Positions 1 to 64,000 of a stretch of DNA of 64,000 bases are shown piece by piece. A program made the position numbers and the translations under genes. How positions within the stretch are numbered: the first letter of the stretch is position 1; every line of letters starts with the position of its first letter. Source of the stretch: Ramlibacter algicola (GTDB taxonomy: Bacteria; Pseudomonadota; Gammaproteobacteria; Burkholderiales; Burkholderiaceae_C); contig NZ_JAEDAO010000001.1 of NCBI RefSeq assembly GCF_016641735.1, forward strand, positions 558,001 to 622,000, read 5' to 3'. Below the pieces are notes generated by a model. The model was not told the origin of the DNA, made no database searches, and was given only the letters and a program-made list of their open reading frames with translations.

Positions 1-801
1 CCGGCGGTGCTGAAGGAGCTGTCGAAGCACACCTTCCACAGCTTCCCCGCCGTCAACACGCTGTTCAACGGGCTGGCCAACCATCCCGACTTCGGCAACG
101 TGAACTGGTCCAACCTGAAGGTGTCTGTCGGCGGCGGCATGGCCGTGCAGGGCGCGGTGGCGCAGAAGTGGCTGGAGAAGACCGGCTGCCCGATCTGCGA
201 GGGCTACGGCCTGTCGGAGACCTCGCCGTCGGCCAGCTGCAACCCGGTGACCAGCACGGCGTTCACCGGCACCATCGGCGTGCCGCTGCCGTCGACCGAG
301 ATGAAGTGCCTGGACGACAACGGTGTCGAAGTGCCGCTGGGCCAGCCGGGCGAGATCGCGATCAGGGGCCCGCAGGTGATGGCCGGCTACTGGCAACGGC
401 CCGACGAAACCGCCAAGGTCATGACGCCCGACGGCTTCTTCAAGACCGGCGACATCGGCGTGATGGACGAGCGCGGCTACTTCAAGATCGTCGACCGCAA
501 GAAGGACATGGTCCTGGTGTCGGGCTTCAACGTCTATCCGAACGAGGTCGAGGAAGTCGTGGCCAACCTCGAGGGCGTGCTGGAGTGCGCCGTCGTCGGC
601 GTGCCCGACGACAAGACGGGCGAGGCCGTGAAGCTGGTGGTGGTGAAGAAGAACCCGGAGCTCACCGAGCAGCAGGTGCGCGATTTCTGCCACGCCAACC
701 TGACCGGCTACAAGCGCCCGCGCGTGATCGAGTTCCGGACGGACCTGCCCAAGACCCCGGTCGGGAAGATTCTGCGTCGCGAACTGCGCGACAGAAGATA
801 G
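1..801 (+). CDS. fadD: Long-chain acyl-CoA ligase, C-terminal part
   Basis: This is the C-terminal 266 residues of an ANL-superfamily fatty acid-CoA ligase, which activates free fatty acids with ATP and CoA. The frame is open to the window edge, so the start lies upstream. Visible family motifs in order are GYGLSETSP (the acyl-adenylate A5 region), TGDIGVMDERGYFKIVDRKK (the hinge and ATP-binding aspartate), GFNVYPNEVEEV, and a C-terminal TPVGKILRRELR that carries the catalytic lysine. The sequence ends cleanly at TAG with no damage. Long-chain FadD is the best fit, but substrate length cannot be read from this part. Confidence 0.9.
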   Translation, partial: PAVLKELSKHTFHSFPAVNTLFNGLANHPDFGNVNWSNLKVSVGGGMAVQGAVAQKWLEKTGCPICEGYGLSETSPSASCNPVTSTAFTGTIGVPLPSTEMKCLDDNGVEVPLGQPGEIAIRGPQVMAGYWQRPDETAKVMTPDGFFKTGDIGVMDERGYFKIVDRKKDMVLVSGFNVYPNEVEEVVANLEGVLECAVVGVPDDKTGEAVKLVVVKKNPELTEQQVRDFCHANLTGYKRPRVIEFRTDLPKTPVGKILRRELRDRR

Positions 802-887
802 GCACAGCGCCGGGTCGCGCTCCGCGCCTGAACCCGACCGCCGCGGTCGCGGCGCCGGTGCGCAGCTGATGCGCGCGGCCACGGCGC

Positions 888-1277
888 TCAGCCCTTCGAC
901 AGGGTCTGCACCAGCGCCAGGATGTTGCCTTCGCTGTCCTTGAACCAAGCGGCCTTGGCGCCGCCGGCGATGAGGGCGCCCCGAGGGCTGCGCTCGCCGG
1001 GCAGCTCGGCGTAGTGTTCGAACTGCACGCCGCGAGCCTCCAGCGCCTGGATCTCCGCATCGACGTCCGCGACCGACCAGAACGCCTGGCTGGCCTGGGA
1101 CGTGCCCGCGTTCGGCGTGGGATACAGGAACGCGGCCGTGCCGCCACCGAACTGGTAGACCACGCCACCGTTGGTTTCCTCCTTGGCGTGCAGCCCCACC
1201 TTGTCTTCGTAGAAGCGGCGCGCACGCGCCAGGTCCCTGGCCGGGATGTACGCGTACAGCGGCGAATCCTGCAGCAT
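888..1277 (-). CDS. VOC-family (glyoxalase-like) protein
   Basis: A 129-residue single-domain protein of the vicinal oxygen chelate fold (glyoxalase/bleomycin-resistance/dioxygenase superfamily). Typical features are the N-terminal IPARDLARARRFYEDKVGL, the central YQFGGGTAAFLY strand and the C-terminal WFKDSEGNILALVQ. These small VOC proteins bind a metal, but the substrate cannot be inferred. The start ATG at 1277 shares a base with the stop of the upstream DUF1428 gene (TGATG), so the two are almost certainly co-transcribed and translationally coupled. A longer in-frame extension upstream is an antisense artefact. Confidence 0.85.
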   Translation of the reverse strand: MLQDSPLYAYIPARDLARARRFYEDKVGLHAKEETNGGVVYQFGGGTAAFLYPTPNAGTSQASQAFWSVADVDAEIQALEARGVQFEHYAELPGERSPRGALIAGGAKAAWFKDSEGNILALVQTLSKG

Positions 1278-1633
1278 CACGTCGTCTCCAGGATGGCCTG
1301 GAAGCCGCCGAAGATCATGCGTTGCCCGTCGAACGGCATGTTCTTCATCCCGTCCTGCATGCGCGGATCCTCCATGAACTTCTTCATGCCGGCTTCGCGC
1401 GCTGCCTTCGAGGGCCACTTGACCCACGAGAAGACCACCGCCTCCTCGTCCTTGCGCTTCACGGCCATGGTGAACGAGGTGACCTTGCCTTCCGGCACGT
1501 CGTCGCCCCAGCACTCCACGACCTCGAGCGCGCCGCACTCCTTGAACACCCGCGCGGCCAGCTTGGCCTGCTCCAGGTACGCGTCCTTCTTCGCGGCCGG
1601 GACCGCCACGACGAATCCATCGACATAGTTCAT
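1277..1633 (-). CDS. DUF1428 domain protein
   Basis: A 118-residue protein matching the DUF1428 family (dimeric alpha/beta-barrel fold, function unknown). The start MNYVDGFVVAVP and the pairs VVECWGDDVPEGKVTSF and FDGQRMIFGGF are characteristic. ATG at 1633 is preceded by AGGAGA, which fixes the start. It is the first gene of a two-gene unit with the VOC protein at 888-1277. It is transcribed divergently from the GFA-family gene at 1852 across a 218-bp regulatory gap. DUF1428 and VOC proteins often occur together in small stress or detoxification units; the actual role is unknown. Confidence 0.88.
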   Translation of the reverse strand: MNYVDGFVVAVPAAKKDAYLEQAKLAARVFKECGALEVVECWGDDVPEGKVTSFTMAVKRKDEEAVVFSWVKWPSKAAREAGMKKFMEDPRMQDGMKNMPFDGQRMIFGGFQAILETT

Positions 1634-1766
1634 GCGAGCTCTCCTGTTCGCGGCGCGCTGGATTGCGCGCCGTCCAAGGTACGACGAACGGGCGGCTGGC
1701 GTCTCGACATGCAAAGGTAACGAGTGGCAGCTCGACAAGGTGCAGGCCTCGGCCAATCGCGCCAAG

Positions 1767-1806
1767 CTTGTTACTCACGCGCCGCGGCGTTCCCTCCCTA
1801 AAGTCC
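1767..1806 (+). promoter_or_regulatory. Bipartite upstream motif, copy 1
   Basis: CTTGTTACTC (1767-1776) is followed 20 bp later by CCTAAAGTCC (1797-1806), which contains a -10-like TAAAGT. The same first decamer and nearly the same second one (CCTAGAGTCC) recur at 3512-3550 with a 19-bp gap, at a similar distance from the start codon (45 versus 38 bases). This looks like a shared promoter plus activator or sigma-factor site for the GFA gene at 1852. The controlling factor is unknown; the regulator at 2325-3545, which lies between the two copies, is the obvious candidate. Confidence 0.5.
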
Positions 1807-1813
1807 ACCGTGA

Positions 1814-1838
1814 CGGGCCGCCGTGGCCCGGGATTTTT
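1814..1838 (+). promoter_or_regulatory. Attenuator-like hairpin in 5' leader
   Basis: A perfect 6-bp stem CGGGCC/GGCCCG (1814-1819 and 1825-1830) with a 5-base loop is followed three bases later by TTTTT (1834-1838). It sits between the promoter-like motif and the ribosome site AAGGAC (1841-1846) of the GFA gene. The layout resembles a weak intrinsic terminator inside a leader, so it could attenuate transcription. No leader peptide or alternative pairing is evident, so this is only suggestive. Confidence 0.3.
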
Positions 1839-1851
1839 GGAAGGACTTGCT

Positions 1852-2274
1852 ATGCCAGGCACCTGCACCGGCGGATGTGCGTGCGGCAACGTGCGCTTCG
1901 AGATCGGCGGCGAGCCGCTGGCCATGGTCGATTGCCAGTGCCGCGACTGCCAGCGCCGCAGCGGCACCGGCCATGGCTCGTACCTCACGTTCGCGACACG
2001 CAGGACCGCGACGTTGGCGGGTGACGCTCGCTTCTGGGAGGTTGCCGGCGACGCGGGCACCATCAAGCGCCACGCGTTCTGCCCCGTGTGCGGCGCCCCG
2101 GTCTACCTGCTGTTCCCCGGTGCGCCGGAGCTCGTCGCCGTCCACGCCGCCGCGCTCGACGACACCACCGTCTACCGCCCGCAGTTCGTGACGTACGCGC
2201 GCAGTGCGCCGGCCTGGGATGCAGTCGCTCCGGGGCTGGTGCGCTTCGACGGCATGCCGCCGTCGGCGGGGTGA
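1852..2274 (+). CDS. GFA-family (CENP-V/GFA) zinc protein
   Basis: A 140-residue protein of the glutathione-dependent formaldehyde-activating (GFA/CENP-V) family. The expected zinc ligands are present: C5, C9 and C11 in the N-terminal CTGGCACG, C28/C30/C33 in CQCRDC (the site occupied by the second zinc), and the CPVC pair at C77/C80. Most such bacterial proteins have no proven activity beyond zinc binding. ATG 1852 is chosen because it follows AAGGAC and begins exactly at the conserved domain; the longer frame upstream runs into the regulatory region. It may be co-regulated with the gene at 3589 through a shared upstream motif. Confidence 0.85.
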   Translation: MPGTCTGGCACGNVRFEIGGEPLAMVDCQCRDCQRRSGTGHGSYLTFATRRTATLAGDARFWEVAGDAGTIKRHAFCPVCGAPVYLLFPGAPELVAVHAAALDDTTVYRPQFVTYARSAPAWDAVAPGLVRFDGMPPSAG

Positions 2275-2324
2275 CCGGTCCAGGTCGCGATGCGCGAACC
2301 GCCGCCGCGCGGTAGGCTCGCCGC

Positions 2325-3545
2325 ATGGATGCCCTCATCGCCGCGTCGGCCCGGGCGCTGGCAGTCGGCGACCCGCTCGGCGCGCTGCAGCGGGTCGCGC
2401 TGCGCGACGATCCAGCCGCGCTCGCACTGCGTGGCATCGCGATGGCGCAACTCGGTGAGCATGCGCGTGCTCGCGAGTTGCTCCGGCGTGCGGCGCGCGC
2501 GTTCGGCGCCCACGAGGAGCTCGGGCGCGCACGCTGCGTGCTTGCGGAAGCCGAAGTCGCGCTCGCGATGCGCGACCTGGGCGGCGGCACGCGCGGACTC
2601 GTGGCGGCCGCGGCGACGCTCGAACGGCTTGGCGATCCGGCGAACGCGATGCAGGCGCGGCTGGTGGCCGCGCGGCAGGCGCTGCTCCTCGGGCGATTGG
2701 CCGATGCCGCGCGCACGCTCCACGACGTCGACGCGGCCGGACTGCCGTCCGCGTTGGCCGCCGTGGCGGACCTGGCGCGCGCCGAACTCGCGCTGCGCCA
2801 GTTGCAATCGCGTGTCGCCGCCGCGGCCCTGGAGAAAGCCGCGCGAGCCGCGTCCCGCGCGGGCATCCCCGCCTTGATCGCCGAAGTGGCCGAAGCGCGC
2901 AGCGCGCTCACGCGGACCGCGGCACGCCGCCTGTCGCGCGATGGCGCGGAGCCGCTGGCGCTGCCGGACGTGGAAGCCGTCCTCGCTTCGGGCGCCCTGG
3001 TGCTGGACGCCTGCCGGCGCGGCTTGGCAGCGGGCGGCGCGTGGGTGTCGCTCGCGCGGCGGCCGATCCTGTTCTCGCTGGCATCGTCGCTGGCGCAGGC
3101 CTGGCCCGAAGACGTCGCGCGCGACGCGCTGATCGTGAGCGCGTTCCGCACGCGCCACCACGACGAGACGCACCGCGCGCGGTTGCGCGTCGAGATGGGG
3201 CGCCTGCGCGCCCTGCTCCAACCGATGGCGGCGATCGAATCCACGCCGCGAGGCTTCGTGCTTCGCCCGCGCACCGCGAACGAGGTGGTGGTGCTGGCCC
3301 CGCCGATCGAGGGCGAGCAGGCCGCGGTGCTGGCCTTGTTGTCGGACGGCGCGGCGTGGTCGACGTCCGCGCTGGCGCTCACACTCGACGCGAGCCAGCG
3401 CACGGTGCAGCGCGCGATCGCCGACCTGGAGGCCGACGGCCAGGTGCACGCGATCGGCCAGGCCCGCGCACGCCGCTGGCTCGCACGGCCGCTGGTGGAT
3501 TTCACGACAGTCTTGTTACTCCCCGCTTCGCTGCCGGGTGCCTAG
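2325..3545 (+). CDS. Two-domain transcriptional regulator with helical N-terminus
   Basis: A 406-residue protein I recognise only by architecture. Residues about 1-220 are alanine-rich, TPR-like helical pairs. Residues about 265-325 resemble an OmpR/SARP-type winged helix (HRARLRVEMGRLRALL, then ESTPRGFVLRP). The last 75 residues contain a second helix-turn-helix (STSALALTLDASQRTVQRAI, then DLEADGQVHAIG). A protein with a protein-binding helical half and two DNA-binding modules is likely a signal-responsive regulator. It lacks a Shine-Dalgarno sequence; a TAGGCT hexamer ends 6 bases before ATG, so it may be leaderless. The next gene on the same strand (3589) is a probable target. Confidence 0.6.
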   Translation: MDALIAASARALAVGDPLGALQRVALRDDPAALALRGIAMAQLGEHARARELLRRAARAFGAHEELGRARCVLAEAEVALAMRDLGGGTRGLVAAAATLERLGDPANAMQARLVAARQALLLGRLADAARTLHDVDAAGLPSALAAVADLARAELALRQLQSRVAAAALEKAARAASRAGIPALIAEVAEARSALTRTAARRLSRDGAEPLALPDVEAVLASGALVLDACRRGLAAGGAWVSLARRPILFSLASSLAQAWPEDVARDALIVSAFRTRHHDETHRARLRVEMGRLRALLQPMAAIESTPRGFVLRPRTANEVVVLAPPIEGEQAAVLALLSDGAAWSTSALALTLDASQRTVQRAIADLEADGQVHAIGQARARRWLARPLVDFTTVLLLPASLPGA

Positions 3546-3550
3546 AGTCC
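3512..3550 (+). promoter_or_regulatory. Bipartite upstream motif, copy 2
   Basis: CTTGTTACTC (3512-3521) and CCTAGAGTCC (3541-3550) repeat the pair seen at 1767-1806 with one base less spacing. The first half lies inside the last codons of the regulator gene and the second just after its stop codon. The beta-propeller gene begins 38 bases downstream. The recurrence of both halves, in order and at matching spacing, is unlikely by chance and suggests a common regulator or sigma factor. Confidence 0.5.
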
Positions 3551-3588
3551 TTCCATCGCCTTCGCGATACCGAACGAAAGGAACCGAC

Positions 3589-4278
3589 ATGCCAGCCACC
3601 AGCACCAGCGCACCCACTGCGCATCCCGCGTCGTATCCGGCGCCGCAACCCGCCGAGATCGTGCGCGAATTCGGCCCGTTCCCGGGCGCGGCCAGCGTCG
3701 GCGGCGTCAGCTACGACGGCAGCCACGTGTGGGCCGCCACCGGCGGGCTGCTGCTGGCCATCGACCCGCGCAGCGGCGAAGTCACGCGCACGCTGCACAA
3801 CGCCGGCCACGCCGGCACCGCGTTCGACGGCAAGCACCTGTGGCAGATCGTCGAGACGCGCATCGAGAAGCTCGACGCCGCCACCGGCGCGGTGCTCGCC
3901 TCGATCCCGGCACCGGCCAAGGGCGGCGACTCGGGCCTGACCTGGGCCGAAGGGAGCCTGTGGGTGGGCGACCACCGCGGACGCAAGATCCACCAGATCG
4001 ACCCGGCCACCGGCGCGATCCGCCGCACGATCGAGTCCAACCGCTTCGTCACCGGCGTCACCTGGGTCGACGGCGAGTTCTGGCACGGCACCTGGGAAGC
4101 GGAGGAGAGCGAGCTGCGCCGCATCGACCCGCAGAACGGCGATGTGTTGCAGCGGGTGCAGATGCCCGCCGGCACCAACGTGAGCGGCCTCGAGTCCGAC
4201 GGCGGCAACCTGTTCTATTGCGGCGGTGGCGGCACGGGGAAGGTGCGCGCCGTGCGGCGGCCGAAGGCGACGGCCTGA
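3589..4278 (+). CDS. Beta-propeller protein (glutamine cyclotransferase-like)
   Basis: A 229-residue protein built from repeated beta-propeller blades: GVSYDGSHVWAATGGLLLAI, AFDGKHLWQIVETRIEKLD, LTWAEGSLWVGDHRGRKIHQ, VTWVDGEFWHGTWE and LESDGGNLFYCGGGGTGKV. It resembles the five-bladed glutamine-cyclotransferase/PQQ-repeat families. No signal peptide is evident, so it is probably cytoplasmic and its ligand is unknown. ATG 3589 is chosen for the AAAGGA ribosome site; an earlier in-frame ATG at 3538 would overlap the upstream gene and has no such site. It probably responds to the regulator encoded just upstream. Confidence 0.65.
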   Translation: MPATSTSAPTAHPASYPAPQPAEIVREFGPFPGAASVGGVSYDGSHVWAATGGLLLAIDPRSGEVTRTLHNAGHAGTAFDGKHLWQIVETRIEKLDAATGAVLASIPAPAKGGDSGLTWAEGSLWVGDHRGRKIHQIDPATGAIRRTIESNRFVTGVTWVDGEFWHGTWEAEESELRRIDPQNGDVLQRVQMPAGTNVSGLESDGGNLFYCGGGGTGKVRAVRRPKATA

Positions 4279-4350
4279 GGTCCTGCCGGATGGGGGATGG
4301 GCGGGTGCCGAGCTGCGCGGCTACGATGGGCCGAAACAGCGGAGGGGCCC

Positions 4351-5385
4351 ATGGCGACAAGCGAGAGCATCCGGCGTGCCTACCTGGAGGACCTGGAGGC
4401 GATCGGTGCGTTTCTCGAAGCGAACGACGCCGGCTTCCAAGCGACGCCAAGTCCATCGGAGCATCGCGCACGCAATGAAGCGCTTCACACCGCGCGTGAG
4501 GCCGCGTCGGGTGTGGACACCGAGCCGGACGCGGCGAAGCGACTGCAGGAGTACCTGCGTGCTTGGCGGCCCGGCCACCTGTTCGTCGAAGCGCTGGAGC
4601 CGGCGACTCCGGCGTCGAGCCTCGACTCGCGCGAGGTCCGGCTGCCGAAGGCCGAACCGCTGTCGGCGACCACTGCGCTGCTGACGCTGCCCACCTTCTT
4701 CCCAGGTGCACGCGTTCCGCTCGAAACCCTCCTGCGCGAGCAGCGGCCGATGCTGGAAAGCCGGCCCGACTGGATCGTCGACGTGCGCGGCAACGATGGC
4801 GGCGCCGACACCACGTACGTGCCGCTGCTGCCCTGGCTGATGGGCGACGGCTGGCTGTCGATCGGCGACAGCATCTTTGTCACCGACGTCAACCTGAAGG
4901 CGGAAGAAACCATCTGCGACGTCTTCGCGCCAGGCGATCCGGAGTGCCTGCGCGTGACCGCCGAGAGCACGCGCCGGATGCGGCTCGGGCGCGAAGGCGG
5001 CTGGGTACAGCAGGAATACGACGACGGCTGGCTCCACGCGATGCCGTGCGGTCTCGAACGCAAACGACCAGCGCGCGTGCTCGTCCTGATGGACGCGCGC
5101 TGCGGCAGTTCGGGCGAGCAGTTCCTGCTCACGGTGCGGCAGTCGTTCAGCGTGAAGCTGGTCGGGCGCAGCCGGACGGCGGGCAACCTCGACGCGTCGA
5201 ACCTGCGGCCGCACCTGCTGCCCTCGGGCCGTCGCCTCTGGTACGCGACCACGCTGTCGAACCGCGTCCCCGGGCTGCGGATCGATGGCATCGGCGTGTG
5301 CCCGGACATCCTGCTTCCGTCCGCGTGGGACCCCAGCGAGGACGTGCAGCTTTGCCAGCGCTGGCTCGAAACCGGCCGCTGGTGA
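4351..5385 (+). CDS. S41-family peptidase-like protein
   Basis: A 344-residue protein with the tail-specific protease (S41) core. DWIVDVRGNDGG near residue 145 matches the family's D-x-R-x-N-x-G-G strand, and DARCGSSGEQFLL near residue 250 matches the catalytic-serine loop. It then continues GRSRTAGNLDASN and GIGVCPDILLP. There is no signal peptide and no PDZ domain, so it differs from periplasmic Prc/CtpA and probably acts in the cytoplasm. GGAGGGG just before ATG 4351 decides the start over an upstream in-frame ATG at 4297. The N-terminal 100 residues are helical and unassigned. The substrate is unknown. Confidence 0.6.
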   Translation: MATSESIRRAYLEDLEAIGAFLEANDAGFQATPSPSEHRARNEALHTAREAASGVDTEPDAAKRLQEYLRAWRPGHLFVEALEPATPASSLDSREVRLPKAEPLSATTALLTLPTFFPGARVPLETLLREQRPMLESRPDWIVDVRGNDGGADTTYVPLLPWLMGDGWLSIGDSIFVTDVNLKAEETICDVFAPGDPECLRVTAESTRRMRLGREGGWVQQEYDDGWLHAMPCGLERKRPARVLVLMDARCGSSGEQFLLTVRQSFSVKLVGRSRTAGNLDASNLRPHLLPSGRRLWYATTLSNRVPGLRIDGIGVCPDILLPSAWDPSEDVQLCQRWLETGRW

Positions 5386-5408
5386 TGGCCGCGGCCTGAC
5401 GGGCGAGA

Positions 5409-5414
5409 GACAAT
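5409..5414 (+). promoter_or_regulatory. -10-like hexamer of mtnN
   Basis: GACAAT ends six bases before the ATG at 5421, and no Shine-Dalgarno sequence precedes that ATG. The geometry puts the transcription start on or next to the start codon, suggesting a leaderless message. No convincing -35 element is visible. Confidence 0.35.
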
Positions 5415-5420
5415 CCCTGC

Positions 5421-6119
5421 ATGGGCCGCCGCACCGCCATCGTCGCCGCCATGCAGGAAGAGCTGCAGGCCGTGCTCGACCTCATGCCGGACGAGACCAG
5501 GCAGGTCGCGGCCGGCCGCGAGTTCTTCGTCGGCCACCTGCACGGACGCGAAGTCGTCGTGGTGCTGTCGCGCATCGGCAAGGTCGCGGCGGCCACGACC
5601 GCTGCAGTCCTGATCGAGCGCTTCGCGGTCGACGAGATCGTGTTCACGGGCGTCGCCGGCGGGCTCGGCCCTGACGTCGAGGTCGGGCACGTGGTGGTCG
5701 CCGACGCCTTCCTGCAGCACGACATCGACGCGTCGCCGCTGTTCCCTCGCTACGAGGTGCCGCTGTACGGCACGAGCACGTTCGCGGCGGACAAGCCGCT
5801 GTCGGATCGGCTGGCGCAGGCGGCGGCCAAGGCGCTGCCGGGCGTGCGCGTGCACCGCGGCCTGGTGGTGAGCGGCGACCGCTTCGTCGCCACCAGCAGC
5901 GAGAGCCGCGCGCTGCAAGCCGCGTTGCCGGAAGCGCTCGCGGTGGACATGGAGGGCGCGGCGATCGCGCAGGTGTGCCACGACTGCGGCGTTCCGTTCG
6001 CCGCCGTGCGCACGGTGTCCGACCGCGCCGACGACGCGGCGCACCTGGACTTCGCCACCTTCCTGCGCGACGTGGCGAGCCGCCATTCCGCCGCCATCGT
6101 GCAAGCGCTGCTGGGCTGA
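5421..6119 (+). CDS. mtnN: MTA/SAH nucleosidase
   Basis: A 232-residue 5'-methylthioadenosine/S-adenosylhomocysteine nucleosidase. It cleaves adenine from MTA and SAH, removing by-products of polyamine synthesis and methylation. Family features are the N-terminal AIVAAMQEEL, the glycine loop FTGVAGGLG, the substrate strand LAVDMEGAAIAQVC and the catalytic-aspartate segment VSDRAD. It lies two bases upstream of a SpeD gene and four genes upstream of an aminopropyltransferase-like gene. That context fits its product logic: aminopropyl transfer releases MTA, which this enzyme removes. The assignment is secure; its membership of the downstream system is an inference. Confidence 0.93.
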   Translation: MGRRTAIVAAMQEELQAVLDLMPDETRQVAAGREFFVGHLHGREVVVVLSRIGKVAAATTAAVLIERFAVDEIVFTGVAGGLGPDVEVGHVVVADAFLQHDIDASPLFPRYEVPLYGTSTFAADKPLSDRLAQAAAKALPGVRVHRGLVVSGDRFVATSSESRALQAALPEALAVDMEGAAIAQVCHDCGVPFAAVRTVSDRADDAAHLDFATFLRDVASRHSAAIVQALLG

Positions 6120-6121
6120 CG

Positions 6122-6493
6122 GTGGACGGGTTGCACCTCACCGCCGACCTGCACGATTGCGCTTGCGACCTGCCGTGGTTGCTCGACGCGGAGCGGCTGG
6201 GTGCCTGGTGCGTGCAGGCGGTGCGCGACGCCGGCCTGCAACCGGTGGCGCACCTGTTCCACACGTTTCCCGGGACGGCCGAAGGTCCCGGCGGGGTGAC
6301 GGCGACGGTGCTGCTGGCCGAATCGCACCTGTGCCTGCACACCTGGCCCGAGCGCCGCGGCGTCACCGCGGACGTCTACGTGTGCAACTTCGGCGCCGAC
6401 CATTCGGCCAAGGCGCGCGCGCTGATGGACGCCGTCGTCGCCCGGTTCGCTCCCGCGCATTCGTCGCTGCGCTCGGTGCTGCGCGGGGGCTGA
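6122..6493 (+). CDS. speD: S-adenosylmethionine decarboxylase proenzyme
   Basis: A 123-residue prokaryotic (class 1B) AdoMet decarboxylase. It makes decarboxylated SAM, the aminopropyl donor. The self-cleavage site lies in LLAESHLCLHTWPE: cleavage between E67 and S68 would make the pyruvoyl group. H73 and C88 fall at the same offsets from that serine (+5 and +20) as the processing histidine and catalytic cysteine of the Thermotoga enzyme. GTG 6122 follows the mtnN stop by two bases; TTG 6131 is an alternative start. The compact size and the tight spacing to mtnN argue for one transcription unit. Confidence 0.9.
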   Translation: MDGLHLTADLHDCACDLPWLLDAERLGAWCVQAVRDAGLQPVAHLFHTFPGTAEGPGGVTATVLLAESHLCLHTWPERRGVTADVYVCNFGADHSAKARALMDAVVARFAPAHSSLRSVLRGG

Positions 6494-6552
6494 ATCCGCC
6501 GGGGCGGCGGGTATCATGGCCCGATCCTTTTTCGCACGTTCAGGAGGAAGCC

Positions 6553-7590
6553 ATGGCGCTGATGGACTTCATCAAGAAGCAATTCATCGACATCCTGCAG
6601 TGGACCGAGACCGGCGACGGCACGCTGGCCTGGCGGTTCCCGATGCAGGACATGGAGATCCAGTACGGCGCCTCGCTGACGGTGCGCGAGTCGCAGATGG
6701 CCGTGTTCGTCAACGAAGGCAAGGTGGCCGACGTGTTCGGCCCCGGCATGTACAAGCTGACGACGCAGACCATCCCGGTCCTGACGTACCTGCGCAACTG
6801 GGACAAGCTGTTCCAGTCGCCGTTCAAGAGCGACGTCTACTTCTTCAGCACGCGCCAGCAGGTCGACCAGCGCTGGGGCACGCCGCAGCCGATCACGATC
6901 CGCGACAAGGACTTCGGGGCCGTGCGCCTGCGCGCGTTCGGGAACTTCAGCTACCGCGTCGCCGACCCGCGCCTCTTCCACACCGAGATCTCGGGGACGC
7001 GCGACACGTACACGGTGGCCGACCTGGATGGCCAACTGCGCGGGCTGATCCTGCAGCACATCTCGAACGCCATTGCTTCCAGCGGCATCCCGTTCCTGGA
7101 CCTGGCCGCCAACCAGACCGCGTTCGCGCAGGCCCTCGCCAACGAACTCGCGCCGGCGTTCGCGGCCATCGGCCTGAAGCTGGACCAGATGACGGTGCAG
7201 AACCTGTCGCTGCCCGAGGAACTGCAGAAGATCCTCGACCAGAAGATCGGCATGGGCATGGTCGGCAACGACATGGGCAAGTTCATGCAGTACCAGACCG
7301 GCCAGGCGATCCCGGAGTTCGCCAAGGGCGGCGGTGGGGGGGGCGGCATCGCCGGCGACGCGATGGGCCTGGGCGCCGGCGTGGCGCTGGGCCAGGTGTT
7401 GGCGCAGAACCTGCAGCAAGGCCTGCAGGCGCAACCGGCGCCGGCCGGTGCCGCAGCGGCCGCTGCCAACGTGAAACCGGACGACGTCATGGCCACGCTG
7501 GAGAAGCTTGGCGAGCTCAAGGCCAAGGGCATCCTCACGCAGGAAGAGTTCGATGCGAAGAAGGCCGAGCTGCTGAAGAAGCTCACCTGA
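6553..7590 (+). CDS. SPFH/band-7 protein with SHOCT tail
   Basis: A 345-residue protein. Residues about 20-235 form an SPFH (prohibitin/flotillin-like) domain of the type annotated as virion-core-protein-like or YdjI-like (MAVFVNEGKVADVFGPGMY, then FGNFSYRVADPRLFHTEISG). A glycine-rich linker containing a run of eight G bases (7336-7343) follows. The last 40 residues are a SHOCT domain (LEKLGELKAKGILTQEEFDAKKAELLKK). SPFH proteins scaffold membrane microdomains. AGGAGG (6542-6547) supports ATG 6553. In this cluster it probably organises the membrane components encoded downstream. Confidence 0.85.
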   Translation: MALMDFIKKQFIDILQWTETGDGTLAWRFPMQDMEIQYGASLTVRESQMAVFVNEGKVADVFGPGMYKLTTQTIPVLTYLRNWDKLFQSPFKSDVYFFSTRQQVDQRWGTPQPITIRDKDFGAVRLRAFGNFSYRVADPRLFHTEISGTRDTYTVADLDGQLRGLILQHISNAIASSGIPFLDLAANQTAFAQALANELAPAFAAIGLKLDQMTVQNLSLPEELQKILDQKIGMGMVGNDMGKFMQYQTGQAIPEFAKGGGGGGGIAGDAMGLGAGVALGQVLAQNLQQGLQAQPAPAGAAAAAANVKPDDVMATLEKLGELKAKGILTQEEFDAKKAELLKKLT

Positions 7591-7627
7591 GCGCGTAGCG
7601 CGGGGCCGGAGGGGGCCCCGTTCCGCC

Positions 7628-9124
7628 TTGGCCACGACGGACACCACACCGCAGCGCGTCTACCGGGCACCGTGCCCGGGCTGTGGCGCACCCGTCGAAT
7701 TCCTCAGCGCGCAATCGACGCACGCGGTGTGCAGTTTCTGCCGCAGCACCGTGGTGCGCAGCGGCGACACGCTGCAGCGCCTGGGCAAGATGGCCGAGGT
7801 CTTCGAGGACTACAGCCCGCTGCAGCTGTTCGCCACCGGCCGCTTCGGCGATCGGCCGTTCACGCTGGTCGGGCGGCTGCAATACAGGAGCAGCAGCGGC
7901 GCGTGGGCCGAGTGGCACGCGGCGTTCGACGACGGCGGCAGCGGCATCCTGTCGGAGGACAACGGCTCGTACGTGCTGATGCTGCCGGCGCAGCTGGGGC
8001 GCGAGGCGCCGGCGGCGTCGCAGTTCCGGCTGGGCGCATCGACGGCGATCTCGGGCAAGACGTTCACGGTCGCGAGCAACGACCAGGCGAGCCTGGTGTC
8101 CGCGCAGGGCGAATTGCCGAAGCTGCCGCCGCTGGGGCAGGCGTTCGCGGTCGTCGAACTGCGCAGCCCCGACGGCGAGGTGGTGTCCGTCGACTGGGGC
8201 AGTACGCCGCCCGAAGTGCTGCGGGGCCACCAGGTGCAGCTCGAGGGCCTGCAGATGCGCGGGCTGCGGGCGGAGCAGGCGAAGGAAGACAAGGCCCGGC
8301 AGTTCAACTGCCCGAACTGCGGCGCGCCGGTGTCGGTGCAGCTGGAGACCACCAAGAGCATCACCTGCGGCAACTGCCAGAGCCTGATCGACGTGTCGCA
8401 GGGCATCGGTGGCGAGTTGCGCCATGCCATCCAGGACGAACCGGTTCGGCCGCTCATCCCGCTGGGCCGCGTCGGCAAGCTGCAGGCGCTGACCTGGCAG
8501 GTGGTGGGCTTCCAGCACCGCGTCGGCATGGAGCCTGGCGACGACGAGCAGTTCGGCTGGAGCGAATACCTGCTCTACAACGCGCAGCGCGGCTTCGCCT
8601 TCCTGGTCGATTCCGAAGAGGGCTGGAGCCTCGTGCGGCCGACCACCGGCGCGCCCAAGCTATCGGCGGACGGCCGCTCGGCCAGCTACCTGGGCAAGCA
8701 GTTCTCGCTCAAGTACGCGTACCAGGCCGAGACGACCTACGTCGCCGGCGAGTTCTACTGGCCGGTCGAGCGCGGGCAGAAGACGTTCAACAAGGATTTC
8801 GCGAGCGGCTCGCTGCTGCTGTCGATGGAGCAGTCGCCGCGCGAGATCACCTGGTCCAGTGGCAACGCGATGGCCGGCGACGTGGTCGCGCAGGCCTTCA
8901 ACCTGCAGGGCGAGGGCCGCGACTTCCAGCGCGGCGATGCCGGCCCGACTTCGGGCGGGTCCAAGGGCCTGGGCTGCGGCTGCCTGCTGCTGATCCTGCT
9001 GGGCATCCTGCTCTTCATCGTGCTGCTGTACCTGCTGGATGACGACCGCCGCGGCGGCGGCTCGCGCTACCGTTCCGGCGGCGGCTCGTACGGCGGCTAT
9101 TCCAGCGGCGGGGGCCACAAGTGA
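7628..9124 (+). CDS. DUF4178 zinc-ribbon membrane-anchored protein
   Basis: A 498-residue protein with two four-cysteine zinc ribbons: CPGCGAPVEF with CSFC near residues 16-38, and CPNCGAPVSV with CGNC near 228-250. Each is followed by a DUF4178 beta-rich domain (GRLQYRSSSGAWAEWHAAFD and WQVVGFQHRVGMEPGDDEQF regions). Near residue 455 a strongly hydrophobic segment (LLLILLGILLFIVLLYLL) forms one membrane helix, and a glycine/serine/arginine-rich tail ends the protein. TTG 7628 is the only sensible start; GGAGGGGG lies 12 bases before it. DUF4178 proteins are uncharacterised and often neighbour DUF350 and SpeD/SpeE-like genes, as here. Confidence 0.8.
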   Translation: MATTDTTPQRVYRAPCPGCGAPVEFLSAQSTHAVCSFCRSTVVRSGDTLQRLGKMAEVFEDYSPLQLFATGRFGDRPFTLVGRLQYRSSSGAWAEWHAAFDDGGSGILSEDNGSYVLMLPAQLGREAPAASQFRLGASTAISGKTFTVASNDQASLVSAQGELPKLPPLGQAFAVVELRSPDGEVVSVDWGSTPPEVLRGHQVQLEGLQMRGLRAEQAKEDKARQFNCPNCGAPVSVQLETTKSITCGNCQSLIDVSQGIGGELRHAIQDEPVRPLIPLGRVGKLQALTWQVVGFQHRVGMEPGDDEQFGWSEYLLYNAQRGFAFLVDSEEGWSLVRPTTGAPKLSADGRSASYLGKQFSLKYAYQAETTYVAGEFYWPVERGQKTFNKDFASGSLLLSMEQSPREITWSSGNAMAGDVVAQAFNLQGEGRDFQRGDAGPTSGGSKGLGCGCLLLILLGILLFIVLLYLLDDDRRGGGSRYRSGGGSYGGYSSGGGHK

Positions 9125-9161
9125 GGCGCCCGCCGATCCACTTTCCACAACGGAGGTCTCC

Positions 9162-9380
9162 ATGGACTTCGACTGGCTGAAACCGGCGGCCGTCTTCGGC
9201 TCCATCCTGTACGCGCTGATCGGCGTCGGCATCTTCTGGCTGAGCTTCATCGTCATCGACAGGTTCACGCCCTACGACCTCTGGCTGGAGATCGTCGAGA
9301 AGCAGAACCGGGCGCTCGCGCTGGTCGTCGCCGCGATGTCGCTCGGCATCTGCATCATCGTCGCCGCAGCCATCCACTGA
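9162..9380 (+). CDS. DUF350 small membrane protein
   Basis: A 72-residue protein with two hydrophobic helices (SILYALIGVGIFWLSFIVI and ALALVVAAMSLGICIIVAAA) separated by a short charged stretch containing DLWLEIVEKQN. This matches one two-helix repeat of the DUF350 (YjfL/UshA-neighbour) family. GGAGGT (9152-9157) fixes ATG 9162. It sits between the DUF4178 gene and the membrane SpeE-like gene, with gaps of 37 and 7 bases. DUF350 has no established function; the context suggests a structural or channel-like partner in the same membrane complex. Confidence 0.8.
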   Translation: MDFDWLKPAAVFGSILYALIGVGIFWLSFIVIDRFTPYDLWLEIVEKQNRALALVVAAMSLGICIIVAAAIH

Positions 9381-9387
9381 GGGTGCA

Positions 9388-10923
9388 GTGAACGCACCCG
9401 CCGCGCGGGCCGGGCCGCGTCCCATGGACGTGGCTTTGCTCGCTTCCGTCTTCGTCGTCGCGGCGTGCGGGCTCGTGTACGAGCTCGCCGCCGGCGCGCT
9501 CGCGTCGTACGTGCTCGGCGATTCGGTGCTGCAGTTCTCCACCGTCATCGGCAGCTACCTGTTCGCGATGGGCGTCGGCTCGTGGCTGTCCAGGTTCCTC
9601 GAGCGGCAACTGCCGGCGCACTTCCTGCGCATCGAGCTGCTGGTGGCGCTCGTCGGCGGCGCGATGCCGGCGCTGCTGTTCGTCGCCAACGGCTGGGTGC
9701 CGGGTGGATTCCGCCCGCTGTTGTACGGGCTGGTCGCCGTTGTCGGCACGCTGGTGGGACTGGAGATCCCGCTGGTGATGCGCATCCTCAAGCGCAACGT
9801 GGCGCTGAAGGACCTCGTGTCGCAGGTGCTCACGTTCGACTACCTCGGCGCGCTGGCGGTGTCGATCGCGTTCCCGCTGCTGTTCGTGCCGCACCTGGGG
9901 CTGGTGCGCACCGGCTTCTTGTTCGGGCTGCTCAACGCGGCCGTCGCGGTCTGGGCGCTGTGGCTGTTCCGGCATGAGCTGCGCTTGTGGCGCGCGCACG
10001 CCCTTGCTTGCTCGCTGGTGCTCGCCGGGCTTGCAGCCGGCATGGCAGGCTCGAACGCGATCACGACGCTGGCGGAGGACCGCTTCTACCAGGACCCCGT
10101 GGTGATCGCCGAGAGTTCCGCGTGGCAGCGCATCGTCGTCACGAACGGCCGCGCGGGCCACCGGCTGTTCCTCAACGGCAACCTGCAGTTCGCCGAGCGC
10201 GACGAGTACCGCTACCACGAGGCGCTGGTGCATCCGGTGATGGCCGCGCACGGCGGGCCGCGCAAGGTCGCCATCCTCGGTGGCGGCGACGGCATGGCGG
10301 TGCGCGAGGTGCTCAAGCACCCGAGCGTCGAGAGCGTCACGCTGGTGGAACTCGACCCGCACATGACGCGCCTGTTCTCCACCGACCCGGCGCTGGCGCG
10401 GCTGAATGGCGGCGCGCTGGCCTCGCCGAAGCTGCGCATCGTCAACGCCGACGCGTTCGGCTGGCTGGAACGCAGCGACGAAACCTTCGACGTCGTGATC
10501 GTCGACTTCCCGGACCCGACCAACTTCGCGATCGGCAAGCTTTACACCAACTCGTTCTACGCACTGCTGGATCGGCATCTGGCCGCCACCGGTTACGCGG
10601 TCGTGCAGACGACGTCGCCGCTGGTGGCACGCCAGAGTTTCTGGACCGTGGTGACCACGATCGAATCGGCGGGGCTCGTCGCCACGCCGTACCACGCGCA
10701 CGTGCCCAGCTTCGGCGAATGGGGTTTCGTCGTCGCCAGCCGCCGGCCGTGGCGACTGCCCGAGGCGCTGCCTGCGGGGCTGCGTTTCCTCACGCCCGAG
10801 ACCGTCGGATTGCTGTTCGACTTCCCGCGCGACATGCAGCGCGTGCCCGCCGAAGTGAACCGGTTGTCGAACCAGGTGCTGGTCACGACCTACGAGCGCG
10901 AGTGGGGCAAGGTGATGCCATGA
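9388..10923 (+). CDS. Membrane-embedded spermidine synthase-like protein
   Basis: A 511-residue fusion. About seven membrane helices occupy residues 12-225, followed by a soluble aminopropyltransferase domain. The domain keeps the SAM-binding GGGDG (298-302), the acidic EL-D strand after it, the substrate-side DEYRYHEALVHP and the D373-F-P-D376-P motif equivalent to the catalytic aspartate region of SpeE. So catalysis with decarboxylated SAM is plausible. GTG 9388 lies seven bases after the DUF350 stop. Its position in a SpeD operon supports a real aminopropyl transfer, perhaps to a membrane-associated amine, but the acceptor is unknown. Confidence 0.82.
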   Translation: MNAPAARAGPRPMDVALLASVFVVAACGLVYELAAGALASYVLGDSVLQFSTVIGSYLFAMGVGSWLSRFLERQLPAHFLRIELLVALVGGAMPALLFVANGWVPGGFRPLLYGLVAVVGTLVGLEIPLVMRILKRNVALKDLVSQVLTFDYLGALAVSIAFPLLFVPHLGLVRTGFLFGLLNAAVAVWALWLFRHELRLWRAHALACSLVLAGLAAGMAGSNAITTLAEDRFYQDPVVIAESSAWQRIVVTNGRAGHRLFLNGNLQFAERDEYRYHEALVHPVMAAHGGPRKVAILGGGDGMAVREVLKHPSVESVTLVELDPHMTRLFSTDPALARLNGGALASPKLRIVNADAFGWLERSDETFDVVIVDFPDPTNFAIGKLYTNSFYALLDRHLAATGYAVVQTTSPLVARQSFWTVVTTIESAGLVATPYHAHVPSFGEWGFVVASRRPWRLPEALPAGLRFLTPETVGLLFDFPRDMQRVPAEVNRLSNQVLVTTYEREWGKVMP

Positions 10924-12503
10924 GCGGCGGCTGGCGGCGGCGCACCTGGCTCGCTGCCGCGGCGTCGCTGCCGCTGGGCGCCTGCGCACCGCGTGCCGAG
11001 GTGACGGGCGCGTTGACGGGCACGCACCCCGAGCGCGGTCACTTGCTGCGGCATGCACGCGCGACCGGTGACGTCGTGCAGCGCCGCGCGTCGGTCGTGA
11101 TCGCGGGCGCGGGCGTTGCGGGGCTCGCGGCGGCGCGGGCCTTGCGGTTGGCCGGCATCGACGACTTCGTCCTGCTGGACCTCGAGGACGAGGGCGGCGG
11201 CAACAGCCGCGGCACGCGCATCGCCGGCATCGACTGCCCGCTCGGCGCGCACTACCTGCCCGTGCCCGGCGATGCGGCGCGCGACGTGCAGGACCTGCTG
11301 GAGGAACTCGGCCTGCGCCGGCGCGTCGCGGGCCGCTGGAGCTACGACGAGCGCCACCTGTGCCACAGCCCGCAGGAGCGGGTGTTCTTCCAGGGGCACT
11401 GGCAGGACGGCCTGCTGCCGGTGCAGGACGTCGGGGCCGCGACGCTGGCACAGTACGCGCGATTCGCGCGCCGCATCGAGGCGTTGTCGCGAGAAGCGCG
11501 CTACACGATTCCCGTCAGTGCCTCGCCGCTCGCGCCCGCGCACCTGCGCCTCGACGCGCTGCCGTTTACGCGGTGGCTCGCGGCGGAAGGCTTCGACGAC
11601 CCGCTGCTGCGCTGGTATCTCGAGTACTGCTGCCGCGACGACTATGGCGCCGGGCCCGACACGGTGTCGGCGTGGGCGGGCGTGCACTACTTCGCGAGCC
11701 GGCATGGCTTCCACGCGCCGGGCGAGGAGGGTGACCGCGATGCGGTGCTCACCTGGCCCGAAGGCAATGCATGGCTCAGCCGGCGGCTCGCCGCCGCGTG
11801 TGGCGAGCGGGTCCGGCCGCGTCGCGTGGTGGCGCGCGTCGCTACGACGAAGGATGGCGCGGCCATCGACGCCATCGACACGGCGAGCGGATCGCTGGAG
11901 CGTTGGGAAGCCAAGCACGTCGTGGTCGCCCTGCCGGCCTTCATTGCGGCGCGGGTGCTGGCGTCGCCGCCCGCCTGGCTCGTCGGCGCCGCGCGGGCCA
12001 TGCGCTACGCACCCTGGGTCGTCGCCAACCTGCACCTGCGCGAACCGCTGGCCGACCGGCCCGGCGCTGCGCCGTCCTGGGACAACGTCGTGCACGGCGC
12101 GCGCGGGCTGGGGTACGTCGACGCGCGCCACCAGGCGCTCGACCCGCGGCCGGGGCCGACGGTGCTCACGTGGTACCACGCGCCCGGCGAACAGCAACGC
12201 CATGCACTGCTGCAGTCGTCGTGGCAGGACTGGCATCGCGCGGTGATCGACGACCTCGGCGCTGCGCATCCGGACCTCGCCGGCAAGGTCACGCGCGTCG
12301 AAGTCACGCGCTACGGCCATGCGATGCGCATCCCGGTGCCCGGCACGCGCGCGCAGCTGCAGGGCGTCGCGCTGCACGGCCCGCGCGTGAGCTTCGCCCA
12401 CGCCGACTGGGCCGGCTATTCGGTCTTCGAGGAGGCGTTCACTTCGGGACACGCCGCCGGTGTCGCCGCCGCGCGCCGTCTGGGTCGCACCGCGGTCGCG
12501 TGA
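10920..12503 (+). CDS. Exported FAD-dependent oxidoreductase (amine oxidase-like)
   Basis: A 527-residue flavoprotein. The N-terminus has a twin-arginine-like RRRTW and a lipobox-like LGAC (C22), suggesting export and lipid anchoring. GAGVAG at residues 63-68 begins the FAD-binding Rossmann fold, and the C-terminal DWAGYSVFEEAFTSGHAAG matches the closing FAD segment of flavin amine oxidases and carotenoid desaturases. Its ATG overlaps the previous stop (ATGA), so it is translationally coupled to the SpeE-like protein. Oxidation of a polyamine product or of a membrane lipid amine is the natural guess; the substrate is not proven. Confidence 0.75.
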   Translation: MSGGWRRRTWLAAAASLPLGACAPRAEVTGALTGTHPERGHLLRHARATGDVVQRRASVVIAGAGVAGLAAARALRLAGIDDFVLLDLEDEGGGNSRGTRIAGIDCPLGAHYLPVPGDAARDVQDLLEELGLRRRVAGRWSYDERHLCHSPQERVFFQGHWQDGLLPVQDVGAATLAQYARFARRIEALSREARYTIPVSASPLAPAHLRLDALPFTRWLAAEGFDDPLLRWYLEYCCRDDYGAGPDTVSAWAGVHYFASRHGFHAPGEEGDRDAVLTWPEGNAWLSRRLAAACGERVRPRRVVARVATTKDGAAIDAIDTASGSLERWEAKHVVVALPAFIAARVLASPPAWLVGAARAMRYAPWVVANLHLREPLADRPGAAPSWDNVVHGARGLGYVDARHQALDPRPGPTVLTWYHAPGEQQRHALLQSSWQDWHRAVIDDLGAAHPDLAGKVTRVEVTRYGHAMRIPVPGTRAQLQGVALHGPRVSFAHADWAGYSVFEEAFTSGHAAGVAAARRLGRTAVA

Positions 12504-12507
12504 ACGC

Positions 12508-13497
12508 TCAGCGCAGCCAGCCGCGCTTGCGGAAGTACCACATGGGCACCAGCGCACTGGCCGCCATCAGCACCAGCACGAACGGGTAGCTGGCCGGGCC
12601 GAGGATCGCCAGCTCGGGGAAGGGCAGGTTCATGCCGTACAGGCTGGCCACCAGCGTCGGCGGCAGCAGCGCGACGCTGGCCACCGAGAAGATCTTGATG
12701 ATCTTGTTCTGGTTGATGTTGATGAAGCCGACGGTGGCGTCCATCAGGAAGTTGATCTTGTCGAACAGGAACGCCGTGTGGTTGTCCAGCGATTCGATGT
12801 CGCGCAGGATCTGCCGCGCCTCCTCGAACTGGTCCTGCTTGAGCATCCGGCTGCGCATCATGAAGCTGAGCGCGCGCCGCGTGTCCATCACGTTGCGGCG
12901 GATGCGGCCGTTCAGGTCCTCGTGGCGCGCGATTTCGCCCAGCACCTCGCCGGCCAGCGTGTCGGTCACTTCGCCGGCCAGCACCTGCTTGGACACTTTC
13001 TCCAGCTCGTCGTAGATGCCCTCGAGCGCGTCGGCCGAGTATTCGGCATCGGCGTCGAACAGCTTGAGCAGCACGTCCTTCGCGTCCTCGATCAGCCCCG
13101 GTGCGCGCCGCGCGCGCAGGCGCAGCAGCCGGAACACAGGGACGTCCTCGTCGTGGATCGAGAACAGCACGCCCTTGCTGCGCAGCGCCTCGTTGTGCTG
13201 GTTGAGGATGAAGGCCACGCGCACGGCGCGCGGCTCGTCGTCGTCGGCGATCAGGAAGTCGCTGCGGATGTGCAGCTCGCCGTTGTCTTCCTCGTAGAAA
13301 CGGGCCGATTCCTCGATGTCCTCGTCCATCGCATCCTCGGGGATGGACAGGCCGTAGTACTGCTTGATCCAGCGCTTCTCCTCCGGCGTCGGATCCTCGA
13401 GGTCCACCCAGATCGGCTGGAAGCGGGACAGCTCCTCCAGCGACTCGATCTCCTCCTGGAAGAGACGGCCGTTGGCGAGCGAGAAGATATTGAGCAT
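12508..13497 (-). CDS. corA: CorA-family magnesium/divalent cation channel
   Basis: A 329-residue pentameric CorA-type transporter for Mg2+ (or Co2+/Ni2+). It has an acidic cytoplasmic N-terminal domain and long helices (about 150-250). Two C-terminal membrane helices flank the signature YGMNLPF, with GMN at residues 288-290, and a basic end KRGWLR. It is convergent with the FAD oxidoreductase, only four bases apart. The 131-bp region ahead of it holds a strong paired-hairpin leader (13542-13587). That is of interest because Mg2+ transporter genes are often controlled by leader RNAs. Confidence 0.93.
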   Translation of the reverse strand: MLNIFSLANGRLFQEEIESLEELSRFQPIWVDLEDPTPEEKRWIKQYYGLSIPEDAMDEDIEESARFYEEDNGELHIRSDFLIADDDEPRAVRVAFILNQHNEALRSKGVLFSIHDEDVPVFRLLRLRARRAPGLIEDAKDVLLKLFDADAEYSADALEGIYDELEKVSKQVLAGEVTDTLAGEVLGEIARHEDLNGRIRRNVMDTRRALSFMMRSRMLKQDQFEEARQILRDIESLDNHTAFLFDKINFLMDATVGFININQNKIIKIFSVASVALLPPTLVASLYGMNLPFPELAILGPASYPFVLVLMAASALVPMWYFRKRGWLR

Positions 13498-13541
13498 GCG
13501 GGCCCCTGACTGCTGGTTCGTTGGCGGGCGTTGGGCAGGGT

Positions 13542-13587
13542 GCTTTCAACGCCGGTCAGGTGCGTTGAAAGCTACCGACTCGGGTAG
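13542..13587 (-). promoter_or_regulatory. Structured leader upstream of corA
   Basis: Two adjoining inverted repeats lie between the patatin stop and corA. One is an 11-bp perfect stem, GCTTTCAACGC (13542-13552) with GCGTTGAAAGC (13562-13572) and a 9-base loop. The other is a 5-bp stem CTACC/GGTAG (13572-13576 and 13583-13587) that shares its boundary base. In the corA direction the short stem comes first and the long stem second, ending 44 bases before ATG. No T-run follows, so this is not a standard terminator. A protein operator or a regulatory 5' leader is more likely. Confidence 0.45.
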
Positions 13588-13628
13588 GGTTCCAAGGCTT
13601 TGCTCAGGTGGGTTTGGGACGGCCGCGA

Positions 13629-14831
13629 TTATGCCGCGCGGCCGCTGACGAAAGCCAGCAATTCGTCCTTGCGCGCGTACGCGTCCTGCTCGCCCAACGC
13701 CATCAGCGCGCGCACGAAGCCCTGCTCGAACAGCAGGTAGCTGGCGAGCGCGCCGGCACCGCGGGCGGCGCCCAGGCCACCGAGCGCGCGGCGCACGCCG
13801 GCGGGCAGTTCGTGGGCATGCGCCTGCGCCAGCGCGTCGACCGATTGCGTCGGCTGGATCGACATCACTTCGACGCTGCGATAGGGCAGCACCGCAGCGA
13901 CCTCGCGCGGCAGTTGCTGCAGCGTGCGGGTGACGCGCTGCGCCTGCTCGACGTCGGCCTGCAGCGTGTCGTGGAACACGCTGGCCATCGCGTGGCCGGC
14001 GATGGCGCCGATGCCCGGCGCGCCGTTCGTGGCCTCGCCGCCGGCGAACCCCGCGCGCTGCGGCTGGCCGACGCCGACCACCAGCACCTTGTGCGCGCCC
14101 AGGTGCATGGCGGGCGACAGCGGTGACACCTGGCGCATCGAGCCGTCGCCGAAGTACTCGCGCCGGCCGTCCACCCACAGCGCCGTGGCGGGGAACAGGA
14201 ACGGGATGGCGCTGGACGCCATCAGGTGCTCGATGGTGATCGGCTGGAATTCCGAGCGCCGGCCGGGGCGGCTCCAGGGTTCGCGCCAGCGGTCCTCGCC
14301 GGCGTGGCAGAACGTCCAGTGCACGCCCGTCGTGTAGCTGGAGCCGGTGATCGCGACGCTGTCCAGCGCGCCTTGCTCGAACGCGTCCTCGATGCCGCCC
14401 AGGTTCACCGCGCGGTGCAGCGTGTCCACCAGCGGCATGGTGTCCAGGATGGCGCCGTCGGTGCGCGCGCGGGTCCACAGGTTCAGCGCCACCGCCAGGC
14501 GCGAGAACCGCAGCCAGGGCGCCACCTGCAACCGGTACACGTCCTGGCTGCGCAGCCGCGACCAGAAAGCGGAGAGCTGGTCGAAGGCAGCGAGGCCCTG
14601 CGCCGCCTGGCCGGCCAGGAACGCCGCATTGATCGCGCCGGCCGACGTGCCCACCAGCACCTGGAACGGGAAGTCCTCCTCGAACGGCGACTGCAGCCGC
14701 AGCATGGCGGTGAGCGCCTTGAGCACGCCGACCTGGTACGCGGTGCGGGCGCCACCGCCCATGAGGACGAGCGCATGCACCGGCCGGTCCGGCCGCACCA
14801 GTCCCGCATGGATGATCGTCCCCAGGCTCAA
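13629..14831 (-). CDS. Patatin-like phospholipase
   Basis: A 400-residue patatin-family serine hydrolase. The oxyanion glycine strand LVLMGGGARTAYQVG is at residues 21-35 and the nucleophile elbow GTSAG (S63) at 61-65. The catalytic aspartate is in DGSMR (D229), a variant of the usual DGG/DGA. The first 20 residues carry no signal peptide, so it is probably cytoplasmic or peripheral on the membrane, acting on phospholipid acyl esters. The final third is specific to a bacterial subfamily. It is followed, after 131 bp, by corA on the same strand. Confidence 0.9.
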   Translation of the reverse strand: MSLGTIIHAGLVRPDRPVHALVLMGGGARTAYQVGVLKALTAMLRLQSPFEEDFPFQVLVGTSAGAINAAFLAGQAAQGLAAFDQLSAFWSRLRSQDVYRLQVAPWLRFSRLAVALNLWTRARTDGAILDTMPLVDTLHRAVNLGGIEDAFEQGALDSVAITGSSYTTGVHWTFCHAGEDRWREPWSRPGRRSEFQPITIEHLMASSAIPFLFPATALWVDGRREYFGDGSMRQVSPLSPAMHLGAHKVLVVGVGQPQRAGFAGGEATNGAPGIGAIAGHAMASVFHDTLQADVEQAQRVTRTLQQLPREVAAVLPYRSVEVMSIQPTQSVDALAQAHAHELPAGVRRALGGLGAARGAGALASYLLFEQGFVRALMALGEQDAYARKDELLAFVSGRAA

Positions 14832-14877
14832 GCTGTCCCCTCGCCGGCGATGGTAGCGCCGCGAGGAGTCGGCGCCA

Positions 14878-15477
14878 TCACGCCGTCTTCGGCTCCCCGG
14901 GCGTCGACGGCTGCACGTCGCACTTCAACACGTTGGCCATGTAGTCGAGCGCGCGTTGCTTGGCTTCGTCGTCCTCCGCGGCCGTGCAATCGGCAGGCAC
15001 CCACACCTTGAATTCACGCAGGAAGGCGTCGGCCGCGGTGAGCTGCACGCACATGTCGGTGGCCAGGCCGCAGATCACGAGTTCGCGCGCGCCGATCTCG
15101 GTGAGCAGCAGTTCGAGCGCCGACGCATAGAAGGCGGAATGGCGCGGCTTGAGGATCGTGATGTCGTCGGCCTGGGGGTACAGAAGCCGCGCGATCTGGC
15201 CGGCTTCGCCTTCCAGGCCGAGGCAGGTGGACACGAGGCTGTGGAAGTCGGATTGCCAGACGCCGTAGTTGTCGTTGGCATAGATCGTGGGCACGCCTTC
15301 GGCATGCAGGCGCCGCTTCAGGGCGGCGGTCGCACGCGCGGCGGCCAGGGCCTTCGGCGCCAGCTTCTCGGCGCCGGGAAAGTCGAGCGAGGTGATGAAG
15401 TCGACCAGCAGAAGTACGCGCTGACTTGTCGGCAACGTCGCTGGGCGCAGGCCCGTGCCGCGGGGAGTGGAAGGCAT
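14878..15477 (-). CDS. Isochorismatase-family cysteine hydrolase
   Basis: A 199-residue hydrolase of the isochorismatase/nicotinamidase superfamily. The catalytic triad is visible as D26 (LLLVDFITSLDF), K110 (ITILKPRHSAFYAS) and C143 (ICGLATDMCVQLTAADA). The cis-peptide LAT before the cysteine is typical. Such enzymes hydrolyse amides or vinyl ethers; without the nicotinamidase metal-site signature the substrate cannot be named. The ATG at 15477 is preferred, though an upstream in-frame ATG at 15516 would add 13 residues. It stands alone on its strand, 46 bases downstream of the patatin start. Confidence 0.85.
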   Translation of the reverse strand: MPSTPRGTGLRPATLPTSQRVLLLVDFITSLDFPGAEKLAPKALAAARATAALKRRLHAEGVPTIYANDNYGVWQSDFHSLVSTCLGLEGEAGQIARLLYPQADDITILKPRHSAFYASALELLLTEIGARELVICGLATDMCVQLTAADAFLREFKVWVPADCTAAEDDEAKQRALDYMANVLKCDVQPSTPGEPKTA

Positions 15478-15593
15478 GCGGGCATTGTGGGCAACGGGCC
15501 GCCACGGCTGGGCCATCCGCCGGCTGGCCCGACCGCAGGAACCGTCCTACATGGCTGGGCCGACCTGTCCGACAGCGCCGATGAGGTCGCGTC

Positions 15594-15634
15594 CCTAGAG
15601 TCGGTCCATCGTCGGTGCAGTGCCTGCACGGACC
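15594..15634 (+). promoter_or_regulatory. Promoter-like motif and leader hairpin
   Basis: CCTAGAGTC (15594-15602) resembles the downstream half of the bipartite motif at 1797 and 3541 and lies at a comparable distance (46 bases) from the next ATG. It is followed by a stem GTGCAG/CTGCAC (15615-15620 and 15624-15629, 3-base loop). This is enclosed, with a 7-base bulge, by GGTCC/GGACC (15603-15607 and 15630-15634), ending right at the AAGGAG ribosome site. The fold could mask or present the ribosome site of the small gene at 15649. Confidence 0.35.
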
Positions 15635-15648
15635 AAGGAGCCGTCCCC

Positions 15649-15837
15649 ATGATCCAGCTAGCGAACGACCCGAACGCCGCCCGCCTGAGCTGGCGCCCGA
15701 ACGCCCAGGGCGACAGGCAAGCCGACCCGCAGCGCAGCCGGCGCCCGGGCCATGCCTGGCCGTTCCTGAGCCCCCACGCGCAGCGCGGCGACCGCCCCGC
15801 TGACAACCGCAACCCGAGCAACGACAGCGGCAGCTGA
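15649..15837 (+). CDS. Small hypothetical protein, Arg/Asn/Pro-rich
   Basis: A 62-residue protein of unknown family. It is hydrophilic, rich in arginine, asparagine and proline, with no membrane segment or metal motif (contains QGDRQADPQRSRRPGHAWP). The case for a gene is a good AAGGAG ribosome site at 15635-15640, a promoter-like element and leader hairpin upstream, and a second small gene of similar character 24 bases downstream before a strong terminator. The composition suggests an intrinsically disordered stress-type protein. Conservation in relatives would settle it. Confidence 0.45.
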   Translation: MIQLANDPNAARLSWRPNAQGDRQADPQRSRRPGHAWPFLSPHAQRGDRPADNRNPSNDSGS

Positions 15838-15861
15838 GGCCGCACCCACCGAGAGCCCGCC

Positions 15862-16038
15862 ATGTTGACCGAATCCAAGAGCCCCAACCGTTTTTCCGAC
15901 GTCCCCAGCGACAAGCCGCAGGGCGATCGCGTCGAGCACGCCAACCTCGAGCGCCCGGGCGCGCAGGCCCACCCGCGCATGCGCGGCCACGGCGACTGGA
16001 CGCACTACGCGAAGCCCGCCGCCTGGCAGTGGCACTGA
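15862..16038 (+). CDS. Small hypothetical protein, hydrophilic
   Basis: A 58-residue protein with no family I recognise. It is highly hydrophilic and probably disordered, with a central [19 protein letters not shown] and an aromatic/basic end ([15 protein letters not shown]). It follows the small gene at 15649 by 24 bases and is followed within 40 bases by an intrinsic terminator, so the two look like a dedicated bicistronic message. Upstream GAGAG is only a weak ribosome site. Tryptophan-rich ends of this type are not typical of random GC-rich frames, which supports a real gene. Confidence 0.5.
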
Positions 16039-16076
16039 TCCATCGTGGTGCGGGCACGGTCCGCGTTCCACCAGTG

Positions 16077-16107
16077 AAAGGCGGCCTGGGGGCCGCTTTT
16101 CTTTTTT
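16077..16107 (+). terminator. Intrinsic terminator after small genes
   Basis: GCGGCC (16081-16086) pairs with GGCCGC (16091-16096) around a 4-base loop and runs directly into a T-rich tract (16097-16107). Flanking AAAG extends the stem with the first T residues. It closes the unit of two small genes at 15649-16038. Confidence 0.8.
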
Positions 16108-16189
16108 GTTTCGGATGCGTTGGTCGCGATTGCAATCCGAGGGGTGCGGGCGCATCATGATCCGCAACGCAGTTCAAGCTTCTCCACCG

Positions 16190-16209
16190 CCCGCCGGTCC
16201 TCCGGCGGG
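16190..16209 (+). promoter_or_regulatory. Leader hairpin upstream of hpf
   Basis: An 8-bp perfect stem CCCGCCGG/CCGGCGGG with a TCCT loop lies 31 bases before the hpf ATG and 19 bases before its AGGAGGT ribosome site. It may stabilise the message or tune translation. There is no T-run, so it is not a terminator. Confidence 0.35.
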
Positions 16210-16240
16210 ACTCCCCACCGAGCACACCAGGAGGTCTTGC

Positions 16241-16570
16241 ATGAACTTGACGATCAGCGGTCACCATCTCGAAGTCACCCCCGCGCTGCGCAGTTACGTG
16301 ACCACCAAGCTCGATCGCATCACCCGCCACTTCGACCAGGTCGTTGACATCAAGGTGCTCCTCACGGTGGAGAAGCAGAAGGAAAAGGAACGACGACAAC
16401 GGGCCGAGTGCCGCATCCACGTCAAGGGCAACGACATGTTCGCCGAGAGTTCGCACGAGGACCTTTACGCGGCGCTCGACGAGCTGGTCGACAAGCTCGA
16501 CCGCCAGGTCGGCCGCCACAAGACCCGGCTGCAGGACCACCACCACCCGGCGCCCAAGCGCCTGATGTGA
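16241..16570 (+). CDS. hpf: Ribosome hibernation-promoting factor
   Basis: A 109-residue short-form HPF/YfiA (sigma-54 modulation protein) homologue. It binds the 30S subunit in the decoding centre and promotes 100S dimers in stationary phase. The start [20 protein letters not shown] and the lysine-rich [20 protein letters not shown] are diagnostic, as is [31 protein letters not shown] (16229-16235) fixes the start. It leads the hpf-ptsN-hprK block, which in many proteobacteria follows rpoN. Here rpoN lies elsewhere in the window (53226). An intrinsic terminator follows, separating it from ptsN. Confidence 0.95.
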
Positions 16571-16605
16571 TCGGCATCGCCCGCGTGCAGCGGGCGGCCT
16601 GCGAT

Positions 16606-16627
16606 GGAGCCCCTGGGGGCTCCTTTT
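16606..16627 (+). terminator. Intrinsic terminator after hpf
   Basis: GGAGCCCC (16606-16613) pairs with the complementary GGGGCTCC that ends at 16623, around a tiny loop, and is followed by TTTT (16624-16627). It lies 36 bases after the hpf stop and implies that ptsN-hprK has its own promoter. Confidence 0.7.
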
Positions 16628-16706
16628 CATTCGCGCAACACCCGCCCTGCCAGCGCTGGCATGGCTTCAGGGTTTGTCCGGAGGCGGGTGCATAATCGCG
16701 CCTCGC

Positions 16707-17174
16707 ATGAACCGCCTCGCAGCCATCCTGCCCGCCGCCCAGGTGCTCGTCGGCGTCGAGGCAACCAGCAAGAAGCGCGCGTTCGAGGAAGCCGGCCTGC
16801 TCTTCGAGAACCTGCACGGCCTCTCGCGCGCCCTCATCACCGACAGCCTCTTCGCGCGCGAACGCCTCGGCTCGACCGGCCTGGGCCACGGCGTCGCCAT
16901 CCCGCACGGGCGCATCAAGGGCCTGAAGGCGCCCATGGCCGCGCTGTTCCAGCTGGCCCAGCCGATCGGCTTCGATGCGCCGGACGAGCAGCCGGTCAGC
17001 CTGCTCATCTTCCTGCTGGTGCCCGAGGCGGCGACGCAAAAGCACCTGGAGATCCTGTCCGAGATCGCCGAGCTGCTGTCCGATGCGCCGCTGCGCGAGA
17101 AGATCAAGGCCGCGGGCTCGGCCCCCGACCTGCACCGCCTGATCGCCGACTGGCAGTCCGCCCAGCCGGCCTAG
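16707..17174 (+). CDS. ptsN: Nitrogen PTS enzyme IIA
   Basis: A 155-residue EIIA-Ntr protein, the output of the nitrogen phosphotransferase system, which regulates potassium, phosphate and nitrogen functions. The phospho-acceptor histidine is H67 in [11 protein letters not shown]. The segments [14 protein letters not shown] and [20 protein letters not shown] are family hallmarks. A CATAAT hexamer (16691-16696) sits 10 bases before ATG with no Shine-Dalgarno, so the leader is very short. The frame extends 33 bases further upstream but lacks support. It is followed 16 bases later by hprK, the normal Burkholderiales arrangement. Confidence 0.94.
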
Positions 17175-17190
17175 CCCCGACGCCCGCCGC

Positions 17191-18141
17191 GTGAAGCCCA
17201 CCGTCGTCAGCGCCGATGTCCTGTTCGAGGACCATCGCGACAAGCTGAAGTGGGAGTGGGTCGCCGGACTCGGCGCGTCAGAGCGCCGCTTCGACGAGGT
17301 CGCCGTGCGCGCCGCGCGCTCGGGTGCCGACCTGGTCGGCTACCTGAACTACATCCATCCGTACCGGATGCAGATCATCGGCGAGCGCGAGGTGGCCTAC
17401 CTCACCAACACGTCGCCCGAGGACTGCGCGCGCCGCATCGCCCGCATCGTCACGCTCGAGCCACCGGTGCTGGTGCTCACGGACGGGCAGACCGCGCCCG
17501 ACGCGCTGCTGTCGATGTGCGAGCGGGCCCAGATCCCGATGTTCGCCACGCAGGAGCCGTCGGCCTTCGTCATCGACGTCCTGCGCGCCTACCTGTCCAA
17601 GCACTTCGCCGAGCGCACGTCGATGCACGGCGTGTTCATGGACATCCTGGGCCTGGGCGTGCTGATCACCGGCGAGTCGGGCCTGGGCAAGAGCGAGCTG
17701 GGCCTGGAACTGATCACGCGCGGCAACGGCCTGGTGGCCGACGACGCCGTCGACCTGTACCGCGTCAACCAGACCACCATCGAAGGCCGCTGCCCCGAGC
17801 TGCTGCAGAACCTGCTGGAAGTGCGCGGCATCGGCCTGCTGGACATCCGCGCGATCTTCGGCGAGACCGCGGTGCGCCGGAAGATGCGTCTGCGTCTCAT
17901 CGTGCACCTGGTGCGGCGCGAGACCCTGGAGCGCGACTACGAGCGCCTGCCCTACGAGCCGCTCACGCAGGACGTGCTGGGCGTGCCGGTGCGCAAGGTG
18001 ATCATCCAGGTGGCTTCGGGCCGCAACATCGCCGTGCTGGTGGAAGCCGCCGTGCGCAACACCATCCTGCAGCTGCGCGGCGTGGACACGTACGCCGAAT
18101 TCGTGGAGCGCCATCGCAAGGCGATGGAGCGCGGCGGCTGA
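17191..18141 (+). CDS. hprK: HPr kinase/phosphorylase
   Basis: A 316-residue HprK/P, the bifunctional enzyme that phosphorylates and dephosphorylates a serine of HPr. The Walker A loop GESGLGKS is at residues 161-168. The family-specific [27 protein letters not shown] and the C-terminal [12 protein letters not shown] follow. GTG 17191 directly follows ptsN. In proteobacteria this enzyme works with a reduced PTS devoted to regulation rather than sugar uptake, which the ptsN neighbour supports. It converges on fur, with 19 bases between the stop codons. Confidence 0.95.
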
Positions 18142-18160
18142 GCGCTCGCGCGCGGGCCGG

Positions 18161-18601
18161 TCAGCGCCCGATCTTCCGGGGCCGGTGCGGGCAGTCGTCC
18201 TTCGTGCAGTGCGCGTACAGCGAAAGTGCGTGGTCCGCGATCTCGAAGCCCTTGGCCTTGGCCACCGCGTTCTGGCGCCGCTCGATCTCGGCGTCGTAGA
18301 ACTCCTCGACCCGCCCGCAATCCAGGCACACCATGTGGTCGTGGTGCGTGCCCTCGTTCAGTTCGTAGACGGCCTTGCCGCTCTCGAAGTGGCTGCGTGA
18401 CAGGATGCCGGCCTGCTCGAACTGCGTGAGCACGCGGTAGACGGTGGCCAGGCCGATGTCGGAGCGTTCCTCGAGCAGGACGCGGAACACGTCCTCGGCG
18501 GTCATGTGCCGCTGGTCGCCCTTGTGGAACACGTCGAGGATCTTCAGGCGCGGCAGCGTCGCCTTCAACCCGGTGTTTTTCAGTTCGTCGATGTTCGCCA
18601 T
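18161..18601 (-). CDS. fur: Ferric uptake regulator
   Basis: A 146-residue Fur repressor, which binds Fe2+ and represses iron-uptake genes. An N-terminal winged helix ([15 protein letters not shown], then [20 protein letters not shown]) precedes the metal-binding dimerisation domain. That domain has [19 protein letters not shown] (H86, H87, H89, C92, C95) and a second cysteine pair near the end (C132, C137). It is transcribed divergently from bamE with overlapping promoter elements. The fur/bamE divergent pair is a conserved betaproteobacterial arrangement. Confidence 0.97.
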
Positions 18602-18641
18602 GGGGGCTCGTGCGCGCGGAGGAGCGCGCAGGGGCTGCCGC

Positions 18642-18659
18642 TACAATCGTTCGATCATA
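18642..18659. promoter_or_regulatory. Overlapping divergent fur/bamE -10 elements
   Basis: TACAAT (18642-18647, plus strand) lies 30 bases before the bamE ATG. On the other strand TATGAT (18659 down to 18654) points toward fur, 52 bases before its ATG. The two hexamers are only six bases apart, so polymerases at the two promoters would compete. No convincing -35 elements are visible. Confidence 0.4.
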
Positions 18660-18677
18660 TCGCCTGCCCCCGGATCC

Positions 18678-19223
18678 ATGCCCCTGAACCTGCCGAGCCT
18701 GAAGTCCGCCGGCGCCTTGCTCGCCGCGTGCATGCTGGCCGCCGGCTGCGGCAGCGTGGACCGCGTGGTCAGCCGCCGCGTCACCGATGCGATCACGCCG
18801 TACAAGGTCGAGATCGTGCAAGGCAACTTCGTGTCGCGCGAACAGGTCGAGGCCCTCAAGCCCGGCATGAGCCGCGTGCAGGTGCGTGAACTGCTCGGCA
18901 CGCCGCTGCTCGCCGACATCTTCCACGCCGATCGCTGGGACTACGTCTTCACGATGCGCCGCCAGGGCGTGCCCGAGCAGCAGCGCCGCCTGACGCTGTA
19001 CTTCAAGGGCGAGGGCCTGGAGCGCTGGGAAGGCGACCAGATGCCGGCCGAAGTCGAATTCGTGGCCACGATCAACAAGCGCCGCGTCGCCAAGGTGCCC
19101 CCGCTGGAGGCCACCGAGGAACAGCTGCAGAAGGCGGGCGTCAAGCCCGCCGGAACGCCCGCCCCCGCGCCCGTGCCGGACCTGCCGCCGCCGCCGGCCA
19201 ACTACCCGCCGCTCGAGCGCTGA
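18678..19223 (+). CDS. bamE: Outer-membrane assembly lipoprotein BamE
   Basis: A 181-residue lipoprotein of the BAM complex, which inserts beta-barrel proteins into the outer membrane. A signal peptide ends in the lipobox LAAGC (C24). The SmpA/OmlA domain follows, with [21 protein letters not shown] and [11 protein letters not shown]. The C-terminal 40 residues are proline/alanine-rich, longer than in E. coli (about 113 residues), as is usual in Burkholderiales. ATG 18678 gives a normal signal sequence; longer frames upstream overlap the promoter. Confidence 0.93.
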
Positions 19224-19228
19224 GTCCC

Positions 19229-20029
19229 GTGCACCAGGTCGCCGTCGCCGGGGCCACCGGCCGCATGGGCCAGATGCTGATCGAGGCGATCCGCGCCTCG
19301 GGCGACTGCCAGCTCGCAGGGGCGATGGACCAGGCGTCCAGCCCCGCCATCGGCAACGATGCCGCCGCCTTCCTGGGCCACGCCAGCGGCATCGCGGTCG
19401 TCTCCGACCCGCGCCAGGCGCTGACGAAAGCGCAGGTCCTGATCGACTTCACCCGCCCCGAGGGCACGATGGCCCACCTGGCCGCGTGCCGCGAGCGCCA
19501 GGTCAACCTGGTGATCGGCACCACCGGCTTCTCCGACGCGCAGAAGGCGCAGATCGCCGACGCCGCGCGCGACATCGCCATCGTCATGGCGCCCAACATG
19601 AGCGTGGGCGTCAACGTCACGCTCAAGCTGCTGGAGACGGCGGCCAAGGCGCTGGCCACCGGCTACGACATCGAGATCATCGAAGCGCACCACCGCCACA
19701 AGGTGGATGCGCCCTCGGGCACCGCGCTGAAAATGGGCGAGGTGGTCGCGGCGGCGCTCGGGCGCGACCTCAAGGAATGCGCGGTGTACGGGCGCGAAGG
19801 CGTCACCGGCGAGCGCGACCCGTCCACCATCGGGTTCGCCACCGTGCGCGGCGGCGACATCGTCGGCGACCACACGGTGCTGTTCGCGGGCACCGGCGAG
19901 CGCATCGAGATCTCGCACCGCGCCGCCAGCCGCGCCACGTACGCGCAGGGCAGCTTGCGCGCCGTGCGGTTCCTGGCCGGCAAGCGCTCGGGCCTGTTCG
20001 ACATGTTCGACGTGCTCGGCCTGCGGTGA
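19229..20029 (+). CDS. dapB: 4-hydroxy-tetrahydrodipicolinate reductase
   Basis: A 266-residue DapB, which reduces the dihydrodipicolinate precursor with NAD(P)H on the route to diaminopimelate and lysine. The nucleotide-binding GATGRMG (residues 8-14), the [11 protein letters not shown] strand, the substrate-binding [15 protein letters not shown] and the C-terminal [11 protein letters not shown] are all typical. GTG 19229 lies five bases after the bamE stop, so the two are probably co-transcribed. Confidence 0.96.
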
Positions 20030-20072
20030 ACCGGGCGGCGCCGGCAGCGGCCGGCAAGGGGAGGGACGTGCG

Positions 20073-20723
20073 ATGGGCGTGATGCAGCTGTTCGGCCAGG
20101 CCGACGCGATCGGCCGCACGGTGGCGCTGCTGCTGCTGGTGATGTCCGTCGCCAGCTGGGTGGTCATCCTCTGGAAGGCGTGGCTGCTGCGGCGTGCCGC
20201 AGGCGACGTCGGCCGGTCCACGGCCGCCTTCTGGCAAGCCGCCTCGCTGGATGACGCGCGTGCCCGCGTTGCCGGCTTCGACCGTGACACGCTGGTGCTG
20301 CCCCTGGTGGACGCCACCCGCGCGCAGCCTGAAGGCTCGCTGGCCGCCGCGGGCGATCGCAGCCAGCAGCTCACGCGCGTGCTGCGCGACGCGCTGCATG
20401 GCGTGCTGGACAAGCTGCAGTTCGGCCAGGTGCTGCTGGCCACCGTCGGATCGACCGCGCCCTTCGTCGGCCTGCTCGGCACGGTCTGGGGCATCTACCA
20501 CGCGCTCACCGGCATCGCCGCCGCCGGCCAGATCAGCATCGACAAGGTGGCCGGCCCCGTGGGCGAGGCCCTGATCATGACGGCCGCGGGCCTCGCCGTC
20601 GCCATCCCCGCGGTGCTGGGCTACAACGTGTTCGGCCGCCGCATCGGCCGCATCGAGGCCGACCTGGAAGGCTTCGCGCGCGACCTGCGCGAGCTGGTCG
20701 TGCACCACCAGCAAGGGGCCTGA
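20073..20723 (+). CDS. exbB: MotA/TolQ/ExbB proton-channel protein
   Basis: A 216-residue inner-membrane protein with three helices (about 14-34, 128-150 and 165-188). The family signature is GSTAPFVGLLGTVWGIYHALTGI. With ExbD it forms a proton-driven motor that energises a TonB- or TolA-like partner. GGGAGG precedes ATG 20073. No tonB or tolA gene is nearby, so whether it serves iron uptake (ExbB) or envelope maintenance (TolQ) is inferred from family annotation only. The dapB-exbBD-leuS order is common in Comamonadaceae. Confidence 0.88.
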   Translation: MGVMQLFGQADAIGRTVALLLLVMSVASWVVILWKAWLLRRAAGDVGRSTAAFWQAASLDDARARVAGFDRDTLVLPLVDATRAQPEGSLAAAGDRSQQLTRVLRDALHGVLDKLQFGQVLLATVGSTAPFVGLLGTVWGIYHALTGIAAAGQISIDKVAGPVGEALIMTAAGLAVAIPAVLGYNVFGRRIGRIEADLEGFARDLRELVVHHQQGA

Positions 20724-20724
20724 A

Positions 20725-21144
<420 letters not shown>

Positions 21145-21165
21145 GCCTTGGAGGGGCGCGCCTCC

Positions 21166-21171
21166 TAGAAT
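21166..21171 (+). promoter_or_regulatory. -10-like hexamer of leuS
   Basis: TAGAAT ends seven bases before the leuS ATG and no Shine-Dalgarno sequence is present, so the message would begin at or next to the start codon. The same geometry is seen for argS, holA and mtnN. Confidence 0.4.
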
Positions 21172-21178
21172 CTCGCGC

Positions 21179-23818
21179 ATGCAAGACAAGTACAACCACC
21201 TCGAGGTCGAAGGCGCGGCGCAGGCGCACTGGACGGCGCGCGATGCCTACCGGGTGGTCGAGGACACCCGCAAGAAGAAGTTCTACGCCTGCTCGATGCT
21301 GCCCTATCCCAGCGGCAAGCTGCACATGGGGCACGTGCGCAACTACACGATCAACGACATGCTCGCGCGGTACCTGCGCATGAACGGGTACAACGTGCTG
21401 ATGCCCATGGGCTGGGACGCGTTCGGCCTGCCGGCGGAGAACGCGGCGCTGAAGAACGGCGTGCCGCCCGCGAAGTGGACGTACGAGAACATCGCGTACA
21501 TGAAGAAGCAGATGCAGTCGATGGGCCTGGCCATCGACTGGTCGCGCGAGGTCGCCACCTGCGATCCCAGCTACTACAAGTGGAACCAGTGGCTGTTCCT
21601 GAAGATGCTGGACAAGGGCATCGCGTACCGCAAGACCCAGGTCGTCAACTGGGACCCGGTCGACCAGACCGTGCTGGCCAACGAGCAGGTGATCGACGGC
21701 AAGGGCTGGCGCACCGGTGCGCTGGTCGAGAAGCGCGAGATTCCCGGCTACTACCTGAAGATCACCGACTACGCGCAGGAGCTGCTGGACCACGTGCAGC
21801 ACAAGCTGCCCGGCTGGCCCGAGCGCGTGAAGCTGATGCAGGAGAACTGGATCGGCCGCAGCGAGGGCGTGCGCTTCGCCTTCACGCACGACATCCGAGG
21901 CGCCGACGGCCAGTTGATCGGCGACGGCCGGATGTACGTCTTCACGACCCGCGCCGACACCATCATGGGCGTGACGTTCTGCGCCGTGGCACCGGAGCAC
22001 CCGCTGGCCACGCACGCCGCCAGGACCAACCCGAAGCTCGCCGCCTTCATCGAGGACTGCAAGAAGGGCGGCACCACCGAAGCCGAACTCGCGCTGAAGG
22101 AAAAGGAAGGCCTGCCGACGGGGCTGGTCATCTTCCATCCGGTGACCGGTGAGCCTATCGACGTCTGGGTGGGCAACTACGTGCTCATGGGGTATGGCGA
22201 CGGCGCGGTGATGGGCGTGCCGGGCCACGACGAGCGCGACTTCGCGTTCGCGCTCAAGTACAACCTGCCGATCATGCAGGTCGTGCACGTGGACGGCGAG
22301 ACCTACGACTACAAGCACTGGCAGGAGTGGTACGGCGACAAGGAGCGCGGCGTCACCATCAACTCCGACATCTTCAGCGGCTTCGGCTACCAGGAAGCGG
22401 TCAATGCGGTCGCGCACCACCTGCAGCAGAAGGGCCTGGGCGAGAAGAAGGTCACCTGGCGCCTGCGCGACTGGGGCGTCAGCCGCCAGCGCTACTGGGG
22501 CACGCCGATCCCGATCATCCACTGCCCCGACCACGGCGCCGTGCCGGTGCCCGAGAAGGACCTGCCGGTCATCCTGCCGCAGGACTGCGTGCCCGACGGC
22601 AGCGGCAACCCGCTGAACAAGCGCGAGGACTTCCTCGCCTGCTCGTGCCCGGTGTGCGGCAAGCCCTCGCGCCGCGAGACCGACACGATGGACACCTTCG
22701 TCGATTCGGCCTGGTACTTCATGCGCTACTGCGATCCCAAGCGCGACGACGTGATGGTCGCCGACGGCGCGCAGTACTGGATGCCGATGGACCAGTACAT
22801 CGGCGGCATCGAGCACGCGATCCTGCACCTGCTGTACGCGCGCTTCTGGACCAAGGTGATGCGCGACCTGGGGCTGGTGAAGATCGACGAGCCGTTCACG
22901 CGCCTGCTCACGCAGGGCATGGTGCTCAACGAGGCGTTCTCGCGCACGACCACCGGCAAGCAGTACTTCTGGGCGCACGACCTGGACATCGCCCGCGACG
23001 AGCACTCGAAGGTGATCTCCGCAACGGCGAAGTCCGACGGCCAGCCGGTCACCTACGAGGGCTGGACGACGATGTCCAAGTCCAAGAACAACGGCGTCGA
23101 CCCGCAGGACCTGATCGAGAAGTACGGCGCCGACACCGCGCGGCTGTACACGATGTTCACCGCGCCGCCGGAGGCGACGCTGGAATGGAACGACGCCGCA
23201 CTGGAAGGCAGCTACCGGTTCCTGCGCCGCACGTGGGCGTTCGGGAACAAGCTGGCGGCCACGGGCGCGGTGCCCACGCACGTGCAGCGCCTGGGCGCCG
23301 CGTCGTCGTTCGGCAAGACCGCCAAGGCCCTGCGCCGCGAGGTGCACACGGTGCTCAAGCAGGTGGACTACGACTACGTCCGCATGCAATACAACACCGT
23401 TGTGTCCGGCGCGATGAAGATGCTCAACGCGCTGGAGGACTTCAAGGGCGAGGGCGAGGAGGGCGCGGACGCCGCGCTCGCCGAAGGCTTCGGCATCCTG
23501 CTGCGCGCGCTGTACCCGGCCACCCCGCACGTCGCGCACGCGCTGTGGCAGGAACTGGGGTACGCCACGCTGCACGGCGACCTGCTCGATGCGCCCTGGC
23601 CGCGCGTCGATGCGGCGGCGCTGGAACAGGACGAGGTGGAGCTGATGCTGCAGGTCAACGGCAAGCTGCGTGGCTCGCTGTTCGTGCCGGCCGGTGCGGA
23701 CAAGGCGCAGATCGAGCAGGCTGCGCTGGCCAGCGAGGGCTTCGCCAAGTTCGGCGGCGGCGCGACGCCCAAGAAGGTGATCGTGGTGCCGGGCCGCCTC
23801 GTGAACGTGGTGGTGTGA
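21179..23818 (+). CDS. leuS: Leucyl-tRNA synthetase
   Basis: An 879-residue class I synthetase charging tRNA-Leu. The HIGH motif appears as [19 protein letters not shown] near residue 42, and the KMSKS motif as [12 protein letters not shown] near residue 632. An editing domain (about 225-420) lies between, with [13 protein letters not shown] and [16 protein letters not shown]. Length and domain order match bacterial LeuRS. It heads the leuS-lptE block. The start has a promoter-like hexamer only seven bases upstream and no ribosome site. Confidence 0.98.
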
Positions 23819-23820
23819 CC

Positions 23821-24312
23821 ATGCAGCGACGCTTCCTTCTCTCGAGCGCCGGGGCCCTGGCGTTGGCCGGCTGCGGCTTCGAGCTGCGGCGCGCGCCCGA
23901 GTTCGCCTTCAACACGATGGTGCTGCCCGCCAGCGGCGGTGTCGCGACCGAATTGCGCCGCACGCTCGCATCGGTGCCCAACGTCAAGGTGCTGCCGATC
24001 GGCGCCAACGTGAACGATGCGCAGGTCATCCTGGACGTCCTCGAGAACTCGCAGGAGAAGGTCGTGGTGGGCATCAACGCTTCGGGCCAGGTGCGCGAAT
24101 TCCAGCTGCGCAGCCGCCTGAAGTTCCGCCTGCGGACACCGCAGGGGCGCGAGCTGATCCCGCAGACCGAGCTGCAGCAGCAGCGCGACGTCAGCTTCAA
24201 CGAATCGGCCGTGCTCGCCAAGGAAGCCGAGGAGGCCCTCCTGTACCGCGACATGCAGCGCGACCTCGTGCAGCAGTTGATGCGGCGCCTGGCCGCCGTC
24301 AAGCAGATCTGA
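23821..24312 (+). CDS. lptE: LPS-assembly lipoprotein LptE
   Basis: A 163-residue outer-membrane lipoprotein that plugs the LptD barrel and delivers lipopolysaccharide to the surface. The short signal peptide ends in LAGC (C18), followed by GFELRRAPEFAF, then GVATELRRTLAS and the C-terminal EEALLYRDMQRDLVQQLMRRLAA, the standard LptE pattern. ATG follows the leuS stop by two bases. In most proteobacteria holA is next; here two unrelated genes intervene. Confidence 0.93.
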   Translation: MQRRFLLSSAGALALAGCGFELRRAPEFAFNTMVLPASGGVATELRRTLASVPNVKVLPIGANVNDAQVILDVLENSQEKVVVGINASGQVREFQLRSRLKFRLRTPQGRELIPQTELQQQRDVSFNESAVLAKEAEEALLYRDMQRDLVQQLMRRLAAVKQI

Positions 24313-24316
24313 GCGG

Positions 24317-24799
24317 ATGGACCTGGACCGCGCCGACCTCAAGCTGCTGGAGATGCTGCAGCGCGACGGCCGCGCGACGGTGCAGTCGCTGTCCGAGGCC
24401 ATCCACCTGTCGGCGCGCGCAACGCTCAATCGCGTTCGTCGTCTTGAGGAACGCGGCGTCATCGAGGGCTACCGCGCGCTGGTCAGGCGCAACGCCCTCG
24501 GCGAGCACGTCAGCGTGTTCGCCGAAATCGCGCTGAAGGACCAGCGGCAGGCATCCGTGCAGCGGTTCGAGCGGCGCATGGCGACCGCGAGCGAAGTGGT
24601 CGCCTGCTGGATCGTCAGCGGCCGCTACGACTACCTGGTGCGCATCTCCTGCCCCACGCTGGACGACTACCACCGCCTCATCAACGGCTGGCTGGACGAG
24701 GCGGCGCTGGGCATCGAGAAGATCGTCAGCAACATCGAGCTGCAGACGATCAAGGAATTCACCGGGTTCACGGTTCCGCGCGTCTCGGTTCCCGGTTGA
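24317..24799 (+). CDS. Lrp/AsnC-family transcriptional regulator
   Basis: A 160-residue Lrp-type regulator. An N-terminal helix-turn-helix (DLKLLEMLQRDGRATVQSLS, then HLSARATLNRVRRLEERGVI) precedes a RAM ligand-binding domain (VVACWIVSGRYDYLVRISCP). Such proteins usually sense an amino acid and control a neighbouring amino-acid gene, here most likely the ornithine aminotransferase at 24940. ATG lies four bases after lptE, so it may be co-transcribed with leuS-lptE. A perfect 17-bp dyad upstream of the aminotransferase gene is a candidate operator. Confidence 0.9.
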   Translation: MDLDRADLKLLEMLQRDGRATVQSLSEAIHLSARATLNRVRRLEERGVIEGYRALVRRNALGEHVSVFAEIALKDQRQASVQRFERRMATASEVVACWIVSGRYDYLVRISCPTLDDYHRLINGWLDEAALGIEKIVSNIELQTIKEFTGFTVPRVSVPG

Positions 24800-24898
24800 G
24801 TTCGCACTTCCGTTTCGGAAGCTCGCCCCCTTCCTGTCTGCCGGTATCGGCAGTGCCCGCCCCTTCGAACCGCGCCCTTTGCAGCGCGATGCGGCGAA

Positions 24899-24915
24899 CA
24901 ATGGCTGTGCCATTG
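24899..24915 (+). promoter_or_regulatory. 17-bp perfect dyad, candidate Lrp-type operator
   Basis: CAATGGC (24899-24905) and GCCATTG (24909-24915) form a perfect 7-bp inverted repeat around TGT. It lies 24 bases upstream of the ornithine aminotransferase ATG, in the gap that follows the Lrp-type gene. Two further hairpins (CTTCCG/CGGAAG at 24807-24821, CTGCCG/CGGCAG at 24838-24853) crowd the same 140-bp gap. Lrp-family operators are short dyads, so this is a reasonable binding site. Confidence 0.4.
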
Positions 24916-24939
24916 CAACGACTGCGAAGGGAGCACGAC

Positions 24940-26172
24940 ATGCACATCAAGGAAGGCACCACCCAGGCGTTCATCGGGCTGGAGCAACGCTACGGCGCGC
25001 GCAACTACCACCCGGTGCCCGTCGTCGTCGACCGCGCTCTCGACTGCCTCGTGTGGGACGTGCAGGGGCGTGAGTACATCGACATGATGGGCGCGTATTC
25101 CGCGGTGAGCCACGGGCACCTGCATCCGCGCGTCGTCGCGGCGGCCACGCGCCAGCTGCAGAAGGTGGCGGTCACCTCGAGGGCGTACCACAGCAACACG
25201 CTCGGCCCCTTCCTCGAGAAGCTGTGCTCGATCGCCGGCTTCGACCGCGCGTTGCCGATGAACACCGGCGCCGAAGCGGTCGAGACCGCGATCAAGCTGG
25301 CGCGCCGCTGGGGCTACCGCGCCAAGGGCATCGCCGACGGGCAGGCCGAGATCCTGGTCGCGCGCGGCAACTTCCACGGCCGCACCAACACCGTCATCAG
25401 CTTCTCGACCGAAGAGGACTACAAGGCCGGCTTCGGCCCGTTCACGCCGGGGTTCCACCATTTCGATTTCGGCAGCATGGACAGCATCCGCGCGGCCGCG
25501 ACCGCTAACACCTGCGCCGTGCTGGTCGAGCCGATCCAGGGCGAGGCGGGCGTGATCGTGCCGCCCGCGGGATTCTTCCGTGAGCTGCGCGACTGGTGCA
25601 CGCAGAACAAGGTGCTGCTGGTCGACGATGAAGTGCAAGCCGGCCTGGGCCGCACGGGCAAGTGGTTCGCCTTCGAGCACGAAGGCATCCGCCCCGACGC
25701 GCTGATCCTGGGCAAGGCGCTGGGCGGCGGGCTGCTGCCCGTCAGCGCCGTGCTGGCCGACGCGCCGGTGATGGACGTGTTCACGCCTGGCAGCCACGGC
25801 TCCACGTTCGGCGGCAACGCGCTGGCGGCGGCGGTGGCGCTGGAAGGCCTGCGCGTGCTGGAAGAGGAACGCCTCGTCGAGCGCGCGGCGGAGATCGGCC
25901 CGTACCTGATGGAGCGCCTGCGCGAGGTGCAGCGCCAGGCCGGCCCGCTGGTGCGCGACGTGCGCGGCCGCGGCCTGTGGATCGGCGTCGACATCGACCC
26001 GGCGCTGGGCAGCGCCCGCCGCATCGTCGAGAAGATGGCCGAGCGCGGCGTGCTGTCGAAGGAGACGCACGAGACCGTGATCCGCTTCGCGCCGCCGCTG
26101 ACGATCACGACGGCCCTGATCGACAAGGCCGTGGGGATCTTCGCGGAGGTGCTCGCCGAAGCGCGGACCTGA
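24940..26172 (+). CDS. rocD: Ornithine-oxoacid aminotransferase
   Basis: A 410-residue PLP-dependent class III aminotransferase best matching ornithine aminotransferase, which converts ornithine and 2-oxoglutarate to glutamate semialdehyde and glutamate. The PLP lysine is K259 in LILGKALGGGLLPVSA. NTGAEAVETAIKLARRWGY, NFHGRTNTVISFS and VEPIQGEAGV are typical, as is the start YGARNYHPVPVV. AAGGGAG precedes ATG 24940. It lies beside an Lrp-type regulator and near proA, which acts on the same semialdehyde, so a proline/arginine link is likely. Confidence 0.9.
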   Translation: MHIKEGTTQAFIGLEQRYGARNYHPVPVVVDRALDCLVWDVQGREYIDMMGAYSAVSHGHLHPRVVAAATRQLQKVAVTSRAYHSNTLGPFLEKLCSIAGFDRALPMNTGAEAVETAIKLARRWGYRAKGIADGQAEILVARGNFHGRTNTVISFSTEEDYKAGFGPFTPGFHHFDFGSMDSIRAAATANTCAVLVEPIQGEAGVIVPPAGFFRELRDWCTQNKVLLVDDEVQAGLGRTGKWFAFEHEGIRPDALILGKALGGGLLPVSAVLADAPVMDVFTPGSHGSTFGGNALAAAVALEGLRVLEEERLVERAAEIGPYLMERLREVQRQAGPLVRDVRGRGLWIGVDIDPALGSARRIVEKMAERGVLSKETHETVIRFAPPLTITTALIDKAVGIFAEVLAEART

Positions 26173-26186
26173 GAAGGCGCAATCCC

Positions 26187-26192
26187 TACAAT
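26187..26192 (+). promoter_or_regulatory. -10-like hexamer of holA
   Basis: TACAAT ends seven bases before ATG 26200, with no Shine-Dalgarno sequence. The predicted transcription start is at the start codon. The element also overlaps the alternative ATG at 26191, arguing against that start. Confidence 0.4.
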
Positions 26193-26199
26193 GGGCGCC

Positions 26200-27288
26200 A
26201 TGCAGCTTGCCGCCGCCCAGCTGTCCGCCCATCTCGCCAAGGGCCTGCGTTCCCTCTACACCTTGCACGGCGACGAACCGCTGCTGGTGCAGGAGGCCGC
26301 CGACGCGATCCGCGCGGCGGCGCGGACGCAGGGGTACACCGAACGCACCGTCCATACCGTCGCCGGTGCGCACTTCGACTGGAGTGCGGTGCTCGCGGCG
26401 GGCGGGTCCCTCAGCCTCTTTGCCGAACGCCAGATCCTCGAAGTGCGCATTCCCTCCGGCAAGCCGGGCAAGGAAGGCAGCGCCGCCTTGCAGCAGCTCG
26501 CCGAGAGCGCGCAGGGCAACGACTCCACGCTGACCCTCGTGCTGTTGCCGCGGCTGGACAAGATGACGCGCAGCGGCGCCTGGTTCGGCGCGCTGGAAAC
26601 CAACGGCCTGACCATCCAGCTCGACCCGGTCGAGCGCAACGCGCTGCCGCAGTGGATCGCGCAACGCATGGCCGTGAACGGCCAGCGCGTCGTGGCGGGC
26701 GAGGAAGGCCAGCGCACGCTTCAGTTCTTCGCCGACCGCGTCGAAGGCAACCTGCTGGCGGCGCACCAGGAGATCCAGAAGCTCGCGCTGCTGTACCCGG
26801 CAGGCGAGCTGTCGTTCGAGCAGGTCGAGAGCGCGGTGCTGAACGTCGCGCGCTACGACGTCTTCAAGCTGTCGGAAGCGGTGCTGGGCGGGCAAGCCGC
26901 GCGTGTGCAGCGCATGCTCGACGGCCTGCAGGCCGAAGGCGAGGCCGAGGTGCTGGTGCACTACACGCTGGCCGAGGACATCCGCGCGCTCAAGCGCGTG
27001 AAGGATGCGATGGGTGAAGGCCGCCCGCTGCCGATCGCCCTGCGCGAGCAGCGCGTGTGGGGCCTGAAGGAACGCCTGTTCGAACGCGTGCTGCCGCGGC
27101 TGTCGGCCACCTCGCTCGCCAACCTGCTGCACGGCGCGCACGTCGTCGACGGCATCGTCAAGGGACTCAAGGCGCCGGGCTGGCCCACCGACGGCTGGCA
27201 GGCGCTGCAACGCCTGGCCATGCAGCTGTGCCAGGAATGCGCCGCCCCGCAGGCCCAGCGGAACCAGGGTGGGAGAATGGCCGCGTGA
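26200..27288 (+). CDS. holA: DNA polymerase III delta subunit
   Basis: A 362-residue HolA, the clamp-loader subunit that opens the beta clamp. Family features are the start [38 protein letters not shown] region, the AAA+-like Walker-type strand without a P-loop, and the C-terminal [22 protein letters not shown] and [24 protein letters not shown] 26200 is chosen because an earlier ATG at 26191 lies inside a promoter-like TACAAT. The stop overlaps the proA start (GTGA), so the two genes are coupled. Confidence 0.93.
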
Positions 27289-28565
27289 ATGCGCTGAACG
27301 TCGCCGAGTACATGCAATCGCTGGGGGTGCAAGCCCGCCAGGCGAGCGCGCGCATGTCCGGGGCCAGCGCGGCGCAGAAGAACGCCGTGCTGCGCGCGAT
27401 CGCGGCCCGGTTGCGCAGCAGCGGCGCGGCCTTGCAGGCCGAGAACGCCAAGGACATCGAGCGCGCCACTGCGGCCGGCCTCGCCGCGCCGATGGTCGAT
27501 CGCCTGAAGCTCACGCCGAAGATCCTGGACACGCTGGCCGAAGGCTGCGAGCAGCTCGCCGCCATGCCCGATATCGTCGGCGAGATCAGCGGCATGACGC
27601 AGCAACCGAGCGGCATCCGCGTCGGCCGCATGCGCGTGCCGCTCGGCGTGTTCGGCATGATCTTCGAGAGCCGCCCGAACGTGACGATCGAGGCCGCGAG
27701 CCTGTCGATCAAGAGCGGCAACGCCTGCATCCTGCGCGGCGGCTCGGAAGCGATCGAATCCAACAAGGCACTGGCGCGCCTGGTGCGCGAGGCGTTGGTC
27801 GAAGGCGGCCTGCCCGAGGACGCCGTGCAGCTGGTGCAGACCACCGACCGCGAAGCCGTCGGCCAGCTGATCACGATGCCGCAGTTCGTCGACGTGGTGA
27901 TCCCGCGCGGCGGCAAGGGCCTGATCGAGCGCATCAGCCGCGATGCGAAGGTGCCGGTCATCAAGCACCTGGACGGCAACTGCCATGTGTATGTCGACGA
28001 TCCGTGCGATCTCGACATGGCCGTTGCCGTCACCGACAACGCGAAGACGCAGAAGTACAGCCCCTGCAACGCGGCCGAGGGCCTGCTGGTGGCCGAAGGC
28101 GTCGCCGCGCAATTCCTCCCGCGCATCGGCGCAGTGTTCGCGGCCAAGGGCGTGGAGATGCGCTGCGATGCGCGCGCCAAGGCGCTGCTGGCGACAGTCG
28201 CCGGCGCGCAGGTGGTCGACGCGACCGAGCAGGACTGGGCCGAGGAATACCTCGCGCCCGTCATCGCGATCAAGGTGGTCGACGGCCTCGACGCCGCCAT
28301 CGAGCACATCAACCGCTACGGCAGCCACCACACGGACGCGATCCTCACCCGCGACCACGTGCATGCGCAGCGCTTCCTGCGCGAGGTCGACTCGGCCAGC
28401 GTGATGGTCAACGCGAGCACCCGCTTCGCCGACGGCTTCGAATTCGGCCTCGGCGCCGAAATCGGCATCAGCACCGACAAGTTCCACGCCCGCGGCCCGG
28501 TGGGTCTCGAAGGCCTGACGTCGCTGAAGTGGGTCGTGCTCGGGCAGGGCGAACTGCGCCGGTGA
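27285..28565 (+). CDS. proA: Glutamate-5-semialdehyde dehydrogenase
   Basis: A 426-residue gamma-glutamyl phosphate reductase, the second enzyme of proline synthesis, reducing glutamyl-phosphate with NADPH. The nucleophile is C261 in [53 protein letters not shown] and [10 protein letters not shown] are hallmarks. The start is GTG overlapping the holA stop. Its product, glutamate semialdehyde, is also made by the ornithine aminotransferase two genes upstream. Confidence 0.96.
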
Positions 28566-29578
28566 TGCCCGTGCCGGACTACTGGCCGAGCTGCGGCTGG
28601 CGCACGCTGCGGGCCGGCCCCGACGGGCAACTGCAGGTCACGGACGACTTCCTGCGGCACCTGCTGTTGCGGCCCGAGCTCGCGCCGGTGCCCGAGTCCT
28701 GCGCCGCCGAACGTGGCCTCCACGAGTCGCTGCTGCAGCAGCCACGGCAGGCCGTGGACGCGGCCAGGCTGCTGGTCCTGGCCGACGCCGATGCGCGCGC
28801 CAACTACGAAGTCTGGTTGCGCTTTCGTGATCGGCTGCTCGCGCGGCCCACGCTCGAAGGCAGCTACGTGCAGCTGTTCCGCGGCGACGTCGACGTGCCG
28901 CCGGTGCTGGTGCACCTGCTCACCCAGGTGCTGCTGCGGCACGTGCTGGCCGAGGACGCCACGCCGATGCAGGCGCGCGCCGCGGAGATGTTGTTCCGCA
29001 CGCAGCGCATCGCGATCCAGGACGGCCAGGTGATGGCGGCGGACCATGAAACCGTGGAGCGCCGCGCCCAGGCCGACACGGTGGACGTCATCGCGCTGCT
29101 GCGACAGGCCGGCGCCTCGCCCCGCACCGCCGAACTGGACGTGCTGGGCGCGGACAACGCCGACGCGTACTGGGAGCGCAGCGAGGCGCACGACCTGGTC
29201 GTCGCGTTGAACCATGGCCAGCCGGCGCTGGCCGCGCTGTGCCAGGTGATCGAGCGCTGGGTGCGCCACTTCCTCGGGACCGATGTGACCGTGCGCCCGG
29301 AAGGCGAGATCGACGAGGACCAGTGGGTGTGGCACGTGGGCCTGGACGCGCAGGCCACCGCGGTCCTCAACACCCTGTACCAGGGCGGGGAGGTGGACGA
29401 CGCGCAGGGACGGCGCATGTTGTGCCTGTTCCGCCTCGATTTCGTCGACCCGCGCGTGGTGCTGCCGCAGGTGGCCGGCCACCCGGTGTACCTGGCCATG
29501 GCGATGGACGACAACCAGCGGCTGCGCCTGAAGCCGCAAAACCTCCTGCTGAACCTGCCGCTGGCGCGCCACGGCTGA
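28565..29578 (+). CDS. Uncharacterised protein, probably DUF6352
   Basis: A 337-residue protein that begins within the proA stop (TGATG) and so is translationally coupled to it. I believe it belongs to the DUF6352 family of Burkholderiales, but no function is known. Visible features are an N-terminal PDYWPSCGWRTLRAGPDGQLQVTDDFLRHLLLRPEL, a central helical region, and a C-terminal beta domain with DQWVWHVGLDAQATAVLNTLY and FRLDFVDPRVVLPQVAGHPVYLAMAM. There is no signal peptide, membrane helix or catalytic motif. It is probably a cytosolic protein. Confidence 0.7.
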   Translation: MPVPDYWPSCGWRTLRAGPDGQLQVTDDFLRHLLLRPELAPVPESCAAERGLHESLLQQPRQAVDAARLLVLADADARANYEVWLRFRDRLLARPTLEGSYVQLFRGDVDVPPVLVHLLTQVLLRHVLAEDATPMQARAAEMLFRTQRIAIQDGQVMAADHETVERRAQADTVDVIALLRQAGASPRTAELDVLGADNADAYWERSEAHDLVVALNHGQPALAALCQVIERWVRHFLGTDVTVRPEGEIDEDQWVWHVGLDAQATAVLNTLYQGGEVDDAQGRRMLCLFRLDFVDPRVVLPQVAGHPVYLAMAMDDNQRLRLKPQNLLLNLPLARHG

Positions 29579-29639
29579 GCCGGGGCCGGCCGGCGTCGGG
29601 GCTTGGCTCTTGCATTGGGCACGTCCGCCGCCAGATTCC

Positions 29640-29645
29640 TACAAT
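29640..29645 (+). promoter_or_regulatory. -10-like hexamer of gshA
   Basis: TACAAT lies 40 bases before the gshA ATG, in the 107-bp gap after the DUF6352-type gene. TTGGGC at 29615-29620 could act as a -35 element but the spacing (about 19 bp) is long. It marks the likely start of a separate glutathione transcription unit. Confidence 0.35.
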
Positions 29646-29685
29646 CCCAGTCGGAAATCTAACGCCCGAAAGGCCGGAATCGGCA

Positions 29686-30981
29686 ATGGTCCCCCACCTC
29701 GTCACGGCCCTGAGCGGCCCCATCAACGAACTCGAGCAGCGCATCCTCGAATCGATGCCCGCCATCGAGCGCTGGTTCCGGCTCGAGTGGATGGAGCACA
29801 CGCCGCCGTTCTACTGCTCGGTGGACGTGCGCAATGCCGGCTTCAAGCTGGCGCCGGTGGACACCAACCTGTTCCCGGGCGGCTGGAACAACCTGACGCC
29901 CGAGATGCTGCCGCTGGCGGTGCAGGCGGCGATGGCGGCGATCGAGAAGATCTGCCCGGAAGCGCGCAACCTGCTGGTGATCCCGGAGAACCACACGCGC
30001 AACACGTTCTACCTGGCAAACGTGCTGCAGCTCAAGCGCATCTTCCACATGGCCGGCCTGAACGTGCGCATCGGCTCGATCAACTCCGAGATCACCGAGC
30101 CGACCACGATCCAGCTGCCCACGGGCGAATCGATCGTGCTGGAGCCGGTGGTGCGCAGCCAGTACCGCCTGGGGCTGAAGGACTTCGACCCCTGCACCAT
30201 CCTGCTGAACAACGACCTCTCGGCGGGCCCACCGGGCATCCTGGAGGACCTGCACGAGCAGTACCTGCTGCCGCCGTTGCACGCAGGCTGGTCGGTGCGG
30301 CGCAAGAGCCGGCACTTCCAGAGCTACGAGGAAGTCGCCAAGCGCTTCGGCAAGATGCTGGGCATCGACCCGTGGCTGATCAACCCGATGTTCAACAAGT
30401 GCGGCGAGATCGACTTCGGCGAAGGCGCGGGCATGGAGTGCCTGACCGAGAACGTCGACGCGCTGCTCTCGAAGATCCGCCGCAAGTACAAGGACTACGG
30501 CATCAACGAGAAGCCGTTCGTGATCGTGAAGGCGGACAACGGCACCTACGGCATGGGCATCATGACCGTGCGGGACGCCAAGGACCTCGAACAGCTGAGC
30601 CGTCGCACCAGGAACAAGATGGCCGTCGTCAAGGACGGCCAGGCGGTCACCGACGTCATCATCCAGGAAGGCGTGCAGACGTACGAGCGCATGCACGATG
30701 CCGTGGCCGAACCCGTGGTCTACATGATGGACCGCTACGTGGTCGGCGGCTTCTACCGCGTCCACCCGGAGCGCGGCATCGACGAGAACCTCAACGCGCC
30801 CGGCGCGGGCTTCGTGCCACTGGCTTTCGCGGAGAGTACGCGCTTGCCTCAGCCGGGCGAGAAGCCAGGCGCCAGCGCGCCGAACCGGTTCTACATGTAC
30901 GGCGTCATCGGCCGCCTGGCCATGCTGGCCGCCAGCTACGAGCTGGAAGCCACCGACCCCGAAGCCGAGACCTACGACTGA
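29686..30981 (+). CDS. gshA: Glutamate-cysteine ligase
   Basis: A 431-residue enzyme of the proteobacterial GshA type that is unrelated in sequence to the E. coli form (the type first noted in Acidithiobacillus and common in betaproteobacteria). It joins glutamate and cysteine, the first step of glutathione synthesis. Typical segments are DVRNAGFKLAPVDTNLFPGGWNN, IPENHTRNTFYLANVLQLK, VKADNGTYGMGIMTV and VVYMMDRYVVGGFYRVHPERG, an ATP-grasp-like C-terminus. It lies upstream of kup and gshB, the conserved glutathione/potassium block. Confidence 0.93.
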   Translation: MVPHLVTALSGPINELEQRILESMPAIERWFRLEWMEHTPPFYCSVDVRNAGFKLAPVDTNLFPGGWNNLTPEMLPLAVQAAMAAIEKICPEARNLLVIPENHTRNTFYLANVLQLKRIFHMAGLNVRIGSINSEITEPTTIQLPTGESIVLEPVVRSQYRLGLKDFDPCTILLNNDLSAGPPGILEDLHEQYLLPPLHAGWSVRRKSRHFQSYEEVAKRFGKMLGIDPWLINPMFNKCGEIDFGEGAGMECLTENVDALLSKIRRKYKDYGINEKPFVIVKADNGTYGMGIMTVRDAKDLEQLSRRTRNKMAVVKDGQAVTDVIIQEGVQTYERMHDAVAEPVVYMMDRYVVGGFYRVHPERGIDENLNAPGAGFVPLAFAESTRLPQPGEKPGASAPNRFYMYGVIGRLAMLAASYELEATDPEAETYD

Positions 30982-31123
30982 CCGCGCGCGGCGAGTTGTT
31001 GCGCTGCAACATCGCCGCTGCCGGGCGCCCGGGCGGGCGCACAATAGCGCCCTTCCAAGGACCCAACCCCGCCGCCGACCGAGACCGGGATGACCGGACT
31101 TCGGCGCCAAGACGGGGCCCTTC

Positions 31124-32992
31124 GTGCAAAGCTCGAAATCCCCACTTGCCGCATTGACCCTGGGCGCCATCGGCGTCGTCTACGGGGACATCGGCACCAG
31201 CGTCCTGTACGCGGTCAAGGAGGTGTTCGGCTCCGGCCACGTTCCCTTCACGACCGACAACGTCTACGGGATCCTGTCGATCTTCTTCTGGACGCTGACG
31301 GTCATCGTCTCGCTCAAGTACGTCGTGCTCGTTCTGCGGGCCGACAACAACGGGGAGGGGGGGCTGATCGCGATGCTGGCGCTGGCCTCGCAGACGGTGA
31401 AGGACAGGCCGGGGCTGCGCAGGGTGCTGCTGGCCGTCGGCATCTTCGGCACTTCCCTGTTCTACGGCGACGGCGTCATCACCCCGGCCATCTCCGTGCT
31501 GTCGGCGGTCGAGGGCCTGGAGGTCGTGTCTCCGCGGTTCACGCAATACGTCATCCCCCTCACGCTCCTGATCCTGTTCGTCCTGTTCTTTTTCCAGAAG
31601 AACGGCACCGGCGACGTCGGCAAGTTCTTCGGGCCGGTGACCCTGCTGTGGTTCCTGGTGCTGGCAGTCCTGGGTGTGTCCCACATCGCGCGCCACCCGG
31701 AGATCCTGGTGGCGCTCAGCCCGCACCATGCGCTGGGCTTCATGTGGCGCAACCCCGGCACGACCTTCATCATCCTGGGCGCGGTCGTCCTGTGCGTCAC
31801 CGGTGCCGAGGCCCTGTATGCCGATCTCGGCCACTTCGGCAAGAAGCCGATCCGGCTGGCCTGGTTCTCGGTGGTGATGCCCGCGCTCACGCTGAACTAC
31901 TTCGGCCAGGGGGCGCTGCTGCTGGCGCAGCCCGAGGCCGTGAAGAACCCCTTCTACCTGATGGCGCCCGACTGGGCGCTGGTTCCGCTCGTGGTGCTGG
32001 CCACCGTCGCGACGGTGATCGCCTCGCAGGCGCTCATCACCGGCGCCTTCAGCGTCACCAAGCAGGCGATGCAACTGGGCTACCTGCCGCGCCTGAACGT
32101 CGAGCACACAAGCGTCCGGGAGACCGGGCAGATCTACATCCCGTTCGTGAACTGGGGCCTGTTCATCGCCATCGTGCTGGCGGTGGTTCTGTTCCGCTCT
32201 TCCAGCAACCTGGCGGCCGCCTACGGCATCGCGGTGACGCTGGACATGCTGATCACCACGACGCTGACCTTCTTCGTGATCCGCTACGGCTGGAAGTACC
32301 CGTTGTGGCTGTGCGTGCTGGCGACCGGCTGGTTCTTCGTCGTCGACCTCACCTTCTTCGCCTCGAACATGCTCAAGCTGTTCCATGGCGGCTGGTTCCC
32401 GCTGCTGATCGGCGGCTGCGTGTTCACGCTGATGATGACCTGGAAGCAGGGCCGGGCGATGCTCAACGAGAAGCTGCGCACCGACGCCATCGACCTGCAA
32501 AGCTTCCTCGAGTCGGTGTTCGTCAGCCCGCCCTCGCGCGTCGAGGGCACGGCCGTGTTCCTCACGGCCGAACCCGGCACGGTGCCCAACGCGATGCTGC
32601 ACAACCTGAAGCACAACAAGGTGCTGCACGAGCACAACCTGTTCGTCACGGTGCGCAGCCACGAGGTGCCGTGGATCGGGCTGGGCAAGCGGCTGGAAGT
32701 GGAGTCCCTCGGCCACAACTGCTGGCAGGTGGTGATCCACTATGGCTTCAAGAACGACTTCGACGTCCCGCGCGCGCTGGAGCACATGCGCGGACGCGGG
32801 TGCGAGATCACGCCGATGACGACCAGCTACTTCCTCTCGCGCGACGTGGTGGTGCCCACCATGGGCGGCGGCATGGCGCCCTGGCGGGAGAAGCTGTTCG
32901 CGCAGATGCACCACAACGCGAGCGCGGCGGCGGATTTCCTGAAATTGCCGAACAACGCGGTCGTCGAACTCGGGTCGAAGATCGAAATTTGA
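31124..32992 (+). CDS. kup: Low-affinity potassium transporter Kup
   Basis: A 622-residue K+/H+ symporter with about 12 membrane helices followed by a cytoplasmic C-terminal domain (about 460-622). The start region [29 protein letters not shown], the loop [17 protein letters not shown], and [21 protein letters not shown] are diagnostic. GTG 31124 is the start; the ribosome site is weak (GGGG). It sits between gshA and gshB. Glutathione is known to gate potassium efflux in other proteobacteria, which makes the linkage functionally sensible. A strong terminator follows. Confidence 0.95.
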
Positions 32993-33012
32993 GGGGCGAA
33001 CAGCGCAAAGGG

Positions 33013-33040
33013 AAAGGGGCGCCAGAGGCGCCCCTTTTTT
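33013..33040 (+). terminator. Intrinsic terminator after kup
   Basis: AAAGGGGCGCC (33013-33023) pairs perfectly with GGCGCCCCTTT (33027-33037) around AGA, followed by further T residues to 33040. The A-rich left side means it could also act weakly on the opposite strand for the converging gltI gene. Confidence 0.92.
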
Positions 33041-33055
33041 CGTGTCGGTCGTGGG

Positions 33056-33110
33056 CCCCGGCCTTCGCCGGGGCGGCCACCTTCGCCGACGAAGTCGGCT
33101 CAGGTGGCCG
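33056..33110. repeat. REP-like palindrome cluster
   Basis: Two inverted repeats are stacked in the kup/gltI convergent gap. First, CCCCGGC/GCCGGGG (33056-33062 and 33067-33073) with a CTTC loop. Second, CGGCCACCT (33074-33082) pairs with AGGTGGCCG (33102-33110), enclosing an inner stem GCCGAC/GTCGGC (33085-33090 and 33094-33099). The second covers the gltI stop codon (33100-33102). The CCCCGGC-cttc-GCCGGGG core resembles interspersed extragenic palindromes common in Burkholderiales. It may also terminate gltI. Confidence 0.6.
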
Positions 33111-33981
33111 GCTTGTCGCTGAGGTCGGTGAGGTTCTTCTTCAGTTCCGGAGCCATCGGCACCTGCAGGTTCTGGTTCTTGGGCGGGATCGGCGACGTGA
33201 ACCACTTGGCGTAGAGCTTCTCGAACTCGCCGCTCTTCATCATGCCGCCGATCACGCGGTCCACCAGCTGCTTGAACTGGGGATCGTCCTTGCGCAGCAT
33301 GCAGGCATAGGGCTCGACCTGCAGCGCCTCGCCGACCACGTCCCAGTCGGCCGGGTTCTTGTCGTTGGCCTTCAGGCCGTACAGCAGGATGTCGTCCATG
33401 CCGAAGGCGACGGCGCGGCCGCTCTCGACCAGCAGCTTGGAGTCGTCGTGGTCCTTGCCGGTGATGATGTTCATGTCCAGGTTCTTGTCCTGGTTGTACT
33501 TGCGCAGCACCTGGAAGTTGGTCGTGCCCGCGGTGGTCGCGACCGTCTTGCCCTTCAGGTCGGCGAAGTCCTTCACGCCCGAATTCTTCTTCACCAGCAG
33601 CTTCGTGCCGGTGTAGAAGTGGTTGATCGCGAACGCGACGTCCTTGCCGCGCGCGGTGTTGTTGGTGGTGGAGCCGCACTCCAGGTCGATCGTGCCGTTG
33701 GTCAGCAGCGGGATGCGGTTCTGCGACGTGACCGCCTGCCACGCGATCTCGATGTTCGGCTTGTTGGTGGCCTTCTTGACCTCGGCGGCGATGGCCTCGG
33801 AGATCTCGACCATCATGCCCACCGGCTTGCCGGGGCCGGCCAGGTAGCTGAACGGGACGGACGACTCGCGGTAGGCCAGCGTGATCTTGCCGCTGTCCGC
33901 GACCTTCTTCAGGGTGTCCTGCGCGCTTGCGCCGACGGCGGCCAGGGCGAGGGCCAGCGGCACCAGGGTTTTCATCTTCAT
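33100..33981 (-). CDS. gltI: Glutamate/aspartate ABC transporter binding protein
   Basis: A 293-residue periplasmic substrate-binding protein. The signal peptide MKMKTLVPLALALAAVGASA is followed by a type 2 amino-acid binding fold: ITLAYRESSVPFSYLAGPGKP, LLTNGTIDLECGSTTNNTARG, and VATTAGTTNFQVLRKY. The motif ECGSTTNN is typical of GltI. AGGAG precedes ATG 33981; longer starts lack support. No permease or ATPase genes adjoin it, so it must use components encoded elsewhere. Its place among the glutathione genes may reflect glutamate supply. Confidence 0.9.
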   Translation of the reverse strand: MKMKTLVPLALALAAVGASAQDTLKKVADSGKITLAYRESSVPFSYLAGPGKPVGMMVEISEAIAAEVKKATNKPNIEIAWQAVTSQNRIPLLTNGTIDLECGSTTNNTARGKDVAFAINHFYTGTKLLVKKNSGVKDFADLKGKTVATTAGTTNFQVLRKYNQDKNLDMNIITGKDHDDSKLLVESGRAVAFGMDDILLYGLKANDKNPADWDVVGEALQVEPYACMLRKDDPQFKQLVDRVIGGMMKSGEFEKLYAKWFTSPIPPKNQNLQVPMAPELKKNLTDLSDKPAT

Positions 33982-34125
33982 CGGGAGCTCCTCGTGAGGT
34001 GGAAAGGGACGCCGGCACCCAAGCATGCCGCGTGCCCGGAGTGTGGCAGCCGCGCCGGGCCGCCGCCACTGCCGTCAACCCGGAGGCGCCGCAGGGCTGC
34101 CCGGAAGCTGCTACGGTGCCCCCCC

Positions 34126-34830
34126 ATGACCTCCCTTTCCGACTTCCCCATCACCCGCAAGTGGCCCGCCACCCACCCCGACCGGCTGCAGCTGTACTCG
34201 CTGCCCACGCCCAACGGGGTCAAGGTGTCGATCGCGCTGGAAGAAACCGGCGTGCCCTACGAAGTGCACCGGGTCGACTTCGCCAGGGACGAGCAGACCT
34301 CGCCCGAGTTCCTGTCGCTCAATCCGAACAACAAGATCCCGGCCATCATCGACCCGCACGGCCCGGGCGGGCGCCCGCTGGCCCTGTTCGAATCCGGGGC
34401 GATCCTGGTCTACCTGGCCAACAAGACCGGGAAGCTGCTGCCCAGGGACGAAGCCGCGCGCTGGCACACGCTGCAGTGGGTGATGTTCCAGATGGGCGGC
34501 ATCGGCCCGATGTTCGGGCAGGTGGGGTTCTTCCACAAATTCGCCGGCAAGGACTTCGAGGACAAGCGGCCGCGCGACCGCTACGTCGCCGAATCGAAGC
34601 GCCTGCTCGGCGTGCTCGACAAGCAGCTGGCGACGAACAAGTGGATCGCCGGCGACGAGTACACGATCGCCGACATCGCCAGCTTCCCGTGGATCCGCAA
34701 CCTGGCCGGCTTCTACGGCGCCGGCGACTTGGTGGGATTCGACGGCTTCCGGAACGTCCGGCGCGCGCTCGACGCTTTCCTCGCGCGCCCCGCCGTGGAG
34801 CGCGGCCTGACCATCCCGAAGGCGCCCTGA
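34126..34830 (+). CDS. Glutathione S-transferase (YfcG/YghU-like)
   Basis: A 234-residue GST of the nu-class type, with an extended N-terminus. The thioredoxin-like domain has LQLYSLPTPNGVKVSIALEETGVPYE, then SLNPNNKIPAIIDPHGPGG and the glutathione-binding LFESGAILVYLANKTGKLLP. The helical C-terminal domain includes WVMFQMGGIGPMFGQVGFF and YTIADIASFPWI. These proteins often act as disulfide-bond oxidoreductases on glutathione. It lies one base upstream of gshB, consistent with co-expression. TACGGT ends eight bases before ATG. Confidence 0.92.
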   Translation: MTSLSDFPITRKWPATHPDRLQLYSLPTPNGVKVSIALEETGVPYEVHRVDFARDEQTSPEFLSLNPNNKIPAIIDPHGPGGRPLALFESGAILVYLANKTGKLLPRDEAARWHTLQWVMFQMGGIGPMFGQVGFFHKFAGKDFEDKRPRDRYVAESKRLLGVLDKQLATNKWIAGDEYTIADIASFPWIRNLAGFYGAGDLVGFDGFRNVRRALDAFLARPAVERGLTIPKAP

Positions 34831-34831
34831 C

Positions 34832-35788
34832 ATGACCGGCCGCACGCTGCTGTTCGTCGCCGACCCGCTGGAGGTCTTCAAGATCTCCAAGGACACCACC
34901 TTCTCGATGATGCGCGAGGCGCAGCGCCGCGGGCATCGCATTGCCGCTTGCGAGCCGCGCCACCTCGCCTGGCGATCCGGTGGCCGGGTGCACGCCGAGG
35001 TGCGCGACATCCGCCTGACCGGCGGCGAGGGCAAGGCCTGGTTCGAGGTGACCGGCACGCGCCGCGTCGACCTGCGCGCCTTCGACGCCGTGCTGATGCG
35101 CAAGGACCCGCCGTTCGACAGCGAGTACTTCTACGCGACGCACCTGCTGGAGCAGGCCGAGCGTGAAGGCGCGCGCGTCTTCAACAGCCCGCGCGCGCTG
35201 CGCGACCACCCGGAGAAGCTCGCGATCATGGAGTTCCCGCAGTTCACCAGCCCCACCCTGGTGACGCGCGACCCCGAGGAGGTGCGGCGCTTCCACGCCG
35301 AGCATCGCGAGATCATCCTCAAGCCCCTCGACGGCATGGGCGGCATGGGCATCTTCCGCGTCGGTCCCGACGGCCTGAACCTCGGCTCCATCACCGAAAC
35401 GCTGAACCGCAACGGCACGACGACACTGATGGTGCAGAAGTTCGTGCCCGAGATCGCGCAGGGCGACAAGCGCGTGCTCGTGATCGGCGGCAAGCCGGTG
35501 CCCTTCAGCCTGGCTCGCATCCCGCAGGGCAGCGAGATCCGCGGCAACCTGGCGGCCGGCGGCAAGGGTGTGGCGCAGCCGCTGTCGGCGCGCGACCGCG
35601 AGATTGCCGAAGCGCTCGGCCCGGTGCTCGCGGCGCGCGGGCTGCTGCTCGTCGGCCTGGACGTGATCGGCGACTTCCTCACCGAGATCAACGTCACCAG
35701 CCCGACCTGCTTCCAGGAGATCACGCAGCAGGCCGGCTTCGACGTGCCCGCGATGTTCGTCGACGCGCTTGAAGCGGCGCTGCGCTGA
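34832..35788 (+). CDS. gshB: Glutathione synthetase
   Basis: A 318-residue ATP-grasp enzyme that adds glycine to gamma-glutamylcysteine. The N-terminal FVADPLEVFKISKDTTFSMMREAQRRGH, the AVLMRKDPPFDSEYFYATHLLE segment, the ATP loop LKPLDGMGGMGIFRV and the C-terminal DFLTEINVTSPTCFQEI are characteristic. It follows the GST gene by one base and precedes a dehydrogenase gene by 13 bases. With gshA at 29686 it completes glutathione synthesis within 6 kb. Confidence 0.97.
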   Translation: MTGRTLLFVADPLEVFKISKDTTFSMMREAQRRGHRIAACEPRHLAWRSGGRVHAEVRDIRLTGGEGKAWFEVTGTRRVDLRAFDAVLMRKDPPFDSEYFYATHLLEQAEREGARVFNSPRALRDHPEKLAIMEFPQFTSPTLVTRDPEEVRRFHAEHREIILKPLDGMGGMGIFRVGPDGLNLGSITETLNRNGTTTLMVQKFVPEIAQGDKRVLVIGGKPVPFSLARIPQGSEIRGNLAAGGKGVAQPLSARDREIAEALGPVLAARGLLLVGLDVIGDFLTEINVTSPTCFQEITQQAGFDVPAMFVDALEAALR

Positions 35789-35801
35789 AGGAGGAGGCGA
35801 G

Positions 35802-36692
35802 ATGCAGAAGGTCGGCTTGATCGGACTCGGCGCCATGGGCCGCGGCATGGCGCAGTCGCTGCGCCGCGGCGGCTACGCGGTGCACGTGCACGACGTACGC
35901 CCCGACGCGGTGCAGGCATTCGCCGCCGAAGGTGGCACTGCGTGCAGCTCGCCCGCCGACGTCGCGAAGGCGTGCGACATCGTCATCAGCGTCGTCGTCA
36001 ACGCCGCACAGACGGAGGAGGTGCTGTTCGGCGCGAACGGCGCGGCGGCCGCGATGCGCCCGGGCAGCCTGTTCGTCATGTGTTCCACGGTCGACCCGAA
36101 CTGGTCGGTGGCGCTCGAGCAGCGGCTGGAGGCGATGGGGCTGCTGTATCTCGATGCACCGATCTCCGGTGGCGCCGCGAAGGCGGCCAGTGGCCAGATG
36201 ACGATGATGACAGCGGGCCGGCCGCAGGCCTACGAGAAGGCCGGTGACGTCCTGAAGGCGATGGCCGCCAATGTCTACAAGCTGGGCGATCGCGCCGGCA
36301 ACGGCAGCAAGGTCAAGATCATCAACCAGCTGCTCGCCGGCGTGCACATCGCCGCCGCGGCGGAAGCGATGGCGCTGGGCCTGCGCGAGGGCGTCGATGC
36401 CGCCGCGCTGTACGAAGTGATCACGCACAGCGCGGGCAACAGCTGGATGTTCGAGAACCGCATGGCCCACGTGTTGGCCGGCGACTACACGCCGCTGTCG
36501 GCGGTCGACATCTTCGTGAAGGACCTGGGGCTCGTGCTGGACACGGCGCGCGCGGCGAAATTCCCGCTGCCGCTGTCGGCCGCCGCGCACCAGATGTTCC
36601 TGCAGGCTTCGGCGGCTGGCCATGGCCGCGAGGACGACAGCGCCGTGATCAAGATCTTCCCCGGCATCGAGCTGCCGAAGAAGGCTTCCTAG
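35802..36692 (+). CDS. NAD(P)-dependent beta-hydroxyacid dehydrogenase (LtnD-like)
   Basis: A 296-residue member of the 3-hydroxyisobutyrate dehydrogenase family. The NAD loop GLIGLGAMGRGMAQSL is at residues 6-20, the substrate motif DAPISGGAAKAASGQMT near 122, and the catalytic lysine lies in GNGSKVKIINQLLAG. It most resembles L-threonate dehydrogenase (LtnD), but no partner genes of that pathway are present, so the substrate is open. GGAGGAG precedes ATG 35802. Its TAG stop overlaps the stop of the converging amidotransferase gene in a shared CTAG. Confidence 0.85.
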   Translation: MQKVGLIGLGAMGRGMAQSLRRGGYAVHVHDVRPDAVQAFAAEGGTACSSPADVAKACDIVISVVVNAAQTEEVLFGANGAAAAMRPGSLFVMCSTVDPNWSVALEQRLEAMGLLYLDAPISGGAAKAASGQMTMMTAGRPQAYEKAGDVLKAMAANVYKLGDRAGNGSKVKIINQLLAGVHIAAAAEAMALGLREGVDAAALYEVITHSAGNSWMFENRMAHVLAGDYTPLSAVDIFVKDLGLVLDTARAAKFPLPLSAAAHQMFLQASAAGHGREDDSAVIKIFPGIELPKKAS

Positions 36693-37450
36693 AGCATCGC
36701 GCCGTCGACGAACACGCGCAGCTCCCCCGGCTGCATCTGCGTCCACGCCTCGTCGGTCGTCAGCGGCGCCGTCACCACCACGGCCACCCGGTCCTGCGGC
36801 GTGGTGTGCTGCGCGAAGTTGACCGACAGGTCCTCGTCCGCCAGCGTCGCATGCGCGAACGGATGCTTGCGCTCGACGTAGAACAGGTTGGTCGCGCAGT
36901 GCGCCCACAGCGCCTCGCCGTTGGACAGCAGGAAGTTGAACGGGCCGTGCTTCGCGATCTGGGGTGCCAGCTCGCGCAGGGTGAGCGTCAGTTCACGAAC
37001 GCTCGGCACGCCCGCATGCGACTTCTGCAGTTCCTGCATCAGCCAGCAGAACGCGCGTTCGCTGTCGGTGCTGCCGACCGGGCGGAAGGCGGCGTGCAGC
37101 CGCGGCTGGTAGTCCTTCAGGTCGCCGTTGTGCGCGAACACCCAGTAGCGCCCCCACAGTTCCCGCACGAACGGGTGGCAGTTCTCCAGCGAGATCTCGC
37201 CCTGGGTCGCCTTGCGGATGTGCGCGACGACGTTGCGGCTCTGGATGGGATAGCGGCGGATCAGTTCGGCCACGGGCGACTGCGACGCCGGCTGGTGGTC
37301 GACGAAGTGGCGCAGCCCGCGGCCCTCGAAGAAGGCGATGCCCCAGCCGTCGGCGTGGTGGTCGGTGCGGCCACCGCGCTGCGCGAACCCTGAGAAGCTG
37401 AACGTCACGTCCGTGGGCGTGTTGCAGTTCATCCCGAGCAGTTGGCACAT
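36689..37450 (-). CDS. Class II glutamine amidotransferase (YafJ-like)
   Basis: A 253-residue Ntn-type glutamine amidotransferase domain protein. C2 after the initiator methionine (MCQLLGMNCNTPTDV) is the expected nucleophile. GGRTDHHADGWGIAFFEGRG, NVVAHIRKATQGE and FAHNGDL carry the oxyanion and glutamine-binding residues. No synthase domain is attached, so it must donate ammonia to an unknown partner or act as a free glutaminase-like enzyme. It lies nine bases after the MFS exporter gene on the same strand and probably shares its transcript. Confidence 0.9.
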   Translation of the reverse strand: MCQLLGMNCNTPTDVTFSFSGFAQRGGRTDHHADGWGIAFFEGRGLRHFVDHQPASQSPVAELIRRYPIQSRNVVAHIRKATQGEISLENCHPFVRELWGRYWVFAHNGDLKDYQPRLHAAFRPVGSTDSERAFCWLMQELQKSHAGVPSVRELTLTLRELAPQIAKHGPFNFLLSNGEALWAHCATNLFYVERKHPFAHATLADEDLSVNFAQHTTPQDRVAVVVTAPLTTDEAWTQMQPGELRVFVDGAML

Positions 37451-37458
37451 GGCAAGGA

Positions 37459-38925
37459 TTATTCGTCGGCGCTGTCCGGCCGGGGCGGGTCGCGCAACTG
37501 CCACGCCGCGATCACGGCCAGCGCGCACAAGCCCGCAAGCAGGAAGAACGATTCGTGGAACGCCGCCAGGCGCGCCGGGCTGGTGTCCGGATTCGCGAAC
37601 GAGTCGCCGTGCGCCGCGACGCGCCACTCGAGCACGATGGCGCACAGGCTCACGCCGGCCGCACCGCCCAGCATGCGCAGGAAGTTGATGGCGCTCGCCC
37701 CGTGCGGGATCAGGCCCTTGTGCAGCGGCCGCATGGCGCCGAGGTTGAGCGACGGCAGGATGAAGCCCAGCCCGATGCGGCCCACGATGGCCCACGCGAC
37801 CAGCACGGCCAGCGGCGTGGCCAGCCCCACGGTCGGCATCAGCGCGAACGACAGCGCCAGCAGCACCAGCCCGATGGTCACCAGCACGTAGGTCGGCACG
37901 CGGCGCACCAGACGCCCGACGCCGCCGATGGTGAACGCGAGCACGAGGCCCGCGGGGAACAGGATGGTGCCGGCCTGCGACGCCGGCAGCTTCAGGCCCA
38001 GCTGCATGAACACCGGCAGCAGGTAGGTCGAGCCGAACAGGGCCGTGCCGTAGATGAAGGCCACGATGCTGCCCATCGCGTAGGTCCGGTAGCCGAACAG
38101 CGCCAGGTTCATCAGCGGTTCGCGGCCGGTGGCCACCGCGCGGCGCTGCCACCAGATGAAGGCGACCAGTGCCAGCACCGCGGCTGCCAGCAGCAGGAAG
38201 GCCTGCGCGTGCGACGCGTTGTGCAGTTCCACGAGCCCGTTCAGCAGGCACAGCGTGCCGCCGGCGGCCAGCACCAGGCCGCGCCAGTCCAGCTGCGACC
38301 CGCGCTGGGCGTCGCCGCCGCCCGGCGCGCTGGTCGGCACGAAGATGTAGGCCAGCGCGATGGAGGCGATGCAGAACGGCACCACCATGAAGAAGATCGA
38401 GCGCCAGCCGAACCAGTCGACCAGCAGGCCGCCGATGCTGGGGCCGATCGCGGGCGCCAGCACCACGCCCATGCCGAACAGGCCGCTCGCGCGGCCCTGG
38501 TCGCTGGGCTCGAAGGCGCGCAGCATCACGATCGCGGGAATCGGCTGCACGATGCCGGCGGCGAGGCCCTCGGCCACGCGCGCGCCCAGCACCATCCAGA
38601 ACGCCGTCGCGACGCCGCCGCCGATGCCGCCGGCCATCAGCAGCAGCATCGTCGCGACATACGTCGTCCGGTAGCCGAAGCGGGCCAGCACCCAGGGCGT
38701 GACCAGCATGCCGACGGTGGACGACACCATGAAGCCGCTGCTGACCCACTGCGCGCGCTCCTGGCCCAGGCCGAAGTGGTGGCTCATGTCGGGGATCGCG
38801 ACGTTCACGATGGTCGACGACATGATCGAGGCCATCGTGCCGACCATCAGCGACAGGAGCAGGTACCAGCGGTAGCGCGGACCCCAGCGCTGGCCCAGCG
38901 CCTGCGCACTGCTGGCGCCGTTCAC
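37459..38925 (-). CDS. DHA2-type MFS multidrug exporter
   Basis: A 488-residue major-facilitator transporter of the 14-helix DHA2 (EmrB/QacA) type. Motif C-like GMGVVLAPAIGPSIGGLLVDWFGWRSIFF follows helix 5, and the first helix contains MSSTIVNVAIPDMSHHF, a DHA2 hallmark. It would export toxic organic compounds using proton flux. GTG 38925 is chosen because it overlaps the TGA of the upstream CWC gene (GTGA) and gives the normal length; the long extension beyond that runs through the CWC gene in another frame. No EmrA-type adaptor gene is adjacent. Confidence 0.88.
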   Translation of the reverse strand: MNGASSAQALGQRWGPRYRWYLLLSLMVGTMASIMSSTIVNVAIPDMSHHFGLGQERAQWVSSGFMVSSTVGMLVTPWVLARFGYRTTYVATMLLLMAGGIGGGVATAFWMVLGARVAEGLAAGIVQPIPAIVMLRAFEPSDQGRASGLFGMGVVLAPAIGPSIGGLLVDWFGWRSIFFMVVPFCIASIALAYIFVPTSAPGGGDAQRGSQLDWRGLVLAAGGTLCLLNGLVELHNASHAQAFLLLAAAVLALVAFIWWQRRAVATGREPLMNLALFGYRTYAMGSIVAFIYGTALFGSTYLLPVFMQLGLKLPASQAGTILFPAGLVLAFTIGGVGRLVRRVPTYVLVTIGLVLLALSFALMPTVGLATPLAVLVAWAIVGRIGLGFILPSLNLGAMRPLHKGLIPHGASAINFLRMLGGAAGVSLCAIVLEWRVAAHGDSFANPDTSPARLAAFHESFFLLAGLCALAVIAAWQLRDPPRPDSADE

Positions 38926-39134
38926 CGGGCGGGGGACGCCGCACAGGCGGCGCAGATGCAGGCGCGGTGGTGCGCGGTTTCGGGAACGCGCGCGAGCAGC
39001 TCGGCGGTGAAGGTGGCCCGCGTGCACCAGCACGGATCCAGCGAGCGGCACAGCTCGCGTTGCTCGTGCATGGCGCAGCCGTTCGGGCCGCCGCACAGTG
39101 GGCAACGCGACGGGTCGGGCAGGTCGGCGGGCAT
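38922..39134 (-). CDS. Cysteine-rich CWC family protein
   Basis: A 70-residue protein with the CWC pattern: CPLCGGPNGCAM near the start, a central SLDPCWCTRATF, and a final CICAACAA. The seven cysteines suggest a small metal-binding or redox-active fold. The family is uncharacterised and widespread in proteobacteria. Its stop overlaps the GTG of the MFS exporter gene, so the two are translationally coupled. It lies nine bases downstream of the LysR gene, so that gene and these two could form one transcript. Confidence 0.85.
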   Translation of the reverse strand: MPADLPDPSRCPLCGGPNGCAMHEQRELCRSLDPCWCTRATFTAELLARVPETAHHRACICAACAASPAR

Positions 39135-39143
39135 CGGGGCAGT

Positions 39144-40031
39144 CTAGCGCCCGGGCAGGCGGATGGTGTCGGCCAGGTGCTGGTACACGGCGGCGATGCG
39201 GCGCAAGTGGCGCGACTCCGGATGCGCGAGCAGCCACAGCGTGGACTCGCAGCCTTCGAGCGGATCGGTCAGCGCCTTCAACTGCGGTTCCACCTCGAGC
39301 ATGAACTGCGGCACGACGCCGATCCCCGCGCCGCTTCGAATCGCGTCGACGACTCCCACGATGCCGTCGGCCAGCACGCGCGGCGCCAGCTTCGGATACG
39401 CACGCTTGCGCCAGCGCACGCTCGGATGCTCGGGCATCGCTTCGTCCGGCGCGATCCAGTCCTGCGCCTCCAGCGCGCGCTGCGTGCGCGAGCCGCGCAG
39501 GCCGGCGACGACGAAGCGGATCTGCCCCAGATCGCGGCCGACCAGGTGCTCGGGCGGGCGCGGGGTCGCCCGCAGCGCCACGTCGGCATCGCGCTTGGTC
39601 AGGTTCAGCAGGGCGTTGTTCGCCTGCACTTCCAGCTGCAGCAGCGGATGTTCGCGCACCAGCGCCGGCAAGGTCGGCAGCACCAGGCCGCGCAGCACCG
39701 AGTCGGTCGTCGTCAGGCGCACGCGACCGGTGACCGTGCCCGCGGCACCGGTCGCCGCGGCGCGCGCGGCTTCGAGTTCGGCCTCGATGCGCTCGGCGTG
39801 GCGTGCGACCTCCAGCGCCGTGTCCGTGGCCAGGTAGCCCTGGCGGGTGCGCTCGAACAGGCGGTGGCCCAGCTCGCGCTCGATGCGCTGCAGCGCGCGG
39901 AACACCGTGGACGGGTCGCTGCCGCTGCGCGCCGCGGCTTCCGCCAGCGTGCCGCCGCGCACGAGGGCCAGCACCACCTGCAGGTCGGCGGCTGTCGGTT
40001 GGTATTGCGTGCGCGCAATCGATGCTTTCAT
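39144..40031 (-). CDS. LysR-family transcriptional regulator
   Basis: A 295-residue LysR-type regulator. The N-terminal winged helix (DLQVVLALVRGGTLAEAAARSGSDPSTVFRALQRIE) is followed by a linker helix and a periplasmic-binding-like effector domain (GRVRLTTTDSVLRGLVLPTLP, then RSGAGIGVVPQFMLE). It is divergent from the doxX-gst-gst operon across a 68-bp gap holding a TTGCG/CGCAA dyad, so it almost certainly controls that operon and itself. Sensing of an electrophile or aromatic is plausible from the target genes. Confidence 0.93.
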   Translation of the reverse strand: MKASIARTQYQPTAADLQVVLALVRGGTLAEAAARSGSDPSTVFRALQRIERELGHRLFERTRQGYLATDTALEVARHAERIEAELEAARAAATGAAGTVTGRVRLTTTDSVLRGLVLPTLPALVREHPLLQLEVQANNALLNLTKRDADVALRATPRPPEHLVGRDLGQIRFVVAGLRGSRTQRALEAQDWIAPDEAMPEHPSVRWRKRAYPKLAPRVLADGIVGVVDAIRSGAGIGVVPQFMLEVEPQLKALTDPLEGCESTLWLLAHPESRHLRRIAAVYQHLADTIRLPGR

Positions 40032-40046
40032 GTGCGCCTATTTTCG

Positions 40047-40069
40047 TTGCGACGACGCAATCCTACAGT
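40047..40069 (+). promoter_or_regulatory. LysR-type operator and promoter of doxX
   Basis: TTGCG (40047-40051) and CGCAA (40056-40060) form a perfect inverted repeat around ACGA. It includes a T-N11-A pattern (T40048 to A40060) typical of LysR-regulator boxes. A -10-like TACAGT follows at 40064-40069, 30 bases before the doxX ATG. The dyad lies 16 bases from the LysR start codon on the other strand, ideal for autoregulation. Confidence 0.6.
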
Positions 40070-40099
40070 CCGGGCTCCCTACCCACAAGGACCTCCTCC

Positions 40100-40516
40100 A
40101 TGACCTCCTCTTGCCCTCCCTCCGTGCCGGCCGCCGGCACCGTGCTGCGCGTCGCGCTCGGCGCGATGTGGATCAGCCACGCCCTGCTCAAGGTGCTGGT
40201 GTTCACGCTGCCGGGCGCCTCCAAGTTCTTCATCTCCGTCGGCCTGCCCGGCGTGCTCGTGTACCCGGTCGTCGCCGCCGAAATCCTCGGCGGCGTCGCG
40301 ATCCTCGCCGGCTTCTACGGCCGCCAGGTCTCGCTGCTGCTGTCGCCCATCCTCGCCGTCGCCGCGTGGGTGCACTTCCCCAACGGCTGGGTGTTCACCG
40401 CGCCCAACGGCGGATGGGAGTACCCGGTGTTCCTGCTCGCCGCATCGCTGGCGCACTGGCTGCTCGGCGACGGCGCGTTCGCCGCACGCCGCAGCGCTGT
40501 CCTCGTTCCCGCCTGA
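40100..40516 (+). CDS. DoxX family membrane protein
   Basis: A 138-residue DoxX-family protein with about four membrane helices: VLRVALGAMWISHALLKVLVF, VGLPGVLVYPVVAAEILGGVAILAGF, SLLLSPILAVAAWVHF and YPVFLLAASLAHWLLG. DoxX proteins take part in redox-linked envelope or quinone functions, though most are uncharacterised. CAAGGA lies just upstream of ATG 40100. It leads an operon with two GST genes and is divergent from a LysR gene, a common detoxification arrangement. Confidence 0.85.
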   Translation: MTSSCPPSVPAAGTVLRVALGAMWISHALLKVLVFTLPGASKFFISVGLPGVLVYPVVAAEILGGVAILAGFYGRQVSLLLSPILAVAAWVHFPNGWVFTAPNGGWEYPVFLLAASLAHWLLGDGAFAARRSAVLVPA

Positions 40517-40545
40517 TCCCTTCCACCACCCCAAGGAGAACCACG

Positions 40546-41160
40546 ATGAAGCTCTATTTCTCGCCCGCCTACTGCTCGCTGGCCGTCCACATCGCGCTGC
40601 GCGAATCGGACCTGCCGTTCACGCTGGCCAAGGTCGACACCGAAGCCGCCCGCGTCGCCGACGGCGGTGACTTCCGCGCCGTGAATCCGCGCGGCTACGT
40701 GCCCGTGCTCGAACTCGAGGACGGCAGCCGCCACACCGAAGTCGCCGCGCTGCTGCAGCACGTCGCCGACAGCGCGCCCGCCAGCGGCCTGATTCCCGCC
40801 TTCGGCAGCCGCGAGCGCTTCGAGGTGCTGCAGTGGCTCACGTTCATCTCCAGCGAACTGCACAAGGCCTTCAGCCCCTGGCTGTTCCACAAGGAGACCG
40901 CCGACTCCACGCGCAAGGCGGTGCAGGCCAGGATCGCGCTGCGCCTGGGCGACCTGGACTCGCGCCTGGCCGGTCGCGAGTGGCTCGTGGGCGATCGCTT
41001 CAGCGTCGCGGACGCCTACGCGTTCACCATCGCCCGCTGGGCGCCGATGATCGGCATGTCGCTCAAGGCCTACCCGAACGTGCAGGCGTACCTGCAGCGC
41101 GTCGAGGCGCGGCCGGCCGTGCACGAGGCGCTCGTCGCCGAAGGACTGGTCCGTGCCTGA
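40546..41160 (+). CDS. Glutathione S-transferase (beta class)
   Basis: A 204-residue bacterial GST. The start MKLYFSPAYCSLAVHIALRE has the beta-class cysteine C10. AVNPRGYVPVLELEDGSRHTE and the C-terminal LVGDRFSVADAYAFTIARWAP complete the thioredoxin-like and helical domains. Beta-class enzymes conjugate glutathione to electrophiles and bind glutathione through the N-terminal cysteine. CAAGGAGAA precedes ATG 40546. It overlaps the following GST gene by eight bases. Confidence 0.92.
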   Translation: MKLYFSPAYCSLAVHIALRESDLPFTLAKVDTEAARVADGGDFRAVNPRGYVPVLELEDGSRHTEVAALLQHVADSAPASGLIPAFGSRERFEVLQWLTFISSELHKAFSPWLFHKETADSTRKAVQARIALRLGDLDSRLAGREWLVGDRFSVADAYAFTIARWAPMIGMSLKAYPNVQAYLQRVEARPAVHEALVAEGLVRA

Positions 41161-41821
41161 CACGCTGGTGCTGGTCAGCCACGCGCTTTGCCCCTATGTG
41201 CAGCGCGCGGCGATCGTCCTGCGCGAGAAAGGCGTGCCGTTCGAGCGGCGCTGGGTGGACCTGGCCGACAAGCCGGCCTGGTTCACCGCCATCTCGCCGC
41301 TGGGCAAGACGCCGGTGCTGCTGGTCCGCGACGAACCGGTGTTCGAGTCGGCCGTGATCTGCGAGTACCTGGACGAGACGCTTGCGCCGCGGCTGCATCC
41401 CGCGGATGCCCTGGAACGCGCGTGGCATCGCGGCTGGATGGAGTTCGGCTCGCAGGTGCTGAACTCGGTCTGGGCGTACTACACGGCGCCCGATGCGGCG
41501 GCGTTGCAGGCGCGGCGTGAGGCGCTGCTCCAACGCTTCGCGCAACTCGAAGCGGCGCTCGATGCGCAAGGACCGTGGTTCGCGGGTGAAGCCTTCGGCA
41601 TCGTCGACGCGGTGTTCGCACCCGTGTTCCGCTACTTCGACACGTTCGAAGCCGTCGGCGACACCGGCTGGTTCGACGCCACGCCTCACGTGCGTGCCTG
41701 GAGCGTCGCCCTCGCGCAGCGCGCGTCCGTGCGCGAAGCGGTGTCGCCCGACTACCCGCAGCGACTACGCGAGTTCCTGCTCGCGCGCGGCAGCGAGCTG
41801 TCGCGCCGCATGCAGGCCTGA
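41153..41821 (+). CDS. Glutathione S-transferase family protein
   Basis: A 222-residue GST-fold protein distinct from its neighbour. The start TLVLVSHALCPYVQRAAIVLREKGVPFE has a CPYV (C-P-x-V) active-site motif, as in omega/DHAR-type or SspA-like GSTs, pointing to thiol-transfer rather than conjugation. SPLGKTPVLLVRDEPVFESAVICEYLDE is the glutathione site. GTG 41153 overlaps the previous gene by eight bases, indicating coupling. It is the last gene of the doxX operon and converges head-on with the DUF1631 gene. Confidence 0.9.
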   Translation: MPDTLVLVSHALCPYVQRAAIVLREKGVPFERRWVDLADKPAWFTAISPLGKTPVLLVRDEPVFESAVICEYLDETLAPRLHPADALERAWHRGWMEFGSQVLNSVWAYYTAPDAAALQARREALLQRFAQLEAALDAQGPWFAGEAFGIVDAVFAPVFRYFDTFEAVGDTGWFDATPHVRAWSVALAQRASVREAVSPDYPQRLREFLLARGSELSRRMQA

Positions 41822-44152
41822 TCAGGCGGCGAGTGGCTGCGCCTGCGCCGTCGACAGCGCATCGAGCGCGCGCTGCACGACCGGGTGGGCGTCGACCAGG
41901 CGCAGGTGGCCGTTCTGCACCAGCCGCAGCAGGCTGCGGCGGCTCATCGAATGCGGCTCGCCGCCATCGCTGGCGAACATGAAGAGCGACCGGCGCGAGC
42001 CGGCCCACACGAGGCGGGCGCGCCGCCAGCGGCCCTTGGCGAACAGGTCGACCCAGGCGCCTTGGGCGATCGCGTCGACCAGCGCCTCGCCGCGCTGCGG
42101 GCCCGCGCCGTCCGCGGCCAAGGGCACGCTGCCGGGCGCTTCCTCGAAGCCGAGCGCGCGCACTTCCCGCGGCGCCAGCCAGAGGTCCGCGCGTGCGGCC
42201 GGCTTGCGAGGCTGCGCGGGCGCCAGCCGTTGCGCGAGTTCGGGCGACGGCTCGATGGGCGGCGGCAGTGCCTGCTTGCGCAAGCGGGCACGCAGCTTCA
42301 GCACCGGCCGGTGCAGCTGCTCCAGCCCGGCGAAGAACTGCGCCGTCTCCTCGTCGGGATGGCCCACCGACAGCAGGCCCTCGCGCAACTTGAGCATCAC
42401 GCGCGGGATCAGCTCGAACGCACGGGCGGGGTCCTTCAGCGTCGCGGCCGGCTTGACGCTCCACAACAAGTCCGTGATCGCGGCCAGATAGCCGCCAGGA
42501 TCGACCTGTCCCGCCGGCGCGGCGAGGCGCGCATGCGCGAGCACCAGCGCCCAGGGACCGAACAGGAAGTCCTGCACCAGCGCCGGCGCGCCGTCCAGGT
42601 CGCTGCGGTGGCTGAGGTCCCACGCGATGCGGCCGGCTTCGGCCTGGCGCTGCTCGGCGAAGCGCACCGCCTGCATCACCTGGTCCTGGCGCTGCACGGC
42701 CGCCTCGTCCGCGCGGGACCAGTCGGCGCGCAACCGCTGCAGCGACTGCGAGAACAGCGTCTCGCCATCCGCCGCGTCGGCGCCGTTCAGCGCGTTGAAG
42801 GACGCCCGCACCGGCGCCAGGAACCCGCGGAAGCCGTCGTCCCATTCGTCGTTGAAGCGCAGGCTGCGCTCGGCGACGGCCTCGACCAGCTGGCGGGCCG
42901 GGTGGTCCTGCTGGCCGAAGAAGCGCGGCGCGTGCAGCGCCATGCGCGCGAGCGCGGGCTCCAGCGCGACGATGGCTTCGCGCACCGGGGCCGGCAGCCG
43001 GCGGTCGCGGGCGACTTCCTCGACGAGTTGCCGCACCACCTCGACGCCGACGACCTGTCCCACCTCGCGCGCCTGCCGCCTGGCCTGCGAACGTGCGATC
43101 GAGCGCTGGCGCGGCGCGGCGTAGCGGCCCCAGTCCTCCGGCCGCAGCGCCGTGCCGGTGCCCACCACACGCGCGGGCCGCTCCAGGGGCGGAAGGTGCG
43201 CGTGACGCTGCTCGTCCTGGACGGGCAGCGGCGGGGCTTCGTCCTCGCTCGCCTCGAGTTGCGCCAGTTCCTGCGCTACCCAGTCATCCCAGCTGGAGTC
43301 CAGCAGCTGGCGTGCCGGCAGCCTCGGACCCGAGGTGCCGTTGAGGAAGTCGCGCAGCAGCGGCCCCGGCATGGCTTCGAGCGCGCGGCCGAGCCAGCGG
43401 CCGATGCCGCTCGGCGTGGGTGCAGGCGGCGCAGCACCCTGTAAAGGCGAGGGGCGGGAGGCGGGTTCGAGGGGTGCTGCCCTCGACTCGCGTTCGAGGG
43501 GCAGCGGCTGCGACTCGCGCATCAGCGGTGCCGCGCCCGTGACGAGGCGATAGCCCGCAGCGCGCACGCCTGCGCGTTGCAAGGATTTCGAAGCGGCCTT
43601 GTAGATGGCCACGAGGTCGTCGCCGACCGGGCGCGCCATGTGCCGCATCCACAGGCCGGTGCGGCCCGGCGCGGCATCGGTCGCCAGCACGTTGCGCAAC
43701 GCCGTCGTGAAGCGCTCCGGCTGCAGCGGATTCGCTTCCGGCGTGATGGCCTCGAGTCCGAGCGCCGCGCTCATGACCGCATCGAGTTCGGCCAGCGGCT
43801 GCTCGAGGGTCCCCGCGATGGCTTGCGCGAGGCGGGAGCTCTCGATGCTCTGCTGCACCGTGTCGTCGTCGACCAGCGTCAGCGTCGAAGGATGGATGCG
43901 CGGGCCGCGGGGGGCGTGGTCCTGCTGGAGCACTTGTCGCAGTTGGGGGGCGAAATCGCGCAGCCAGGCGCTGCGGCCGGTACGCAGTTCCTGGGCGGCG
44001 TCGCGCCAGTCACGGCGTTGGAACACGGCGCCGCTTTCGGCGGCTTCCTCCAGGGCGGCGGCTGCGTGGTCGAGCGCGCGCTCCAGCAGCGCGGGGGCAC
44101 GCGCGATGGCTTCTTCGATGCTGGAACGGACGAGGGGCGGGAAAGCGGCCAT
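41822..44152 (-). CDS. DUF1631 family protein
   Basis: A 776-residue protein that I match to DUF1631, an uncharacterised family of beta- and gammaproteobacteria sometimes mislabelled as thymidine phosphorylase. It is largely helical, with a C-terminal beta module (GAWVDLFAKGRWRRARLVWAG, then SLFMFASDGGEPHSMSRRSLLRLV) that looks PilZ-like. No signal peptide or membrane helix is seen. Residues about 207-233 hold a 9-residue tandem repeat of the form A-P-L-x-R-E-S-x that the family core does not explain. It ends flush against the GST gene at 41821. Confidence 0.8.
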   Translation of the reverse strand: MAAFPPLVRSSIEEAIARAPALLERALDHAAAALEEAAESGAVFQRRDWRDAAQELRTGRSAWLRDFAPQLRQVLQQDHAPRGPRIHPSTLTLVDDDTVQQSIESSRLAQAIAGTLEQPLAELDAVMSAALGLEAITPEANPLQPERFTTALRNVLATDAAPGRTGLWMRHMARPVGDDLVAIYKAASKSLQRAGVRAAGYRLVTGAAPLMRESQPLPLERESRAAPLEPASRPSPLQGAAPPAPTPSGIGRWLGRALEAMPGPLLRDFLNGTSGPRLPARQLLDSSWDDWVAQELAQLEASEDEAPPLPVQDEQRHAHLPPLERPARVVGTGTALRPEDWGRYAAPRQRSIARSQARRQAREVGQVVGVEVVRQLVEEVARDRRLPAPVREAIVALEPALARMALHAPRFFGQQDHPARQLVEAVAERSLRFNDEWDDGFRGFLAPVRASFNALNGADAADGETLFSQSLQRLRADWSRADEAAVQRQDQVMQAVRFAEQRQAEAGRIAWDLSHRSDLDGAPALVQDFLFGPWALVLAHARLAAPAGQVDPGGYLAAITDLLWSVKPAATLKDPARAFELIPRVMLKLREGLLSVGHPDEETAQFFAGLEQLHRPVLKLRARLRKQALPPPIEPSPELAQRLAPAQPRKPAARADLWLAPREVRALGFEEAPGSVPLAADGAGPQRGEALVDAIAQGAWVDLFAKGRWRRARLVWAGSRRSLFMFASDGGEPHSMSRRSLLRLVQNGHLRLVDAHPVVQRALDALSTAQAQPLAA
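43454..43534 (-). repeat. 27-bp tandem repeat in DUF1631 gene
   Basis: Three adjacent 27-bp units (43508-43534, 43481-43507, 43454-43480, in coding order) encode the 9-residue peptides AAPLMRESQ, PLPLERESR and AAPLEPASR. A degenerate fourth unit (PSPLQGAAP) follows. The repeat keeps the reading frame and makes a proline-rich linker. Confidence 0.65.
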
Positions 44153-44277
44153 GGCTGCGCTTGGCAGTCTAGGCAGCTACCGATGTGTTCCAGCTGCGGG
44201 CCCAGCAGTTCGAAGCGTTTGGTGACAAGCCTTACGACTCGCGCGTGGCCGCTGTCGTGGCGGCGACGAAAAGCGGA

Positions 44278-46500
44278 TCAGGCCTCGCTCTTCACACGCA
44301 GGCGCCACGCGTGCAGCAGCGGCTCGGTGTAGCCGGACGGCTGCTCCTTGCCCTTGAACACGAGGTCCTGCGCGGCGCGGAACGCGTACGACGTCTCCCA
44401 GTTGCCCGCCATCGGCTTGTAGAGAGGATCACCGGCGTTCTGCTTGTCGACGACCGCGGCCATGCGGCGGAAGGTCTCGCGCACCTGGTCCTCGGTGACG
44501 ATGCCGTGCTGCAGCCAGTTGGCGATGTGCTGGCTGGAGATGCGCAGCGTCGCGCGGTCTTCCATCAGGCCGACGTTGTGGATGTCCGGCACTTTGGAGC
44601 AGCCCACGCCCTGGTCGATCCAGCGCACGACGTAGCCCAGGATGCCCTGCACGTTGTTGTCCAGCTCCTGCTGGCGCTCCTCGGTCGACCAGGTCGGCTT
44701 CTCCGCGACCGGCACGGTGAGCAGGCCCGCGAGCAGCTTCTCGCGCTCGGCGTCGGCGTCGATCGACTCCATCTCGCGCTGCACGGCCGCGACGTCGACG
44801 CGGTGGTAGTGCAGGGCGTGCAGCGTCGCGGCGGTGGGTGAAGGCACCCACGCGGTGTTGGCGCCGGCCTTCGGGTGCGCGATCTTCTGTTCCAGCATCG
44901 CCGCCATCAGGTCGGGCATCGCCCACATGCCCTTGCCGATCTGCGCGCGGCCACGCAGGCCGCAGGCCAGGCCGACCAGCACGTTGCTGCGTTCGTAGGC
45001 CTGGATCCACGGCGTGGCCTTCATCTCGCCCTTGCGGATCATCGGGCCCGCGTGCATCGCGGTGTGGATCTCGTCGCCGGTGCGATCGAGGAAGCCGGTG
45101 TTGATGAAGGCGACCCGCGCGGGCGACGCCGCGATGCAGGCCTGCAGGTTGACGCTGGTGCGGCGCTCCTCGTCCATGATGCCCAGCTTCACCGTGTTCG
45201 CAGGCAGCCCCAGCACCGTTTCGACGCGCGTGAAGAGTTCATCGGCAAAGGCCGCTTCCGCCGGGCCATGCATCTTCGGTTTGACGATGTAGACCGAGCC
45301 GGTGCGCGAGTTGCGGATTCCCGCGTCGCCGTGCGAGGCGACGCTTCCCGATGCTGCGCCGCCCTTCTTCAGGTCGTGGATCGAGATGGCGGTCGTCACC
45401 ATCGCGTCGAGGATGCCTTCAGGGATTTCCTTGCCGCCATCCCACAGGATCGCGGGGTTGGTCATCAGGTGGCCGACGTTGCGCACGAACAGCAGCGAGC
45501 GGCCGTGCAGCACCACCTTGCCGCCGGCGGGCGCCGTGTATTCGCGGTCCTTGTTGAGGCCGCGGGTGAACGTCTTCCCGCCCTTGCTGACCTGCTCGGT
45601 GAGCGTGCCCTTGAGGATGCCGAGCCAGTTGGCATACGCGAGCACCTTGTCCTGCGCGTCGACCACGGCCACGGAATCCTCGAGGTCCATGATGGTCGAC
45701 AGCGCCGCTTCCAGCACCACGTCGCTCACGCCGGCCGCGTCGGTGCTGCCGATCGGCGAGTTGCGGTCGATGAGGATGTCCAGGTGGATGCCGTGGTTGC
45801 GCAGCAGGACCGAGCTGGGTGCCGCCGCGTCGCCGCGGTAGCCGATGAACTTGGCGGGGTCCTTCAGGCCGGTCGTGGCACCACCGCGCAAAGCGACGCC
45901 CAGCTGGCCGCCTTCGACGCGGTACGCCGTCGCGTCCTTGTGCGAGCCGGACGCCAGCGGCGCGGCTTCGTCCAGCACCTGGCGCGCGTAGGCGATCACC
46001 TTGGCGCCACGCACTTCGTTGTAGCCCGGACCCTTTTCCGCGCCCCCGGTTTCCGGGATGGCGTCGGTGCCGTACAGCGCGTCGTAGAGCGAGCCCCAGC
46101 GCGCGTTGGCCGCGTTCAGCGCGTAGCGCGCATTCAGGATCGGCACCACCAGTTGCGGGCCGGCCTGCAGCGCGAGTTCCGCGTCGACGTTGGTCGTGGT
46201 CGTCTTCGCGCCTTTCGGATGCGGCGCGAGGTAGCCGATGTCCTCCAGGAACTTGCGGTACGCCGAGGCGTCGCGGATCGGGCCCGGATTGGCCTTGTGC
46301 CAGCGATCGAGCTCGGCCTGCAGGCGGTCGCGCTCGGCCAGCAGCGCCATGTTCTTCGGGGCCAGGTCGTGCACGACGGCATCGAAGCCCTTCCAGAAGG
46401 CCGCGCTGTCGACGCCGGTCCCGGGAAGGACCTGGTCTTCGATGAAGCGGTACAGCTCGGTGGCGACCTCGAGGCGGTGGACGGACGTGCGGGCGGTCAT
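44278..46500 (-). CDS. glcB: Malate synthase G
   Basis: A 740-residue malate synthase of the long G type, which condenses glyoxylate with acetyl-CoA. The catalytic-domain segments [51 protein letters not shown] and [20 protein letters not shown] are diagnostic. GGAGT precedes ATG 46500. No isocitrate lyase gene is in view, so a role in the glyoxylate shunt or in glycolate use is possible. A LysR gene is divergent at 46770 and may regulate it. Confidence 0.97.
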
Positions 46501-46701
46501 GCGGGACTCCAATGCGTTGCGAGACAGGGCGGCGCGGTGGTCCGCGCGCAGCGCGTGACTGTATTCCAACCCGGAGCCCTGCTTTAGAGGCGCTGCAGTG
46601 AATTGATTCTGAACTTCGCTGCACCTAATGGATGGGTTGCGGAGCCTGCCGCAGGGCCAAACCTGGCTCACGTGGCGCAGTGTTCGAACCGATCTTCCAT
46701 A

Positions 46702-46724
46702 GAACTCAACGGTAATTGAGGTTC
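46702..46724. promoter_or_regulatory. Imperfect dyad in glcB/LysR gap
   Basis: GAACTCAA (46702-46709) faces TTGAGGTTC (46716-46724), an inverted repeat with one extra base, in the 269-bp divergent gap between glcB and the LysR gene. A CATAAT hexamer (46754-46759) lies 10 bases before the LysR ATG. The dyad is a candidate site for that regulator. The rest of the gap shows no gene. Confidence 0.35.
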
Positions 46725-46769
46725 TCACGCCCACGATTCTTGACCTGCGTGCGCATAATCAACGCCTCC

Positions 46770-47831
46770 ATGGACAAGCTGAAGCAGCTGGAATCCTTCG
46801 TGTCGGTCGCCACCCGCGGCAGCCTCACCGCGGCGGCGAAAGCGGAAGGCGTGGCACCGGCGATCATGGGTCGCCGGCTCGACGCACTGGAAGAACGGCT
46901 GGGCGTGAAGCTGCTGGTGCGCACCACGCGGCGGCTGACACTGACCCATGAAGGCAGCGCCTTCCTCGAGGACTGCCAGCGGCTGCTGGCCGACATCGCC
47001 AACGCCGAAGCCAGCGTCAGTGCCGGCGGCGTTAAGGCCAGCGGTCACCTGCGCGTCACGGCGCCTGCGGGCTTCGGCCGCCGCCATGTCGCGCCGCTGG
47101 TGCCGCGCTTTCGCGAGCAGCACAAGGACGTGACGATCTCGCTCAACCTCAGCGATCGCGTCGTCGACCTCGCGGGCGAGGGCTACGACTGCGCGGTGCG
47201 CGTGGGCGACCTGTCCGATTCGTCGCTGGTGAGCATGCGGCTGGCGGACAACCGGCGCCTGTGCGTGGCCACCCCCGAGTACCTGCGCAAGCACGGCACG
47301 CCGGAGCACCCGAACGACCTGTCGCGCTTCGACTGCCTGACGCTGTCGAGCGACGCGTCCCAAGTGCGCGGGTGGGCGTTTCGCGTTCCGCGAATCGCCC
47401 AAGGGCGGCACAAGGAAGTCGTCCTTGCGGACGACGGCGTTCCGCGGACCGCCCAAGGGCGGAACATCGAAAGCGTCCTCACGGACGCTGGCGCCACCCG
47501 TTCAGCCGCGCGCTCGAGGGGTGCCGAAGAGGCGGAGAACGGCCACGAGGTGGTCCACCTGCGCCCCAACGGTCCGCTCGCCTGTTCCGACGGCCAGGTG
47601 CTGCACGACTGGTGCCTGCAGGGCTACGGCATCGCGTGGCGCAGCACCTGGGAAGTGGAAGCCGAGATCGCCTCGGGCCGGCTGGTGGAAGTGCTCGCGC
47701 CGTTCGCGGCGCCACCCAACGGCATCTACGCCGTGTTCCCGCAGCGCAAGCACCTGCCGGTGCGCGTGCGCCTGTGGATCGAATTCCTGAAGCAACAGTT
47801 CAGCCGGCCCGAGTTTTGGCGCGGCGCCTGA
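46770..47831 (+). CDS. LysR-family regulator with in-frame repeat insertion
   Basis: A 353-residue LysR-type regulator, about 50 residues longer than its subfamily. The winged helix is normal (LESFVSVATRGSLTAAAKAE, then IMGRRLDALEERLGVKLLVR), as are the effector-domain segments GHLRVTAPAGFGRRHVAPLVP and DGQVLHDWCLQGYGIAWRSTWEVE. Between RGWAFRV and EVVHLRPNGP lies about 53 extra residues, two 18-residue tandem units plus 17 more, made by a palindromic DNA repeat. The reading frame is intact, so the protein is probably made. It is divergent from glcB. Confidence 0.85.
   Translation: MDKLKQLESFVSVATRGSLTAAAKAEGVAPAIMGRRLDALEERLGVKLLVRTTRRLTLTHEGSAFLEDCQRLLADIANAEASVSAGGVKASGHLRVTAPAGFGRRHVAPLVPRFREQHKDVTISLNLSDRVVDLAGEGYDCAVRVGDLSDSSLVSMRLADNRRLCVATPEYLRKHGTPEHPNDLSRFDCLTLSSDASQVRGWAFRVPRIAQGRHKEVVLADDGVPRTAQGRNIESVLTDAGATRSAARSRGAEEAENGHEVVHLRPNGPLACSDGQVLHDWCLQGYGIAWRSTWEVEAEIASGRLVEVLAPFAAPPNGIYAVFPQRKHLPVRVRLWIEFLKQQFSRPEFWRGA
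47385..47492 (+). repeat. 54-bp palindromic tandem repeat inside LysR gene
   Basis: Two adjacent 54-bp units (47385-47438 and 47439-47492) match at 43 of 54 positions by hand count. Each contains a CGCC-CAAG-GGCG hairpin, then a longer one. In unit 1 this is GTCGTCC/GGACGAC around TTGC, and in unit 2 AGCGTCC/GGACGCT around TCAC. The stem differences between units are compensatory, so both keep seven base pairs. The units encode VPRIAQGRHKEVVLADDG and VPRTAQGRNIESVLTDAG. Confidence 0.75.
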
Positions 47832-47832
47832 C

Positions 47833-48291
47833 ATGACCACCGACGCGATCCTCCAATACCTCCACATCGCGGCGATCCTCACGGTCGTCGTGTTCCTCAC
47901 CAGCCAGGCCGCGCTGTGCCGGCCCGAGTGGCTCAACGCGAAGGTCGTCGAGCGGCTCGGCACCGTCGACCGCATCTACTGGATCGCGATGGGCGCGGTG
48001 CTGGTGACCGGCGTGATCCGCTTGCTGTGGGGCGCCAAGCCGCCGGCGTTCTACGCCGCCAACTGGCTGCTGCACGCCAAGGTGCTGATGTTCCTGCTGA
48101 TGGCCGCGTTGTCGATAGTCGCCAGCCGCGCGATGGCGCGCTGGCGCGTCGCGTTGCGCGCGCAGGGCACGCTGCCCGACGAAGCGGAGATCCGCCGCGT
48201 GCGCAAGCTGGTGATGCGGGCCGGGCACATCCTGCCGCTGATCCCGCTGCCCGCCGCCTTCCTGGCGCGTGGCTTCGGCTTCGGCGGCTGA
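47833..48291 (+). CDS. DUF2214 membrane protein
   Basis: A 152-residue inner-membrane protein with four hydrophobic helices: AILQYLHIAAILTVVVFLTSQ, RIYWIAMGAVLVTGVIRLLWG, LLHAKVLMFLLMAALSIVASR and MRAGHILPLIPLPAAFLARG. Position and sequence match DUF2214, a family of unknown function. The first and third helices carry conserved histidines (H11 and that of LLHAK). It starts one base after the LysR stop and is probably co-transcribed. It converges with psiF. Confidence 0.85.
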   Translation: MTTDAILQYLHIAAILTVVVFLTSQAALCRPEWLNAKVVERLGTVDRIYWIAMGAVLVTGVIRLLWGAKPPAFYAANWLLHAKVLMFLLMAALSIVASRAMARWRVALRAQGTLPDEAEIRRVRKLVMRAGHILPLIPLPAAFLARGFGFGG

Positions 48292-48315
48292 CGCGGCCGG
48301 CCGCGCTGGGCGGCC

Positions 48316-48519
48316 TCAGTCCTTCTTCTTGAGGCAGTCGCTCATGAACGCCTTGCGCTCGTCGCCCTTCAGGCCCTTGGCCTTGGCGCCGGCGCTGCAG
48401 TCCTTCATGCGCGAGTGCTGCGCGGGTTGCGCGTCCGCGGGCTTGCGGTCGCTGGCGGCGTGGCTGGCGCCGGCCGCGAACGCGGCGAGGACGAACGTGA
48501 GGGTGACGATGGTGCGCAT
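48316..48519 (-). CDS. psiF: PsiF-family small secreted protein
   Basis: A 67-residue protein. A signal peptide (MRTIVTLTFVLAAFAAGASHA) is followed by one PsiF repeat, SRMKDCSAGAKAKGLKGDERKAFMSDCLKK, with its two cysteines. PsiF was found as a phosphate-starvation-induced protein in E. coli, where two repeats are present; here there is one. The biochemical role is unknown. There are no visible pho-box sequences, so phosphate control cannot be claimed from this sequence. Confidence 0.85.
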   Translation of the reverse strand: MRTIVTLTFVLAAFAAGASHAASDRKPADAQPAQHSRMKDCSAGAKAKGLKGDERKAFMSDCLKKKD

Positions 48520-48655
48520 GGTGCCTCCCGGGGCAACGAGTGGATGGGAAGCGGGTTGTAGAGCCGCACCCGCGCCGCGCGCGTCCTGAAGTCGCAGGGG
48601 AGGCTCCCCAGACCTGCCGACGGACCGTGTCGCCGGCGTGGACCGGGCGGTTTCT

Positions 48656-48661
48656 TAGAAT
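48656..48661 (+). promoter_or_regulatory. -10-like hexamer of argS
   Basis: TAGAAT ends six bases before the argS ATG and there is no Shine-Dalgarno sequence, matching the arrangement of leuS, holA and mtnN and implying a leaderless message. Confidence 0.4.
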
Positions 48662-48667
48662 CCCCCG

Positions 48668-50341
48668 ATGCTCCTCGTGAAAGACGACCTGCTCGCCGCG
48701 CTCGCGGCCGGGCTCGACAAGCTGTCGCCCGGCGCCGGCGCCAAGGCCGCGTTCGAATCCCCCAAGGCCGCCGCGCACGGCGACCTGGCGGTGACGGCGG
48801 CCTTGCAACTGGCCAAGCCGCTCAAGCTCAATCCGCGCCAGGTCGCCGAATCGCTCAAGGCCGACCTGCAGCAGGCGCCCGCTTTCCAGCGCTGGGTCGA
48901 CGCGATGGAGATCGCCGGCCCCGGCTTCCTCAACATCCGCCTGAAGCCCGCGGCCAAGCAGCAGACGGTGCGCGAAGTGCTCGAGGCCGGCGATGCGTAC
49001 GGCGTGTGCGCGCGCAATGGCCAGAAGATGATGGTGGAGTTCGTCTCGGCCAATCCCACCGGCCCGCTGCATGTGGGCCATGGCCGCCAGGCCGCGCTCG
49101 GCGATGCGATCTGCAACCTGTACGCGTCGCAAGGCTGGGACGTCCACCGCGAGTTCTATTACAACGACGCCGGCGTGCAGATCGAGACGCTCGCCAGGTC
49201 GACGCAGCTGCGCGCCAAGGGCATCAAGCCGGGCGACGCCCAGTGGCCCGAGGCGGCCTACAACGGCGACTACATCCAGGACATCGCCAACGACTTCCTC
49301 GCGAAGAAGACGGTCAAGGCCGATGACCGCGAGTTCACCGCCAGCGGCGACGCCGAGGACTTCGACGGCATCCGCCAGTTCGCCGTGGCCTACCTGCGCC
49401 ACGAGCAGGACCTGGACCTGAAGGCGTTCCAGGTGCGCTTCGACAACTACTACCTCGAGTCCAGCCTGTACACGCAGGGGCGCGTCGAGGACACGGTCAA
49501 GCGCCTCGTTGCCGCGGGCAAGACCTACGAGCAGGACGGCGCGCTGTGGCTGCGCACCACCGAGTACGGTGACGACAAGGACCGCGTGATGCGCAAGTCC
49601 GACGGCACGTACACCTACTTCGTGCCCGACGTGGCGTACCACGTCACGAAGTTCGAGCGCGGCTTCCACAAGGCGGTGAACATCCAGGGCACCGACCACC
49701 ACGGCACCATCGCGCGCGTGCGCGCCGGGCTGCAGGCGGTGGGCGCCGGCATTCCGCAGGGATTCCCGGACTACGTGCTGCACACCATGGTGCGCGTGAT
49801 GCGCGGCGGCGAGGAGGTGAAGATCTCCAAGCGCGCCGGCAGCTACGTGACGCTGCGTGACCTGGTCGAGTGGACCAGCAAGGATGCGGTGCGGTTCTTC
49901 CTGCTCTCGCGCAAGCCCGACACCGAGTACACGTTCGACGTCGACCTGGCGCTGGCGCAGAACAACGACAACCCCGTGTACTACGTGCAGTACGCGCATG
50001 CGCGCATCCGCTCCGTGCTCGCGGCGTGGGGCGGCGACGCCGCCACGCTGGCGCAGGCCGACCTGGCGCCGCTGGACAGCGCGCCGGCGCAGGCGCTGAT
50101 GCTGCAACTGGCGAAATACCCCGAGATGCTCGCCGCCGCCGCGACCGATTTCGCGCCGCACGACGTGACGTTCTACCTGCGCGACCTCGCGAGCGCGTAC
50201 CACTCCTACTATGATGCCGAGCGCATCCTCGTGGATGACGAGCCCGTACGGCGCGCGCGCCTCGCGCTCGTCGCCGCGACGGCGCAGGTGCTGCGCAACG
50301 GCCTGGCGATGCTGGGCGTGGGCGCACCGGACAAGATGTGA
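48668..50341 (+). CDS. argS: Arginyl-tRNA synthetase
   Basis: A 557-residue class I synthetase charging tRNA-Arg. The N-terminal Add-1 domain (about 1-110) contains [22 protein letters not shown]. The HIGH motif is [20 protein letters not shown] near residue 124. The KMSKS-like loop is degenerate ([16 protein letters not shown]), as is normal for ArgRS, and the anticodon-binding helical domain ends the protein. The start has a promoter-like hexamer six bases upstream. Confidence 0.98.
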
Positions 50342-50352
50342 GCATCCATTCC

Positions 50353-50967
50353 ATGAACAGACAGCGGGGCAACACCCTCGTCGGCATCGTCATCGGCATC
50401 GTGCTGGGCCTGGCCGCCGCGTTGGCGGTGGCCGTGTACGTGACCAAGGTGCCGGTGCCCTTCCTGAGCAAGAACCAGGGCCGCACTCCCGAGCAGGAGG
50501 CCGCCGAGCAGAAGAAGAACAAGGACTGGGACCCGAACGCGCCGCTGTACGGCCGGAACCCGGCCAAGCCGCTGCCGCCCGCGCCTGCGGTCGCCGGCTC
50601 CGCGCCCGCCGCGGGCAACGCGCCCCCGGCGCGCCCGTCCGCATCGGCGCCCGCCCCGCGGTCGTCCGCCGACCCGCTCGGTGAATTCGCCGCCGCCAAG
50701 GCCGGCACCGGTGCCGGCGCGGCCGAACCGTTCCTCTATTTCGTCCAGACCGGTGCCTTCCGCAGTACCGAAGATGCCGAGGCGCAGCGCGCCAAGCTGT
50801 CGCTGATGGGGATCGAGGCCAAGGTCACCGAACGCGAACAGTCCGGCCGCACCGTGTTCCGCGTGCGCGTGGGGCCGTTCGACCGCAAGGACGACGCCGA
50901 CCGCGCGAAGGACAAGCTCGACGCCGCCGGCGGCATCGAGACCGCGCTGGTGCGCGTGCAGCGCTGA
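50353..50967 (+). CDS. SPOR-domain membrane protein (FtsN-like)
   Basis: A 204-residue protein with one N-terminal membrane helix (TLVGIVIGIVLGLAAALAVAVYV), a proline/alanine-rich linker and a C-terminal SPOR domain (about 125-204, with FLYFVQTGAFRSTEDAEAQRAKLSLMGIEA). SPOR domains bind denuded peptidoglycan at the division site, so it is probably a divisome-associated FtsN-type protein. ATG 50353 fits the usual start; ATG 50338, which overlaps the argS stop, would add five residues. The argS-SPOR-dsbA order is typical of Comamonadaceae. Confidence 0.88.
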   Translation: MNRQRGNTLVGIVIGIVLGLAAALAVAVYVTKVPVPFLSKNQGRTPEQEAAEQKKNKDWDPNAPLYGRNPAKPLPPAPAVAGSAPAAGNAPPARPSASAPAPRSSADPLGEFAAAKAGTGAGAAEPFLYFVQTGAFRSTEDAEAQRAKLSLMGIEAKVTEREQSGRTVFRVRVGPFDRKDDADRAKDKLDAAGGIETALVRVQR

Positions 50968-51020
50968 AGGCGGGAACCAACCCGGGCCGCATCGCTCTGA
51001 AGAGCTCAAGGAGAGCATCC

Positions 51021-51674
51021 GTGATCAATCGACGTGAATTCACCGCGGGCACCGCCTGCCTCGCCGCCGCGGCGGGCCTGGGCCTGCCCGGCCTGGCCTT
51101 CGCCCAGAAGAAGCCCGAGGACGGCCACGAGTACCGCACCCTCGACAAGCGCGTGCCGCAGGACGTGCCGGCCGGCAAGATCGAGGTGGTCGAATTCTTC
51201 TGGTACAGCTGCCCGCACTGCAACGCGTTCGAGCCGCAGCTGGCCGCCTGGACCAGGAAGCTGCCGCCGGACGTGGTGCTGCGCCGGGTGCCGGTGGCGT
51301 TCCGCGACGACTTCGTGCCCCAGCAGCGCCTGTACTACACGCTCGAGGCGCTGGGCAAGGTCGACGAACTGCACGGCAAGGTGTTCCAGGCGATCCACGG
51401 CGCGCGCGAATCGCTGGCCAAGGAACCGGAAATCCTCGCCTGGGCCGCCAAGAACGGCCTGGACCAGGCCAAGTTCAAGGAGACCTACAACTCCTTCTCC
51501 GTGTCGGCCAAGGCCCGCAAGGCCACGCAGCTGCAGGATGGGTTCCAGGTCGAGGGCGTGCCCGCGCTGGGTGTGGCCGGCCGCTGGTACACCGACGGCA
51601 CCCTGTCCGGCAACATGGGCCGCGCGCTGCAGGTGGTCGAGTTCCTGGTCGGCGAAGCGCGCAAGTCCCGCTGA
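51021..51674 (+). CDS. dsbA: Thiol:disulfide interchange protein DsbA
   Basis: A 217-residue periplasmic oxidase that introduces disulfide bonds into exported proteins. A signal peptide (MINRREFTAGTACLAAAAGLGLPGLAFA) with a twin-arginine-like NRREF precedes a thioredoxin fold with the DsbA active site CPHC (C64, C67) in EFFWYSCPHCNAFEP. The cis-proline loop is GVPALGVAGRW. GTG 51021 follows an AAGGAGAG ribosome site. A strong terminator follows immediately. Confidence 0.95.
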   Translation: MINRREFTAGTACLAAAAGLGLPGLAFAQKKPEDGHEYRTLDKRVPQDVPAGKIEVVEFFWYSCPHCNAFEPQLAAWTRKLPPDVVLRRVPVAFRDDFVPQQRLYYTLEALGKVDELHGKVFQAIHGARESLAKEPEILAWAAKNGLDQAKFKETYNSFSVSAKARKATQLQDGFQVEGVPALGVAGRWYTDGTLSGNMGRALQVVEFLVGEARKSR

Positions 51675-51699
51675 AGGACTCCTCCACGCGAGTCAAGCA

Positions 51700-51723
51700 A
51701 AGCCCGCGACAGCGGGCTTTTTT
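51700..51723 (+). terminator. Intrinsic terminator after dsbA
   Basis: AGCCCGC (51701-51707) pairs with GCGGGCT (51712-51718) around GACA, leading into TTTTTT (51718-51723). It ends the argS-SPOR-dsbA unit and isolates it from lptA. Confidence 0.93.
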
Positions 51724-51747
51724 GCGAGCCCCGGAAAGGGCGCTCGC

Positions 51748-51753
51748 TACAAT
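51748..51753 (+). promoter_or_regulatory. -10-like hexamer of lptA
   Basis: TACAAT lies 24 bases before the lptA ATG, just after the dsbA terminator. It marks the probable promoter of the lptA-lptB-rpoN unit. A TTGCGA at 51722 is too distant (20 bp spacing) to be a confident -35. Confidence 0.4.
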
Positions 51754-51777
51754 GGGTCGAGCAAGATTCATGCCGTT

Positions 51778-52416
51778 ATGAAACCCACCCTGCTGCCCGT
51801 CGTTTTGGCGTCCTGCCTCCTGTTGCCACTGGCGGCCAGCGCCGAGAAGGCCGACCGCGACAAGCCGATGAACGTCGAGGCCGACGCGCTGCGCTACGAC
51901 GACCTGCGCCAGGTCAGCGTCTTCACCGGCCGCGTCGTGCTCACCAAGGGCACGATCCTCATCCGTGGCGCACGCCTGGAGGTGCGGCAGGATCCGGACG
52001 GCTACCAGTACGGCGTCGTGACCGCCGCGCCGGGCACGCGCGCCTTCTACCGGCAGAAGCGCGAAGGCCTGGACGAGTGGATCGAGGGCGAGGGCAAGAC
52101 GATCGACTACGACGGCAAGGCTGATCGCGTGAAGTTCATCGACAACGCCGAGATGCGCCGCCTGCGCGGCACGCAGATCGCCGACGAGATGACCGGCAGC
52201 CTGATCACCTACGAGAACACCACCGACGTGTTCACCGTCGACGGCGGCCCGGCGTCGCCGCGCCCCGGCGGCCGCGTCCGCGCGGTGCTCGCGCCGCGCG
52301 ACGGCGCCTCCGCGCCCGCGGCGGCAGGCAGCGCCCCGCGCGCCGCCGTGCGCAACCCGCAGGTCCCGCCGGCGCAGCTCAAGCCCAGCCCCGGCCTGTC
52401 GGGGGAGCCCAAGTGA
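51778..52416 (+). CDS. lptA: LPS transport periplasmic protein LptA
   Basis: A 212-residue OstA-family beta-jellyroll protein that bridges the periplasm for lipopolysaccharide transport. A signal peptide (ends LPLAASA) is followed by PMNVEADALRYDDLRQVSVFTGRVVLTKGTILIRGARLEV and EGEGKTIDYDGKADRVKFIDNAEMRRL. The 50-residue C-terminus is proline/alanine-rich and not in E. coli LptA. Its stop overlaps the lptB GTG. No lptC gene lies upstream; dsbA and a terminator are there instead. Confidence 0.93.
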   Translation: MKPTLLPVVLASCLLLPLAASAEKADRDKPMNVEADALRYDDLRQVSVFTGRVVLTKGTILIRGARLEVRQDPDGYQYGVVTAAPGTRAFYRQKREGLDEWIEGEGKTIDYDGKADRVKFIDNAEMRRLRGTQIADEMTGSLITYENTTDVFTVDGGPASPRPGGRVRAVLAPRDGASAPAAAGSAPRAAVRNPQVPPAQLKPSPGLSGEPK

Positions 52417-53207
52417 GGATCGAGTCCGGGGCCGTCGCCGAGACCGGCGCGGCCGCGACGCCGGCACGCAGCCGGCTCGAAGCGCGCCACCTGCAGAAGA
52501 CCTACGGCAGCCGCAAGGTGGTCAAGGACGTCTCGCTCGGCGTCGACAAGGGTGAGGTCGTCGGCCTGCTGGGCCCCAACGGCGCGGGCAAGACGACGTC
52601 GTTCTACATGATCGTCGGCCTGGTGCGCGCCGACGCCGGCGAGATCTCGATCGACGGCCAGCCGGTGGAGCACATGCCGATCCACCGCCGCTCGCGGCTG
52701 GGGCTGTCGTACCTGCCGCAGGAAGCGTCGATCTTCCGCAAGCTCAACGTCGCCGACAACGTGCGCGCGGTGCTCGAGCTGCAGCATGACCCCGACGGCA
52801 AGCCGCTCTCGCACGAGGCGATCGAGGAGCGCTTGACGGCGCTGCTGCAGGACCTGCGGGTCGACCACCTGCGCGACTCGCCCGCGCTGGCGCTGTCGGG
52901 CGGCGAGCGGCGCCGGGTCGAGATCGCGCGCGCGCTCGCGACGCAGCCGCGCTTCATCCTGCTGGACGAACCGTTCGCGGGCATCGACCCGATCGCGGTG
53001 ATCGAGATCCAGCGAATCATCGGCTTCCTCAAGTCGCGCGGCATCGGCGTGCTGATCACCGACCACAACGTGCGCGAGACGCTGGGCATCTGCGACCACG
53101 CGTACATCATCAGCGACGGCGAGGTGCTGGCGCAGGGAACGCCGGCGGACATCGTCAACAACGCGGACGTGCGGCGGGTCTACCTCGGCGAACACTTCCG
53201 CATGTGA
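52413..53207 (+). CDS. lptB: LPS export ABC transporter ATPase LptB
   Basis: A 264-residue ATPase that powers extraction of lipopolysaccharide from the inner membrane with LptF, LptG and LptC. Walker A GPNGAGKT is at residues 54-61, the signature LSGGE at 161-165, and Walker B in FILLDEPFAGIDP. It has a 20-residue N-terminal extension before RLEARHLQKTYGSRKVVKDV. GTG 52413 overlaps the lptA stop. It precedes rpoN by 18 bases, the widely conserved lptB-rpoN order. Confidence 0.95.
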   Translation: MRIESGAVAETGAAATPARSRLEARHLQKTYGSRKVVKDVSLGVDKGEVVGLLGPNGAGKTTSFYMIVGLVRADAGEISIDGQPVEHMPIHRRSRLGLSYLPQEASIFRKLNVADNVRAVLELQHDPDGKPLSHEAIEERLTALLQDLRVDHLRDSPALALSGGERRRVEIARALATQPRFILLDEPFAGIDPIAVIEIQRIIGFLKSRGIGVLITDHNVRETLGICDHAYIISDGEVLAQGTPADIVNNADVRRVYLGEHFRM

Positions 53208-53225
53208 CGCGGCGGCCGCAGTCCC

Positions 53226-54779
53226 ATGAAGCAGGGTCTTTCGCTTCGCGTCTCGCAGCACCTGGCGCTGACGCCGCAGCTGCAGCAGTCGATCCGCCTG
53301 CTGCAGCTGTCGACGCTCGAGCTCGCGCAGGAAGTCGAGCAGATGCTGGGCGACAACCCGTTCCTGGAGATCACGCAGGAGGAGGCCGCGCGCGAGGAGT
53401 TCGGCCTCGACCGCGCCGACACGCCGGCGGCTGACGACGGCGAGCCGATGGCGGCGCCGGACGTTCCGTCGCCGCCCGATCGCCTGGCCGCCACCGCCGA
53501 CGCGGGGGATGGCGACGGCGCGGCGCCCGAGAGCGAACCCGGCGACTGGGACGGCGACGGCAGCACGGAGATGGTCCCGGACGACGCCGAATGGGGCGTC
53601 GACGCGCAGGCGCGCGGCAAGCAGGGCGAGGGCGATGGCGACGTCGACGCCGCGGACCTCGCGCGCGGCCACGAATCGCTGCAGGACCACCTGCACCGGC
53701 AGGCGCTGTCGCTGCGCCTGCCCGAGGAGGACCGCGCCGCATTGCGGTTCCTCATCGAATCGCTCAACGACGATGGCTACCTGGAGGATTCGCTCGAGGA
53801 CCTCGCCGCCAGCCTCGCGCCCGACGATCTGGAGCAGCAGGAAGAGCTGGTGCACCGCTTCACGGTGGCCCTCCACCTGCTGCAGCATCTGGAGCCGGCC
53901 GGCGTCGGCGCGCGCAGCCTCGGCGAGTGCCTGGCCCTGCAGTTGCGGGCGCTGGGCGCCAGGCAGGACGAAGCCTGCGGCGCCGCTCTGGCGATCTGCC
54001 GCCACCCGATGGACCTGCTCGCGCGGCGCGACGTCAAGCGGCTGGCGGCGTTGTGCGGCGAGACCGAAGCGCGCATCAAGGCAGCGATCGGCCTGATCGC
54101 GCGGCTGGAGCCCAAGCCCGGGCGCCGCTTCGTCAACGTCGAGCGCAACATCGTCGTGCCCGACGTGCTGGTCACGAAGGTCGGCCGCGCCAGCCAGTTC
54201 CGCTTCCGCGTGCAGCTCAATCCCGACGTGATGCCGCGGCTGCGCGTGCACGACGTCTACGCCAGCGCGCTGAAGGCGCACCGCGGCGAGGGGCACCAGG
54301 CGCTGCAGCAGCGCCTGCAGGAGGCGCGCTGGTTCATCAAGAACATCCAGCAACGCTTCGACACCATCCTGCGCGTGTCCAATGCGATCGTGGAGCGGCA
54401 GAAGAACTTCTTCGTGCACGGCGAGCTCGCGATGCGGCCCCTGGTGCTGCGCGAGATCGCCGACGAACTCGGCTTGCACGAGTCGACGATCTCGCGGGTG
54501 ACCACGGCCAAGTACATGGCGACGCCGTTCGGCACCTACGAGCTGAAGTACTTCTTCGGCTCCGCGCTGGGCACCGAGACCGGCGGCAATGCGTCGTCCA
54601 CCGCGGTGCGGGCGCTGATCAAGCAGTTCGTCGCCGCGGAAGACCTGAAGAAGCCCCTGTCGGACAGCCAGATCTCGGAGATGCTCAAGGAGCAGGGGAT
54701 CGAATGCGCGCGCCGCACCGTCGCCAAATACCGCGAGGCGCTGCGCATCGCGCCCGCCAACCTTCGCAAGGCCCTCTGA
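53226..54779 (+). CDS. rpoN: RNA polymerase sigma-54 factor
   Basis: A 517-residue sigma-54. The glutamine-rich region I is at the N-terminus (QHLALTPQLQQSIRLLQLSTLELAQEV). An acidic region II (about 60-140) is followed by the core-binding domain and the RpoN box ARRTVAKYRE (495-504) that recognises the -24 element. The gene runs directly into the methyltransferase gene with no gap. The usual downstream partners hpf and ptsN are instead at 16241-17174. Confidence 0.97.
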   Translation: MKQGLSLRVSQHLALTPQLQQSIRLLQLSTLELAQEVEQMLGDNPFLEITQEEAAREEFGLDRADTPAADDGEPMAAPDVPSPPDRLAATADAGDGDGAAPESEPGDWDGDGSTEMVPDDAEWGVDAQARGKQGEGDGDVDAADLARGHESLQDHLHRQALSLRLPEEDRAALRFLIESLNDDGYLEDSLEDLAASLAPDDLEQQEELVHRFTVALHLLQHLEPAGVGARSLGECLALQLRALGARQDEACGAALAICRHPMDLLARRDVKRLAALCGETEARIKAAIGLIARLEPKPGRRFVNVERNIVVPDVLVTKVGRASQFRFRVQLNPDVMPRLRVHDVYASALKAHRGEGHQALQQRLQEARWFIKNIQQRFDTILRVSNAIVERQKNFFVHGELAMRPLVLREIADELGLHESTISRVTTAKYMATPFGTYELKYFFGSALGTETGGNASSTAVRALIKQFVAAEDLKKPLSDSQISEMLKEQGIECARRTVAKYREALRIAPANLRKAL

Positions 54780-55991
54780 GTGCGTGACCAATCCCTGTTC
54801 CTTCCTTGTGCCGGTGGCGCCGAGGAGCTGCTCGCCCACGAGGTGGGCGCCATCACCGGCCTCGCGCACGTCATGCCCGGGCGCGGTGGCGTGCACTTGC
54901 GCGGCGGCTGGCGCGAAGTGCAGCTGCTGAACCTGCACAGCCGGCTCGCGCAGCGCGTGCTCGTGCAGCTCGCGCACGGCCCGTATGCCCGCGAGGACGA
55001 CCTTTACGCGCTCGGGCAGTCCGTGGCGTGGGAGGAGTGGTTCACGACCAAGCAGACGTTCAAGGTGGAAGTGACGTCGCATGCGAGCCCGCTGCGCAGC
55101 CTGAATTTCGCCGCCTTGCGCATCAAGGATGCGATCGCCGACCGCTTCCGCGACCGCGCCGGCGAGCGCCCGAGCGTGGACACGCAGCGGCCGCATGCAC
55201 GCGTGTATGCGCACCTGGGCGCGACGCACTGCACGCTGTCGATCGACACCTCCGGCGAGCCGCTGTTCAAGCGCGGCTGGCGCGAGGACAAGGGTGAGGC
55301 GCCGCTGAAGGAGACCCTCGCGGCCGCGATGCTGGCCGCCAGCGGCTGGACCGGCGACGTGCCCTTGTACGACCCGTGCTGCGGCAGCGGGACGATCGCC
55401 ATCGAGGCCGCTCAAATCGCCTGCGGCATCCCGCCGGGGCTGCAGCGTCGCTTCGCCTTCGAGCACCTGCGGCCGCACGAGCCTCGAGCCTGGGCCGACC
55501 TGCTGGCGCAAGCGCGTGCCGCGCGCCGTACGCCGGCCGCACCGGTGTTCGGCAGCGACGTGGCCTTCCGCATGGTCGACTTCGCGCAGCGCAACGCGCA
55601 GCGCGCCGGCGTGGCCGACGCCGTGCAGCTGCGTGGCGGCGATGCGCTGCAGCGCATGCCGCCCTCGGACGTCCCCGGCGTGCTGATGCTCAACCCGCCC
55701 TACGGCGAGCGCATCGGCACGGCCGGCGTGGCGGGCCGCACGCAGCGCGGCCGCGAGCGCGCGCAGGCCGACGACGGCGCCGACTTCTTCGTCGAACTCG
55801 CGACGCACTGGAAACGGAACTTCGCCGGCTGGACGGCCTGGGTGCTGACGCCCGACCTCAAGCTGCCGTCGCGGATGCGGCTGAAGGAGTCGCGCCGCGT
55901 GCCGATGTGGAACGGGCCGATCGAGTGCCGCCTGTTCCGCTTCGACATGGTCGCGGGCTCGGCCCGCACGCGTGCGCCGTCGGAAGGCTGA
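54780..55991 (+). CDS. THUMP-domain rRNA methyltransferase (RlmL N-terminal type)
   Basis: A 403-residue class I SAM-dependent RNA methyltransferase. An N-terminal ferredoxin-like/THUMP region (about 1-155) precedes a Rossmann catalytic domain with the SAM loop LYDPCCGSGTIAIEAA and the catalytic motif NPPYGER (305-311). It corresponds to the RlmL half of E. coli RlmKL, which makes N2-methylguanosine in 23S rRNA. GTG directly abuts the rpoN stop. It leads a tightly packed set with a PIN nuclease and a SEC-C protein. Confidence 0.9.
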   Translation: MRDQSLFLPCAGGAEELLAHEVGAITGLAHVMPGRGGVHLRGGWREVQLLNLHSRLAQRVLVQLAHGPYAREDDLYALGQSVAWEEWFTTKQTFKVEVTSHASPLRSLNFAALRIKDAIADRFRDRAGERPSVDTQRPHARVYAHLGATHCTLSIDTSGEPLFKRGWREDKGEAPLKETLAAAMLAASGWTGDVPLYDPCCGSGTIAIEAAQIACGIPPGLQRRFAFEHLRPHEPRAWADLLAQARAARRTPAAPVFGSDVAFRMVDFAQRNAQRAGVADAVQLRGGDALQRMPPSDVPGVLMLNPPYGERIGTAGVAGRTQRGRERAQADDGADFFVELATHWKRNFAGWTAWVLTPDLKLPSRMRLKESRRVPMWNGPIECRLFRFDMVAGSARTRAPSEG

Positions 55992-55992
55992 C

Positions 55993-56418
55993 GTGCGCCC
56001 GCTCGTGCTCGACACCAACATCGTGCTGGACCTGTTCGTCTTCGCCGACGCCGCGGCGGCGCCGCTGCGCCAGGCGCTGCACGCGGGCCGGCACCGCTGG
56101 ATCGTGACGGCGGCGATGCGCGAGGAACTGCAGCGCGTGCTCGCCTACCCGCACCTCGCGGCCCGCCTGCAGTTCCACGAGCGCGAGCCCGATGCCGTGC
56201 TCGCGGCGTTCGACGCCTGCGTCGAACACGTGGCGTCGCCGTCGAAGGTGCCTCCGACCTGCCGCGACGCCGACGACCAGAAGTTCATCGACCTCGCCGT
56301 GACCCACCGCGCGCTGCTGCTGTCCAAGGACCGCGCCGTGCTGTCGATGCGCAGGCGCCTGCAGCGCCTGGGCGTGGACGTCACCACCACCTGGATCCCG
56401 GATCCCCTTCCCGCATGA
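55993..56418 (+). CDS. PIN-domain nuclease-like protein
   Basis: A 141-residue PIN-fold protein. The acidic residues expected for a metal-dependent RNase are present: D7 in [12 protein letters not shown]44/E45 in AAMREEL, D92-D95 in CRDADDQKF with D100 after it, and D113 in [10 protein letters not shown]. It is annotated in relatives as a toxin-antitoxin component, but no antitoxin gene adjoins it. Instead it starts one base after an rRNA methyltransferase gene and overlaps the SEC-C gene, which suggests a housekeeping RNA-processing role. Confidence 0.85.
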
Positions 56419-57170
56419 CCGACCGCGACGAGCAGCCGCTCGGCCCCGACGACTACGACGCGCAGGACGCGGTGCTCGATGCGCTGCGCGACACCGAGCC
56501 GCACACGCCCGACTGGGAGTTCTGCGAGGGCTTCCTCGCGGCGCTGGTGTGCTGCCGCCGCCCGATCCCGCCCGAGGAGTACTGGCCCGTCCTGCTCGGC
56601 CCGGCCTTCCGCCCGATGGAGCAGATGGAGTTCGTCTGGCGCTGGCGCCGCCGCTGGCACGAGGTGCAGCACGCGCTGGACGCCGAAGTCGAGACGCTGG
56701 AGGACGAGCGGTCCTACCAGCCGGAGATGCTGGACGTGCGCGGCGCGGTGCTGGCCTTGCCCGAGGGCGAGCGCGGCGACGAGGACCCGGCCACGTTGCC
56801 GTCGTTCGGCGAGACCTGGGCGCACGGCTTCCTGCATGCGGTGCGCAGCTGGCCGGACGACTGGGCGCCGCCGCGCGACCGCGATGCGGCGTCGATGCTG
56901 GAGGACGCGCTCGGCGCGGTCGAGGACCTCGCGGCGCCGGACACCGGCGTGCCGGCGGTGTCGATGCACGTGGAGGATGGGCCGCCCAGCGTCAGCGAGG
57001 AGCGCTTGTCGCTCTACGGCGAGGCGGTGTGGGCGGTGTACGACCTGCGGCAGCTGTGGAAGAGCCTGGGGCCGCGCGTGGCCGCGGTGCGCAAGGCGCC
57101 GGAGCCGGGCCGCAACGACCCGTGCCCCTGCGGCAGCGGGAAGAAATACAAGAAGTGCCACGGGGCTTAG
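56415..57170 (+). CDS. UPF0149/YecA-type protein with SEC-C zinc motif
   Basis: A 251-residue protein. The helical UPF0149 (YecA/YgfB) region includes [20 protein letters not shown] and [16 protein letters not shown]. The last 22 residues form a SEC-C metal-binding motif ([19 protein letters not shown]) like that at the C-terminus of SecA. SEC-C modules bind zinc and often contact ribosomes. Its ATG overlaps the PIN stop (ATGA), so rpoN, methyltransferase, PIN and this gene form one tight run. Function is unknown. Confidence 0.88.
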
Positions 57171-57197
57171 GAGCCTGCTCCCAGGGGCCCCGGGCGA

Positions 57198-57683
57198 TCA
57201 CTTCTTCGAGCCGCGTTCCTTCTCGATCGCCTCGCGGTCTTCCTTGTCGTAGGTGATGCCGCTGCAGCCCTCGTTGTACTTCGCGAGATCCGCCTTCAGC
57301 TGGTCCGCCTCGCCGTTGAGCTTGTCGGTTTCAGCCTTCACGTCCTGGACCTTCGCTTCGTACATGCGCTTGCGGCGCTCGAGGCGCTCGCGCGGGTTGC
57401 CGGTGGCGATGCCCATGCTCTGGTTGGTCGCGCTTTCCTGGCGCTTGATCTCGTCCTCGATCGCGGTCCGCTCGGCCTGCAGTTCTTCCTGCTTGGGGCG
57501 TGCCTTCTCGGCGGCCGCCTTGAGGGCGTCGCTGCGCGCGCGCAGCGCGTCGCCGTCGTTCAGGCACTTGCGCAGTTCGTCGCGGTTGACCTTGCGGCCG
57601 GGCTGGGCCTGTGCCGCAGCAGGCAGGGACGTGGCGGCCAGGGTGGCGGCTGCCACGAGGGAGAGGAGGAGTTTCGTCTTCAT
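57198..57683 (-). CDS. Secreted coiled-coil hypothetical protein
   Basis: A 161-residue protein with a clear signal peptide (MKTKLLLSLVAAATLAATSLPAAAQA). About 110 charged residues follow, predicted as a coiled coil (DALRARSDALKAAAEKARPKQEELQAERTAI, then VQDVKAETDKLNGEADQLKADLAKY). Two cysteines (one early in RKCLND, one in NEGCSGITYD) could form a disulfide that ties the two ends. The family is unknown; periplasmic location is likely. ATG 57683 has no good ribosome site. It converges with the SEC-C gene. Confidence 0.75.
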   Translation of the reverse strand: MKTKLLLSLVAAATLAATSLPAAAQAQPGRKVNRDELRKCLNDGDALRARSDALKAAAEKARPKQEELQAERTAIEDEIKRQESATNQSMGIATGNPRERLERRKRMYEAKVQDVKAETDKLNGEADQLKADLAKYNEGCSGITYDKEDREAIEKERGSKK

Positions 57684-57733
57684 GGCCGGGATGCTAACGC
57701 GTGCCGCCGGGCCCGGGCAGCGGCGCAACCCTG

Positions 57734-59341
57734 TCAACCGGCGGGGGCGAACCGGTCGGCGCGCGACTGCGGCCAGTACACGCGGAAGACGTTGTGGAGC
57801 TTGTCGACGTCGCGGCCCAGCAAGGCGCCGGCCGGCACCTGCAGGATGAGGTTGGCGAGCAGCCGCACCTCCGTATCGCTGATGCGCCGGACGATGTGGT
57901 GCGCCGTGATCTCGCGTGGATGCTGCAGGCCCGCCGCCTGCACCAGGTCGCGCAACGCATGCAGCGTCTGGCGGTGGAAGTTGAAGACGCGCTGCGCCTT
58001 GTCGGGCACGACCAGCGCGCGCTGGCGCACAGGGTCCTGGGTCGTTACGCCGGTCGGACACTTGCCCGTGTGGCACGCCTGCGCCTGGATGCAGCCGAGC
58101 GCCATCATGAAACCGCGCGCCGCGTTGCACCAGTCGGCGCCCAACGCCATCATCCGCGCGATGTCGAAGCCGGTGATCACCTTGCCGGCGCAGCCGATGC
58201 GGATGCGGTCGCGCAGGCCGGCGCCCACCAGCGTGCCGTGCACCAGCAGCAGGCCCTCCTGCAGCGGCGCCCCGACGTGGTCGCTGAATTCCACCGGCGC
58301 CGCCCCGGTGCCGCCTTCGGCGCCGTCGACGACGATGAAGTCCGGCGTGATGCCGGTCTCCAGCATCGCGCGCACGATGCCGAACCATTCCCAGGGATGG
58401 CCGACGCAGAACTTGAAACCGGTCGGCTTGCCTCCCGACAGCGTGCGCAGCCGGTCGACGAAGGCCAGCAGCTCCACCGGCGTGCGGAACGCGCTGTGCG
58501 ACGACGGCGAGATGCAGTCGAGGCCCACCGGCACGCCGCGCGCGTCCGCGATCTCGGGGGTGACCTTCGCGCCGGGCAGGATGCCGCCGTGCCCCGGCTT
58601 GGCGCCCTGGCTCAACTTGATCTCGACCATGCGCACCTGCGGGTCGGTGGCATTGGCGACGAAGCGCTGCTCGTCGAAGCCGCCTTGCCCGTCGCGGCAG
58701 CCGAAGTAGCCCGAACCGATCTCCCAGATCAGGTCGCCACCGTTCGTGCGGTGGTGGGCGGAGATGGAGCCCTCGCCGGTGTCGTGCGCGAAGCGCCCGA
58801 GCCTGGCGCCCTGGTTCAGCGCCAGGATCGCGTTGGCCGACAGCGAGCCGAAACTCATCGCCGAGATGTTGAACACGCTGGCGTCGTAGGGCTGCGCGCG
58901 GCCCTCGCCGATGGTCACGCGGAAGTCGGACGACGCGATGACGCTCGGCGCGACCGAATGGTTGATCCACTCGTAGCCGTTCTGGCCGACGTCCAGCTGG
59001 GTGCCGAACGGCCGGTTGTCCGGCTCGCCCTTGGCGCGCTGGTACACCAGCGAGCGCTGCGCGCGCGAGAACGGCGCCGCTTCGGTGTCGCCCTCCAGGA
59101 AGTACTGGCGGATCTCGGGCCGCACGTATTCCAGCAGGAAACGCAGGTGGCCGATGACGGGGTAGTTGCGCAGGATCGCGTGGCGCGCCTGGCGCAGGTC
59201 GCGCACGCCGGTGAGCGCGAGCGCCGCGAACAGCAGCGCGAACACCGCCGGCCACGGCCCGGGATGCCACGTGAGTTCGGCGAGGCTCGCGGCAAGCGCC
59301 GCGACGCATAGCGCGAACGTGGTGTAGCGAAGGTGCAGCAT
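57734..59341 (-). CDS. FMN-binding glutamate synthase-like membrane protein
   Basis: A 535-residue protein related to the FMN/iron-sulfur (GltB) core of glutamate synthase, without the amidotransferase and gltD parts. An N-terminal hydrophobic segment (TTFALCVAALAASLAEL, then AVFALLFAALALTG) anchors it. The barrel shows NISAMSFGSLSANAILALNQGA, KPGHGGILPGAKV and VDGAEGGTGAAP. The iron-sulfur cysteines are in CIQAQACHTGKCPTGVTTQDP. Without the glutaminase it cannot be a classical glutamate synthase; the physiological reaction is unknown. Confidence 0.88.
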   Translation of the reverse strand: MLHLRYTTFALCVAALAASLAELTWHPGPWPAVFALLFAALALTGVRDLRQARHAILRNYPVIGHLRFLLEYVRPEIRQYFLEGDTEAAPFSRAQRSLVYQRAKGEPDNRPFGTQLDVGQNGYEWINHSVAPSVIASSDFRVTIGEGRAQPYDASVFNISAMSFGSLSANAILALNQGARLGRFAHDTGEGSISAHHRTNGGDLIWEIGSGYFGCRDGQGGFDEQRFVANATDPQVRMVEIKLSQGAKPGHGGILPGAKVTPEIADARGVPVGLDCISPSSHSAFRTPVELLAFVDRLRTLSGGKPTGFKFCVGHPWEWFGIVRAMLETGITPDFIVVDGAEGGTGAAPVEFSDHVGAPLQEGLLLVHGTLVGAGLRDRIRIGCAGKVITGFDIARMMALGADWCNAARGFMMALGCIQAQACHTGKCPTGVTTQDPVRQRALVVPDKAQRVFNFHRQTLHALRDLVQAAGLQHPREITAHHIVRRISDTEVRLLANLILQVPAGALLGRDVDKLHNVFRVYWPQSRADRFAPAG

Positions 59342-59417
59342 GCGTCCCCTCCTCAGAGAACTGGCGTCCCGGCTTCGCGGGGCATCCTACACGGCGTCTC
59401 CGGCGCCGCGCCAAGGG

Positions 59418-59909
59418 TTAACCGGTGGCCTGCACCAGCTCCAGCATGCGCGTGAGCGCGTGCTGCACCGTCGCCTGGCGGATGGCCGCGCGATCGCCGT
59501 CGAACCGGCGCAACTCGCTGGACAGGCGGCCGTCGACGCAGAAGCCGAACCACACCGTGCCCACCGGCTTGTCCACGCTGCCTCCGGTGGGGCCGGCGAT
59601 GCCGGTGACGGCGACGCCCACCTGTGCCTGCGAGTGCCGCACGGCACCGAAGGCCATCGCGCGCGCGACGACTTCGCTGACGGCGCCGTGCGTCTCGATC
59701 GCGCCGGCATCGACCCCGAGCGAATCGCTCTTGGCCGCATTCGAGTACGTGACGAACCCGCGCTCGAACCACTGGCTGGAACCGGCCAGGTCGGTGCAGG
59801 CGGCGGCGATCATGCCGCCGGTGCAGCTCTCGGCGGTGGCCAGCATCCAGCCGCGCGCGAGCAGCGCCTCGGCGACTTGCGCTGCCAGCGCGTGCGTCGA
59901 TGCCGTCAT
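59418..59909 (-). CDS. pncC: Nicotinamide-nucleotide amidase (CinA C-terminal type)
   Basis: A 163-residue single-domain PncC. It deamidates nicotinamide mononucleotide to nicotinic acid mononucleotide in pyridine-nucleotide recycling. The catalytic region TAESCTGGMIAAACTDLAGSS and the loops SNAAKSDSLGV and GVAVTGIAGPTGGS are typical of the CinA C-terminal family. Its ATG lies at the end of pgpA (overlapping by four bases), the conserved pgpA-pncC pairing. Confidence 0.93.
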   Translation of the reverse strand: MTASTHALAAQVAEALLARGWMLATAESCTGGMIAAACTDLAGSSQWFERGFVTYSNAAKSDSLGVDAGAIETHGAVSEVVARAMAFGAVRHSQAQVGVAVTGIAGPTGGSVDKPVGTVWFGFCVDGRLSSELRRFDGDRAAIRQATVQHALTRMLELVQATG

Positions 59910-60433
59910 GCGATCGTCCTCCAGAGAGCCAGCACCAGCAGCGTGCAGAACGCCGCCACCAGGTCGTCGAGCATGATGCCCAGCCCGCCGCGCCAGCCGA
60001 AGCCGTGGAACAGGTTGTCGGCCCAGCGCACCGGCCCGGGCTTCACGGCGTCGAAGAACCGGAACAGCGCGAAAGCCACCAGCTGCCCCCAGAACGACGC
60101 GGGCATCCACAGCCACAGCACGATCCAGAACGCGACGACCTCGTCGACGACGATCCAGCCCGGGTCGAGCACGCGCAGGCGCCTGGCCGCGACCGTGCTG
60201 GACCACCAGCCGACGACCAGCAGCGCGAGCAGCACCCAGCCGATGGTGGCGGGGCTGCACCAGCTGGCGAGCACCAGGTACGCGGCCCAGGCCCAGAAGG
60301 TGCCGACGGTGCCGGGCGCGATGGGGCTCATCCCGGAGCCGCAACCCAGGGCAAGGAAATGCGCCGGATGCGAGAACAGGAAGCGCAGGGTGGGCCGCGC
60401 GACGGGCGCGGCCTGCAACGCGTCGGTGGTCAC
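59906..60433 (-). CDS. pgpA: Phosphatidylglycerophosphatase A
   Basis: A 175-residue membrane phosphatase that removes phosphate from phosphatidylglycerophosphate to give phosphatidylglycerol. GCGSGMSPIAPGTVGTFWAW, IVVDEVVAFW, FRFFDAVKPGPVRWADN and GIMLDDLVAAF are family landmarks, with three to four helices. GTG 60433 overlaps the stop of the LysR gene (GTGA). Normally thiL is directly upstream; here a LysR gene and a nuclease gene lie between them. Confidence 0.93.
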   Translation of the reverse strand: MTTDALQAAPVARPTLRFLFSHPAHFLALGCGSGMSPIAPGTVGTFWAWAAYLVLASWCSPATIGWVLLALLVVGWWSSTVAARRLRVLDPGWIVVDEVVAFWIVLWLWMPASFWGQLVAFALFRFFDAVKPGPVRWADNLFHGFGWRGGLGIMLDDLVAAFCTLLVLALWRTIA

Positions 60434-61350
60434 GCGGCCACCGCCTTGCGCCGCCGCGTCGGCGCGAACCACTCGGCCCAGTAGTCGATGCAGGCGCGGA
60501 TCTTCGGCAGCCGTTGGCGTCCCGCGGCCGTGACGGCATGGACCGGGAAGGCCTGCGCGTCCACGTACGCCGCCAGCACCGCCACCAGGCGCTGCTGGCG
60601 CACCAGCTCGTCGCCGACGATGGTCGCGAGGCGGCCGATGCCCAGGCCCTGCAGCACCATCGATGCCGCCATGTTGGTGTCGTTGGTGCGCCAGTGGCCG
60701 TCCGCCGCGTGGATCACTTCGCGGCCGTCGACGAGGAAGGGCCACTGGTTGAGCGCGGGCACCGCGACATTGGTGACCAACGGGTGGTCGCGCAGCTGGT
60801 CGGGATGCGCCGGCAGCCCGCGGCGGGCGGCGTACGAACGCGCCGCATACAGCGCGCGGCCGTGGGTGCCGATCTGGCGCGCCACGAACGTTTCCGGCGG
60901 CGTGTGCGTGCTGCGGATCGCGATGTCGATGCCGTCGCGCGCCATGTCGGCCATGCGGTCGCCGACTTCCAGTTCGATGCGCAGCCTCGGGTGGCGCTCG
61001 GCCAGCCCGGGCAGGCTGGGGACGAGGTGGTAGTGCGCCACCGCGGTGCTCGCGGCCACGCGCACCAGGCCGCTGGCTTCGCGTGACGTGGCCGTGAACT
61101 CGCCTTCGAGCTCGTCCAGCGTGCCCAGCACGCGCCGGCTGTAGCCGAAGAAGGTCTGGCCTTCCGCGGTGAGCGACAGGCCATGGGTCGAGCGATTCAC
61201 GAGCTGCGCGCCGCACGCCTTTTCGATGCGCGAGAGCGAACGCGACACCTGGCTGACCGGCGCATCGCGTTCGCGCGCGACGGCCGACAGGCTGCCCAGC
61301 TCGGCCACGCGGGCGAACAGCAGCAGGTCGTCGAAGGCGAGCGCGCGCAT
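60430..61350 (-). CDS. LysR-family transcriptional regulator
   Basis: A 306-residue LysR-type regulator. The winged helix is DDLLLFARVAELGSLSAVARERDAPVSQVSRSLSRIEKACG, and the effector domain includes GLVRVAASTAVAHYHLVPSLP and MAASMVLQGLGIGRLATIVGDELV. Unusually it has no divergent partner: it lies inside a minus-strand run, 26 bases after the nuclease gene, with its stop overlapping the pgpA start. It may control distant genes. ATG 61350 is chosen; an extension to 61449 would overlap the nuclease gene. Confidence 0.9.
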   Translation of the reverse strand: MRALAFDDLLLFARVAELGSLSAVARERDAPVSQVSRSLSRIEKACGAQLVNRSTHGLSLTAEGQTFFGYSRRVLGTLDELEGEFTATSREASGLVRVAASTAVAHYHLVPSLPGLAERHPRLRIELEVGDRMADMARDGIDIAIRSTHTPPETFVARQIGTHGRALYAARSYAARRGLPAHPDQLRDHPLVTNVAVPALNQWPFLVDGREVIHAADGHWRTNDTNMAASMVLQGLGIGRLATIVGDELVRQQRLVAVLAAYVDAQAFPVHAVTAAGRQRLPKIRACIDYWAEWFAPTRRRKAVAA

Positions 61351-61376
61351 CGGGGCAATGGTAGCCGCGCGGGTCT

Positions 61377-61874
61377 TCAGCGCGCGGGACGGGGGCAGCC
61401 GCCGTGCTGCCGCCGGAAACGCCAGGGCTCCGTCGCCGGCTGCGACCACAAGCCACGCCGCGCGTGCACCGCCTGCGTTTGCAGCCTGGCGTACGGTCCC
61501 GCACGTCCGCGCCAGCGTCCAGCCCAGGCCAGCCCGTTGTAGACCATCCAGGCACCGACGTCTTCGCCATCGCGCGCGAGCCGCGCGAGGTGCCGCCCGT
61601 ACATGTCACGCCCGATGTCCTGCACTGTCACGGGCTTGCGCAGGAGGTGCTGGCGCAAGGCGTCCTTCGCCTGCCCGCCCCAGGCCTGGCAGGTTTCGGG
61701 CGCGTCGATGCCCTGCACGCGGATCTCGATCGCTGCGCCGCCCCAGGACGGCCGCACCCAGACCGTGTCGCCATCGACGACCGAGGTGACCGTGCCGGTG
61801 AAGGTGCGCGGCGCCTTGGCTTCCGCCACGCCAGTGAGCGCGAACGCGAGGATCAAGGCGAGAAGAAGGCGCAT
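61377..61874 (-). CDS. Exported staphylococcal nuclease-like protein
   Basis: A 165-residue thermonuclease-fold protein with a signal peptide (MRLLLALILAFALTGVAEA). The SNase core shows VTSVVDGDTVWVR, IEIRVQGIDAPETCQAWG and DIGRDMYGRHLARL, carrying the calcium-binding aspartates and active-site arginines, then GAWMVYNGLAWAGR. It probably degrades extracellular or periplasmic nucleic acid. It starts 47 bases downstream of thiL on the same strand. Confidence 0.9.
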   Translation of the reverse strand: MRLLLALILAFALTGVAEAKAPRTFTGTVTSVVDGDTVWVRPSWGGAAIEIRVQGIDAPETCQAWGGQAKDALRQHLLRKPVTVQDIGRDMYGRHLARLARDGEDVGAWMVYNGLAWAGRWRGRAGPYARLQTQAVHARRGLWSQPATEPWRFRRQHGGCPRPAR

Positions 61875-61921
61875 GTCCAGCCAACGCGGCCGGGCGTGCG
61901 GCCACCGACACCGGGCGACGG

Positions 61922-62896
61922 TCACGCGAAGTGATCGAAGGAGGCGAAGCGGCCGTGCACCGGCTGCCCGCCGGCGCCCAGCAGCCGCACGCCGGGCTGC
62001 GAATCGATCGAGCCGATGCGCGTCACGCGCGTGTTCGTTGCCTTCGCTGCGGTCGCCACCGCATCGCGGTGCGAAGGAAGCGCCGTGAACGCGAGCTCGT
62101 AATCGTCGCCGCCGGCGAGCACGCACTGCAGCAGCAGCGACTCGTCCACGCCCGCAGCGCGTGCTGCTTGCAGGTTGTCGAGCAGCGGCAGCGCCGCAAG
62201 GGTGTCGACCGTCGCGCCGACGTTCGATTGCTTCAGCACATGGCCGAGGTCACCCAGCAAGCCGTCGCTGACGTCGATCGCCGCCGTCGCCACGCCCGCG
62301 AGCGCCTGCCCGAGCGCGAGCCGCGGCTGCGGCGTGTCGAGCCGCTGCCGTGCGCTTGCCAGCAGCCCAGGCGGCAGCTCGATGCGTCCTTGCAGCGCCT
62401 CGAGCGCCAGGCGCGCATCGCCCAGCGAGCCGCTCACGTAGAGGTCGTCGCCGGCGCGTGCGCCCGAGCGCAGCAACGCCTTGCCGGGTTCGACTTCGCC
62501 GAACACCGTGATGCCGATCGCCAGCGGACCGCGCGTCGTGTCGCCGCCGACGAGCGCGCAGCCGCTCGCGTCGGCCAGCGCAAGCAGGCCTTGCGACAAG
62601 CCGGCCAGCCAGGTTTCGTCGACCGCGGGCAGCGCCAGCGCGAGCGTGAACGCCAGCGGCCGGGCGCCGCAGGCAGCCAGGTCGCTCAGGTTGACGGCGA
62701 GGGCCTTGTGGCCCAGGGCGCGTGGGTCCGCGCCGGGGAAGAAGTGCCGCCCCTCCAGCAGCAGGTCGGTCGAGACGGCGAGCTGGCGGCCCGGCGTGGG
62801 CTGCAGCAGTGCGCAGTCGTCGCCGACGCCCAGCGCGACCTGCGGCGAAGCCGCGGTGCGCCGGAAGTAGCGGTCGATCAGCTCGAATTCACCCAT
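61922..62896 (-). CDS. thiL: Thiamine-monophosphate kinase
   Basis: A 324-residue kinase that phosphorylates thiamine monophosphate to the active pyrophosphate. It belongs to the PurM-like fold: the N-terminal VALGVGDDCALL and STDLLLEGRHF are nucleotide and metal sites. ALAVNLSDLAACGARPLAFTLAL, LVGGDTTRGPLAIGITVFG, VATAAIDVSDGLLGDLGHVL and LAGGDDYELAFT follow. It would normally be followed by pgpA; two genes intervene here. Confidence 0.96.
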   Translation of the reverse strand: MGEFELIDRYFRRTAASPQVALGVGDDCALLQPTPGRQLAVSTDLLLEGRHFFPGADPRALGHKALAVNLSDLAACGARPLAFTLALALPAVDETWLAGLSQGLLALADASGCALVGGDTTRGPLAIGITVFGEVEPGKALLRSGARAGDDLYVSGSLGDARLALEALQGRIELPPGLLASARQRLDTPQPRLALGQALAGVATAAIDVSDGLLGDLGHVLKQSNVGATVDTLAALPLLDNLQAARAAGVDESLLLQCVLAGGDDYELAFTALPSHRDAVATAAKATNTRVTRIGSIDSQPGVRLLGAGGQPVHGRFASFDHFA

Positions 62897-62932
62897 GCGG
62901 CCGCGAGCATAGCCCGCGGCCGCCGGGCGCGA

Positions 62933-63190
62933 TCACAGGCGGCGCGAGCGGCCGGCCACCAGGCCATAGATCACCAGCAGCACGATGGCGCCGATGACGG
63001 AGGCGATCCAGCCGGCGGGTTCGCCTGCCGTGTACCAGCCCATGGCCTGGCCCGCGTAGCGCGCGATGAACGCGCCGGCGATGCCCAGCAGGGTGGTCAT
63101 GATGAGGCCCATGCGGTCGTTGCCCGGCTTCAGGGCACGCGCGATGAGGCCGACGATGAAGCCGACGACGATGGTTCCGATGATGGACAC
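62933..63190 (-). CDS. GlsB/YeaQ/YmgE-family membrane protein
   Basis: An 85-residue protein with three membrane helices and the transglycosylase-associated (GlsB/YeaQ/YmgE) pattern: IIGTIVVGFIVGLIARALKPG, MGLIMTTLLGIAGAFIARYAG and WIASVIGAIVLLVIYGLVAG. The family is often stress-induced but its biochemistry is unknown. GTG 63190 is preferred because AGGAGA lies just upstream; the longer frame to ATG 63256 would add an unlikely hydrophilic leader. Confidence 0.85.
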   Translation of the reverse strand: MSIIGTIVVGFIVGLIARALKPGNDRMGLIMTTLLGIAGAFIARYAGQAMGWYTAGEPAGWIASVIGAIVLLVIYGLVAGRSRRL

Positions 63191-63292
63191 GTGAGAGTCT
63201 CCTGGCACCGTCAAGTGGTGCGGTCGGACCATTCTTCGAAAGCGGGGCCGTTCCACCTGTAGGACGGTGGCGCCACGCCGCGCCGGAACCAG

Positions 63293-64000
63293 TCAAGCCG
63301 CCTGCTGGAACCGCAGCGAGGCCTGGCGGACGACTTCGGCGAGCAGGCGCTCGGCGCCCTGCTTCTGCCTCAACCAGCGCGCATCGTTGACGCCGGCGCG
63401 CGTCGCCTCGGCGAGCTGCTCGATGGCTTCGGACGCGCCGACGTCGCGCGCATGCGGCGCCACCACGGCGAGCGTTTGCAGGATGTGCTCGCGCAAGGGC
63501 TGGTGCCGGCCGCTGACCGGGTCGACGTACACCGCCTCCAGCCCGAAGCGGCAGGCCTGGAAGCGGTTGTACGTGTAGACCATGTAGTCCTCCTCGCGCG
63601 GAACGAACGGCTGCTCGTGCAGCAGCCAGGCCGCCAGCGCCTGCACGAAGCCCGCCAGCGCCGCGGCGCGCGACGCGGTCAGCGGCGTGTCGAACACGCG
63701 GATCTCGATCGTCCCGTACTCCGGCTTGGGGCGGATGTCCCAGTAGAAGTCCTTCATGCTGCGCACGACGCCGGTGCGCGTGCTGCGGGAGAAGAAGTCC
63801 CGGAAGCCGTCCCAGGACAGCGTGAACGGGGCGCGGCCCGACATCGGGAAGGCGGCGACGGAGTTGAGGCGCGCCGAGTCGAACTGCGTGTCCTGTCCCT
63901 GCACGAAGGGCGACGACGCCGACAGCGCGACGAAGTGCGGGATGTAGCGCGACATGCGGTGCAGCATCAGCAGCGCGGCGTCGGCGTCGTGGCAGCCGAC
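63293..64000 (-). CDS. YbdK-type carboxylate-amine ligase, C-terminal part
   Basis: The C-terminal 235 residues of a protein of the YbdK/GCS2 family (weak gamma-glutamylcysteine ligase-like). The frame is open to the right edge of the window, so the start lies outside it. [54 protein letters not shown] and the C-terminal [21 protein letters not shown] are characteristic. The true gshA of this genome is at 29686, so this is a paralogue by function whose physiological substrate is uncertain. Confidence 0.9.

What the first reader, a model, noticed from the sequence alone, without database searches (positions are those of the whole stretch)
5421..12503. Candidate polyamine-linked membrane system (mtnN-speD-SPFH-DUF4178-DUF350-SpeE/TM-FAD oxidase)
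Seven plus-strand genes join all steps needed to use decarboxylated SAM at a membrane. SpeD makes the donor. A SpeE-like enzyme with about seven N-terminal helices, which keeps GGGDG and the D-F-P-D-P catalytic region, transfers it. MtnN removes the MTA by-product. SPFH/SHOCT, DUF4178 zinc-ribbon and DUF350 proteins could form the membrane scaffold. The last gene, coupled by ATGA, encodes an exported, probably lipid-anchored flavin amine oxidase-like protein. No ordinary soluble SpeE is present. I recall comparative-genomic surveys of envelope-stress neighbourhoods grouping some of these families, but know of no biochemistry. The inferred role is aminopropylation or oxidation of a membrane amine or lipid.
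Basis: partly seen in the sequence, partly recalled or inferred. Interest (0 to 1): 0.78.

Follow-up and report, generated by a model that had tools for sequence, protein, structure and literature searches.

The report
Membrane aminopropyl-transfer gene cassette
A small group of bacterial genes seems to make a polyamine-type chemical group inside the cell and to attach it to something at the outer face of the inner membrane; the gene family was known, but where the enzyme sits and what it modifies are open, testable questions.

The parts
5421..6119 (+). mtnN, MTA/SAH nucleosidase: flanking host gene, not part of the conserved cassette
   Evidence: NF004079 293.5 bits; abuts corA without cassette in L120, L121, L123; linked in 0 of 56 loci
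6122..6493 (+). speD, class 1b AdoMet decarboxylase; E67-S68, H73, C88 intact; copy that moved with the cassette
   Evidence: PF02675 84.8 bits; S68, H73, C88 align with 1tlu S63, H68, C83
6553..7590 (+). SPFH/Band-7 protein with C-terminal SHOCT, no TM helix detected by hydropathy
   Evidence: PF13421 259 bits, PF09851 38.3 bits; hydropathy
7628..9124 (+). Two CxxC pairs (zinc ribbons), two DUF4178 matches and a C-terminal hydrophobic helix; TTG start uncertain (my gene caller preferred 7727, which would cut off the first CxxC)
   Evidence: PF13785 101.2 bits, two matches, CxxC and helix, caller
9162..9380 (+). DUF350 membrane protein, short form with two hydrophobic helices
   Evidence: PF03994 50.9 bits
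9388..10923 (+). SpeE/TM: seven N-terminal helices (12-43, 46-70, 75-103, 105-135, 140-170, 172-193, 201-220) and an aminopropyltransferase domain (about 224-511)
10920..12503 (+). Flavin amine-oxidase-fold protein with twin-arginine plus lipobox-like N-terminus
12508..13497 (-). corA-like gene: other flank of the insertion, not part of the system
   Evidence: PF01544 165.3 bits; mtnN-corA junction in relatives

Best explanation
It is a gene cassette (five-gene core SPFH/SHOCT, DUF4178, DUF350, SpeE/TM, FAD lipoprotein; here with speD as a sixth) that uses decarboxylated SAM (dcSAM) for a membrane-linked aminopropyl transfer, not for ordinary spermidine synthesis. SpeD makes dcSAM in the cytoplasm. 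SpeE/TM has its N-terminus inside, seven TM helices and the transferase domain on the periplasmic face. dcSAM must therefore cross the membrane, most simply through the 7TM part, whose E32, E126, R132 and D151 are invariant or nearly so. The transferase then aminopropylates an amine in the periplasm or the outer leaflet, and the Tat-exported flavin protein in the same compartment oxidises or removes the product. Shown by computation: gene content, conserved linkage, SpeD dependence by co-occurrence and by decay, conserved active site, fold, charge and cysteine bias. Inferred: periplasmic location (about 0.6), dcSAM transport by the 7TM part (about 0.35), a lipid or envelope amine as acceptor (about 0.3), scaffold role of SPFH, DUF4178 and DUF350.
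Against: No periplasmic use of dcSAM is known to me. Topology rests on sequence statistics with loops set from one model; the model's coordinates could not be inspected. Helix 7 scored within residues 201-220 alone goes down to 0.63 in one sequence. The SPFH protein, probably cytoplasmic, is also nearly Cys-free (0.1 per 200 residues), so Cys loss alone is weak evidence. Within the genus 24 of 32 genomes without SpeE/TM still have SpeD, and 9 of the 20 without a detected aminopropyltransferase keep its four catalytic residues: SpeD can outlive SpeE/TM or has another use. 2 of 27 phylum SpeE/TM genomes showed no AdoMetDC of either class, and G301 none in the family sample. Acceptor unknown; the co-occurrence tests were not corrected for shared ancestry.
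Confidence: 0.5

Rival explanations
1. Cytoplasmic-face enzyme: helix 7 does not cross (or another helix re-enters), so the transferase domain is in the cytosol and aminopropylates an inner-leaflet lipid, a membrane protein or a soluble amine.
For: dcSAM and MTA are cytosolic metabolites (general knowledge); helix 2 is the least hydrophobic of the seven (mean 1.46); SPFH and DUF4178 partners look cytoplasmic; SPFH is also Cys-poor.
Against: K+R bias in 50 of 50 sequences, helix 7 region at least 1.4 in 50 of 50, K+R before helix 7 higher than after in 44 and equal in 6; Cys loss is in the catalytic segment, not in the TM part (1.99 per 200 residues).
Confidence: 0.3
2. Sensor reading: the SpeE-like domain senses dcSAM or polyamines and tunes a membrane-stress apparatus (the monitoring idea of Ravi et al. 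2024) without much catalysis.
For: Sister operons carry PspA and CesT/Tir partners (PMC11237479, passages). From recall, Li et al. 2019 saw no spermidine synthase complementation.
Against: Both catalytic aspartates and the other transferase residues are kept; an enzyme-like flavin partner goes along.
Confidence: 0.15
3. Ordinary polyamine synthase tethered to the membrane, making spermidine or norspermidine for the cell or its surface.
For: Closest solved relatives are a Thermus triamine/agmatine aminopropyltransferase and thermospermine synthase. Surface-localised spermidine is known in Pseudomonas aeruginosa (Johnson et al. 2012, seen only as a reference entry).
Against: Acceptor-side segments differ from the soluble SpeE sequences aligned: D-x-P-D-P, TSP and PSFG[ED]WG (12 SpeE/TM and 16 soluble sequences, L035 deviating). 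11 of 18 genomes with soluble SpeE also keep SpeE/TM. Recalled non-complementation.
Confidence: 0.2
4. First reader's seven-gene unit with MtnN clearing MTA as a built-in step.
For: 2-bp gap mtnN-speD in the window; MTA is the by-product of aminopropyl transfer.
Against: mtnN near SpeE/TM in 0 of 56 loci; 25 of 85 SpeE/TM genomes have no match to this MtnN and the association is not positive (60/25/55/10); in L129 the cassette with speD sits next to corA and no mtnN is found in that 19-kb stretch; mtnN-corA junctions without cassette in three relatives.
Confidence: 0.03

Closest known systems
PspA-CesT/Tir operons with a spermine/spermidine-synthase-like domain fused to 7TM (Ravi et al. 2024, mSystems, PMC11237479; passages read, supplements not)
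   Same: SpeE/TM, DUF350, DUF4178; [quoted passage not shown]
   Different: None of the six cassette proteins matches PspA or CesT/Tir; here SPFH/SHOCT and a Tat-type FAD lipoprotein go with DUF4178 and SpeE/TM. In the passages read the band-7 variant is told under the ATP-grasp operon group. A word search of the main text finds no 'periplasm'.
AdoMetDC with MFS-SpdSyn fusion and DUF350 (Li et al. 2019, Biochem J 476:2579; not held, abstract recalled; citations seen)
   Same: AdoMetDC of class 1b or 2 with a membrane SpdSyn-like fusion and DUF350; suggested acceptor other than putrescine
   Different: Added here: gene relocation, SpeD decay, charge and cysteine evidence for sidedness, SPFH and FAD partners. 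Whether Li et al. show any of these could not be checked.
NCBIfam NF002956 (PRK03612) polyamine aminopropyltransferase
   Same: Near full-length match, 680.3 bits (cut-off 472), TM part included
   Different: The name implies a polyamine acceptor, which was not tested here
Soluble spermidine, aminopropylagmatine and thermospermine synthases (1uir, 3anx, 6bq2, 1iy9)
   Same: Fold and dcSAM-site residues
   Different: Seven N-terminal helices, catalytic domain nearly free of Cys, altered acceptor-side segments
Flavin amine oxidases (bacterial putrescine oxidase, MAO, polyamine oxidase)
   Different: Tat-type lipoprotein export; no lysine among the residues listed as invariant or nearly so in 32 orthologs, although a flavin-contacting lysine is recalled as typical of the oxidases

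Membership tests
Aminopropyltransferase (Spermine_synth) | Transferase fold | tested here: met
Aminopropyltransferase (Spermine_synth) | dcSAM-site and catalytic residues (Gln, Tyr, GGGDG Asp, D-x-x-D-P) | tested here: met
   Q267, Y276, D301, D323, D355, D373 invariant, D376 at least 90% in 50 sequences; residue roles recalled from the human and Thermotoga enzymes
Aminopropyltransferase (Spermine_synth) | Transfers aminopropyl from dcSAM to an amine, releasing MTA | not testable with these tools
   Biochemistry needed
NF002956 / PRK03612 membrane polyamine aminopropyltransferase | Profile match over its cut-off along the protein | tested here: met
   680.3 bits, cut-off 472, residues 7-508 of 511
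Fused MFS/spermidine synthase (NF037959) | Profile match over cut-off; MFS fold of the TM part | tested here: inconclusive
   40 bits at a cut-off of 40; no Pfam match of note for the TM part; fold lists were filled by the SpeE domain
Class 1b AdoMet decarboxylase | Pyruvoyl-forming Glu-Ser, His and Cys | tested here: met
   E67, S68, H73, C88; the last three align with 1tlu S63, H68, C83 (catalytic roles recalled); TIGR03330 69.6 bits, under its cut-off 75.65
PspA-CesT/Tir-SpeE operon group (Ravi et al. 2024) | PspA and CesT/Tir dyad in the operon | tested here: not met
   None of the six cassette proteins matches PspA or CesT/Tir; both are present in distant SpeE/TM loci such as L022 and L024. 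The rest of the genome was not searched for them.
Flavin amine oxidase | FAD-binding GxGxxG and amine oxidase fold | tested here: met
Flavin amine oxidase | Oxidises an amine with O2 | not testable with these tools
   No conserved lysine in the lists; substrate unknown
Tat-exported lipoprotein (FAD protein) | Twin arginine followed by lipobox Cys | tested here: met
   RR then lipobox-like Cys within 40 residues in 63 of 68 sequences (lenient pattern); 40 of 68 with a strict pattern. Export itself was not shown.

The most novel reading that the evidence does not exclude
A transporter-transferase fusion: the 7TM half carries dcSAM across the inner membrane and the periplasmic half aminopropylates an envelope amine, for example the phosphatidylethanolamine headgroup, giving a dicationic lipid, while the Tat-exported flavin lipoprotein removes the mark. 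It would be an envelope charge switch with writer and eraser, and, as far as I know, the first dcSAM chemistry outside the cytoplasm.
Probability: 0.12. Interest if true: 0.9.

Novelty: new variant of a known kind. Interest (0 to 1): 0.6.

Why it matters
The family is large: the protein search hit its limit with 7,998 scored clusters, all of them matches (distant soluble relatives may be among them), and where a source names one of the 120 listed it is as spermidine/spermine synthase or polyamine aminopropyltransferase. If the catalytic domain is periplasmic, that name misleads, and a metabolite thought to be strictly cytosolic would be used outside. The gene move in the window gives a clean handle: strains with and without the cassette, in which intact SpeD tends to go with it. 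A new covalent envelope modification would bear on membrane stress and on tolerance of cationic agents.

Tried and rejected
MtnN as part of the system: rejected. One-operon proof: the promoter and terminator scan gave 0 promoter-like sites (0.3 expected) and 2 terminator-like sites (2.5 expected), so no information. Genes inside the cassette in Acidovorax and relatives (TonB receptor, restriction-modification, sensor kinase) were looked at as possible partners and set aside as insertions. The SpeD association, nearly perfect at family level, is looser in the genus sample and is reported as such. Cysteine loss as stand-alone proof of export: rejected, because SPFH is Cys-poor too. Paper searches for a membrane or periplasmic aminopropyltransferase found nothing on the point (0 papers; 6 listed, listing only); Li et al. 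2019 is not held. PMC11107197, PMC10407285 and PMC7857480 were seen only through word searches.

Selections and rows dropped: the named loci are the best 80 of 567 confirmed. Alignment A1 holds the window and 49 of 102 listed orthologs; L036 was left out. G001 and G203 were left out of the 27 phylum SpeE/TM genomes (weak or deviating hits). In the family sample 10 of the 95 genomes hit by SpeE/TM were not counted as SpeE/TM (soluble-type or weak hits only); the handle lists were copied by hand, and the 85 include split or partial copies (G262, G303, G335, G352, G376) and one with an internal TAG (G280). In the genus sample G411 and G424 (short fragments) were not counted as SpeE/TM. Four genus genomes with a soluble-type SpeE hit and no SpeE/TM (G403, G437, G446, G447) were left out of the group of 20; in G446 the only SpeD found is broken, against the simple rule.
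Full report
What is there. The window (G000:C1:558001-622000) comes from a genome whose nearest named relatives by SpeE/TM are Ramlibacter and other Comamonadaceae. Families: MtnN (NF004079), AdoMet decarboxylase (PF02675), SPFH with SHOCT (PF13421, PF09851), DUF4178 with CxxC pairs (PF13785), DUF350 (PF03994), SpeE/TM (PF01564; NF002956) and a flavin amine-oxidase-like protein (PF13450).

The conserved unit. Of the 56 named loci with at least 8 kb on both sides, SpeE/TM has DUF4178 on its strand in 56, DUF350 in 56, SPFH in 55, FAD in 54, all four in 53; speD is found in 16, each on the other strand; mtnN in none. In an even draw of 249 phylum genomes DUF4178 matches in 19 (18 over its cut-off), and all 19 carry SpeE/TM on the same contig, at most about 10.5 kb away. 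Among more distant SpeE/TM loci, some have PspA and CesT/Tir-type clusters in place of SPFH (L022, L024, L025) or DUF2170 and PspA (for example L028, L031, L034) (one representative of each cluster was tested), in line with Ravi et al. 2024 (PMC11237479; passages read).

mtnN is a neighbour by chance. In three relatives mtnN and the corA-like gene lie end to end without the cassette: 3' ends overlapping by 11 bp (L120), 159 bp apart (L121), overlapping by 8 bp (L123); in L122, from the same genus, 4.3 kb that I did not identify lies between. In the window six genes, speD to FAD, sit between these two genes, 2 bp after mtnN and 4 bp before corA. In a second genome of the genus (L129) the same six genes sit beside corA, but no mtnN is found in that 19-kb stretch; the two cases may go back to one event. 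A usual site of the cassette, between a 770-aa gene and an M24 peptidase gene (for example L132 and L137), exists in the own genome with the two genes 91 bp apart and no cassette (L037). So the cassette with its own speD has moved. Across 150 family genomes MtnN shows no positive association with SpeE/TM: 60 both, 25 SpeE/TM only, 55 MtnN only, 10 neither.

SpeD serves SpeE/TM. In the same 150 genomes SpeE/TM (85) and SpeD (95) give 84 both, 1 SpeE/TM only, 11 SpeD only, 54 neither; without the 18 genomes with soluble SpeE, 73, 1, 4 and 54 (Fisher 5e-31, not corrected for ancestry). Over the phylum, 22 of 27 SpeE/TM genomes have PF02675 SpeD; of the other five, three have class 2 AdoMetDC (PF01536 was searched in eight genomes only). 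Against this, in 59 genomes of the genus 26 of 27 SpeE/TM genomes have SpeD but so do 24 of the 32 without. I therefore looked at four catalytic residues (three of the positions checked against 1tlu). All four are kept in 25 of 26 SpeE/TM genomes (in the 26th, G439, both genes are broken), but in only 9 of 20 genomes without a detected aminopropyltransferase (Fisher 1.2e-4). A second, resident-type speD in genomes whose other speD is intact, moved with the cassette (G000, G414) or lying next to soluble SpeE (G403, G437, G447), is broken in 5 of 5; its site was checked only in G000 and G414. G401, which has a soluble SpeE with its own SpeD and also the cassette with a nearby SpeD, keeps both SpeD copies intact. 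In G446, with a soluble-type SpeE hit, the only SpeD found is broken. On the whole this is what dependence of SpeE/TM on dcSAM predicts; the nine intact cases without a known partner are unexplained.

Mechanism proposed. Cytosolic SpeD makes dcSAM; SpeE/TM lets it cross and transfers the aminopropyl group to an amine at the periplasmic face; MTA is lost or taken back; the flavin lipoprotein acts on the product; SPFH, DUF4178 and DUF350 organise the complex at the membrane. Supply of dcSAM by SpeD and a working transferase site are supported; the side is suggested by two statistics; transport, acceptor, action of the flavin protein and scaffold are inference. Betaproteobacteria are known to contain putrescine and 2-hydroxyputrescine rather than spermidine (recalled; one search on this gave no paper), which fits a use of dcSAM outside spermidine.

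Known and new. The gene association is in print (Ravi et al. 2024; Li et al. 2019 by recall). DUF4178 occurs in one held paper only. Not seen in the held papers searched: a periplasmic place for the transferase domain, the movement of the cassette with its speD, and the decay of SpeD. The supplements of Ravi et al. and the text of Li et al. were not readable here, so priority for these points is not claimed.

Noticed in passing
L183 (own genome G000:C1:365300-366000), L130, L138-L142, L144, L148, L152, L153, L155-L157, L159, L161, L163: Catalytically broken SpeD copies in the genus stay open and keep the tail PEWTEQRSL(D/E)RG in 17 of 17 at protein level while the codons vary synonymously (30 of 32 intact resident-type copies have it too). 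They look like pseudoenzymes under selection for something other than decarboxylation. The moved, intact copies (window 6122-6493 and L129) lack this tail.
   Followed up: partly
L124, L143, L145, L146, L147, L149, L150, L151, L154: Nine genus genomes keep all four SpeD catalytic residues although no SpeE/TM (in G411, L150, only a 37-residue fragment) and no soluble SpeE was found; the user of dcSAM there is unknown.
   Followed up: partly
L040, L045, L053, L062, L066, L076, L077, L085, L092, L010: In Acidovorax and relatives, restriction-modification, TonB receptor, sensor kinase and HD-domain response regulator genes are inserted inside the cassette, between DUF350 and SpeE/TM or between SpeE/TM and FAD.
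   Followed up: partly
window 6553-7590 and 62 orthologs: The SPFH/SHOCT protein is almost free of cysteine (0.1 per 200 residues over 63 sequences); no TM helix was found in the window's copy.
   Followed up: no
G439:C1:5197350-5204253 (L165 holds the speD part): SpeE/TM in two overlapping pieces and speD with an internal stop in the same 63%-complete genome: either shared decay or sequencing errors.
   Followed up: no
window 4297-5385: S41-family peptidase gene (PF03572) directly upstream of mtnN.
   Followed up: no
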